This document shows positions 1-33,677 of a DNA stretch of 33,677 nt, in pieces (position 1 is the first letter of the stretch; each line of letters begins with the position of its first letter). The notes beneath the pieces are model-generated. The model searched no databases. It saw nothing but the letters and a program-made list of their open reading frames with translations, and was not told the DNA's origin. Position numbers and translations under genes: made by a program. Source of the stretch: a virus; IMG/VR virus record IMGVR_UViG_3300005095_000446, positions 1 through 33,677 of that record. One strand, 5' to 3'.

Positions 1-838
1 TGGCTTTTACGCCACGGCTGAGCCACTCCTCCTCTTTTTTCAAGAAGCGGAGGAGATTGTCATGCTGCTTCTGCATGGCCTGAAGGCGTTGCTCCTTGAG
101 GTGCAGAAAGCTTTCATAGCCTCCTTTGTAGCTTACCAGTGCCAGATTCTCCACCTCTACGATACGGGTAGCGATACGGTCGATGAAATAGCGGTCATGA
201 GAGATGAAGAGCAGGGTGAACTTCTCTTTGAGCAGGATCTCTTCAAGGAACTCTACCATATAGACATCCAGATGGTTGGTGGGCTCATCAAGCATCAGCA
301 CATCGGGTTTCTTGAGGATGAGTGAAGCCAGTGCGACACGTCGCTGCTCTCCTCCTGAGAGAGAGGAGACCAGGCGTTCCTCATACTCCTTGAGGCGAAA
401 CTCCTGCATAATGCGCTCGATCTTGTTGTTCAGGTCCCAGGCATTATGATGGTCGAGATAGGCACCGACTGCTTCGAGCTCATTTTGCAAGGCTTTGTTG
501 TCATAGTCTGTAGCGATTTGTTGGCTGAGTGTCTCATAGCGCTCTTTTGCACTGGAGAGTTCGGTCAGCTCTTTCTCGATGGCTTGTTTGGTGGTCAGCG
601 TAGGATCAAACTGTGGCTGCTGGTCAAGCATCTCGATCTGGATAGAGCGGTCGATGACCCGTTTACCTTCATCCGGCTCTTCTGTGCCCAGTGCGATCTT
701 CATCAGGGTGGATTTGCCACAGCCGTTCTGCCCGACGATCGCCACCCGCTCTCCTGCTGCCAGATGAAAATCCATCCCTGAAAAGATCTGTTTGACATCA
801 TAGTTTTTGGAGATAGCAAAGAGATCAATATAGGCCAC
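1..838 (-). CDS. ABC-F family ATP-binding protein (Uup-like), C-terminal part outside the window
   Basis: This is the N-terminal roughly 279 residues of a soluble ABC ATPase without membrane domains; the window edge cuts the gene. The minus-strand translation shows Walker A (GQNGCGKST), the ABC signature (SLSGGEQRRVALASL), Walker B (DVLMLDEPTNHLD) and the switch histidine (ISHDRYFID). These are followed by a helical linker (LKKEEEWLSRGVKA) typical of Uup/ABC-F proteins. ABC-F proteins act on ribosomes or DNA intermediates. Judged by length, this looks like the second ATPase domain or the second half of a duplicated protein that starts late. The best start is the GTG at 838, six bases after AAAGGA; the nearby ATG reads into a stop. 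If the visible part is instead an internal domain of a longer protein, the start would be different, but no longer frame is open upstream. Confidence 0.9.
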   Translation of the reverse strand, partial: MAYIDLFAISKNYDVKQIFSGMDFHLAAGERVAIVGQNGCGKSTLMKIALGTEEPDEGKRVIDRSIQIEMLDQQPQFDPTLTTKQAIEKELTELSSAKERYETLSQQIATDYDNKALQNELEAVGAYLDHHNAWDLNNKIERIMQEFRLKEYEERLVSSLSGGEQRRVALASLILKKPDVLMLDEPTNHLDVYMVEFLEEILLKEKFTLLFISHDRYFIDRIATRIVEVENLALVSYKGGYESFLHLKEQRLQAMQKQHDNLLRFLKKEEEWLSRGVKA

Positions 839-894
839 GACGCATCCTTTGGAAAGTAATGGTGCTATTTTATCAAAAGATTGGGGTCATTTGG

Positions 895-1617
895 TTAATC
901 TTTATTTTTGGGAGAGTCAATTTTATGTAGAAGTTTGTCCAGATTGGAAACGGCCATATGGCCTCGTTTACTGATGATGACCCCTTCCTCTTTCAGCTTA
1001 TGCATCTGTGTACTGACCACAGAGCGTACGGAGCCTATCATCTCAGCCAAAGATTCGTGAGAGAGGTTATTGATAAGATCTACCGGATGGTGCTCTTGTA
1101 CATGATGTGGATGGGTATGTTTTAGAATGAGTTTGGCAAGTCTAGTGGTGATATTGTGAAATACCAAAGAGGTACCGAACTCTTCCAGTTCACGCATCTT
1201 CTCTCCAAGATAAGGCAGGAATGACTGATTGAATTCAGGATGTTCAAGTATCCATTCTCTAGCTCTTTTAAGAGGGATACGAAGTGCAGACATGTTATCC
1301 ATAGCGATAGGAAATACAATATGCTCCTTCCCATCCAAAAGAGAGAAGAAATCAAAAATCTCTCCCTCTTTTTTCAGGAATAGTGCCAGACTTCTTCCGG
1401 TATCTGGATCAATATGTGTCACTTTCAATCTGCCGGTAATGATAATAAAAAGATACTCCATACTGATATCCGGATCAAGACTTTCAGCTTTATGCCAGTA
1501 GGTCTCTGTACACTCCGAAAGAATACTGCTTAGTGCGTTTTGTGAGAGTTGTCCAAATAGAGAAGATTGACTGAGTACGTCGTAGGCTTGCTGATAGAGT
1601 GATGACTCTTTTGTCAT
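895..1617 (-). CDS. Crp/Fnr family transcriptional regulator
   Basis: A 240-residue protein with the two-part layout of Crp/Fnr regulators. An N-terminal beta-roll sensor domain (about residues 20-130, with DPDTGRSLALFLKKEGEIFDF resembling the cyclic-nucleotide-binding fold) is followed by a long dimer helix and a C-terminal winged helix. The recognition segment SHESLAEMIGSVRSVVSTQM is the classic Crp/Fnr helix-turn-helix. No cysteine cluster for an Fnr-type iron-sulfur centre is visible at the N terminus, so a redox Fnr role is not supported; the effector is unknown. Its ATG overlaps the stop of the upstream gene (1614-2123), so the two are probably translated as one operon. This is a host gene outside the prophage. 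Confidence 0.88.
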   Translation of the reverse strand: MTKESSLYQQAYDVLSQSSLFGQLSQNALSSILSECTETYWHKAESLDPDISMEYLFIIITGRLKVTHIDPDTGRSLALFLKKEGEIFDFFSLLDGKEHIVFPIAMDNMSALRIPLKRAREWILEHPEFNQSFLPYLGEKMRELEEFGTSLVFHNITTRLAKLILKHTHPHHVQEHHPVDLINNLSHESLAEMIGSVRSVVSTQMHKLKEEGVIISKRGHMAVSNLDKLLHKIDSPKNKD

Positions 1618-2123
1618 GGGATCCCTTGATTCTCTGTATGTCTATAACTCTCTACTTTTTTTGAAAGGATAGTGATCTGATTTATTATAGCTGATTCTGT
1701 TTGATGTAAACTTTTTTTCCAATGGGTATGTCTATTCTCTTCTGCATAGTTTTTAAATGTATGGAGTATTTCCCATAGGGAGGCTTTTTCTGTCTCTAGT
1801 GTCTCAAGAAGCTGAGATTTCGCCTGCTGTATTTTTTGCTTTTTTGCTTTGAGTGATCGTAGTGCAGTATTATGCAGTGTATGCAACATAAGGAGAGAGC
1901 AGTGATGGAGCACCTCTTCCAATTCATCTGAAAAGAGCATATGAGAGGCTTCAATTCCTTCAAGGATCTCATAGGTAATACTTTCAAGGGACTGTCCTGT
2001 TTTTTTAGATTCATACAGTGCTTTTTCATAAAGCGTCTCTATATATTGATAAAGATTTTTTTGTGGATTTTTGCTGTTTCGTATATCTGTTATTCCTTCC
2101 TGTAATTCATCTGTATATGACAT
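1614..2123 (-). CDS. Hypothetical helical protein, co-transcribed with the Crp/Fnr regulator
   Basis: A 169-residue protein that I do not recognise with confidence. It is almost entirely predicted helix, rich in Lys, Glu, Gln and Leu, with a coiled-coil-like central part (LRSLKAKKQKIQQAKSQLLE). It has no signal peptide and no obvious catalytic motif. The start ATG at 2123 follows TAGGAG at a normal distance. The stop overlaps the start of the Crp/Fnr gene by four bases (ATGA), which implies coupled translation. The prophage left end lies only about 70 bp upstream of its start, so its native promoter may have been shortened or replaced by insertion. A -10-like TATAGT is still visible just ahead of the ribosome binding site. 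Confidence 0.75.
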   Translation of the reverse strand: MSYTDELQEGITDIRNSKNPQKNLYQYIETLYEKALYESKKTGQSLESITYEILEGIEASHMLFSDELEEVLHHCSLLMLHTLHNTALRSLKAKKQKIQQAKSQLLETLETEKASLWEILHTFKNYAEENRHTHWKKSLHQTESAIINQITILSKKVESYRHTENQGIP

Positions 2124-2189
2124 GTGCTCTCCTAAAGAATACTATAAGATTATTCTATTGTGAAAAATTCCTTATAACTGTTAGTCAGC

Positions 2190-2194
2190 TAACA
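2190..2194. repeat. Left copy of the 5-bp target-site duplication (TAACA)
   Basis: TAACA here and at 32324-32328 directly abuts the two matching inverted termini of the element. Five base pairs is the duplication length expected for Mu-type transposition. The identity stops exactly at five bases: the next base is T inside the left end and G outside the right end. A 5-bp match can occur by chance. The support comes from its exact position at the same register of both terminal repeats. Confidence 0.7.
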
Positions 2195-2222
2195 TGTAAA
2201 ATTAAGTTAAGAATGTCCAATG
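2195..2222 (+). repeat. Left terminal inverted repeat / transposase-binding site (L1)
   Basis: This 28-bp terminus begins TGTAAAA and carries ATGTCC at 2213-2218. It matches the reverse complement of 32296-32323 at 19 of 28 positions by hand alignment without gaps, and ATGTCC lies 18 bases in from both ends. The outer TG matches the terminal dinucleotide of Mu-type ends. The role as a transposase-binding site is inferred from Mu, where several A-binding sites lie near each end. Confidence 0.7.
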
Positions 2223-2280
2223 TCTGGGAAGGCGATTTTTTTAGATTTGTGCGGTGTAGTGGGGATTTGAGGAGATTGAA

Positions 2281-2291
2281 GGGACATTTTA
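2281..2291 (-). repeat. Possible second left-end transposase-binding site, inverted
   Basis: GGGACATTTTA here is the reverse complement of an AAAATGTCCC-type core, so it repeats the ATGTCC motif of the terminal sites in the opposite direction, about 70 bp inside the left end. Mu ends carry several subterminal A sites with unequal spacing. The short match makes this one tentative. Confidence 0.35.
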
Positions 2292-2302
2292 TTGTGTGAA
2301 GA

Positions 2303-2355
2303 GGTTTTTAACAATTTTTTACATAGTGTTTAACATTCTTTTACAGTGCTTTTAC
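2303..2355. repeat. Cluster of TTTWACA repeats at the left end
   Basis: Five short units of the form TTTTWACA or TGTTTAACA follow one another between 2304 and 2355, just inside the left end and running into the 3' end of the gpD-like gene. On the minus strand they read TGTAAAA or TGTTAAA, the same heptamer that begins the prophage left terminus. They may bind the transposase or another phage protein, or may simply be AT-rich filler after the last tail gene. There is no strong hairpin followed by a T-run, so I do not call a terminator. Confidence 0.4.
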
Positions 2356-3260
2356 ACACTTTTTTCAAGAGTGATGGTTGAGGTGAAGGTTTTGTTTCCC
2401 TTGTGCTCTACTTTAGTGATAAGATACTCTCCGTCATTTTTTAGACCAAATCCGATGATAACAACTTTGCCGCCCGCAATAATATTTTGACCCTCTATCG
2501 TAATGGTTCCGCCTTGGCTTTGTGCGGTGAGTTGCTCTAGTTTTGCCTTGGCTAGATCTCTGGCTTCTTGCTTACTTTTGAATGGCTGTTCTATGACATA
2601 TTCTGGTTTGCCACTTCCTACGATGATCTCTATGGCTTTGTTCTTCTTGTGCTCGTGGTACTTTGCTTTGACGCTCTTGTAGTAGAACTTCCTGCTGCCT
2701 CGTAGATTCCAGCTCTGTGCCTGATCTGCGGTGACGATAAAGTGTGGGAGATCTTCTGAGCTCTTGGATATGAAAATAAGCGTATCATTTTTGATATTAA
2801 AGATGGCGTTGTACTTCTTGGCGAATCTCTGTAACAATGCAAGATCACTTTCGTTCTTTTGGTCAACATGCTCTAACTGTTGCTCCATGTCGCACTTGAC
2901 TTTTAAGCTGTGGCGTTTGGCGACTTTTCCTACGAGATCTTTGATCGTGAGTTTCTGGTAGCTTGTATCCCTCTTCTCCTTCATCGCTTCACTGAAAGCA
3001 GCTGAGGTAAATATAAGATGTTCACCATCTGGTTTTGATTCGATAGCCTGAAAGCTATAGAGGCCATTGAGCCACATGAACCCCTCTTTGTAGCCAGAAA
3101 GTACCGTGGCTTTTATCTCTTGGTTTATCGATGCTGTTGATGTCTCACAACTGACTGTTAGTGCATCCGCTTCATCATCGATATTGTCAGTGATGACCAC
3201 CTCTGATACACCAGTGCAAACAAGAGATCCTAATATCTGAAAGAATGGTGTTACGACCAT
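2352..3260 (-). CDS. D: Phage baseplate hub protein, P2 gpD-like (late control protein D family)
   Basis: A 302-residue homologue of P2 gpD, the VgrG/gp27-like hub at the base of the tail tube. Visible family features are the central stretch with SYQKLTIKDLVGKVAKRHSL and DQKNESDLALLQRFAKKYNA, where an ENESDLxFLxRLA-like segment is the hallmark of gpD/gp27 hubs, and the C-terminal beta-rich ending with YLITKVEHKGNKTFTSTITLE. It is the last gene of the tail operon and starts inside the end of the gpX-like gene (10-bp overlap). The order U-X-D matches P2. It assembles with the V-type spike and W/J wedge proteins. The length is somewhat below that of P2 gpD. Confidence 0.92.
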   Translation of the reverse strand: MVVTPFFQILGSLVCTGVSEVVITDNIDDEADALTVSCETSTASINQEIKATVLSGYKEGFMWLNGLYSFQAIESKPDGEHLIFTSAAFSEAMKEKRDTSYQKLTIKDLVGKVAKRHSLKVKCDMEQQLEHVDQKNESDLALLQRFAKKYNAIFNIKNDTLIFISKSSEDLPHFIVTADQAQSWNLRGSRKFYYKSVKAKYHEHKKNKAIEIIVGSGKPEYVIEQPFKSKQEARDLAKAKLEQLTAQSQGGTITIEGQNIIAGGKVVIIGFGLKNDGEYLITKVEHKGNKTFTSTITLEKSV

Positions 3261-3448
3261 AGGTTAACACCTTTTGGCTCTGGCTCTGTTGGCTCTGGAA
3301 GTTTTATTAGAGTGCCTTCTGGAATGATCGGTTGTGTGGTGAGTGCAGGATTGAGCCTAAGTATCTCCTGTGTATGATCAACAGAGTCAAATACCTCCAT
3401 GCTCACCTGGTCTGTTCTCATCTCGAACTCTGTTCTAAAATAACGCAA
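3251..3448 (-). CDS. X: Tail protein X, P2 gpX-like with LysM-like fold
   Basis: A 65-residue protein matching the small P2 gpX family. It has an N-terminal beta strand, a helix (VFDSVDHTQEILRLNPAL), and the Pro-rich loop ending IPEGTLIKLPEP that is typical of LysM-like tail proteins. Family members bridge the tube tip and the hub in P2-type tails. The stop overlaps the start of the gpD-like gene, and its own start lies within the 3' end of the gpU-like gene, so the three genes are tightly coupled. Confidence 0.9.
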   Translation of the reverse strand: MRYFRTEFEMRTDQVSMEVFDSVDHTQEILRLNPALTTQPIIPEGTLIKLPEPTEPEPKGVNLWS

Positions 3449-3839
3449 GAATACCTCCTAATATACCAAAAATACTAAAGCCACCACCTGCTTTTTTCAT
3501 CGTGATGGTAAAGTCTATTTTGACGGCTCCTGAATAGGGGAGAAATGCTTTTTTGGATACAGAGACTTTGGTGATGATCACCTTCATGCTCTGCCCTGTG
3601 GCGGTGGTGAATCGTACGGATCTTTTGGCTCTGGCAATACCCTTGATGATCTCTGGCTTGGAGTTGGCATCTGCAATATATTTGCCTCCGATCGTGACCT
3701 CTTCGACACTGCCCTGCGTGGCATGATAGTGCGGATCATCACCGATAGGTCTGTACTCTCCAAAATGAGGGGTTATTGTCTCATCCATATTCATAACATC
3801 TTGTGCTTCAAAGATGAAGGCTCCGATACTACAGATCAT
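3435..3839 (-). CDS. U: Tail protein U, P2 gpU-like
   Basis: A 134-residue protein of the P2 gpU family (tail tube terminator or tube-associated protein). It shows GAFIFEAQD near the start, a central ITPHFGEYRPIGDDPHYHATQ segment, and a hydrophobic Gly-rich C terminus (AGGGFSIFGILGGILALF). I chose the ATG at 3839 because AAAGGA lies six bases upstream and the protein then begins MICSIGAFIF as family members do. A longer open frame reaches 3884 but runs inside the tape-measure gene. The overlap with the tape-measure stop is 11 bp. Confidence 0.85.
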   Translation of the reverse strand: MICSIGAFIFEAQDVMNMDETITPHFGEYRPIGDDPHYHATQGSVEEVTIGGKYIADANSKPEIIKGIARAKRSVRFTTATGQSMKVIITKVSVSKKAFLPYSGAVKIDFTITMKKAGGGFSIFGILGGILALF

Positions 3840-5943
3840 GCATTGTCCTTTGCTGCTTATGAAACTGTTGCCTAGAGACTGCATCTGCTACCGCTTGACC
3901 TACTGCTTCATTGGAGCTAGCGTTATTGACGGTAACATTAATGTGATAAGTATGCTGTTCTGGTCTGGCGGCTATAGTCTGTACGGTTTGTTGCAAAGCA
4001 CCATATTGTGATTTGAGACTTTCTAGTGCTGGCTTGACAGTATCTTGTTTTGTGGCGGTGTATCCAGTGGGTTGATAGATAGGTCTCTGCTGTGGAGCAG
4101 GTGCATGGAAAGCTCTCATCTTGGCAGCGTATCTTTGTGCCTGTGCTATCTTTTCTGGGCCTAACACAGGAGCGGTGACTGTGGGTGCTTTCCATCCTGT
4201 CTCTGCTCTGTGCTGTTGAAGCTGTGATCTCTTGCGTAGCTTTTCAAGCTGTGCGGTTTTGGCTTTGCTATTCTCGCCTACGATAAGAGTATGCCCTAGC
4301 TGTGACCAGAAACCATCCTCTCCTTTTGAGAGTTTTATCTCTTTTTCTAGCCGATCCTGCTTGGCTTTCATCTTTGGAATATTCGCTTTTGTCGGTGTGA
4401 TAGTTCGCTTATCGTCGATACGCTGTTTGGCTGCTTTGGAGATACGGTTTAGCTCAGACAGTACAAGAGCAACACCTGCGATCGATACACCAAGCACCAA
4501 TCCTTTTGCCCAGAGTGAGCGCGTAGAGCGTACAGTTTTGTTGAGACTTTTAATACTCTCGCCCGCTTTCCCTGCACTTGTTGGTATGCATCCTAGCTTA
4601 TCGCACTGTCTGCCTGTAGCACGGGTAAGTTTACCTAGTAGACCAACTCCGCTGGAAACAGGCTTCAGCATCATTCCTATACCCTTGACAAAAACACCAC
4701 CAACAACGCCAATCCCTCCAGCGACAACCAGAAATGCTGCAATGGCAGCTCCCGCTTCCCCTATGGTTTTGGCTAGTTTTGGATTTTCCTCTGCCCATTT
4801 ACCTATTTGTTCTGTTACTGATGTCATCTTTGTGACGATCTTTTGTATTGCAGGCAGAAAGAGTGATCCCAAATTGATAGCAACAGCAGAGATCCCATTA
4901 CCAAGTATTCTGAATTTATTGGCTGTTGTAGCAGCTCTGTTTTGGAACTCTCTTTCCATAGATCCAAGATACTCTTGCTCATTTGCAGTAAGCCTTAGAG
5001 CTTGTTCATACTTATCTAGCCCGCCGATCACAGTAGCAATCTCATCGGCAAACTCTCTACCCATGATATCTACCAGTATCCCCATCTGTTGATTCTTTGG
5101 CAGACGCTTGACAGACTGGAGAAAAGAAAGGATAGCCCCATTGGCATCTTTGCCGATCATCTTCTTTACTTGCTTGCCACTGAGCCCAATTTTTCTAAGA
5201 GCGGCTTGGAATTTCTTGCCGCCTTTGTCTGCGGTACCAAGCTTGGTAAGAAGACTATTAATTGCAGTCCCTGCTTTTTCCGCTGGTAGTCCCATTGCGA
5301 GAAAGCCATCAGCCAAGGCGGCCGTTTGCACTGCCGTAAGCCCAAATAAGTTAGCATTTCCTCCTATGCGTCCAAGCACATTTACGATATCACTGGCTTT
5401 TGCAGCGGTATTATCAGAGAGGTGATTGATCGCATCGCCGAGTTTGCCAGCCTCTGCAATACCTAGACCGTATACATTCATCAGTTTAGCGATAGAATCA
5501 CCCGCTACACTTGGCATCATATCAAATGCCGTGCTCATCTTTGCAACGGTTTTGGTAAATGGGATGATCTTGTCTTTGGCGATTCCTAGCTGACCAGCAC
5601 TAGCAGCTATCTGAGCCAAACCACTTGCTGCGATCGGTATAGTTTTAGAAAGCCCTACAATCTCACTGGAGAACTTTTTAAAATCACTTTTACTATCAAA
5701 ATTTACAACCTTTTTGACATCAGCCATTGCACTCTCAAAAGCCATCGCACTCTTGATAGGCTTGGAGAGTGCATACCCCATCGCTACACCTGTAGCCATA
5801 GTCTTTGCACCCATGCCTATCATGGCTGAGCCAACACGCTGTGATCGCTGAGAGAGAGTATCAATTTGCCTTTCGACATTGTCTAGTGCTTTTCCTGCAC
5901 GATTGGTAGCAGTGATAACGATGCCAAGCTTCATATTACTCAT
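3829..5943 (-). CDS. T: Phage tail tape measure protein
   Basis: A 704-residue tape measure protein. Residues about 50-330 form the conserved TP901-type core (MADVKKVVNFD, GQLGIAKDKIIPFTKTVAKMSTAFDM, ADGFLAMGLPAEKAGTAINSLL). Hydrophobic Gly-rich segments follow at about 395-430 (AAFLVVAGGIGVVGGVFVKG) and again near 485-500, and the C terminus is polar and Gln-rich. The protein sets tail length and is thought to enter the host envelope during infection. It starts at 5943, after AAGGGGAG and 8 bp inside the end of the frameshifted chaperone product, the usual place for a tape measure gene. Confidence 0.95.
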   Translation of the reverse strand: MSNMKLGIVITATNRAGKALDNVERQIDTLSQRSQRVGSAMIGMGAKTMATGVAMGYALSKPIKSAMAFESAMADVKKVVNFDSKSDFKKFSSEIVGLSKTIPIAASGLAQIAASAGQLGIAKDKIIPFTKTVAKMSTAFDMMPSVAGDSIAKLMNVYGLGIAEAGKLGDAINHLSDNTAAKASDIVNVLGRIGGNANLFGLTAVQTAALADGFLAMGLPAEKAGTAINSLLTKLGTADKGGKKFQAALRKIGLSGKQVKKMIGKDANGAILSFLQSVKRLPKNQQMGILVDIMGREFADEIATVIGGLDKYEQALRLTANEQEYLGSMEREFQNRAATTANKFRILGNGISAVAINLGSLFLPAIQKIVTKMTSVTEQIGKWAEENPKLAKTIGEAGAAIAAFLVVAGGIGVVGGVFVKGIGMMLKPVSSGVGLLGKLTRATGRQCDKLGCIPTSAGKAGESIKSLNKTVRSTRSLWAKGLVLGVSIAGVALVLSELNRISKAAKQRIDDKRTITPTKANIPKMKAKQDRLEKEIKLSKGEDGFWSQLGHTLIVGENSKAKTAQLEKLRKRSQLQQHRAETGWKAPTVTAPVLGPEKIAQAQRYAAKMRAFHAPAPQQRPIYQPTGYTATKQDTVKPALESLKSQYGALQQTVQTIAARPEQHTYHINVTVNNASSNEAVGQAVADAVSRQQFHKQQRTMHDL

Positions 5944-6300
5944 CTGCTCCCCTTTCTATAGATAGTGCAAAAAATTTAAAATCATCAAGGTACATCTCTA
6001 ACATATCACCATAACCAAAACCAAAAGACTGAGCTACATCACCCATCTGTTGAAGCATCTTAGTCCAGTGAGTTAGTTTCCCATCTCTACAAGTACATCC
6101 TGCAACTTTCCATAGTCTGCCCAAAGAAGATCATCTAGTTCTTCCTGAGTTAGTCCGGTTAGGTTGGATATCAAAGCAAACTCACGCTCTGCGTCATTGT
6201 CAATATGAGATACTGCTCTCATATCCTTGACCTTGATTTCTCTCATCGTTACTGTCTTGCCTCCAGACAGTGCTACTTTTGTATCTGTACTCTCACCCAT
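5936..6300 (-). CDS. Frameshift product of the tail assembly chaperone (E/E' fusion)
   Basis: The 75-residue chaperone frame (6300 to 6073) ends in a GGGAAAC heptamer immediately followed by TAA. A -1 slip there joins it to an overlapping open frame that runs to 5936 and adds about 46 residues (LTHWTKMLQQMGDVAQSFG onward), giving about 121 residues. The extension has no good start codon or ribosome binding site of its own. Tail chaperones of P2, lambda and many other phages are made as a short form and a frameshifted long form just ahead of the tape measure gene, as here. The slip is inferred from sequence. Confidence 0.85.
6073..6300 (-). CDS. E: Tail assembly chaperone, short form (P2 gpE-like)
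   Basis: A 75-residue acidic protein (KVKDMRAVSHIDNDAEREFALISNLTGLTQEELDDLLWADYGKLQDVL) of the small tail-assembly family between the tube and tape measure genes. In this family the pattern is an N-terminal strand with VTMREIKVKDM, a helical middle, and an acidic LTxEELDxLxxxDY segment. It is thought to coat the tape measure protein before tube polymerisation. The start ATG overlaps the tube gene stop by one base (TAATG). The stop lies directly after the slippery heptamer. Confidence 0.88.
   Translation of the reverse strand: MGESTDTKVALSGGKTVTMREIKVKDMRAVSHIDNDAEREFALISNLTGLTQEELDDLLWADYGKLQDVLVEMGN
6076..6082 (-). other. Programmed -1 ribosomal frameshift site (GGGAAAC)
   Basis: Read on the minus strand in the chaperone frame, the bases fall as G GGA AAC followed by TAA. 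This fits the X XXY YYZ rule for -1 slippage: GGA re-pairs on GGG and AAC on AAA. The next codon in the new frame is CTA, which opens the 46-codon extension. I saw no clear downstream pseudoknot or stem by eye; the stop codon directly after the heptamer could itself provide the pause. Confidence 0.85.
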
Positions 6301-6812
6301 TACTGATCTCCTTGTCCAATATTTTTACGCAGTGTTTCGTAGTGATCTACACCGTCGATCTTGCAGATGTAGTTGTCTACATCGATATCGTACATCTCTT
6401 TACCGTCGATCTCCAGCTTGTAGGTGGTGATGGCTACTGTGAGGGTGTTGCCTGTCTCCTTGCCTACCTCTTTGCCTTCTGGCTCATGGGTCTCTACCTG
6501 CCCACCGATCTCGAAATAGACCTGTGACTCTCCGCTGGCTGAAGCCGTGGACTGTTTGATGACGAAGCTGGCTGTGTCATTGAGGCGTTTGCCTACGGTC
6601 TGGTAGATGATCGCATTGACATCAAAGAGTCCGAGCTTACACTCCATGGGTTTGAGCAGACCGGTATCGATCTTGCGCCCCATGTTGCCATCTTCTACCA
6701 TCTCGAACTCTACTTTGGGTGGTTCGATATCACCGACTTTGCCCAGGAAGCCTGAGCCCTCCAAAAATACATTCTGACCTCTGAGGATCATTTTTAGATT
6801 GCGTCTTGCCAT
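6300..6812 (-). CDS. FII: Major tail tube protein, P2 FII-like
   Basis: A 170-residue tail tube protein. The family pattern is clear: an N-terminal RRNLKMILRGQNVFLEGSGFLGKVGDIEPPKVEF strand-loop-strand region, a central DTGLLKPMECKLGLFDVNAIIY, and the C-terminal VAITTYKLEIDGKEMYDIDVDNYICKIDGVD beta region that forms the tube lumen in P2-type tails. It follows the sheath gene by 10 bp with an AAGGAG site upstream, and overlaps the chaperone start by one base. Length equals the usual 165-175 residues. Confidence 0.95.
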   Translation of the reverse strand: MARRNLKMILRGQNVFLEGSGFLGKVGDIEPPKVEFEMVEDGNMGRKIDTGLLKPMECKLGLFDVNAIIYQTVGKRLNDTASFVIKQSTASASGESQVYFEIGGQVETHEPEGKEVGKETGNTLTVAITTYKLEIDGKEMYDIDVDNYICKIDGVDHYETLRKNIGQGDQ

Positions 6813-6822
6813 TTAGTGCTCC

Positions 6823-7938
6823 TTATTGGTTGTTGATCCAGTTGATGAATGCATCGTTGTACTCATCTGTAAATACCAGCTCGAAGTTGAGCTCTCTGAT
6901 GGACGGCAGGTTGGCTGTTTTGATCTTGAATGTGAATTTGCCAGCGGTGACATCGGTCTGGTCTGCTACAAGCTCGATGTTGTACCCAAGTGCGATCCCA
7001 GCACCTGTAAGTCTGCGGAAGAAGTCACTACAGGTCTTTTTCACCCAGATCAGCTGATCTGCGGATCTGTCTCTCGCCCATTTGTTTGCCACGATGATCG
7101 CATCCAGCCATCTGTAGAATGTACGCACTCTCTCCAGAGCCTGCCAGATCGGATCGATGTCGGTAGTCTCAAATCCGTAGAGTCTCCAGCCCACATCCTG
7201 CACGATCGATGCGACACCCTTTTGTCTAAGGCGGCGGGCTTCACAGTCCTGCCCATCAAAGTACTCGATAGGTACCTCTGATCCATGTACTCCTTTGACA
7301 ATGCGGTTGGAGTGTGATCTGGCATAACCAAACTCATCATATCCATTGTCTCCACCTGCATCCCAGTATGCGATATGACCTGCACCGGCTGCGGAAGATG
7401 GATAGAGCTTGCCACCGATACGGGTCTTGCCGCGAACAAAGAAAGCAAATCGTGTACCGAAATTTGCAGCAAAGCTTGTCGCTGCTGCTTCATCAGGTGC
7501 ATTGACATCCACGATCGCAGTGGCTCTGAGTGTGGCTGCGACAGCATCCATTTTGGCGGCCACTGATGTGGCATAGCTGTATTGTGGCACGATGATCAGA
7601 TCAGGTCGGGTGAGCACTCTCTCGTCGTATGGAGAGGATCGCAGCCCATCAAGCCCTGCCAGGATCTTATCCTCATCCGTGCCATCCACATACTGCACGA
7701 TGATCTTTGTATTGACACCTTGCAGCTCGATCGCTTCGGCACTCTGCCATGCTAGGTCTGCATCTGTGGCTCCCTCTGATGTGAGAAAAGCCTTCCACTC
7801 TGTTGCGTTGTTGTAGTAGGTAAGCTCTGTATGTGAGCCAAACGCTATGACGATGCCGATAGGCGTAGTGCTATCGACCACTACCGGTCTGGCAGCTTCT
7901 ACAGAGATGCCGCCGTTGATTCCAAATTCGAGATCCAT
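6823..7938 (-). CDS. FI: Contractile tail sheath protein, P2 FI-like
   Basis: A 371-residue sheath protein. Visible family features are PVVVDSTTPIGIVIAFGS near the N terminus, RPDLIIVPQYS and the middle VNAPDEAAATSFAANFGTRFAFFV, and the C-terminal region with TDIDPIWQALERVRTFYRWLDAIIVANKWA and TAGKFTFKIKTANLPSIRELNFELVF. The last is the conserved sheath C-terminal domain whose strand interlinks neighbouring subunits. It is slightly shorter than P2 FI, with few insertions. Its presence shows that the virion has a contractile tail. Its ATG shares the last base of the preceding small gene's stop. Confidence 0.95.
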   Translation of the reverse strand: MDLEFGINGGISVEAARPVVVDSTTPIGIVIAFGSHTELTYYNNATEWKAFLTSEGATDADLAWQSAEAIELQGVNTKIIVQYVDGTDEDKILAGLDGLRSSPYDERVLTRPDLIIVPQYSYATSVAAKMDAVAATLRATAIVDVNAPDEAAATSFAANFGTRFAFFVRGKTRIGGKLYPSSAAGAGHIAYWDAGGDNGYDEFGYARSHSNRIVKGVHGSEVPIEYFDGQDCEARRLRQKGVASIVQDVGWRLYGFETTDIDPIWQALERVRTFYRWLDAIIVANKWARDRSADQLIWVKKTCSDFFRRLTGAGIALGYNIELVADQTDVTAGKFTFKIKTANLPSIRELNFELVFTDEYNDAFINWINNQ

Positions 7939-8123
7939 TAGTTATCCTTTGTGTTGGTTTTGGGTGTAGGCTTGGTCGTCTTTTTGACTGGAGGCATGCC
8001 TACTGCACCTCTACGCTCCAGTGTCTCTACCTGTGCGGTGGTGAGATGATCGGGGAGTGCATCTCCTGCCTTGTAGCTTGTACCGTTGAGTGAGAACTCT
8101 TTTAACCATTGTTTAACTGCCAT
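7938..8123 (-). CDS. Small hypothetical tail-operon protein
   Basis: A 61-residue protein that begins MAVKQWLKEFSLNGTSYKAGDALPDHL, a strand-turn pattern that could place a short domain on the tail. It ends in a basic Lys/Thr/Pro-rich tail (KKTTKPTPKTNTKDN). I do not recognise the family. The position just ahead of the sheath gene is where Mu-like phages carry a small gene of unknown function. It overlaps the following sheath start by one base and the preceding membrane-protein gene by 11 bp, so it is clearly part of the operon. Confidence 0.7.
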   Translation of the reverse strand: MAVKQWLKEFSLNGTSYKAGDALPDHLTTAQVETLERRGAVGMPPVKKTTKPTPKTNTKDN

Positions 8124-8376
8124 GTATGACTCCTTGAAGATAATGTGCTGCTACGATCAGTGTGGGGAGTGCCACCGTAGCTATGGCATCCCAGATATCT
8201 GGTGTATGATGTGCTCTATCCATGCGATCGATGATCTCTTTGCCCACCGCCACAATGGCAACCGCTCCCAGTGCCATCAGCGGAGGGACAAAAAGCATCA
8301 TCACGGCATAGATGAGCACACCTGCGATCATGTGACCACACTTGTCTGTGGGGATGGTGAGTAGTGGGTTTGTCAT
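8113..8376 (-). CDS. Small membrane protein, YfiM/DUF2279-like
   Basis: An 87-residue protein with two or three hydrophobic segments (about 16-42 and 62-80). It carries the pattern DKCGHMIAGV (residues 11-20), then GKEIID and a later DIWDAIAT. A DKxxH motif followed by GKExxD and DxxDxxA is what I recall of the YfiM/DUF2279 family of small envelope proteins. The Asp, His, Lys and Glu placed at membrane borders suggest more than a plain membrane anchor. It overlaps the phospholipase-like gene upstream by four bases. Its place between fibre and sheath genes is unusual for P2 and suggests insertion together with that gene. Confidence 0.65.
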   Translation of the reverse strand: MTNPLLTIPTDKCGHMIAGVLIYAVMMLFVPPLMALGAVAIVAVGKEIIDRMDRAHHTPDIWDAIATVALPTLIVAAHYLQGVIHGS

Positions 8377-8642
8377 ATTCTTTCTCCATATTGAGCCTCA
8401 TAGGCTCTCTTGTTTGCTCTTCTATAGAAGTAGATACTAATGGGTAAACGTACTCCGAGATACATTATCCACGCCAATATCCTTGCGTATCTAGTACACT
8501 GTTTTGCTCTACTCTCTATACATCTTTTGAGCAGTATGTCTGCCTGTCTCTTTGATATGCGATGGTTGGCATAGCGTCTATCATGTCGCTTGCAACATGG
8601 TATACCCCAACATCCATCTGGGAAGAGAGTGCAGGCGTTCAC
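8373..8642 (-). CDS. Phospholipase A2-like small protein with a hydrophobic C-terminal segment
   Basis: An 89-residue protein with the sequence pattern of a minimal secreted-type phospholipase A2. A Gly/Pro-rich calcium-loop-like stretch (FPDGCWGIP, residues 7-15) is followed directly by CCKRHDRRY (16-24), the CCxxHDxxY catalytic signature with H20 and D21. C41 and C49 could form disulfides. A hydrophobic segment (about 55-73) follows and then a basic end. Such domains may cleave ester bonds in phospholipids during entry or lysis; enzyme activity is inferred only. It sits within the tail operon, four bases overlapping the next gene. If the motif is coincidental, this is just a small membrane protein. 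Confidence 0.65.
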   Translation of the reverse strand: MNACTLFPDGCWGIPCCKRHDRRYANHRISKRQADILLKRCIESRAKQCTRYARILAWIMYLGVRLPISIYFYRRANKRAYEAQYGERI

Positions 8643-8643
8643 A

Positions 8644-9096
8644 TTAATCCTCGTTCAGTATCTCTATAACTGTCTCATGCGTTGTGGCTTGCATGACACG
8701 CATAGACTTGTCTGTTGCTTTTGCCACTGCTTCCATGACTGCTTTAAGCCCAGACACTAGCTTTTCACTGTCTCCATACCCATTAGTCGCCAGAGCCTCT
8801 ATGATTCCCCACGCTTTCCTCTCGTTTTCAGTAAGGGTGTCTAGTTTTGCCTTGGTCGGAGCCATCAACTTGCACATTACCGCCATACTCTTAGCGTTCA
8901 TCGTTGACAGCCCAACCTTTGTGTCTGCTATGATTAAGACACTGCGACCTGCCTGCCAGTTAATTGTGTCTAGTGCCATAGACTTAAAGTCATCTAGTGA
9001 TATAGGTATATTCCACACAGCTTTTCCATCTTCATCTGTAGTTTTTTCCCGAAAGTTCGATATAACGCTATTCCCTATTTTTAATGCTTTTATCAT
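8644..9096 (-). CDS. Hypothetical protein downstream of the tail spike gene
   Basis: A 150-residue protein without a family I can name. It begins MIKALKIGNSVISNFREKTTDEDGKAVW and continues as an alpha/beta sequence with a helix-rich C-terminal half (EKLVSGLKAVMEAVAKATDKSMRVM). No signal peptide or membrane segment is visible. Genes at this position, right after a fibre or spike gene, often encode fibre assembly chaperones, so that is a reasonable but unproven role. The gap to the spike gene is 9 bp and the next gene begins one base after the stop, so it belongs to the tail operon. Confidence 0.7.
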   Translation of the reverse strand: MIKALKIGNSVISNFREKTTDEDGKAVWNIPISLDDFKSMALDTINWQAGRSVLIIADTKVGLSTMNAKSMAVMCKLMAPTKAKLDTLTENERKAWGIIEALATNGYGDSEKLVSGLKAVMEAVAKATDKSMRVMQATTHETVIEILNED

Positions 9097-9105
9097 CTTA
9101 TCCCC

Positions 9106-9993
9106 TTAGTTAGATAAATTTGGTACAGATTTTACATTGGTAGGCACACCGCTGTCTGCATCATAATAGATATGCTGTATCATCTCTTTGATTTCGTCTG
9201 TTGTGATTGCTGCACCATTTAGATTTACGTTTGAGACTCCAAGGTTTGCAGTGTACTCTACATCCATGATGTCAGCATTTGCCGAATCTGCTGTGATGTC
9301 TACATTGCTTAATACCAAGCTTCCATTCCTGATTTTCGACAACGTGGAATTTACTAGGCTCAATGCACTTCTCACGGTAGATCCAGCGTTTATGGTTTTT
9401 GCAATATTGTAAGAGACTAATAGTGATGCCCCGTCTTTTGCCTCAATTACACCTACGTCGTAGGAGCTGTCTGTACGCCTGATTGCGGTGTCTATTTCGA
9501 TAGAAATCCCCCCACCTTTGTGCACCCCCAACACGAATCCATTGGTATCTTGTTTTAGTGTGAGGGTTGCATCATCGTTTGTTGTGTGTGACCTTAGATA
9601 AATAGTCTTACCGTAAGAATAAATATGCTGAGAGCTTAATATCTCAGCATTGTTCATGATGTAGATGAATACTACGCCGCCCTCAGGAACTCTGTCGATA
9701 GCTTCTTTCACCGTATCGAGAGGGCTATCTTTTGCGCCTGTGTTTCCATCGTCACCGTTATATGGGTCAACGTATAAAACTTTTCTCGTCTCAGAAAAAA
9801 CAATAGATGCTAAGCTCTCTTTCATCTTTGCAAGGTTTGCGTGAGATACAGTACTCTCAGTTCCATCTGGATTTTCTAGTGTAATGCTTACATATTGTGG
9901 TGTCAATGACACAAAAGCAGGGATAAAAGCTATCCATGCAAACATATTGTTCATCAGTCGATTAACTGCTTGCTGTAGTGCTGCGTAATTCAT
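9106..9993 (-). CDS. Tail spike or fibre with right-handed beta-helix
   Basis: A 295-residue protein. An N-terminal helical region (about 1-70) may attach it to the fibre base. From about residue 88 it reads KVLYVDPYNGDDGNTGAKDSPLDTVKEAI, the entry motif of many pectin-lyase-like beta-helix proteins (VDxxxGxDxNxGxxxxPxxTIxxAI). Repeating short strands with Asn/Ser/Thr turns then follow to about 265 (LLVSYNIAK, SLVNSTLSKIRNG, LVLSNVDIT). It is probably the receptor-binding part of the tail, possibly with glycan-cleaving activity, although no catalytic site can be assigned. It overlaps the fibre gene by four bases. It is short for a spike, so the receptor domain is compact. Confidence 0.75.
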   Translation of the reverse strand: MNYAALQQAVNRLMNNMFAWIAFIPAFVSLTPQYVSITLENPDGTESTVSHANLAKMKESLASIVFSETRKVLYVDPYNGDDGNTGAKDSPLDTVKEAIDRVPEGGVVFIYIMNNAEILSSQHIYSYGKTIYLRSHTTNDDATLTLKQDTNGFVLGVHKGGGISIEIDTAIRRTDSSYDVGVIEAKDGASLLVSYNIAKTINAGSTVRSALSLVNSTLSKIRNGSLVLSNVDITADSANADIMDVEYTANLGVSNVNLNGAAITTDEIKEMIQHIYYDADSGVPTNVKSVPNLSN

Positions 9994-10523
9994 ATTACTG
10001 TTACTCCTTGTATTTTAGTTACTCCCAATGTGCGGGATAGATTTTTCATGGTTTGTAGGCCAAGCGTGACCGATGTATCCAGATGCATCGCTATCTGATC
10101 CAGCTCTTCTATCGGGATATATCGAAAATCCAGCAGTTCGCTGATATTGTCATACTCATGCAGGATGTGAAACACCTGTGTGATACCTCGCGGCATTGCA
10201 TAGTCAGGTTTTGCGAGCCCAAAGAGGGTGCCATCCTCCAGGAAGATGCCAACCGTGAGCATGTCGCTGGTCGCTTCATCCTCCGGGATACGCACAGTAA
10301 ACTGTGCAGTGTCATCATCCACGGGGACATAGGCATTGATCTCGTGTGTGTACCAGCCATGGAAATCTGCTGCTGTCATAACAGGATCTAGCGGATAGTC
10401 GTTTGCTGAGACTCTGTAGTATTTGGGTTGGGGGCTTGATCCGGTCAGCTCTGCGTCGCGTAGTGCGTTGCGACCTGCGAGCGTGATGATCGTGCCTCCT
10501 GTTAGCTGTATAGCTGTGCTCAT
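9990..10523 (-). CDS. H: Tail fibre protein, N-terminal attachment type (P2 gpH-like N terminus)
   Basis: A 177-residue protein resembling only the N-terminal part of P2-type tail fibre proteins. It has TLAGRNALRDAELTG near the start, an ISVGD-like beta region (DFHGWYTHEINAYVPVDDDTAQFTVRIPEDEA), and GIFLEDGTLFGLAKPDYAMPRG, typical of the DUF3751-like fibre N-terminal domain. The usual long shaft and tip are missing. The following spike gene, overlapping by four bases, probably supplies the receptor-binding part, so fibre function appears split over two genes. It follows the gpI-like gene with an ATGA overlap, in P2 order. Confidence 0.8.
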   Translation of the reverse strand: MSTAIQLTGGTIITLAGRNALRDAELTGSSPQPKYYRVSANDYPLDPVMTAADFHGWYTHEINAYVPVDDDTAQFTVRIPEDEATSDMLTVGIFLEDGTLFGLAKPDYAMPRGITQVFHILHEYDNISELLDFRYIPIEELDQIAMHLDTSVTLGLQTMKNLSRTLGVTKIQGVTVI

Positions 10524-11143
10524 GCTATGCTCCTTGCTGTGGCTATCATTTCTGCTGTACCTCCTATGGTATGTGGGATGGGATAGGCAGCCGTACAGAC
10601 GAAACTGTCCACACTCACGGCTGTGGCTATCATTTCTGCTGTACCCCCTACTTTGAGCGGGATGTTTTGCTGCTCTTGGTAGCTGAGTATCACTTCATCC
10701 AGATACGACCGTACATTTTTGAACAGTCCCACATAGAGCCTGATCTTCTCAACAATCTCTGCCGTGATAGGTCTGTCCTGTACGCTTATATCCACATCGA
10801 AGTAGTACGGCGGCTTACCACTGTCGAACCATTCGACAATCGATGCTGCCATGTCAAACGAGGCAAAAGCTCTCTCTATCGCACCGACAGTTCCCTTGAT
10901 GCGGTGCACCTGAAAGCTCTCAGCGATCGCTTTGCGTTGCTGATCAAGACTGCTGTCTGACAAAAAATAGGTCTGCAGATCTTCAGTCAGTGCTGCAAGA
11001 TACCGCTCATCCACAACCAACGCATCACCGATATCTGCGAGAGGAACACTACCGGTCTGAAGTGACGCGATCTGCTCGCAGCCTATCTGCTCAAGCTGCT
11101 TGACTTTCTCTCCGTAGAGATCTGGCAGGAGATTAGTACACAT
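10520..11143 (-). CDS. I: Baseplate protein I, P2 gpI-like, with duplicated C-terminal segment
   Basis: A 207-residue P2 gpI-type tail protein. Residues about 40-165 show the family pattern (VVDERYLAALTEDLQTYFL, QQRKAIAESFQVHRIKGTVGAIERAF, VEWFDSGKPPYYFDVDI, LYVGLFKNVRSYLDEV). It forms part of the baseplate wedge and the fibre attachment site. The C-terminal roughly 40 residues hold two copies of GGTAEMIATA spaced 28 residues apart. At DNA level these are 30-nt direct repeats (10536-10565 and 10620-10649) with one difference. The start overlaps the end of the J-like gene by 11 bp. Confidence 0.9.
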   Translation of the reverse strand: MCTNLLPDLYGEKVKQLEQIGCEQIASLQTGSVPLADIGDALVVDERYLAALTEDLQTYFLSDSSLDQQRKAIAESFQVHRIKGTVGAIERAFASFDMAASIVEWFDSGKPPYYFDVDISVQDRPITAEIVEKIRLYVGLFKNVRSYLDEVILSYQEQQNIPLKVGGTAEMIATAVSVDSFVCTAAYPIPHTIGGTAEMIATARSIA

Positions 11144-12221
11144 CGCTGCTCTCCTGCGTAGAGATGCCGCTGTTGCTGATCACACCGATCTGCTCAGCAG
11201 CTATCGTGACAGAATCTGTCGGCGTAGCAAGGTCCACTCTCTCCACTCCAGACACCATCAGTGCAGCGATGATCTGGCTTGTATGGATATCCCTGCCAAT
11301 CTGAGGAGATGTAGAGAGAGCCTCAAGTGCGGCAATCGCATCCTGCAAGACGACCGCTGCATCGGCACCTCTGTTTAGCACCAGTGTGGCCTGTACAGGC
11401 ACATCCACCACTGTGGCAGCTTGGATCTCGACATTATCTGTCAGAGGTCTAACTTCTCTATCATTAAGGGCATAGGTGAGACGCTCTTGCATGATCGCAT
11501 CCATAGTACTACTATAGTAGACCACCCTAACCACACCAGGTGCGGGGGAGTAGACAAACACATCCTCTATCCTCTCATCTGAGCGAAGTGCATAGGAGAT
11601 GTATGTCGCTTCACTCCCTGCTGTAGACTTGTCAGCCAGAGAGGTACGGATACGCTCTTTGAACTCCTCATCACTCTCCAAATCGCCGCCATGGTCGAAG
11701 TCTCCAGTTTGTGTGACAGAGAGATAGGGCAGCGGAGTCACAGGTATCTCTGTACGCACAGAGCTGCTGGCGGTCTCATGCTCCAGTTCGATCGCGACAT
11801 CTACAGAGAGATCACCGGCACTGATCGTAGCAGCACGGGTGGTATGGGAGAAGTGGACACCACCATCCTCTGTGAGCTGGTACCCAGCAGGTATATTGAC
11901 ATCATAATCCAACGCAGTAGAGAGACTAAATGTCGCAGTAGCATAGGGGCGTGACCCATGGAGCCGATAGAGTCCATACCTGGTCTCTGCCAGATGGTCC
12001 AGCATCGCACCAGTAGCAGTGCTGAGGAAGTTGCCCTCTACCATGCTCTGAATATATTCTCTCAGCAGTAGCTCACGATAGGCAAAGCTCTGGAGCACAA
12101 GCATGATATCGTCACCCTGTGCGGGTGTATACCCTGGCAGCAGTGTTTTGACTCTAGTGACAGCATCCTGGAGGATCTCTTCATAACTCATAGGCTGTAT
12201 CAGATCAGGCAGCTGTGACAT
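11133..12221 (-). CDS. J: Baseplate protein J, P2 gpJ-like
   Basis: A 362-residue baseplate wedge protein of the gpJ family. It shows LPGYTPAQGDDIMLVLQSFAYRELLLREYIQ near the N terminus, LSTATGAMLDHLAETRYGLYR, and the conserved EEFKERIRTSLADKSTAGSEATYISYALR segment, followed by VYSPAPGVVRVVY and a C-terminal sandwich domain. The ATG at 12221 is preceded by AGAGGAG at normal spacing and gives MSQLPDLIQP, the usual beginning. An in-frame start at 12263 would extend it by 14 residues inside the W-like gene and is less likely. It works with the W- and I-type proteins in the baseplate. Confidence 0.92.
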   Translation of the reverse strand: MSQLPDLIQPMSYEEILQDAVTRVKTLLPGYTPAQGDDIMLVLQSFAYRELLLREYIQSMVEGNFLSTATGAMLDHLAETRYGLYRLHGSRPYATATFSLSTALDYDVNIPAGYQLTEDGGVHFSHTTRAATISAGDLSVDVAIELEHETASSSVRTEIPVTPLPYLSVTQTGDFDHGGDLESDEEFKERIRTSLADKSTAGSEATYISYALRSDERIEDVFVYSPAPGVVRVVYYSSTMDAIMQERLTYALNDREVRPLTDNVEIQAATVVDVPVQATLVLNRGADAAVVLQDAIAALEALSTSPQIGRDIHTSQIIAALMVSGVERVDLATPTDSVTIAAEQIGVISNSGISTQESSDVY

Positions 12222-12525
12222 GGGTACTCCTCTGGATATGTACTTTGAGCCCAAAAGCTCCATCAGAGAGCATAATGATCTCTACTCTAGTAGGGATGAT
12301 GCGAGTGATATTTCGTTCTATCGCCTCAAAACTGTCACGGATCAATCCCAATCTGGTCACACCATCCAAAGAGCGATCCACCCACTGGTGCAGGTCAGAT
12401 CCATAGTCTGGATTCATAGGGATCGCACCTCGCTTGGTTTGCAGGACACGACGGATCTCTTCGGCGACGGTGATGCGGTATCCGTCCTCTATACTCTGGT
12501 CGTAGTCTGCTATCTCTATGATCAT
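12205..12525 (-). CDS. W: Baseplate wedge protein W, P2 gpW / T4 gp25-like
   Basis: A 106-residue protein of the gpW/gp25 family, a lysozyme-like fold without lytic activity that triggers sheath assembly in contractile tails. Family features are EIRRVLQTKRGAIPMNPDYGSDLHQWVD, where RxxxPxxPxYGxxL is diagnostic, and the C-terminal strands IIPTRVEIIMLSDGAFGLKVHI. It starts with a four-base overlap after the V-like gene and overlaps the J-like start by 17 bp. Size fits the family. Confidence 0.93.
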   Translation of the reverse strand: MIIEIADYDQSIEDGYRITVAEEIRRVLQTKRGAIPMNPDYGSDLHQWVDRSLDGVTRLGLIRDSFEAIERNITRIIPTRVEIIMLSDGAFGLKVHIQRSTHVTAA

Positions 12526-12914
12526 GCTCTCTGTGCTCCGTCTGTGGTCTTGAAGTTTGTTAGATCGCCTTTGGTGTCAGTGACCGTGCCGCTGGTGGTG
12601 ATGTTGCCATCCACTTCGAGATCTCCGATGATCTTCACACTTCCTGTCACTTTTGCATCACTTTTGAGTACAATGCTGGCTCCGTCTATCGTCACATCGA
12701 TACCACCGATATGTAGAGAGATCGCAGCCCCATCACTCCTGGCTGTTGTGCCAAACACCACACCCGTACCATCATTTTCATACTCTGCAAAGGCTACCTG
12801 CTGTCCGACCGACGGGGTGCTACCCACACAGGGTAGCCAGTTGGTCACACGACCCAAGACATCCAGACGCACCATGCCGGCATCTTTGTCGATCTCACAG
12901 ACGGTACCCAGCAT
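12522..12914 (-). CDS. V: Baseplate spike protein V, P2 gpV-like (short form)
   Basis: A 130-residue central spike protein. Residues about 1-65 form an OB-fold (GTVCEIDKDAGMVRLDVLGRVTNWLPCVG, QQVAFAEYENDGTGVVFG). A repetitive beta-prism region follows (IHIGGIDVTIDGASIVLK-like strands, GDLEVDGNITTSGTVTD). P2 gpV is about 210 residues and ends in an iron-binding HxH tip; I see no such tip here, so the needle is shorter. It pierces the outer membrane in P2-type tails. The ATG shares a base with the amidase stop (TAATG). Confidence 0.88.
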   Translation of the reverse strand: MLGTVCEIDKDAGMVRLDVLGRVTNWLPCVGSTPSVGQQVAFAEYENDGTGVVFGTTARSDGAAISLHIGGIDVTIDGASIVLKSDAKVTGSVKIIGDLEVDGNITTSGTVTDTKGDLTNFKTTDGAQRA

Positions 12915-13705
12915 TAGCAGGCCTTTTGTGCTGCTTTGACGATTGCGTCAAGCACTTTTTGTGAATCACCATCTTGAGGGTATGGGACAACCCTCCCATT
13001 TTCTACAACAGAAAAGTCTTGTTCCGTGATGGCTATTGCATCTTTGATCAGTGATTGATAATTGAGATTCCCTACAGACGAAAGATGTTTGAGAGATTTT
13101 CTACCGAGGTGATATTTTACTACCGGCTTATCAAGGGAAACCTTGATTGAACTATGTGTGCCGATTATCTCTGCGAGCACATCACCGACAGCACTCAAGA
13201 GAGCTTCATACCCGACAGTTCCTGGCATAAATCCTTTTTGATGTGAAGCAAAAAATGGCTCCAGTAGAACATTGACGGTTTTACCTCTGCGTAAAAACCC
13301 TCCTCCTCTCCCCTTGTATCTTCCAAGCAGATTTCTGTCTTTGTTGCGAAGCTTTGTATCAAATGATTTATCAAACATCTTTGCCAGTAAGAGAGATTTC
13401 CTGTCTCTTTCGTTGTAGAGCACAGTATGACCATTTGCAGATCTACTATCTGCTGCATCAAAATGAAAGCTTACAGCATAGTCTGCACCCCAGTCATCTA
13501 TCTCTTTGTGTAACGCTTTCATATTCCTTGTATAGCCAGACCTGTTCTGTCTGTGAAAGATTTTTACCTGATCTTTATGTGAGAGAGATGATACAAGTGC
13601 AGGCAAAAACAATTCATCGTAATATCTATACTCAGAATACCCAGCAGAGCCATACGCTCCCTGCGATCCATATCTATGCCCTACTACTAATGCTACTTTC
13701 TTCAT
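12914..13705 (-). CDS. N-acetylmuramoyl-L-alanine amidase (endolysin)
   Basis: A 263-residue amidase of the Zn-dependent Amidase_3 type, which cleaves the bond between MurNAc and the stem peptide. Candidate zinc ligands are H10 (VVGHR), E25 (YSEYRYY) and H81 (SFHFDA), and the catalytic glutamate is in VLLEPFF at about residue 170. The catalytic domain covers about residues 1-185. The C-terminal 75 residues (VKYHLGRKSLKHLSS and following) are an extra region, perhaps wall binding. No signal peptide is visible, so export depends on the holin. It follows the o-spanin with an ATGA overlap and precedes the V-like gene, giving the cassette order holin, i-spanin, o-spanin, amidase. Confidence 0.9.
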   Translation of the reverse strand: MKKVALVVGHRYGSQGAYGSAGYSEYRYYDELFLPALVSSLSHKDQVKIFHRQNRSGYTRNMKALHKEIDDWGADYAVSFHFDAADSRSANGHTVLYNERDRKSLLLAKMFDKSFDTKLRNKDRNLLGRYKGRGGGFLRRGKTVNVLLEPFFASHQKGFMPGTVGYEALLSAVGDVLAEIIGTHSSIKVSLDKPVVKYHLGRKSLKHLSSVGNLNYQSLIKDAIAITEQDFSVVENGRVVPYPQDGDSQKVLDAIVKAAQKAC

Positions 13706-13995
13706 CTGTTACTCAAGCTATTTAGTTTCTCGATCTGTGCGACATTGGCACGGTTGGCGATGAGGAGTCGCTTACGATCATTGGCACAGGCACGCATCTG
13801 TGCATTGAGACAGTCTGCATCTGATTTGGATATCGATACATAACTCCCCCTATGCGAAATAGAGACTTTGCCGCACTTGACCGGTGTTGCCAGTTTTGGC
13901 TTGACTGCGGTAAGCTTGGGTATAGAGAGCTTGGTGGTCTCAGTACATCCAATCATAAGTAATGACATGGACATCAGTAGTGATATTCTCTTCAT
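13702..13995 (-). CDS. Outer-membrane spanin subunit (o-spanin, Rz1-like lipoprotein)
   Basis: A 97-residue lipoprotein. The N-terminal signal MKRISLLMSMSLLMIGC ends in a lipobox (LMIGC, acylated C17). The mature part is short, starts with Thr/Pro-rich sequence (SIPKLTAVKPKLATPVK), and ends in a helix (DADCLNAQMRACANDRKRLLIANRANVAQIEKL). It overlaps the 3' end of the i-spanin gene by 56 bp in another reading frame, the usual overlapped Rz/Rz1 arrangement. Spanins fuse inner and outer membranes in the last step of Gram-negative lysis. AAGGAG lies seven bases before the ATG. Two cysteines in the mature part could form disulfides. Confidence 0.85.
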   Translation of the reverse strand: MKRISLLMSMSLLMIGCTETTKLSIPKLTAVKPKLATPVKCGKVSISHRGSYVSISKSDADCLNAQMRACANDRKRLLIANRANVAQIEKLNSLSNR

Positions 13996-14197
13996 TGCTC
14001 TGCTCCTTTTCCAGTCTATGCAGCTCGCCCATCGCGCGCTCTGCTATAGGGCTGATACTTTGCTCTATCTTCAGTGTCTGTGTGGTGACTTTGGCTTCGT
14101 CCAGATCATGCGTGAGACTCTCTATGCGGTACTGCTGTATGGCGACATAGACCAGTGCAGCAGATCCAAGGACCAGCATCCATCTGAGACTAAACAC
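13940..14197 (-). CDS. Inner-membrane spanin subunit (i-spanin, Rz-like)
   Basis: An 85-residue protein with one N-terminal membrane segment (WMLVLGSAALVYVAIQQY) and a periplasmic coiled coil (RIESLTHDLDEAKVTTQTLKIEQSIS, ERAMGELHRLEKEQS). I chose the GTG at 14197, which has GGAGG five bases upstream and overlaps the holin stop by eight bases; this puts the membrane segment at the extreme N terminus as in Rz proteins. An upstream ATG at 14236 would add 13 polar residues and lies inside the holin gene. It pairs with the o-spanin encoded in the overlapping frame. Confidence 0.85.
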   Translation of the reverse strand: MFSLRWMLVLGSAALVYVAIQQYRIESLTHDLDEAKVTTQTLKIEQSISPIAERAMGELHRLEKEQSNEENITTDVHVITYDWMY

Positions 14198-14639
14198 GCT
14201 CGCCTCCTTCGAATCGTTCTCTGATACGCTTGCCAAGCAGAGAGATCACATCCCATTCTGGTAACTCAATCCCAGTGCGTACAGTGTAGATGTTCCCAAT
14301 TACAGAGTAGACCTCAGAGATTATCAGCAGGTTCATCCCCCAGACAAAGAGTGTCGAGGCATCCTGCCCGATCGCTTTGGCACCTGCTGCCATGACGATA
14401 GGCAGCAGCACCAGTGAGAACTTGGAGGCAACTCCGTACTTGGCTTTGTTGGATGTCACCCTCTGTCCAAGCTGTCTGGCTTTGATAATGCCTGTTACAA
14501 AATCGACAACAATCAATGCTGAAAAGATCGCAAAGACCTCAGTGTCTATCCCTGTATAGGTAAGCAGCCAAGAGAGTGCTGCCCCTATAGCAGAGAAGAT
14601 CACCTTGGCGGTCAATGCGGCTTCTGCGGTCTGGTTCAT
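14190..14639 (-). CDS. Phage holin (toxin secretion/lysis holin family)
   Basis: A 149-residue inner-membrane protein with about four hydrophobic segments (VIFSAIGAALSWLLTY, VFAIFSALIVVDFVTG, FSLVLLPIVMAAGAKA, STLFVWGMNLLIISEVYSVIGNIY). The phrase IVVDFVTGIIKARQLG followed by SNKAKYGVASKF is diagnostic of the Phage_holin_4 family. It times lysis and lets the amidase reach the wall. It is the first gene of the leftward late unit and starts after AAAAGGAACCCC. The next gene starts inside its 3' end. Confidence 0.9.
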   Translation of the reverse strand: MNQTAEAALTAKVIFSAIGAALSWLLTYTGIDTEVFAIFSALIVVDFVTGIIKARQLGQRVTSNKAKYGVASKFSLVLLPIVMAAGAKAIGQDASTLFVWGMNLLIISEVYSVIGNIYTVRTGIELPEWDVISLLGKRIRERFEGGERV

Positions 14640-14842
14640 GGGGTTCCTTTTGTTTCATCTGGAGCATTATTACATCTTTTTGATGGGCAATATTCCACAT
14701 AGATTTTATATGGAACAAACCGCCAAAAAAAGGGGATATCATTCGCTATATCGTTAGATAAAAACAGTGTGGGGAGTCAGGCACGGACGGTCATGCCAAG
14801 GCAGGATCATCCAAGCCAGACCCCTACCAAAAAAGGAGTGCG
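14640..14842. promoter_or_regulatory. Divergent late control region between lysis/tail and head units
   Basis: This 203-bp gap separates the leftward holin-to-D unit from the rightward head unit and is the only place where both can start. It contains an imperfect dyad at 14693-14715 (TTCCACATA, five bases, TATATGGAA; one mismatch), a T-run at about 14723-14733 that is an A-run on the other strand, and the REP-like hairpin at 14769-14824. No consensus sigma-70 promoter is evident, which fits activator-dependent late promoters as in Mu. No Mor/C protein was recognised to fill that role. The dyad is the best candidate activator site. Confidence 0.55.
14769..14824 (+). repeat. REP-like structured hairpin element, copy A
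   Basis: The element starts GTGGGGAGTCAGGC and ends GCCAGACCCC. It folds on paper into one long imperfect stem: GGGG/CCCC, an AG bulge, TC/GA, an A-A mismatch, GGC/GCC, an internal loop, GGA/TCC, a C-A mismatch, GGTC/GATC, a mismatch, and TGCC-AA-GGCA. Copy B (24690-24746) has the same layout with different base pairs in several helices. The GTGG foot followed by an imperfect palindrome resembles REP elements moved by RAYT (Y1) transposases. It ends just before the ribosome binding site of the head protease gene. Confidence 0.65.
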
Positions 14843-15613
14843 ATGAGCGATAAAAAACACGGTGATATCTATACTATAGAGATCAACAACTACCAAGAGG
14901 GCAAGAAGATCAAGATCTCTCCCTACGGTGAGTTCCGTGGGATGGACGGCAGACTCTTCAGTCTGAGTGAGGCTACCCTTGTAAAAACCAAAGAGAATGG
15001 TGTGGACATCCCACTCAATGTAGAACATGGCTACACCTCCACCCACAACTCCAGAGCAGTAGGGTGGATCACACTGGAGAGTCTGGAGCTGCAAGAGGAT
15101 GGCGTGTATGGACTGCTCTCTCTCAACAAAGAGGGCAAAAAGCTCATCGAGGATAAAAGCTACCGCTATCTCTCTCCAGAGTTCATCCTCAACCAAAAAC
15201 GAGAGGTGATCACGATCGAGGCGGTCGCCCTGACCAATACCCCCAATCTCAAACTAGAGATCAATGACAAAACCAACCCAAAGGAGAATGAAGTGGATCC
15301 CAAAGAGAATGAAGCGCAGATCAAAGAGCTCAACGAAAAGCTCGATCAGCAGACACAGGAGCTCAACCAGAAAGATGAGACGATCAAGCAGCTAGAAGAT
15401 GAGCTCAAAGAGCAGGCATTCAACGCGGCTTTAACAGCTGGTAAAGTGCTGCCAACACAAAAAGAGTTTGCCATGAGTCTTAACAAGACACAACTCAACA
15501 GCTGGCTGGATGGTTTGGCAGCAGGTACGCACATGCAGAAACTGGATCCAGAGCAAGAGCACAACAGTAGAGACGAAGATCTCGACGATTTCGCAGCCCA
15601 GGTCGGCTGGTAA
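14843..15613 (+). CDS. Head maturation protease and scaffold, Mu protein I-like
   Basis: A 256-residue protein with two parts. Residues about 5-140 match the Mu I-type protease domain (ISPYGEFRGMDGR, VDIPLNVEHGYTS with candidate catalytic H62, YRYLSPEF with candidate S111, EAVALTNTPNL). Residues about 145-200 form a charged coiled coil (KENEAQIKELNEKL, TQELNQKDETIKQLEDEL) that would serve as the internal scaffold, followed by a C-terminal region that probably contacts the capsid protein. In Mu the scaffold Z is made from the 3' part of gene I; here an internal start could do the same. It is first in the head unit and has AAAAAAGGAG upstream. Confidence 0.9.
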   Translation: MSDKKHGDIYTIEINNYQEGKKIKISPYGEFRGMDGRLFSLSEATLVKTKENGVDIPLNVEHGYTSTHNSRAVGWITLESLELQEDGVYGLLSLNKEGKKLIEDKSYRYLSPEFILNQKREVITIEAVALTNTPNLKLEINDKTNPKENEVDPKENEAQIKELNEKLDQQTQELNQKDETIKQLEDELKEQAFNAALTAGKVLPTQKEFAMSLNKTQLNSWLDGLAAGTHMQKLDPEQEHNSRDEDLDDFAAQVGW

Positions 15614-15629
15614 CAAAGGAGTATAACAG

Positions 15630-16535
15630 ATGGCAATTATCAACGGAGAGAACCTAAGAAAAACAGCAAAGCTTTTCAAAAAAGAGGTAATGGATGCAGC
15701 AAACAGTACGCCGACATCCTTTGAGCGTATCGCAACAGTCACCAAGGCAAACACGCCCTCGGTAGACTATGGATGGTTGGGTCAGTTCCCAAAAATGCGT
15801 GAGTGGATCGGAGACAGAGTACTCAACGACCTGATCGCACATGGCTACTCTATCACCAAGAAGCGTTTTGAGAGTACCTTTGCCGTAGATCGAGACTATA
15901 TCCTCTATGACAACCTTGGTGTCATGAAGCCAGCGGTCAGAGAGCATGGTAGAGCGGCACAGAGCCACTATGATGAGATCACCTATGATCTGCTCGAAGC
16001 AAACGGTACCTGCTATGATGGCAAAACATTCTTTGCAAAAGATCATGATCTCGGTGGGGTAGCATACTCCAATATCGGCACAGAGGTACTCAGCCGTGAG
16101 TCATTCCTGGCAAAGCGTACCGAAATGCAGAAGCTCAAAGGCGAAGGAGGTAAACCTCTCGGCATCAAACCAACGCTCCTGGTCGTACCACCTGCCCTGG
16201 AAGAGACGGCACTGGAGATCGTCAAAGCCAAAGAGATCGACGGAACTACCAATATCGCCGAGAATATGGCAGAGGTACTTGTGGTACCGCACCTGAACAG
16301 TGATACAGGCTGGTACCTGATTGATGATTCCAGAGTGATCAAGGCACTGATCCTCCAGAAGAACAGACCGATCACATTCACCGCGATGGACAACCCTACC
16401 GATGAGTCTGTCTTTATGCGTGCAGAGTTCCGCTATGGTGTGGATGCAGAGCACAATGCGGGCTATGGTTTGTGGCAGTTGGCTTATTTCTGCGATGGAA
16501 CAGAAGGTGAAGAAGAAGACACAAGCGCAACATAA
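15630..16535 (+). CDS. Major head protein, Mu gpT-like
   Basis: A 301-residue capsid protein of the Mu T family, expected to take the HK97 fold. Family-like stretches are FERIATVTKANTPSVDYGWLGQFPKMREW, NDLIAHGYSITKKRFESTFAVDRD, AAQSHYDEITYDLLEANGTCYDGKTFFAKDHDL, and GIKPTLLVVPPALEETALEIV. The C terminus (FRYGVDAEHNAGYGLWQLAYFCDG) also matches the family pattern, then ends in an acidic Glu-rich tail. It follows the protease/scaffold gene by 16 bp with AAAGGAG upstream. Length is close to that of Mu T (about 305). Confidence 0.95.
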   Translation: MAIINGENLRKTAKLFKKEVMDAANSTPTSFERIATVTKANTPSVDYGWLGQFPKMREWIGDRVLNDLIAHGYSITKKRFESTFAVDRDYILYDNLGVMKPAVREHGRAAQSHYDEITYDLLEANGTCYDGKTFFAKDHDLGGVAYSNIGTEVLSRESFLAKRTEMQKLKGEGGKPLGIKPTLLVVPPALEETALEIVKAKEIDGTTNIAENMAEVLVVPHLNSDTGWYLIDDSRVIKALILQKNRPITFTAMDNPTDESVFMRAEFRYGVDAEHNAGYGLWQLAYFCDGTEGEEEDTSAT

Positions 16536-16584
16536 TAAATATATGAGGGGAATCAAGTTGCCTCCCCTCAAATAAGGGAAAAGA

Positions 16585-16911
16585 ATGACTTTTACAGAGA
16601 TACTCAATGAACGATTGCTTAAGATCCTTTCCAATGCTGAGGAGGTAGAGGATCCACTGGTCTCCACGATCGCAGAGGAGGCACTGGAGATCGTAGGAGA
16701 CAGGGATCTCAAGCAAGCGTTTATCCTCGATTTAGCCGTGTACCGCTATCTGCTGGTCAAAGGAGACCTCCAGACAGATGCTTATGAGAAGAGCTACATC
16801 GCCGCACTCAAAGAGCTAGACCGCGCACCGGCAAAGAGAGAGGAGGAGGCAGAAGCCACAGCGGATGATTTCGGGTATGCTGTAGGGCAGAGGAGTGGTG
16901 CATGGATGTAA
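16585..16911 (+). CDS. Head completion / connector protein, Mu gp36 (DUF1320)-like
   Basis: A 108-residue protein whose middle part (DLKQAFILDLAVYRYLLVKGDLQTDAYEKSYIAALKELDRA) resembles the helical core of Mu gp36-type head-tail adaptors, in which a DIARYRLY helix is followed by an RYExALxxLxxIA helix. The N-terminal part (LNERLLKILSNAEEVEDPLV) is less typical. Its position right after the major head protein is that of gp35-gp36 in Mu. The start has AAGGGAAAAG upstream. The 3' end overlaps the next gene by 10 bp. The family call rests on pattern and place. Confidence 0.65.
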   Translation: MTFTEILNERLLKILSNAEEVEDPLVSTIAEEALEIVGDRDLKQAFILDLAVYRYLLVKGDLQTDAYEKSYIAALKELDRAPAKREEEAEATADDFGYAVGQRSGAWM

Positions 16912-17243
16912 ACAGACAGATCCGTAACCTACAGGCGATCGTGCCAAGCCTCAAGGTGCTCACCAAGCCGATCAATGCTGTGGGGAACTATCTGTTTTTT
17001 TCTCATGTGGAGTTTGACCAGGTACAGCCGAGATATCTGTTTAGCATCTACCTGGCCAGAAAGGCACTGCGTACCGATCTGGGCGATATCCTCGAAGTGC
17101 TCACGCCACTCATGGAGGAGCACTCAGACCTGTTTACGATCAAACGGATGATACCGATACAACTGGAGGGGCTGTTTGTCACCTACCAGATCGATATATC
17201 TATTAGCGAATACTACACAAAGGAAGAACCGTGGCTAACATAA
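16902..17243 (+). CDS. Putative head-tail joining protein (Mu gp37-like position)
   Basis: A 113-residue protein (NLQAIVPSLKVLTKPINAVGNYLFFSHVEFDQVQPRYLFSIYLARKAL) with mixed alpha/beta character and no membrane or signal segment. The pattern of a protein describing a single structural domain with an EHSDLFTIKRMIPIQLEGLFVTYQIDISISEYY ending is like the DUF1834/gp37 type of tail terminator or connector, but the match is weak. It starts inside the preceding gene (10-bp overlap) and its end overlaps the small terminase start by 13 bp, so it belongs to the head unit. Confidence 0.6.
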   Translation: MDVNRQIRNLQAIVPSLKVLTKPINAVGNYLFFSHVEFDQVQPRYLFSIYLARKALRTDLGDILEVLTPLMEEHSDLFTIKRMIPIQLEGLFVTYQIDISISEYYTKEEPWLT

Positions 17244-17701
17244 AACAGGAGAAAGCCTACAAGCTCTATATCCAGAACATCCCACTCACTCAGATAGCCA
17301 CGACCGTAGGGGTATCGAGACAGACGATCTCCAACTGGAGAAAAAAGTATGATTGGGATACCGAGGCACTGCTTGATGCTACAAGCACCGCGGAGATGAA
17401 AGCAAAAGAGCAGCAGTTCGTCGCACAGCTGATACGGCAGTTTGAGTCTGCTACCGATGAACTCGAAAGCAGTGACAGCCCAAAGAAGCTAGAGATCCTG
17501 CAACGCTACACCCAAGCCTACTACAAGCTCAAGTCCGCAGAGGGTGACTGTAGATTTGCCAAAGAGAAGCTGACCAAGGAGGTAGCGTATGCAACGATCG
17601 AAGAGATGGCAAAGATCGCACTGCGTCACCATGCCTCCGATGTAGCGGAGTTCATGAGTACACATGCTGATGAGATCGTCACACTTGTGCGCAGCAGGTA
17701 G
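17231..17701 (+). CDS. Terminase small subunit, Mu gp27 (DUF1804)-like
   Basis: A 156-residue protein with an N-terminal helix-turn-helix (KAYKLYIQNIPLTQIATTVGVSRQTISNWRKKYDWDTEAL, residues about 7-46). This is the DNA-recognition domain of terminase small subunits, and the phrase NWRKKYDWD is typical of phage small terminases. The rest is helical (QLIRQFESATDELESS, LEILQRYTQAYYKLKSA). It selects phage DNA for packaging together with the large subunit, which starts 3 bp after its stop. In Mu the terminase genes lie upstream of the head genes; here they follow them. Confidence 0.85.
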   Translation: MANIKQEKAYKLYIQNIPLTQIATTVGVSRQTISNWRKKYDWDTEALLDATSTAEMKAKEQQFVAQLIRQFESATDELESSDSPKKLEILQRYTQAYYKLKSAEGDCRFAKEKLTKEVAYATIEEMAKIALRHHASDVAEFMSTHADEIVTLVRSR

Positions 17702-17704
17702 CCC

Positions 17705-19180
17705 ATGACCAAAGCAGAGATAGAACAGCTCAGAGCCTACCTGAGAGAGCTACCGCTGCTGGATGATACAGGCAGAGCCAAACGGGTAGCACGCTCAAAG
17801 CGTGATCTCTGGTATATGACAACCACCTATTTCACGCATCATGTCGAACATGCCGCCAAAGACCGCAGTCTCTTTCGCAATTTTGTTCACAAGCAGCTAC
17901 GCCACACCATGAAAAAACATCGTATTGTAGAGCTGACAGCGTATAGGGGTGCGGCAAAGACCACCACGGTCTCGAACCTTTTTGCACTACAGGAGGTGAT
18001 CAGGCAGGAGCGTCGCTTCATACTGGAGATCTCCAGTACAGACACCCTAGCAAAGAGCATCTTTGAGGTGGTCAAGGTAGAGCTAGAGGAGAACCAACGG
18101 TTCATTCGTGACTTTGAGATCACCCTGCACAAATCCAATGATGCAGAGATCATTCTGGATGTTGCGGGGCATCTGATGAAGCTGATGTGTGCGGGAAGCG
18201 GTGCCAAGATCCGTGGTATCAGATTTCTCAGCTGGAGACCAGATCTCATCATACTCGATGATATAGAGAATGACGAGAATGTAGAGTCAAAAACCCAAAG
18301 AGCCAAACTCTATCGTTGGTACACCAAGACGATCAAAAAACTTCCCTCACGAAGAGGATGGCACAATATCCTGATCGTTGGTACGATCCTGCATCATGAC
18401 TCTCTACTCTCAAGAGTGAGCAAAAACAGAGCCGTCTACTATCGCAACTTTCCTCTGGTTCTGGATTTCAAAAGCTGGAAGCTGGATGATCCAACACTGG
18501 ATAAAGAGACCTTTAAAGAGGAGTATGCAGAGGATAAAGAGAGTTTTATCCAAGAGTATCAAAACATCCCACTCTCAGCCGATGCACTGCTCTTTGGTAG
18601 ATACAAGACCTATGAGACGATGCCAAAATGTGATGCTTACTTTATCGGGGTAGACCCCGCCATGGGCAAAGCAAAAGGAGACTACTTTGCCATTGCGATA
18701 CTGGGTTGGCACAGGGAGCGTAAAAAGTTCTACCTCACAGCCAGAGGCTACAAGAAAACCCCTACCGACATGATCGGGACACTGCTCTCTATCTATATAC
18801 GCTACTCCAAGATCTCCAGAACCTCTATCGCTATGGAGGTGGTAGCGTATCAGGAGTTTTTCAAGGAGGTATTCAAGCGTACCGCCAGACAGATGGTGGC
18901 GACCATCACTGTCAAAAGCCTACGCAACAATATCCCCAAAGAGATCCGCATCAACTCACTCGCACCACTCATACAAGATGGCGTGATAGAGGTGGATGCC
19001 AAGGCAACACTCCTGATAGAGGAGCTCGACACCTATCCAAAATCTCCTCACGATGATCTGCTCGATGCCTCAGAGATGGCAAAGCGGGTCTATGAGATCG
19101 GTGGAGGGATAGACTATGCCGAGGTCAAGAAGCTCCAAAAAGAGCTCAGACGGTACAAGACACTGCCAAAGAGTTTTTGA
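17705..19180 (+). CDS. Terminase large subunit, Mu gp28-like
   Basis: A 491-residue packaging motor. The ATPase domain shows a Walker A variant LTAYRGAAKTTT (residues about 77-88) and Walker B PDLIILDDIENDEN (about 177-190). It is followed by the RNase H-like nuclease domain, beginning YFIGVDPAMGKAKGDYFAIAILGWH (about 315) with the first catalytic Asp, and a later SPHDDLLDASEMA near residue 445 with candidate acidic residues. Length and layout fit TerL of Mu-like phages. It translocates DNA into the prohead through the portal (19302-20696) and makes the headful cut. Start ATG at 17705 follows the small subunit stop closely. Confidence 0.93.
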   Translation: MTKAEIEQLRAYLRELPLLDDTGRAKRVARSKRDLWYMTTTYFTHHVEHAAKDRSLFRNFVHKQLRHTMKKHRIVELTAYRGAAKTTTVSNLFALQEVIRQERRFILEISSTDTLAKSIFEVVKVELEENQRFIRDFEITLHKSNDAEIILDVAGHLMKLMCAGSGAKIRGIRFLSWRPDLIILDDIENDENVESKTQRAKLYRWYTKTIKKLPSRRGWHNILIVGTILHHDSLLSRVSKNRAVYYRNFPLVLDFKSWKLDDPTLDKETFKEEYAEDKESFIQEYQNIPLSADALLFGRYKTYETMPKCDAYFIGVDPAMGKAKGDYFAIAILGWHRERKKFYLTARGYKKTPTDMIGTLLSIYIRYSKISRTSIAMEVVAYQEFFKEVFKRTARQMVATITVKSLRNNIPKEIRINSLAPLIQDGVIEVDAKATLLIEELDTYPKSPHDDLLDASEMAKRVYEIGGGIDYAEVKKLQKELRRYKTLPKSF

Positions 19181-19301
19181 ATGAAAAATAGCCAAAATAA
19201 GCCTCTTTTGTGTCGGGGGTATGTCATGGGTCACAGAAAAATAGTTAAACAAAATTGAAGCCATTTAACGATGGTTTAAACATGGTTCTAAAGGAGAGCA
19301 G
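19181..19301. promoter_or_regulatory. Intergenic region before the portal gene with GTTAAAC-type dyads
   Basis: A 121-bp AT-rich gap that breaks the otherwise tightly packed head unit. It contains GTTAAACAAAA (19244-19254), CATTTAACG and the 8-bp palindrome GTTTAAAC (19274-19281), followed by AAAGGAG before the portal ATG. The same GTTAAACAAAA occurs in the dyad at 24131-24150. It could hold a promoter or an operator for the portal-to-G segment; no clear sigma-70 promoter was found. Confidence 0.4.
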
Positions 19302-20696
19302 ATGATAAAGATACCAAATCCATTCAAGAAAAAGAGAGATCCGGTCAAACCGCTCCCACCGATCCGACCCCAGAGGGAGGCGGAGTTTATCACGATCGAT
19401 CGTGTCAAAGCAGCACTGAGCACCAATGATTTCAAAGAGATCATCGAGCTGTTTGAACTCTTTTTAGATCGTGACCTCAAAATCGCAGAGGGGGTAGAGA
19501 AACGCCAAAACGCTATCGTAGGGATCAAGCCTGTCATTACCGCAGGAGCCGCAGAGAAGAGAGTGCTCGATAGACTCTTTGAGCAGGTACCGCTGAGTGA
19601 GTGGCTCTATGCCATGAGTGACGGGATCTATTACGGCTACTCTTTGCTGGAGCTTGAGTTTGAGGCAATGGATGGGATGGTGCTGCCAAGCGGTATCACA
19701 CATCACGCCCCAACCCTACTGCACTACAGCGATAAAAAAGAGACACACTATATCGCCACGAAAAAAGAGAAGAAGCTCTATATCCCAGATCTCTCTCCCA
19801 GAGTGGTGATGTACCGGCATGCCAAAAAGGGTGATGATATCCAGAACAGAGCCCTGGCATACAAGCTGCTCTACTATGCGCTCCTCAAACATGTCACCAT
19901 CGGCTACAATATCCAGTACTTTGACTCTCTTGCCGTGCCGCCACTGATCATCAAGAGTGCGGATATCTCTGACAAAGAGCAGATCGAGGCACTGACCACT
20001 GCATTGATGGCACTCAAATCAAACAGCTACGGGATTTTCCCAGGGGATATCGATGTGGACAGTCTCAAAGCAGGGACACAGGCAGACTTCCTGGGTCTGA
20101 TCGAGTACTTTGACGGGCTTATTGCACAGTATCTGGTGGGAGCGACCTCTATCTCAGATGGTCGTGCCGGTTCACTGGCTCTGGCACGCATGCAAGAAGA
20201 GCGGTTCCAGGAGAAGATCGCCTTTGATGCTAAGCGTATCGAAGAGGGGATGAGTGACATTCTCAATCTCATCCTCTCTCTGAATCTCTCCAGCTTCACG
20301 CCTGTGACCTTCGAGCTGCCCATTACCAAAGAGACCACACCTGAGGAGTTCGCTACGATCGTCAAGGATCTCTCAGCAGGCGGGTACCAGATCGAGGAGG
20401 AAGAGATCGAAAAAAAGCTCGGCATCAAGATCAAGCGAAACCCTCTCAAAGAGAAAAACCACAAAGAGTACAACAGCAAACTGCCTGAGAAACCGTTTAC
20501 CCTACAGGAGCAGTTGATCGATGCAGAGGATATGGAGCCGATCCAGGAGGAGCTACATCAAGCATATCAGATACTTGAGCAATGCAGCAGCTATGAGGAG
20601 GCACTCATACAGATAGAGCAGTTTGAAAATCCCAAGCTAGAAGAGGCACTGCGTCGGCTGATCTTTGCCAATGACCTGGTGGGGACAATGGAGTAA
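19302..20696 (+). CDS. Portal protein, Mu gp29 (DUF935)-like
   Basis: A 464-residue portal protein of the DUF935 family. Family features are IIELFELFLDRDLKIAEGVEKRQNAIVG, LSEWLYAMSDGIYYGYSLLELEFEAMDG, LLYYALLKHVTIGYNIQYFDSLAVPPLI and DFLGLIEYFDGLIAQYLVGATSISDGRAGSLALARMQEERFQEKIAFDAKRIEEGMSDIL. The last is the long helical stem and crown region. It forms the twelve-subunit vertex ring through which DNA passes. C-terminal residues (EELHQAYQILEQCSSYEEALIQIEQF) are an acidic helical tail. It ends 2 bp before the MuF-type gene. Confidence 0.93.
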   Translation: MIKIPNPFKKKRDPVKPLPPIRPQREAEFITIDRVKAALSTNDFKEIIELFELFLDRDLKIAEGVEKRQNAIVGIKPVITAGAAEKRVLDRLFEQVPLSEWLYAMSDGIYYGYSLLELEFEAMDGMVLPSGITHHAPTLLHYSDKKETHYIATKKEKKLYIPDLSPRVVMYRHAKKGDDIQNRALAYKLLYYALLKHVTIGYNIQYFDSLAVPPLIIKSADISDKEQIEALTTALMALKSNSYGIFPGDIDVDSLKAGTQADFLGLIEYFDGLIAQYLVGATSISDGRAGSLALARMQEERFQEKIAFDAKRIEEGMSDILNLILSLNLSSFTPVTFELPITKETTPEEFATIVKDLSAGGYQIEEEEIEKKLGIKIKRNPLKEKNHKEYNSKLPEKPFTLQEQLIDAEDMEPIQEELHQAYQILEQCSSYEEALIQIEQFENPKLEEALRRLIFANDLVGTME

Positions 20697-20698
20697 CC

Positions 20699-22018
20699 AT
20701 GGCTCTGAGCAACGATACGATACTCAGCTTTGCCAAGCTCCCACCGATAGAGGCGATCAGCTATCTACAGGAGAAAGGATTCAAGCTCACCTTTGACTAT
20801 GAGGAGATGATGTGGGAGGCACACCACAAGGCATTTACCGTCGCCAAGATATCCAGAGAAGATCTGCTACGAGATATCAGAGATTCTATCACGGCTGCAC
20901 AGCGTGAGGGCACGCCATTTGGCACATGGAAGAAGCAGCTACGCCCTACACTGGCAAAAAAAGGCTGGTGGGGAAAGGTCGATGCTGTCAACCCAGTCAC
21001 AGGAGAGGTCAAGGAGATATCTGTAGGTACCAGACGGCTGCGTACGATCTACTATACCAATATGCGTGTAGCCTATCAGGCGGGCAGAGCCAAACAGATC
21101 TACAACAGAGAGACGATCCAGTATGTACGCTATATCGCCATACTGGATAATCGCACCAGACCCTCTCATGCCTCCATGCATGACAAGGTACTCCCCAAAG
21201 ATCATCCCTGGTGGAAAACACATTGGCCGCCCAATGGCTGGAACTGTCGATGCAGGGTTTCTCCAGTCAGTGCAGGCAGTGTAGAGCGATATAGAGAGGC
21301 AGGCAGTGTGATCGAATCAGACAGTATGCCACCAACGATCGCAGATCATGACTGGGCGTACGATGTGAGAGAGGGAGGTGCAGACAGACTAGAGGCACTT
21401 CGCAGGATAAAAACAGACAAGCTCCAAGCACCATTTCGCACCAAAGCGGAGGAGGAGATCGCCTCAGACGAGCTGCTGATCAAAAGTATCGATACAGATA
21501 TAGATCCCACCCTCAAAAGCTACCTACTGGCAAACAGACCAAAGCTCTCTATCGACACACAAAGCAGTATCCCCGCAGGATACAACACAAAGAGCCAAAC
21601 AATCCTGCTGAGAAATGCAACAGTGGATCTCTTGACATTTAGGCATGAGCTAGGACATCACATAGATCAGATAAACGGATCAGACGGTAAGCTGTGGTCA
21701 GAGAACCATCTCACGAAGAAGATCACCAGGGATACTTCACTTTGGACAAATGCCAAAAAGGACAAACTCGGGGAGATACTCTCTGGGCTGGATGATGCAC
21801 AGATCCATGATCTGTTTTACCTCTCAACACAGCGAAAGTTTGGTGCCAAGACACGCAATGACAGAGTAAAGATCACAAAGAGACTGATGGGTGCAGAGGC
21901 CTTTGCCAATATTTTTCAGACCATTGTGACGGGGGATGAATCAAAACTTGGTATAATCAGAGAGTATTTTCCACAGACATTCTCTGCTATAGAGCAGCTG
22001 CTAAAGGAGCTCAAATGA
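20699..22018 (+). CDS. MuF head morphogenesis protein fused to an HExxH metallopeptidase-like domain
   Basis: A 439-residue protein in two parts. Residues about 1-240 are a MuF minor head domain: the diagnostic YVRYIAILDNRTRPSHASMH and HPWWKTHWPPNGWNCRCRV are at about 143-200. After a linker, residues about 265-439 contain FRHELGHHIDQ with H316-E317-L318-G319-H320, a zincin-type HExxH site, and later MGAEAFANIFQTIVTGD, where E in AEAFA is the likely third ligand or partner. Mu F itself lacks such a domain. MuF proteins with C-terminal toxin domains are a known phage-borne polymorphic toxin class, thought to enter the cell with phage DNA. A role in prohead processing is the alternative. The 80-aa gene overlapping its stop is a candidate immunity gene. 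Confidence 0.85.
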   Translation: MALSNDTILSFAKLPPIEAISYLQEKGFKLTFDYEEMMWEAHHKAFTVAKISREDLLRDIRDSITAAQREGTPFGTWKKQLRPTLAKKGWWGKVDAVNPVTGEVKEISVGTRRLRTIYYTNMRVAYQAGRAKQIYNRETIQYVRYIAILDNRTRPSHASMHDKVLPKDHPWWKTHWPPNGWNCRCRVSPVSAGSVERYREAGSVIESDSMPPTIADHDWAYDVREGGADRLEALRRIKTDKLQAPFRTKAEEEIASDELLIKSIDTDIDPTLKSYLLANRPKLSIDTQSSIPAGYNTKSQTILLRNATVDLLTFRHELGHHIDQINGSDGKLWSENHLTKKITRDTSLWTNAKKDKLGEILSGLDDAQIHDLFYLSTQRKFGAKTRNDRVKITKRLMGAEAFANIFQTIVTGDESKLGIIREYFPQTFSAIEQLLKELK

Positions 22019-22257
22019 TGCCAAGATTTATCACCAAATCCGAAGAGAAATATGATGCAATGTTCCCGGATTCAGAGGCAACATGTTATTTTTTTGAGAG
22101 TGATGACAACAGATGGGAGCAGAAGCTCACAGAAGCCATAGAGAGAGGCACCCCATTGACCCACGAAGAGATAGTAGTACTGCATGGTTCAGAGGAGAAA
22201 CTTCAGCAGTTTATCACATATACAGCACAATGGGACGGGGCATGCAGCTCCAAATAG
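22015..22257 (+). CDS. Small acidic protein, candidate immunity partner of the MuF-peptidase
   Basis: An 80-residue acidic protein (KSEEKYDAMFPDSEATCYFFESDDNRWEQKLTEAIERGTPLTHEEIVVLHGSEEKLQQF) with no recognised family, no signal and no membrane segment. Its ATG overlaps the stop of the MuF-type gene (ATGA) after AAAGGAG, which implies coupled production. This gene has no counterpart between F and G in Mu. Toxin-tailed MuF genes are often followed by an immunity gene, so that is the favoured inference. It could instead be a small head protein. The G-type gene starts inside its 3' end. Confidence 0.65.
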   Translation: MMPRFITKSEEKYDAMFPDSEATCYFFESDDNRWEQKLTEAIERGTPLTHEEIVVLHGSEEKLQQFITYTAQWDGACSSK

Positions 22258-22691
22258 ATCTCACCGGCACACAGCAGCTCACAGATGCACTGGAGCGTCT
22301 GGGCAGTCGTGCTGCCAACACGAAGCATCTGCATGAGATCGCGGCTACGGTCGTACTGGAGACCACAGAGGATAACTTCTCATCCGAGAGCTGGATGGGC
22401 AAGCCCTGGGCTCCATGGAGTGCTGCCACACATGCCAGACGCAGTGGCGGCAAAAAGCTTCAGGACAGCGGACATCTGGCAGGGTCTATCACTTCTGTAG
22501 CAACGGCTTCAGAAGCATCCATAGGCACCAACCTGGTCTATGCCGCTATACATCAGTTTGGTGGTCGTACGGGTAGGGGGAGGAGGAGTGTGATCCCAGC
22601 CCGTCCCTTCCTGCCTATCGAGGAGGGAGCGTTGGCTGGCAAAGTAGAAGACACCATCATCGATGAGATGGTGAGGTACCTGGAGGGGTGA
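22242..22691 (+). CDS. Virion morphogenesis protein, Mu gpG / P2 gpS-like
   Basis: A 149-residue protein of the tail completion/virion morphogenesis family. It has LTGTQQLTDALERLGSRAANTKHLHEIAATVVLETTEDNFSSE followed by the hallmark GKPWAPWSAAT, KKLQDSGHLAGSITSVA, and the C-terminal NLVYAAIHQFGGRTGRG and RPFLPIEEGAL. The start is either ATG at 22242 (used here, gives MQLQIDLTG) or at 22230; both lie inside the 3' end of the 80-aa gene. In Mu the G gene follows F directly, so the 80-aa gene appears inserted between them. It ends the rightward head unit and converges on the leftward early operon. Confidence 0.88.
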   Translation: MQLQIDLTGTQQLTDALERLGSRAANTKHLHEIAATVVLETTEDNFSSESWMGKPWAPWSAATHARRSGGKKLQDSGHLAGSITSVATASEASIGTNLVYAAIHQFGGRTGRGRRSVIPARPFLPIEEGALAGKVEDTIIDEMVRYLEG

Positions 22692-22766
22692 GAGAGATGA
22701 GAAAATTATGTTTACATGAAAACAGACGAAAATACCTCATTAGACTTTTTATCTTCTGTAACATTG

Positions 22767-23033
22767 CTATACCCTTATCTTAAAATTTAAAAAAGAGCCT
22801 ATCATACCACCTACTATATAGATGTAGATGAGCAGATAGTTACTCTCTAAAAAGCCCTTGATACCAAGAGCAGAGCTAACAAGCCAAGAGGCTTGAATAG
22901 CGCCTGTAATGATAACTGCTAATCCTACTTTATGATTGACTATCATTCTCACATTTAAGTGCTTGAAAAATACAAGCAAAGACTGAGAGATAAATATAGC
23001 CGCTATTTCAGAGAAAGGATGAGAGAGTATCAT
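22767..23033 (-). CDS. Small multi-spanning membrane protein (moron candidate)
   Basis: An 88-residue protein with three or four hydrophobic segments (SEIAAIFISQSLLVFFKHLN, VGLAVIITGAIQASWLVSSALGI, NYLLIYIYIVGGMIGSFLNFKI). I do not recognise the family with confidence; the spacing looks like small four-helix phage or transporter-like proteins. Its ATG overlaps the stop of the upstream 105-aa gene by four bases, so the two form a pair. It is the last gene of the leftward early operon. The local sequence looks more AT-rich than the neighbouring head gene. The pair probably arrived together (see the repeat at 23042-23086). Superinfection exclusion is one possible role, unproven. Confidence 0.65.
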   Translation of the reverse strand: MILSHPFSEIAAIFISQSLLVFFKHLNVRMIVNHKVGLAVIITGAIQASWLVSSALGIKGFLESNYLLIYIYIVGGMIGSFLNFKIRV

Positions 23034-23347
23034 GGTCTATAATCCACATCATTCACGCCTCTCTCTTCTTCAGCCCCTTGATCGCTATCGACAAGACGGT
23101 GAACAAAAGGGGTATATTCGTCAATACTATATGAATAGTTCCCATAACAACCCTCCCCATTATTTGCCATATCAAATAATAGACTAGAAAATCCGCTTGA
23201 CGCTTTGATGCACCCCTGGTAGACAGCATCTATAAAACATTGTTCTTTTTGAACCACTATGAATATAGTTTCATTTTGTTGTCGCAAAATTTCCCCATGA
23301 TAAGATATAGAAAAATCACCGTCTGTCCCTATTTGTATTAATTTCAT
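23030..23347 (-). CDS. Hypothetical protein, partner of the small membrane protein
   Basis: A 105-residue soluble protein (MKLIQIGTDGDFSISYHGEILRQQNETIFIVVQKEQCF) without a recognised family. The central part (FSSLLFDMANNGEGCYGNYSYSIDEYTPFVHRLV) has several aromatic residues. The start ATG at 23347 follows AGGGGA at a good distance; a start at 23371 would add 8 residues. Its last about 13 residues (EEERGVNDVDYRP) are encoded by DNA nearly identical to the 3' end of gemA but read in a different frame, so the end of the gene was built from a duplicated gemA end. The stop overlaps the start of the membrane-protein gene. Confidence 0.65.
   Translation of the reverse strand: MKLIQIGTDGDFSISYHGEILRQQNETIFIVVQKEQCFIDAVYQGCIKASSGFSSLLFDMANNGEGCYGNYSYSIDEYTPFVHRLVDSDQGAEEERGVNDVDYRP
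23042..23086. repeat. Direct repeat of the gemA 3' end (copy 1)
   Basis: This segment repeats 23394-23440 with two single-base indels; 30 bases are identical (23057-23086 against 23411-23440). Copy 2 encodes the native C terminus of GemA (LKKREAVNDVGYQP). Copy 1 forms the end of the 105-aa gene in another frame. The two copies bracket the upstream part of that gene, which is the signature of insertion by short-homology recombination or tandem duplication at the end of gemA. Confidence 0.8.
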
Positions 23348-23382
23348 CTTTGTTCCCCTAAGATTAAACATTATATAGGATA

Positions 23383-23814
23383 TTATGGCTGATATCCAAC
23401 ATCATTCACCGCCTCTCTCTTCTTCAGCCCCTTGATCGCTCCGATGAGTTTGCCTGCTTCGCTACGGGTGAGACTGGAGAGATCATCGACCTCTCTACGC
23501 AAGATACGCTTGGCAAAACGCAGCAGAGAGAAGAGATCCTTGTAGGTACTGCGCTCCTGCCACTGGGTGAGGATATATCCTGTCTGTGCCTCAGAGGCTG
23601 TGGTGACAGCTGGCTCTGGTGTGCGACCTTGCAGGAATGCCAGCAGCTTGATGAGATCCTCGATACTCAGATCCGCTGAGCTACTCACACGGTAGTGGCT
23701 GGTCAAAAATGTCTCCCATAATTCACGATCCTCTGCAAAGGTCTGTTTGTAGAGCGGTGCAGTGTGTACCTGCCGCAACAGCCCACGACGATAGGCTTTT
23801 TGTTTGGCTGTCAT
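23383..23814 (-). CDS. gemA: GemA / Mu gp16-like regulatory protein (DUF1018)
   Basis: A 143-residue protein of the GemA/DUF1018 family. It begins TAKQKAYRRGLLRQVHTAPLYKQTFAEDRELWETFL, where a string of basic residues followed by a short helical domain and DLSIEDLIKLLAFL is typical. It continues with YILTQWQERSTYKDLFSLLRFAKRIL and ends SLTRSEAGKLIGAIKGLKK. In Mu, GemA modulates host DNA topology and gene expression early in infection. The ATG at 23814 follows AAAGGAG; the open frame extends upstream only as read-through of the neighbouring gene. Its 3' end is duplicated at 23042-23086. The REP-like copy C lies just before its ribosome binding site. Confidence 0.85.
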   Translation of the reverse strand: MTAKQKAYRRGLLRQVHTAPLYKQTFAEDRELWETFLTSHYRVSSSADLSIEDLIKLLAFLQGRTPEPAVTTASEAQTGYILTQWQERSTYKDLFSLLRFAKRILRREVDDLSSLTRSEAGKLIGAIKGLKKREAVNDVGYQP

Positions 23815-23829
23815 TTGTTCTCCTTTATG

Positions 23830-23846
23830 GTGGGGAGTCAGACCCC
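23830..23846. repeat. REP-like element, copy C (collapsed form)
   Basis: GTGGGGAGTCAGACCCC is exactly what remains if copy B (24690-24746) loses the interval between its two GTCAGACCC direct repeats. It lies just upstream of the gemA ribosome binding site and, on the minus strand, is followed by CCACCATAA just as copy B is before gam. The shared flank suggests that B and C arose by duplication of a 5' untranslated region. Confidence 0.65.
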
Positions 23847-24100
23847 TATCGTTTGGTTTGTGTATCCAGCCAGTGGCGTAGCTTGTCAGCAGTCTGAGGA
23901 TCAGTACCCAAGAGCAGCTGATTGAACCGCTCTCCATCACTGCTGAGCATCTCATAGAGTACACGCAGCAGCAGATCGATCGCCAGATCTGTCTGTGTCC
24001 TGTCCAGCTGCTCCCAAAACAGAGACGCAAAGGTCTCATACTGAGGGCTGAATGCATGCATCTCCCTCAGACGCACAGCGGCTTTGTCGGTTTTGTTCAT
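23846..24100 (-). CDS. Small early-operon hypothetical protein
   Basis: An 84-residue predicted helical protein (MNKTDKAAVRLREMHAFSPQYETFASLFWEQLDRTQTDLAIDLLLRVLYEML) with a basic C-terminal end (KLRHWLDTQTKR). I do not recognise a family and see no helix-turn-helix. The start has AAAAGGAG upstream. It lies between gam and gemA, where Mu carries small accessory early genes of largely unknown function. A perfect dyad (24131-24150) lies 31 bp upstream of its start. Confidence 0.65.
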   Translation of the reverse strand: MNKTDKAAVRLREMHAFSPQYETFASLFWEQLDRTQTDLAIDLLLRVLYEMLSSDGERFNQLLLGTDPQTADKLRHWLDTQTKR

Positions 24101-24130
24101 TTTTTCTCCTTTTAAAAACGCTTTACAGTA

Positions 24131-24150
24131 GGTTAAACAAAAGTTTAACC
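24131..24150. promoter_or_regulatory. Perfect inverted repeat GGTTAAAC-AAAA-GTTTAACC, candidate operator
   Basis: Eight-base perfect arms with a four-base A spacer lie between gam and the 84-aa gene. The arms are AT-rich and no T-run follows on either strand, so a terminator is unlikely. Related GTTAAAC or GTTTAAC words occur at 2328-2334, 19244-19281 and 32043-32070, all in non-coding gaps of this prophage. This supports a binding site for a phage protein, without showing which. Confidence 0.5.
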
Positions 24151-24168
24151 CACCATAAAAGGCTCATT

Positions 24169-24669
24169 TCATTGCCCAACATCCACATCATTCTCTTTGG
24201 TCTCTACCCAGAACTGATCTTTGGAAGTGCGTCGTGCATGTACCAGAGCCAGACGCTCATCGCTCCACTCTTTCATGACATCCTTGTTGACCGTCGCTTT
24301 TGTTCGGATCGCTTCGGTAAAGCCATGCTCTTTGAGCAGGTCGACTGTCTCTTTTTTGGCAGAGATAGAGGTAGATTGTCGGAACCCAAAGAGTCCAAAT
24401 GTCAGTTCGATGGTCTTTTTGTCCTTGAAAAGCTCCTCTTTGTTGTATTCGCTATAGACAGAGAGGGATTTCTCTAGGGCATTGATCTCATCGATCATAG
24501 GGGTGCAGGTGGCTTTGAGTTTGTCTTTGACCGCATTGACAGCGATATCTGCCTCTGCCTCTGCCTGTCTGATTGTTGCACGCAGATCAGCGATCTGGTG
24601 CAGCACCTGGTCTGCCTGAGAGAGTGAGGTGATCTTGGTGATCTCCACTTTTGGTTTGCTTCTTGCCAT
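24169..24669 (-). CDS. gam: Gam, host-nuclease inhibitor (double-strand end binding)
   Basis: A 166-residue Mu Gam homologue. The family layout is clear: a long N-terminal antiparallel helix pair (ADQVLHQIADLRATIRQAEAEADIAVNAVKDKLKATCTPMIDEINALEKSLSVYSEYNKEELF), then the beta-strand signature KTIELTFGLFGFRQSTSI, and a C-terminal helix with VKATVNKDVMKEWSDERLA-like sequence. Gam dimers ring double-strand DNA ends, protect them from RecBCD/AddAB-type nucleases, and are related to bacterial Ku. Start ATG at 24669 follows AAAGGA. Its leader contains the REP-like copy B. Confidence 0.95.
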   Translation of the reverse strand: MARSKPKVEITKITSLSQADQVLHQIADLRATIRQAEAEADIAVNAVKDKLKATCTPMIDEINALEKSLSVYSEYNKEELFKDKKTIELTFGLFGFRQSTSISAKKETVDLLKEHGFTEAIRTKATVNKDVMKEWSDERLALVHARRTSKDQFWVETKENDVDVGQ

Positions 24670-24689
24670 ACTGTTTCCTTTGTGTTATG

Positions 24690-24746
24690 GTGGGGAGTCA
24701 GACCCGCAACGATAACGCCAAGGCATTATCATTGAGGTCAGACCCC
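24690..24746. repeat. REP-like structured hairpin element, copy B
   Basis: It has the same ground plan as copy A at 14769-14824: GGGG/CCCC, AG bulge, TC/GA, A-A mismatch, GAC/GTC, internal loop, CAA/TTG, C-A mismatch, GATAA/TTATC, C-A mismatch, GCC-AA-GGC. Compared with A, the third and fourth helices changed on both sides (GAC/GTC for GGC/GCC, CAA/TTG for GGA/TCC), so pairing is kept. It starts with the GTGG foot found in REP elements. It lies between gam and the next gene, with the gam ribosome binding site directly after it on the minus strand. Confidence 0.65.
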
Positions 24747-24787
24747 TTTTGATGGAGAGAACTCCACAGGATCTGCCGCAGCAGACC

Positions 24788-25009
24788 CTAGCAATTCTCC
24801 TGTGATGCACGAAACTGTGCATTGAGCTGTTTGAACAGATCATCCAGACTCAGACAGGCTTCTGTCTCATCGAGCTGCTTGCCACTCTCCAGCTCCAGCC
24901 TCACCACCTCACCAGGAGGCTCGGTCAGCGTCTGTACTCTGGTGCCGATGACTCTGGAGACACAGATCTGGTTGTCATCCATATAGTAGATATCCTGTCG
25001 CAGCATCAT
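24788..25009 (-). CDS. Small early-operon hypothetical protein
   Basis: A 73-residue protein (LRQDIYYMDDNQICVSRVIGTRVQTLTEPPGEVVRLELESGKQLDETEACLSLDDLFKQLNAQF) with a beta-rich first half and an acidic helix at the end. Not recognised. The start ATGATG at 25009/25006 has GGAGG just upstream and overlaps the stop of the preceding gene, so translation is coupled. A longer frame to 25090 reads in the wrong context inside that gene. It lies just upstream of gam in the operon. Confidence 0.65.
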   Translation of the reverse strand: MMLRQDIYYMDDNQICVSRVIGTRVQTLTEPPGEVVRLELESGKQLDETEACLSLDDLFKQLNAQFRASQENC

Positions 25010-25236
25010 ACACCTCCACAAAAAGCAGAGCAGACAAGCCCAGTCACTACCACAGTAGCAGCGATCAGTACACCGATCCCCACCCACCATCCGCTAGGAA
25101 GCCCCTCATTGTCATAGAGGATCTCCTCATCTGGCAGGACAGCATAGTAGTGATTCAAATGGCCACTGAGTATCTCCGCCTCTCCTTCACTCAACTGCAT
25201 CACTTGTGAGCGTACTTTTTCACGATATGTCATCAT
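25006..25236 (-). CDS. Small membrane-anchored early protein
   Basis: A 76-residue protein with a soluble N-terminal half (TYREKVRSQVMQLSEGEAEILSGHLNHYY, acidic LPDEEILYDNEGLP) and a C-terminal membrane segment (WWVGIGVLIAATVVVTGLVCSAF). Not recognised. The ATGATG start at 25236/25233 overlaps the stop of the 34-aa gene (ATGA) after GGGG. Early-expressed small membrane proteins of phages often affect host envelope or exclusion functions; no specific role can be given. Confidence 0.65.
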   Translation of the reverse strand: MMTYREKVRSQVMQLSEGEAEILSGHLNHYYAVLPDEEILYDNEGLPSGWWVGIGVLIAATVVVTGLVCSAFCGGV

Positions 25237-25337
25237 GCACCCCACCGCTGCACGATCCACAGCTCCAGCTCTCTCATACTCACCACACCATCACTGATCA
25301 CCTGTGCGATCATCACTCTGTCTATCCGTAATCTCAT
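25233..25337 (-). CDS. 34-residue coupled small protein
   Basis: A short gene missed by length cut-offs: ATG at 25337, stop at 25233, encoding MRLRIDRVMIAQVISDGV followed by VSMRELELWIVQRWGA. AAAAGGAG lies seven bases before the start. Both ends overlap neighbours by four bases (ATGA with the HTH gene stop and ATGA with the next gene start), so it fits exactly into the coupled chain. Amphipathic helix-like; function unknown. Confidence 0.6.
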   Translation of the reverse strand: MRLRIDRVMIAQVISDGVVSMRELELWIVQRWGA

Positions 25338-25825
25338 GCTGTTCTCCTTTTGAACTCACTCAGACTCTCATAGAGATCCAAGCGTCCTTTCATATAGCCA
25401 TACTTGACGGCCATTTTGATCATTGCCAGATCTACCTCTGATTTTTTATCCGTGCTGACGCTCTCCTGATCGCTTTGTTCCATCTCAAGAAGCTCTCGCA
25501 CCACAGCCTCGGCATCAGGTACCGCCGTCGTCTCTGTTGGCTTCTGCGGGATAGACTCTTTGCCTTGCTCCTTTGGTGCAGCATCTTTGGACTCCTTTGC
25601 AGATCTTGCTGATTGTTTCTTTTTAGGAGGGCGTGTCTCCTGTACTCTCACATAGTTTTCATAGCTGCTCTGTGTGACCCGTTTACCCTCTGTCTCCAGT
25701 TTGCCTTTTTTGATCATGCTGTAGACTGTTTGTAGGCTTACACCCAGCTGATCAGCAACCCACTGCTTGGAGTAGCTCTTTTTACGCTTATTTGGGTTAG
25801 GCTCCAGTCCAGAGTAGGCGTACAC
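25334..25825 (-). CDS. Helix-turn-helix protein, downstream part of a poly-G-split gene
   Basis: This frame encodes 163 residues from a GTG at 25825. Residues about 15-60 (YSKQWVADQLGVSLQTVYSMIKKGKLETEGKRVTQSSYENYV) form a MerR/excisionase-like helix-turn-helix. A long basic linker (RPPKKKQSARSAKESKDAAPKEQ) and an acidic helical C-terminal part (MIKMAVKYGYMKGRLDLYESLSEF) follow. Directly upstream a second, similar HTH is encoded in the frame starting at 25947, and the two are separated by a tract of ten G. With 11 or 8 G the two frames join into one protein of about 204 residues. As sequenced the gene is split, and only reinitiation at the GTG could make this part. Probably a DNA-binding regulator. 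Confidence 0.7.
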   Translation of the reverse strand: MYAYSGLEPNPNKRKKSYSKQWVADQLGVSLQTVYSMIKKGKLETEGKRVTQSSYENYVRVQETRPPKKKQSARSAKESKDAAPKEQGKESIPQKPTETTAVPDAEAVVRELLEMEQSDQESVSTDKKSEVDLAMIKMAVKYGYMKGRLDLYESLSEFKRRTA

Positions 25826-25836
25826 AGACTCCAGTG

Positions 25837-25947
25837 TTACCCCCCCCCCTCTGCCTCCGTCAGCTCTTTGGTCTCTATCAGTAGTGTGATATCCTTTTGC
25901 GGCACATCCAGTCTGCGTGCCGCCTCTTTAATACTTATCGTTTCCAT
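25837..25947 (-). CDS. Helix-turn-helix protein, upstream part ending in the poly-G tract
   Basis: From the ATG at 25947 (AAAGGAG six bases upstream) the frame reads METISIKEAARRLDVPQKDI, then LLIETKELTEAEGGG and stops at TAA right after the ten-G tract, giving 36 residues. The segment matches the helix-turn-helix of the downstream part (IKEAARRLDVPQKDI against SKQWVADQLGVSLQT), so the full protein would hold two tandem HTH units. The strong ribosome binding site and the match across the tract show that this is the true start of the gene. In the sequenced state it is off. Confidence 0.7.
   Translation of the reverse strand: METISIKEAARRLDVPQKDITLLIETKELTEAEGGG
25840..25849 (-). repeat. Poly-G tract (10 G on the minus strand), likely phase-variation site
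   Basis: Ten consecutive G on the coding strand inside an open gene. Long poly-G tracts are the standard contingency switch in Campylobacterota, where slipped-strand replication changes length by one. Here 10 G closes the reading frame after 36 codons, 11 or 8 G opens the full gene of about 204 codons, and 9 G gives a third frame that stops soon. A homopolymer sequencing error could also produce the split. Confidence 0.75.
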
Positions 25948-25958
25948 CTGTTTCTCCT

Positions 25959-26027
25959 TTAATCTATCATTAATACGAGCATCCCGTAGATGCCTATCAT
26001 CACCATCCAAAAAAACAATTCCTCCAT
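25959..26027 (-). CDS. 22-residue hydrophobic microprotein
   Basis: ATG at 26027, preceded by AAAGGGG at five bases, encodes MEELFFWMVMIGIYGMLVLM plus two residues before a stop at 25959: one membrane helix and little else. It sits between the 16-codon frame and the HTH gene and follows the same tight packing. It could be a real membrane micropeptide of the early operon, or a short spurious frame. Confidence 0.45.
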   Translation of the reverse strand: MEELFFWMVMIGIYGMLVLMID

Positions 26028-26078
26028 TTAAACCCCTTTGTGTATCTGTTCGATGTACGATTCATCCTCAGACTCCAT
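26028..26078 (-). CDS. 16-residue acidic leader-like peptide (tentative)
   Basis: ATG at 26078 after AAAGGTGAG encodes MESEDESYIEQIHKGV and stops at 26028, one base before the next micro-frame. It overlaps the 3' end of the 57-aa gene by 11 bp. The good ribosome binding site and packing argue for translation, perhaps only to couple downstream genes. Very short, so uncertain. Confidence 0.3.
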   Translation of the reverse strand: MESEDESYIEQIHKGV

Positions 26079-26241
26079 ATCTCACCTTTAAATAGTGATC
26101 ACATTCTCTAAGCGTACCTCTGTACTCCATGGTCTGCATACAGTAATAACCACTAGAGCTCCTATGCAGGACGATCTGACCATCTACTGTTTGACACATA
26201 TAGAGCCCGACCCTGCGGACTCTGCTCTTCCATCCAGCCAT
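26068..26241 (-). CDS. Small basic protein following the B gene
   Basis: A 57-residue protein (MAGWKSRVRRVGLYMCQTVDGQIVLHRSSSGYYCMQTMEYRGTLRECDHYLKVRYGV) with four cysteines and a mixed, mildly basic composition. Not recognised; the strand-turn pattern could be a small beta domain. The ATG at 26241 lies two bases after the stop of the B gene. A longer open frame to 26442 runs antiparallel in register inside B and is not credible. Part of the early operon. Confidence 0.6.
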   Translation of the reverse strand: MAGWKSRVRRVGLYMCQTVDGQIVLHRSSSGYYCMQTMEYRGTLRECDHYLKVRYGV

Positions 26242-26243
26242 GA

Positions 26244-27110
26244 TCAATCCAAAAACAGCATCGTACTGGCTGCATCGATATGACCGGCACTGAGTGCTTC
26301 GCCTTTCATGCGGGCGAAACGGGTCGCTTTGGCATAGAGATTGACCGCACGGCGTAGGTGTTTGGTATAGCGTCCTATCGTAGAGGCATGGGTACCAAAG
26401 AGCAGTGCAAAATCCTCTGAGCTGGGCTCTTTGAACTCCCACCGTCCTTGTATCCGACTATAGAGTTGGAGTAGTTCGCCTGAGTTCCCTTTGAGATTTT
26501 TGATCAATCCATAGGTACCGACCAGTATCACCGGTACTGCTGAGAAGTCATGGATACGACGCAGCACTTCGAGACCCTTGGTGGTCAGATGCTCTGCCTC
26601 ATCGATCAGCAGCACACCCTCACGCCGCTCAAACTCTCTAGCGATTGCCCAGATGAGCTCATCACCACCTCGTACACCGCTGATACCGAGTTTGGCAGCG
26701 ATGAGTTTGAGTAGGCTGTCCACACGGATACCAGGTACCACTTCGATAAAGATCGTCTCCGGGTGTGAGGCGGCAAATGCTCTAGCCACCACACTTTTGC
26801 CAGTACCTGGCATCCCATAGAGTACGGCCATCTCTTGGTTAACGATGGCTTCATCTGCGACGAACATCGCAGCAGTATAGTTACTCAGATCCATCGTCTC
26901 CAGAGTGTTATGGGAACTGTTAGCCTGTTTTGTGCTATAATTCTCCATGAAGTTTTTCAAGTTGACTTCTAGCGTTTTGGTATCTCCGGCATATTTGCCA
27001 GAGAGCCATTGAGAGATCTGAGAGCTGCTGACTCCCAGAGATCTCGCTACATGCGCCTGTCTCAACCCCTCTTTTTCCAAGAAATTCTTGAATTTTTCCT
27101 GTTGTTTCAT
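26244..27110 (-). CDS. B: Mu B-like ATP-dependent target-DNA activator (AAA+ ATPase)
   Basis: A 288-residue homologue of Mu B. The N-terminal helix-turn-helix (GLRQAHVARSLGVSSSQISQWLSGKY, about 15-40) is followed by the AAA+ core: Walker A GMPGTGKS (99-106), Walker B VLLIDEAEHL (166-175), and sensor-like VPVILVGTYGL. A C-terminal helical part (HLRRAVNLYAKATRFARMKGEALSAGHIDAA) follows. B filaments on DNA, delivers target DNA to transposase A and gives target immunity. The ATG at 27110 follows AAAGG. Unlike in Mu, a zinc-ribbon gene and a structured gap of about 320 bp separate it from A. Confidence 0.93.
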   Translation of the reverse strand: MKQQEKFKNFLEKEGLRQAHVARSLGVSSSQISQWLSGKYAGDTKTLEVNLKNFMENYSTKQANSSHNTLETMDLSNYTAAMFVADEAIVNQEMAVLYGMPGTGKSVVARAFAASHPETIFIEVVPGIRVDSLLKLIAAKLGISGVRGGDELIWAIAREFERREGVLLIDEAEHLTTKGLEVLRRIHDFSAVPVILVGTYGLIKNLKGNSGELLQLYSRIQGRWEFKEPSSEDFALLFGTHASTIGRYTKHLRRAVNLYAKATRFARMKGEALSAGHIDAASTMLFLD

Positions 27111-27431
27111 ACAAAACCTTTCTGTTGATTTTACGACTTAAGTCGTTTATGGGTAAACCCATAGTTAGGGGCTCGTATCAGGTGTACTCATTTTCTTTAG
27201 GAGGAGAAAACTGAAAATCAACATTACTGGTCTAGGTTTGGAAGGGTAGCTATGGAAGCAGCTCTGCGACACGAGCCCCCAACTATGGGCTCAAACTTAA
27301 CAATAGTACGGGGTATCCTCTCCACTGCGCTACGCTCCAGCAGAAAATCAACACTCCAATCGTTATAGAACACTAAGTCCAAAGACTTAAAGCACCGTTC
27401 AGGGCTAGTTGAACAGTGCTTTAAACCCTCG
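27111..27431 (-). ncRNA. Structured non-coding leader between the zinc-ribbon gene and B (candidate regulatory RNA)
   Basis: This 321-bp gap has no convincing gene but unusual symmetry. A 22-bp inverted repeat (27158-27179 against 27268-27289, two mismatches) could pair over 88 bases. GAAAATCAACA occurs directly at 27343-27353 and 27213-27223, and inverted at 27123-27133. A hairpin with 13-bp arms and one mismatch lies at 27389-27422. Next to it is TAAGTC-CAAA-GACTTA (27374-27389), and near B lie the palindrome ACGACTTAAGTCGT (27133-27146) and TATGGGT-AA-ACCCATA (27148-27163). The last competes with the long-range stem, so a switch controlling B translation or transcription is possible. It could instead be a small non-autonomous insertion. 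Confidence 0.5.
27389..27422 (-). terminator. Strong hairpin downstream of the zinc-ribbon gene (terminator or attenuator candidate)
   Basis: Arms AAAGCACCGTTCA and TGAACAGTGCTTT pair over 13 bases with one mismatch (a G-U pair in minus-strand RNA) around an eight-base loop. It lies 10 bp after the stop of the zinc-ribbon gene on the transcribed strand. No long T-run follows (the minus strand continues AAGTCTTTGG), so intrinsic termination would be weak; attenuation or RNA processing is as likely. Confidence 0.4.
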
Positions 27432-27650
27432 CTACTCCTCCCAGGGATCGCTTTTTGTCTCCTCTTTGTCGATTTCTCCAATATCTTGCATATAGGTCAC
27501 ATACTCCAGATTGAGGGTATCGACATAGACAGACTCTTTGGTTTGAAACAGATGGCCACACGCCACACACGATCGGTAGCGAAAATTATTGATCCCTTTT
27601 TGTGTCTTGTAGACCCTTGTTTTATCGTGACCACATCTTGGACAGTCCAT
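27432..27650 (-). CDS. Zinc-ribbon protein between transposase A and B
   Basis: A 72-residue protein with a four-cysteine zinc ribbon: CPRC (C3, C6) and CVAC (C28, C31) in the setting MDCPRCGHDKTRVYKTQKG and FRYRSCVACGHLFQTKESV. This resembles the N-terminal ribbon of NrdR and the Ogr/Delta-type regulators in spacing. The remainder is acidic (DIGEIDKEETKSDPWEE). It begins 2 bp after the stop of A, so it is co-translated with it. Mu has no such gene between A and B. A DNA-binding or protein-contact role in transposition or in late regulation is possible. Confidence 0.75.
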   Translation of the reverse strand: MDCPRCGHDKTRVYKTQKGINNFRYRSCVACGHLFQTKESVYVDTLNLEYVTYMQDIGEIDKEETKSDPWEE

Positions 27651-27652
27651 CT

Positions 27653-29467
27653 CTAGTACCCCGCTGCTTTCATGATATCAGCCATAGCATCCTGTGCAGG
27701 ATCTAGTGTTTTAGTCACTTTCTTTGCCTTGGGTTGTGCTGCATAGGTAGGCTTGTAACCAAGCAGATCAGAGACCACGGCATCCTGATAGGCTTCGTAT
27801 GCCCGTGCTCCCTCTCTCACCTCTGCACGCATTGGTGCGACTCTGTTGCGGTGGTTGGCTCTCTTGGCTGCTTTGTGCTCTTCGAGGCTCATGGCAGCAA
27901 CGCCCAGATCTCTATTGAGTGCTTCACAGACGAACAGACCCTCATGATAGACATAGACACGATTGATATCATCGATATCCTCATAGACTTCGACCTGATC
28001 TCCTTTGCCAAGACCATTGATCCAGAGATCAGCAGAGATATAGGTATAGCCGTTGAACTTGATGCCATCCTGGTGCAGTGGTCTGGTGGCTCTCTTGCCG
28101 AGTTTGCGTCTGATATCCTCCATCTGATCACTCTCAAGCAGGTGTCCAGCCTGTGCCTGATAGTCTGCACAACGCTGTGCCAGGATACTTTCGATGATCT
28201 GCTCCATCTCGCCGAAGGACAATAGACGATCTGGGTTGATGCGTGTGGCTTTGGAGGTGCGGATATCGATCTTGGAGGCGGTCTGGTTCTCTATGTGGGT
28301 ACGCTTGGAGACATCATTGCCGATATAGCCTGGCAATTTGGCAAGCTCTGTCTGGAGAGAGCCAAAGAACCGCTCTATTTTGCCTTTTTGTCTGCCTTGT
28401 CCTACCTCTGCACTGATATCGATGATGCCCATATCGTCCAGTACACTCTGGTAGTGGGTAGAGGCATAGTCCATACCGTTGTCCATATAGATCTGTTCAG
28501 GCAGTCCCATACGACCAAAGGCTTTATAGAGCACTCTGACCTGGGCATAGGAGTCTATGGATTGGTGGAGTGTGGCTACGGCATTGCCCGTATGGACATC
28601 GATGACCGCAGTGAGGTTGTGTCTGGCGATCTTGACCGATCCATCCTCCTGTACTAGCTTGACCATGAAGTCAAATCTTGTGGCATCCACTTGCCACTCT
28701 TGATTGGTGTAGGTGATATCTTTGATACCTACAGGATAGCTCTGGAGCAGTCCATCGTGCCCTTTTGTCCAGTAATCATAGAGCAGGGCATCACTCTGGA
28801 GTAGTTTTCGGATCCCTCTGCTGATGGCGGTATAGGAGATCACTTTGCTGCGATCTGGATCAAACCCCTCACTGTGTGCCTGCTGCCAGAGATAACAGTA
28901 GAGATCCCAGATACCGTAGTAGTTCTCTCTGATACCTCTAGCACCCGCCCCGACGATCGCTTTGCGTAGCAGTGCTTCATCTATCTTTTTGAACAGGCTC
29001 TTTTTTTTGCCTCTTTTATCCTCCAGAGCAGCTTTGCCACCCTCTTCAAAAGACTTCTTCCAGCGATTGAATTTGCGACTCAGTGCCTCGATCTGCTTGG
29101 AGGTAGTGAGCGGATCCAAACTCTTGATAATAGTTTTCATCGTATAGTTATACTGCTTGATGAAACGCACTAGCAAAAGCTTCTCCTCCACAGAGTGCTT
29201 GGACGCATGCAGATCAAACCCATCCAACTCCTCCAATCTCTCCCAAGTGATCGCACTGGAAGTCGTAGAGCGTCTAGGCTTTTTGAGTGTGAGCGGACGG
29301 TAAGCATACACCAATCCACGCCCACCGATACCAGGTACCTGCGAAAAACCAAAGCTCTGCCCCTTGACAGTGATACAGGATTGGTCAGACTGGAGTGCTT
29401 TTTTTGTTAAGTTTTGGATATATTGAGAAGAACATTCAACAGATTGTGCAAGCTGCTTTGTTGTCAT
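27653..29467 (-). CDS. A: Mu A-like DDE transposase
   Basis: A 604-residue transposase of the Mu A/Rve type. The N-terminal part (about 1-230) holds helix-turn-helix DNA-binding regions (KQLAQSVECSSQYIQNLTKKAL; EALSRKFNRWKKSFEEGGKAALEDKRGKKK). The catalytic core shows D261 (EWQVDATRFDF), D329 (IYMDNGMDYAS) and E365 (KGKIERFFGSL), with 35 residues between the second Asp and the Glu as in DDE integrases. The Mu-type C-terminal barrel follows (YTYISADLWINGLGKGDQVEVYED). The last residues (VTKTLDPAQDAMADIMKAAGY) probably contact B. The protein binds the 28-bp ends and moves the prophage with a 5-bp duplication. All catalytic residues are intact. Confidence 0.95.
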   Translation of the reverse strand: MTTKQLAQSVECSSQYIQNLTKKALQSDQSCITVKGQSFGFSQVPGIGGRGLVYAYRPLTLKKPRRSTTSSAITWERLEELDGFDLHASKHSVEEKLLLVRFIKQYNYTMKTIIKSLDPLTTSKQIEALSRKFNRWKKSFEEGGKAALEDKRGKKKSLFKKIDEALLRKAIVGAGARGIRENYYGIWDLYCYLWQQAHSEGFDPDRSKVISYTAISRGIRKLLQSDALLYDYWTKGHDGLLQSYPVGIKDITYTNQEWQVDATRFDFMVKLVQEDGSVKIARHNLTAVIDVHTGNAVATLHQSIDSYAQVRVLYKAFGRMGLPEQIYMDNGMDYASTHYQSVLDDMGIIDISAEVGQGRQKGKIERFFGSLQTELAKLPGYIGNDVSKRTHIENQTASKIDIRTSKATRINPDRLLSFGEMEQIIESILAQRCADYQAQAGHLLESDQMEDIRRKLGKRATRPLHQDGIKFNGYTYISADLWINGLGKGDQVEVYEDIDDINRVYVYHEGLFVCEALNRDLGVAAMSLEEHKAAKRANHRNRVAPMRAEVREGARAYEAYQDAVVSDLLGYKPTYAAQPKAKKVTKTLDPAQDAMADIMKAAGY

Positions 29468-29469
29468 GG

Positions 29470-29664
29470 TTAGGCACTCTTTCTTTTTAGCTCTGATGGA
29501 TCTTTGATATACCCTTTCTCCATGAGGAGAGAGACAATCGGAGCAGAAGTACCAAAACCTCCTACAACCACATTAAAGGTTCGTGCATTGATACCATGTA
29601 TCTTGCAAAATCTACGCAGTGTGCCGTAATCTTCTTTGATTTTATGTGTTAGTTTAGTAGCCAA
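29470..29664 (-). CDS. Ner-like early DNA-binding protein
   Basis: A 64-residue protein (TKLTHKIKEDYGTLRRFCKIHGINARTFNVVVGGFGTSAPIVSLLMEKGYIKDPSELKRKSA) with one helix-turn-helix, first gene of the early operon. I chose the TTG at 29664 because AGGAGG lies six bases upstream; an upstream ATG at 29769 would start within the -35 box of the early promoter and is not credible. Its place between the early promoter and A is that of Ner in Mu, which down-regulates early transcription. The stop precedes the ATG of A by 2 bp. Sequence similarity to Ner itself is not obvious, so the name is by position and HTH. Confidence 0.75.
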   Translation of the reverse strand: MATKLTHKIKEDYGTLRRFCKIHGINARTFNVVVGGFGTSAPIVSLLMEKGYIKDPSELKRKSA

Positions 29665-29689
29665 ATGACACCTCCTTGAGTTGATTTTA

Positions 29690-29718
29690 TTTACTTTTAT
29701 AAATACTTTATGTATTAT
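29690..29718 (+). promoter_or_regulatory. Candidate promoter for the repressor gene
   Basis: TTTACT and TATTAT are separated by 17 bases on the plus strand, about 90 bp upstream of the repressor ATG. The boxes match the sigma-70 consensus at four and five of six positions. Transcription from here would cross the early promoter region in the opposite direction, as in Mu-type switches. Confidence 0.45.
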
Positions 29719-29740
29719 TACCCTAAGTAAATCTTTTGTA

Positions 29741-29769
29741 ATTATAGTACAAAATGCGAACCATGTCAA
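29741..29769 (-). promoter_or_regulatory. Early promoter (Pe) with overlapping TGCGAA operator half-sites
   Basis: On the minus strand TTGACA (29764-29769) and TATAAT (29741-29746) are perfect consensus boxes with a 17-base spacer, pointing into the Ner-like gene and the A-B operon. TGCGAA occurs in the spacer (29755-29760) and just upstream of the -35 (29777-29782). A full palindrome TTCGCA-AAA-TGCGAA lies inside the repressor gene (29958-29972). These are good candidates for repressor or Ner binding sites. Confidence 0.8.
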
Positions 29770-29805
29770 GACATTTTGCGAACTTTGGTAAAAAAAGGAT
29801 ATTTA

Positions 29806-30486
29806 ATGAACAGGGTGAAGAGTATATTAGACAGACTCTATAGAAAGCTAGGCATAGCCTCTGATAGTGAGTTTTGCAGTATATACAATATCAAAAAGAA
29901 TACGCTTAGCACATGGAAAAAGAGGGATTCTATACCCTATGAGCTATTAGAGAGAATTTCGCAAAATGCGAACTTATCACTAGATTGGGTACTGTTGGGA
30001 AAAGAAGAACATGGAAATACTGTCGAAGAAGCACCTATAAGCTATTTTAAACAAGACAAAAAGCCTACACAGATCAAATACTATCCTGAGATCTACGCAT
30101 CAGCAGGATATGGTGCCAACAACGATGATGAAGGAGCGGAGATCATGACACTGGAGCACTTTATGCTCACCACGCTCCAGATCATAGATCCGTCACAGAT
30201 AGAGATCATTCGTATTCATGGTGATTCGATGGAGCCAGACTTTCGCAATGGAGAGTATGTCATCGCAGAGCGTGTACCAGGGATAGAAGCAGTCAAAACA
30301 GGCAATGTCATTATCGCCAATATTTCAGGAGAGATATTCATCAAAAGGATAGAGAAGATCCCATTCCAGGAACGCATCATCCTCAAGAGCTGCAACAACG
30401 CATACGATCCTATCATCATAGAAGGATCCAACCTCAAACACCTCACGATCACAGCGATTGTCAGAGGGTCTGTCAAGCCACACTAA
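29806..30486 (+). CDS. LexA/CI-like phage repressor (HTH plus S24 peptidase)
   Basis: A 226-residue repressor. The N-terminal helix-turn-helix (LGIASDSEFCSIYNIKKNTLSTWKKRDSIPYELLERI, about 15-51) is of the phage CI type. The C-terminal S24 domain shows GDSMEPDF with nucleophile S141 and FIKRI with K180, and a candidate Ala-Gly self-cleavage site at 100-101 (YASAGYG). It should hold the early promoter off in the lysogen and be cleaved upon RecA activation, making the phage SOS-inducible, unlike classical Mu c. The ATG at 29806 follows AAAGGAT; an earlier ATG at 29776 lacks a good site. Four exported-protein genes follow at once. Confidence 0.92.
   Translation: MNRVKSILDRLYRKLGIASDSEFCSIYNIKKNTLSTWKKRDSIPYELLERISQNANLSLDWVLLGKEEHGNTVEEAPISYFKQDKKPTQIKYYPEIYASAGYGANNDDEGAEIMTLEHFMLTTLQIIDPSQIEIIRIHGDSMEPDFRNGEYVIAERVPGIEAVKTGNVIIANISGEIFIKRIEKIPFQERIILKSCNNAYDPIIIEGSNLKHLTITAIVRGSVKPH
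29958..29972. promoter_or_regulatory. Palindromic operator-like site TTCGCA-AAA-TGCGAA inside the repressor gene
   Basis: A perfect six-base inverted repeat with a three-base spacer, whose half-site TGCGAA recurs twice at the early promoter (29755-29760, 29777-29782). The site lies about 150 bp into the repressor coding region and might allow self-control by a roadblock or DNA loop. Confidence 0.5.
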
Positions 30487-30496
30487 AGGAGAGAGA

Positions 30497-31012
30497 GTGA
30501 AAAAGCTGTCATTAATTGTAACAATATTTTTCATAACCACAAGTCTGATTAAAGCAGAGCTGTTCAATATCACCGCCGACACCTTTGCCAACAATATTAT
30601 CAAAGAGTTCAATAGCTGTGGACTAAGCCACGAAATAAGCCTAATTAATTGCAAAACAAATAGCTGCGTACTAAAACTGGATGACTATGCGAAATTTACC
30701 ATATCATTTGATGGCGGCTCAAGAAAAGTAGATATAGTAACACTAGACTATACCGGCAAGCTTGATAAAATGATACCCAGTGCAAGAATAGCCAACCAGA
30801 TAGTCCCATTTATCGCTTCACTATCTCAAAAATCTTGTAAAAAACTAAACGATAAACCATTGTATCTATTTTTCTCCCTAATGGATGAGGTGAAAGCAAC
30901 ATACAAGGAGAGGGTATCGTACAAAGAGCTAAGACAAAGTGGCGTATTGGTGACCCTAAACAAACAAGGGGATTTTAGCTATTCTGTATCATTTATAAAG
31001 GAGGAAAAATGA
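30497..31012 (+). CDS. Exported protein of unknown function (lysogenic conversion candidate)
   Basis: A 171-residue protein starting at the GTG 30497, which has AAAGGAG seven bases upstream. The beginning KKLSLIVTIFFITTSLIKA is a signal peptide, cut before ELFNIT. The mature part has three cysteines within SCGLSHEISLINCKTNSC and a helical C-terminal half (MIPSARIANQIVPFIASLSQKSC). No family recognised. It begins 11 bp after the repressor stop and its end overlaps the excalibur gene by four bases, so it probably shares the repressor transcript and is expressed in the lysogen. Confidence 0.75.
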   Translation: MKKLSLIVTIFFITTSLIKAELFNITADTFANNIIKEFNSCGLSHEISLINCKTNSCVLKLDDYAKFTISFDGGSRKVDIVTLDYTGKLDKMIPSARIANQIVPFIASLSQKSCKKLNDKPLYLFFSLMDEVKATYKERVSYKELRQSGVLVTLNKQGDFSYSVSFIKEEK

Positions 31013-31200
31013 AGCAATCTCTAATAACAATTCTCTTGATGTCTGGTGTGTTCAACCTCAGTCATGCCCGTGTAACTTGTAAACAGATGCAAACATGTGA
31101 ACAGGCATGCAAGGCACTAAAGCAGGGTCACAAGAGCCTGGACAGAGACCATGACGGCATACCATGTGAATCTATGTGTGATGAGCCATGCGAAAGATAA
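31009..31200 (+). CDS. Exported excalibur-type calcium-binding peptide
   Basis: A 63-residue protein: signal peptide (MKQSLITILLMSGVFNLSHA, cut near residue 20) and a mature part of about 43 residues that is almost entirely an excalibur motif. The DxDxDGxxCE core is at D45-R-D47-H-D49-G50-IP-C53-E54, with cysteines C24, C30, C34, C53, C57 and C61 for disulfides. Excalibur domains bind calcium outside the cell and are often joined to nuclease domains in larger proteins; here the domain stands alone, next to a gene for a nuclease-like protein. Start and stop overlap both neighbours. Confidence 0.85.
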   Translation: MKQSLITILLMSGVFNLSHARVTCKQMQTCEQACKALKQGHKSLDRDHDGIPCESMCDEPCER

Positions 31201-31652
31201 TCATATCAATAAGCATACTGATTGCCATGACGATCTCTGTATCAGCGACGGACTATCAGCTCATGAGTGTGTCAGATTATCCGTTCACCATGAAGGGCAA
31301 GCAGGCAGTCAGTATCGACATCGGAAAATCAGATAGCGAATACTTTACCATCACAGTACAACGAGACCAGATTGTAGAGTACAATACGATATCAAAAGAC
31401 AGGACAAACCCAAACGAAACGATAGATGCAAGGGGAAGTAAGAATGGGAAGTCATACTACTATCTCACAAGAGGGGCTTATTCTGTGATCTTTTTTAACA
31501 TTCTTGAGCTAAACAAAAAGAAACATATAGCACGAATAGCCATATCTTTAGACCTCTATAATTCAGACATAAAGCAGTATATGAGGTTGAAGGACGCAGT
31601 ATATACGATCAGAGGGAAACAATTTGACAACCTTGTGAAGCACATAAACTAA
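31188..31652 (+). CDS. Exported protein of unknown function
   Basis: A 154-residue protein with a signal peptide (MRKIIISISILIAMTISVSA, cut before TDYQLM) and a beta-rich mature part (KQAVSIDIGKSDSEYFTITVQ, SYYYLTRGAYSVIFFNIL, KKHIARIAISLDLY) ending in DAVYTIRGKQFDNLVKHI. No family recognised and no cysteine in the mature part. It starts within the 3' end of the excalibur gene (13-bp overlap) and its stop overlaps the next ATG (TAATG). It might be a cofactor or inhibitor for the nuclease-like protein; this rests on context only. Confidence 0.75.
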   Translation: MRKIIISISILIAMTISVSATDYQLMSVSDYPFTMKGKQAVSIDIGKSDSEYFTITVQRDQIVEYNTISKDRTNPNETIDARGSKNGKSYYYLTRGAYSVIFFNILELNKKKHIARIAISLDLYNSDIKQYMRLKDAVYTIRGKQFDNLVKHIN

Positions 31653-32044
31653 TGCATATAAAAGGGCTATCTATCCTCTGTGTCATGATCATAGCAATAC
31701 AAGTAAATGCTAAGCACCTAAACCCAGAGAAATACTATCAGCGTATCTTCTGTGACAAGGTACACGGTCAGATGGAGTACAGGCTACCAGACCATACCAG
31801 GGTGGACTGCCAGACATCCACATACTCCTTTGAGGTGGACTTTGGACACAAGGCATTCGAGGCAGTAGGTCAAGCCCTCTATTATGCCATGATCACAGGC
31901 AAACGACCAGGTATCGTCCTCATACAGGAGACCAGAGCTGACAACCGATACATTTCACGCATCAAACGATTGGCAGCACGATACCACATCTATCTATTTA
32001 TCATCAACACAAAGCTACAGATCAGAGCCATTAAGACAGATTAA
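31652..32044 (+). CDS. Exported PD-(D/E)XK nuclease-like protein
   Basis: A 130-residue protein with a signal peptide (MHIKGLSILCVMIIAIQVNA, cut before KHLNPE). The mature part shows a PD-(D/E)XK-like site: D52 in HTRVDC, E61 and D63 with K67 in SFEVDFGHK, and a QxxxY helix (Q74-Y78 in GQALYYAM). These are followed by a strand GIVLI and an alpha/beta C terminus (RLAARYHIYLFII). This is the layout of compact restriction-endonuclease-fold nucleases. With a signal peptide it should act in the periplasm or outside. The Campylobacter Mu-like element CJIE1 is known to carry an exported DNase that blocks natural transformation, so a similar role is plausible. Confidence 0.7.
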   Translation: MHIKGLSILCVMIIAIQVNAKHLNPEKYYQRIFCDKVHGQMEYRLPDHTRVDCQTSTYSFEVDFGHKAFEAVGQALYYAMITGKRPGIVLIQETRADNRYISRIKRLAARYHIYLFIINTKLQIRAIKTD

Positions 32045-32271
32045 ACACTAGTTAAAAGGCTATTTAACACAACTTATCTCAACCTCTCTAGCAAATCCAT
32101 TTAGTTGGTTGGTCTAAAACAACAATGTTTCAAATACTCCAATCATAACCATTAAATGGTATTTTTATTTAGTTGGTTGGTTAATTGGTTGTTGGTTGGT
32201 TGGTCTCATTTCAACACCAAAACAACAAAAACAACCCCCCAAAAAACCGATAACACAAAATCAAAAAACAA

Positions 32272-32290
32272 CATAGGACATATTTAACGC
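32272..32290 (-). repeat. Second right-end transposase-binding site (R2)
   Basis: Read on the minus strand, GCGTTAAATATGTCCTATG matches R1 (GCTTTAAATATGTCCGATG at 32296-32314) at all but two positions, 24 bp apart in direct orientation. The left end has the similar AGTTAAGAATGTCCAATG. Repeated A-binding sites near the ends are typical of Mu-type elements. Confidence 0.65.
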
Positions 32291-32295
32291 AACAT

Positions 32296-32323
32296 CATCG
32301 GACATATTTAAAGCGGTTTTATA
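32296..32323 (-). repeat. Right terminal inverted repeat / transposase-binding site (R1)
   Basis: Read inward from the right end, this 28-bp sequence begins TATAAAA and has ATGTCC 18 bases in, in register with the left end (19 of 28 identical). The outermost dinucleotide is TA on this side instead of the TG at the left. The next five bases outward are TAACA, the duplicated target. Confidence 0.7.
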
Positions 32324-32328
32324 TAACA
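32324..32328. repeat. Right copy of the 5-bp target-site duplication (TAACA)
   Basis: Identical to 2190-2194 and directly abutting the right terminal repeat. Together they place the insertion in the short divergent host gap between the coiled-coil protein gene and the YfdX-family gene. Confidence 0.7.
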
Positions 32329-32387
32329 GATGCAGTTAGTTTTTTTCATCTATACTTGTTTTATAAATCAACATTAAAGGATTGACG

Positions 32388-33455
32388 ATGAAAAAAAGAT
32401 TATTACTTTCAGCACTGACTTGTGGCCTCTTATTGGGTACGATGACTATAGAGGCTAAAACACCTACAAAAACATTGATGCAAAATCAGATCAAACAACA
32501 TAGCACAGAACAAATGAAGGTGCCCAAAGAGGTAGTTGAAGGGTTTCAGGCAACATTTAACTCTGTAAAACTGATAGAAACAGACAAAATTGATGAAGCT
32601 AAAACGCTGCTTCAAAAGGCCAGTAATGATTTTGAAAAAGTAATGAAGGTAAACCCTGAACTGGATCTTCTACCGTTGGAAGAGAGTGTGGCTGCCTATA
32701 GTTTTACCGGGTCTTCAGCAGTGATAGAGGATACGCTCAAACTCAGTACACAGTTGATCAAAGCACATGATACACAAACAGCTATCACGGTGTTGAGTGC
32801 TTTGAAAGATGAGTTGGATATCAATATAGTAGCGATACCTATGAAACTCTATACGGATTCTGTAAAGATTGCATTAAAGTCATTGAACAAAGGAGATAAA
32901 AAAGCAGCGCTATCTGCACTCTCTATTGCCTTTGGCACTTTGGTAGAGAGTCAAATTGTGATACCTACACCTCTGCTGACAGCAGAAGATCTTGTGCTGT
33001 CAGCTTCTAAGCTTGACAAGAGTAAAAAAGAGGAGGCAAAAAAACTGCTTGATCTGGCGAAAGAGGAGCTTAAGCGTGCAGAACTGCTTGGATATACCAA
33101 AAAACATGATGCCGCATACAAATTGTTGAATGAGGGTATTGACAAGATAGAGAAAGAGATCAAAGGTAAAAATATGGTGGTCAAACTCTATGAAAAGCTC
33201 AAAAATGATTTTAAAAGCATCATTCATAATGTACGTATAGAAAAAGTAAAGAAAGAGAAGGTTGGTTTTCATGACAGTGTAGCAAAAGAAGAGGCAAAAG
33301 CATTGAAAAACCCTCAGTCGGTCAAAGGTGAAGCCGCTGCCGCTGCCAAAGTAGAGGAGATGCAAAACAAAGAGGAGTTTCTAAGAAAAGAAGCAGTAGA
33401 AACTTTTGAAAAAGAAGCGAAGCAAGATAGTAAAAAAGTAATAGCACCACAATAA
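32388..33455 (+). CDS. yfdX: Exported YfdX-family protein
   Basis: A 355-residue host protein with a signal peptide (KKRLLLSALTCGLLLGTMTIEA, cut before KTPTK). The main part is helical and fits the YfdX family: VPKEVVEGFQATFNSVKLIETDKIDEAKTLLQKA, VVAIPMKLYTDSVKIALKSLNKGDKKAALSAL, and the typical ESQIVIPTPLLTAEDLVLSA. The C-terminal part (about 230-355) is very rich in Lys, Glu and Ala and likely forms a long coiled coil, longer than in E. coli YfdX. YfdX proteins are periplasmic and linked to acid or antibiotic stress. The ATG at 32388 follows AAAGG; a TTG at 32382 is less likely. The prophage ends only 60 bp upstream, so its promoter may be altered. Confidence 0.85.
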   Translation: MKKRLLLSALTCGLLLGTMTIEAKTPTKTLMQNQIKQHSTEQMKVPKEVVEGFQATFNSVKLIETDKIDEAKTLLQKASNDFEKVMKVNPELDLLPLEESVAAYSFTGSSAVIEDTLKLSTQLIKAHDTQTAITVLSALKDELDINIVAIPMKLYTDSVKIALKSLNKGDKKAALSALSIAFGTLVESQIVIPTPLLTAEDLVLSASKLDKSKKEEAKKLLDLAKEELKRAELLGYTKKHDAAYKLLNEGIDKIEKEIKGKNMVVKLYEKLKNDFKSIIHNVRIEKVKKEKVGFHDSVAKEEAKALKNPQSVKGEAAAAAKVEEMQNKEEFLRKEAVETFEKEAKQDSKKVIAPQ

Positions 33456-33487
33456 TGAATTGAACATGTTTTCTTTTCGTGTGTTAT

Positions 33488-33528
33488 TCCAGATCTGTGC
33501 CTCATAGGTATTTATGTGGCTATCTGGA
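33488..33528 (+). terminator. Weak hairpin after the YfdX gene
   Basis: TCCAGAT (33488-33494) and ATCTGGA (33522-33528) form a perfect seven-base inverted repeat around a 27-base loop, 33 bp after the stop codon. The loop is long and no T-run follows, so this is only a possible transcript-end structure. Confidence 0.25.
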
Positions 33529-33607
33529 ATATATACAGGTGTATGTGTCTTGAATATTTTATAGAAAATATTTGAGCCATATAGATTCTTGGTAAAAGAG
33601 ATTTCTA

Positions 33608-33636
33608 TTGTGAGCGTAATAAGAACGTGGTATAAT
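33608..33636 (+). promoter_or_regulatory. Sigma-70-like promoter pointing out of the window
   Basis: TTGTGA (33608-33613) and TATAAT (33631-33636) are separated by exactly 17 bases. The -10 box is perfect and the -35 matches four of six positions. No gene starts before the window edge, so it would drive the next gene downstream. The rest of the 33456-33677 gap shows nothing else that I can support. Confidence 0.5.
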
Positions 33637-33677
33637 GTGATACGTAAACCATAACTGATGGTAATTTTGTATCATTT

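Follow-up and report, generated by a model that had tools for sequence, protein, structure and literature searches.

In a Mu-like (transposable) prophage whose host belongs to the Campylobacterota, an early gene for a putative DNA-binding protein with two tandem winged helix-turn-helix (wHTH) domains appears to be broken by a homopolymer of ten G that divides it between two reading frames. The window analysed here spans all 33,677 bases of an IMG/VR virus record, and the reading of positions 25947-25334 as one gene is supported by comparison with related prophages. Phase variation of this gene through changes in tract length is plausible, though unproven, and in our judgement the case for it is evenly balanced. 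The elements at the tract are the following.

25954-25960, minus strand: ribosome-binding site AAAGGAG before ATG 25947, read from the sequence
25837-25947, minus strand: upstream frame, whose 36 aa make up the beginning of the first wHTH, cut within the wing
25840-25849, minus strand: ten-G homopolymer located in the first wHTH's wing loop, with the upstream-frame TAA directly after it
25334-25839, minus strand: downstream frame, with the end of the first wHTH (VTLESVYAYSGL), a complete second wHTH, a charged linker and a helical tail (YESLSEFKRR)

The tract occupies exactly positions 25849-25840 of the minus strand and is followed immediately by TAA (25839-25837). The frame opened by ATG 25947, which the AAAGGAG at 25960-25954 precedes at normal spacing, enters the tract and terminates at this TAA, so that its product is the 36-aa peptide METISIKEAARRLDVPQKDITLLIETKELTEAEGGG. 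A second frame continues past the tract to 25334 and yields 163 aa when read from GTG 25825; joined, the two frames encode 204 aa with eleven G or 203 aa with eight G. The sequence bears out the first-pass annotation, which had described the ten-G tract, the TAA right after it and a strong ribosome-binding site at ATG 25947, and had proposed that one added or two lost G would fuse the frames into about 204 residues. The longest other run of G or C on either strand of the window is 6, and runs of at least 10 appeared in 2/300, 0/300 and 3/300 windows simulated under Markov models of order 1, 2 and 3, respectively, trained on the rest of the window with the ten-G tract excluded; the tract is therefore beyond chance.

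The window is a Mu-like prophage, since homologues of MuA and MuB, Gam and GemA are found in a single early operon. The gene order is repressor, transposase, zinc ribbon, MuB, a 64-aa ORF (26262-26068), a 22-codon ORF, the broken gene, small ORFs, Gam and GemA, and the recognizable members are listed below.

29776-30486, plus strand: CI-like repressor with an S24 peptidase domain
27653-29467, minus strand: MuA-like transposase
27432-27650, minus strand: small NrdR-like zinc-ribbon protein, which recurs in related early operons
26244-27110, minus strand: MuB-like transposition ATPase, the synteny anchor with relatives
24169-24669, minus strand: Mu Gam-like end-protection protein
23383-24057, minus strand: GemA (Mu gp16) family protein

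The 22-codon ORF (25959-26027, minus strand) is hydrophobic, encodes MEELFFWMVMIGIYGMLVLMID, possibly a membrane micropeptide, and has its end at the broken gene's ribosome-binding site.

The joined protein was searched against 397 Campylobacterota genomes. A homologue in one of them (G366) covers residues 2-202 in one open frame, and a profile search added homologues in two more (G130 and G774). All three occupy the place that the gene has in the window, after MuB and before the GemA-type gene, and because these syntenic homologues are single open frames, 25334-25947 is read as one gene. Both flanks of the tract are conserved in the residues of the homologues; with eleven G, the junction TEAEGGGVTLESVYAYSGL aligns without gaps to TEYGRTQVTKQSVYDLSGL, and the joined 204-aa protein aligns in this way to two of the three homologues. 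The proposal that a tandem helix-turn-helix gene is split by the tract is thus upheld by three Mu-like prophages that carry a full-length, uninterrupted homologue without a G tract, and no G or C run of at least 7 was found in the three fetched loci. An arrangement as two genes, each with a conserved start of its own, which the first-pass annotation had named as speaking against a split gene, is ruled out by the single frames of the homologues. Its description of the frame from GTG 25825 holds in part: the frame is open, 163 aa long and contains a second helix-turn-helix, but GTG is no conserved start, its position being internal to the protein in relatives (SVYDLSGL), where the residues between tract and GTG (VTLES) are matched by VTKQS.

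Domain analysis points in the same direction. The Pfam family HTH_17 (PF12728; gathering cut-off 27 bits) matches the joined protein with 32.9 bits, whereas the downstream and upstream parts score 22.3 and 14.8 bits, respectively; the cut-off is passed by the joined protein and by neither part alone, which supports one gene. In an AlphaFold model of the downstream part alone, a confident wHTH is seen at residues ~17-63, together with C-terminal helices, and these results support the earlier observation of a second, similar helix-turn-helix in this frame; comparison with this second domain assigns the tract to the first wHTH's wing loop. Based on domain type, the joined protein would bind DNA. 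Its single domains are alike in fold to small wHTH proteins of the excisionase/MerR-like kind (HTH_17, PHROG 66, Pukovnik Xis, BldC), whereas the window protein has two tandem domains and a tail, and because the phage is transposable, this protein is not expected to act in site-specific excision. The best solved structures matched by Foldseek, phage Pukovnik Xis and BldC, are weak matches (best E 0.022) and, as small wHTH domains only, were dismissed as a guide to the target.

The two closest relatives, L178 (MuB identity 50%) and L179 (58%), have no copy of the gene in the interval from MuB to the GemA-type gene. It is therefore accessory, and its loss may cost little. Mu-like phages of Helicobacter and Campylobacter have early operons with the same transposase, MuB, Gam, GemA-type and repressor modules as the window; in contrast, no homologue of the tandem-wHTH gene was detected in loci that were retrieved through their MuB from Helicobacter, Campylobacter and IMG/VR, and a search of IMG/VR and phage records gave no near relatives of the joined protein. 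A two-domain relative is present in a different prophage (L202). Six further loci (L142, L143, L192-L195), in which only the second domain and linker were covered, were set aside as generic; no other window genes occur near the matches in L142 and L143.

In the proposed mechanism, the poly-G would have grown in this lineage within the stretch of codons that specifies the first domain's wing. With ten G, the gene would be OFF, its frame being broken and its own start yielding the 36-aa fragment only, whereas eleven G, the length matching the intact relatives, would switch it ON and produce the full 204-aa protein, and eight G would also restore the frame. Strand slippage in the tract during replication would toggle the gene between these states, tract length would be expected to vary in living populations, and switching would presumably be under selection. 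Several properties of the locus agree with this model. The ten G lie on the coding strand inside a reading frame and exceed the cut-off of at least 7 G/C applied to poly-G phase-variable genes (PMC6321876), and at other tract lengths the gene yields a conserved full-length protein that can be aligned end to end with single-frame homologues. The length of 10, the G on the coding strand and the position within the ORF match the catalogue of Campylobacter poly-G phase-variable genes (PMC6321876), and the poly-G genes of Campylobacter and Helicobacter (PMC6321876, PMC2823697) are similarly turned ON or OFF by frame; these are, however, host genes, mostly surface-related in C. jejuni, whereas the gene in the window belongs to a phage.

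The nearest known case within a phage of Campylobacterota is provided by the receptor-binding proteins of Campylobacter phages, whose hypermutable poly-G tracts vary in length with a phenotype (Sorensen et al. 2021, Cell Rep. 35:109214, as cited in PMC10877375 and PMC11868660). According to these accounts, the tract likewise lies inside a phage gene, but the Campylobacter phages have a receptor-binding protein for which variation was demonstrated, whereas here the gene encodes an early DNA-binding protein of a Mu-like phage and switching is deduced from one sequence. In the literature searched, simple-repeat phase variation within phage genes was reported for receptor-binding proteins, and its occurrence on a phage DNA-binding protein would be new. 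If the switch is real, phage behaviour beyond adsorption would become a heritable random state.

Comparison of related prophages for tracts of 8-11 G, suggested by the first-pass annotation, gave no such series: 0 of the three full-length homologues has a tract, and a switch at this position is thus not evolutionarily conserved. A pattern scan of IMG/VR for these flanks around a tract of different length found none, in collections that may omit records very near the window, and a transposase scan for a second copy of the prophage found none either.

The use of poly-G by potential hosts was assessed in the genomes nearest to the host as judged by the flanking Crp-type gene (G051, G200, G078 and G149; 46-56% identity). 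Tracts of nine or more G number 0-1 per genome in these four, so the host lineage makes no wide use of poly-G contingency, and 0-2 per genome when the three genomes with homologues and two others (G344 and G129) are included, compared with 61 in Campylobacter gastrosuis (G001) and 26 in Helicobacter suis (G002). Across the eleven genomes counted, poly-G usage in Campylobacterota is sharply unequal. Genome G344, whose transposase is the nearest full-length one (44% identity), contains two paralogous repeat-protein genes (Sel1/TPR-like; L214 and L219), each split by G9 at the same place. This pair looks phase-variable, and it is therefore plausible that this part of the phylum has a poly-G mechanism. 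The idea of a host-style contingency switch is accordingly doubtful with respect to the nearest genomes, while the two G9-split paralogues speak for it. We regard as tentative the further proposal that the tract is a recently gained poly-G locus for bet-hedging at the level of the phage, in a host lineage almost without such tracts, which through an early DNA-binding protein would randomly preset the lysogeny, transposition or superinfection behaviour of each lysogen.

What the switched protein might control was also considered. The first-pass annotation had recognized no late activator of the Mor/C type, in agreement with the absence of a Mor family match for the tandem-wHTH gene and the other early ORFs scanned, and had suggested that the broken gene could decide late gene expression. 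This suggestion is weakened, because the gene is dispensable in relatives, lacks a Mor/C match and competes with the recurrent zinc-ribbon gene, leaving a role in late transcription unsupported. The NrdR-like zinc-ribbon gene, located between MuA and MuB in the window and usually near the GemA-type gene, often adjoining it, in relatives, is probably at least as good a candidate for the late activator. The combined scenario of late-gene control and stochastic induction is speculative.

Among the alternatives to switching, a sequencing or assembly error is unlikely. Indel errors are commonest at long homopolymers. Under this explanation the gene would be intact, with a true tract of eleven (or eight) G, and eleven G is exactly the length that fits the intact relatives. 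Against it, other genes of the window with runs of A7, A8 and C6 are intact, and even a true tract of 8-11 G would be slip-prone, so that the gene could still vary. Generally poor assembly is unsupported, as homopolymer-bearing genes elsewhere in the window are intact. Should the tract prove fixed, the locus would still illustrate that a homopolymer can conceal a complete phage gene and mislead annotation into two small ORFs.

Plain decay, in which chance slippage in a dispensable gene left a fixed null allele and no selected switch, is in our view distinctly unlikely. It is possible because the gene is accessory, and it is favoured by the absence of the gene from the two closest relatives, by the lack of a tract in any homologue and by the low use of poly-G in the nearest host genomes. 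However, no second disabling change is present: both frames are open from end to end and the gene retains an intact ribosome-binding site, which gives no further sign of decay and implies that a null allele, if any, is recent.

Recoding is less likely, and we consider it improbable. Here, the G run would cause -1 ribosomal frameshifting or slippage in transcription and direct a share of synthesis into the full-length protein at a fixed ratio of short to long product. A slippery heptamer in the right frame (G GGG GGG) stands immediately before the TAA, and the -1 shift that is needed, immediately ahead of a stop codon, has the geometry of the phage's own tail-chaperone site, where the classic signal GGGAAAC-TAA at 6082-6073 joins two overlapping tail-chaperone-like ORFs (6073-6300 and 5936-6124, minus strand). 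Nevertheless, the tract is conserved in no homologue, the RNA 3' of it folds no better than shuffled sequences (z -0.46, pseudoknot-free folding), and in E. coli the lowest frameshifting of any construct, 0.018%, came from an all-G heptamer ending in U without a stimulator, G_GG.G_GG.U (PMC4066793).

It is very improbable that slippage toggles between two- and one-domain isoforms, the ten-G state permitting a restart at GTG 25825: although this codon lies 11 nt past the stop with GGAG just 5' of it and the 163-aa product contains the complete second wHTH, the GGAG-GTG spacing is only 3 nt and relatives have the GTG position inside the protein.

Poly-G tracts were also listed for further prophage loci (L018, L019, L049, L101 and others), and none was traced to the tandem-wHTH gene. 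In a Helicobacter bilis locus (L049), a C13 run at 3347-3359 lies shortly before a MuB-like gene that was matched over residues 113-287 only. In a Campylobacter gastrosuis prophage locus (L018), consecutive C9, A10 and G10 runs at 5564-5592 form a perfect homopolymer hairpin.
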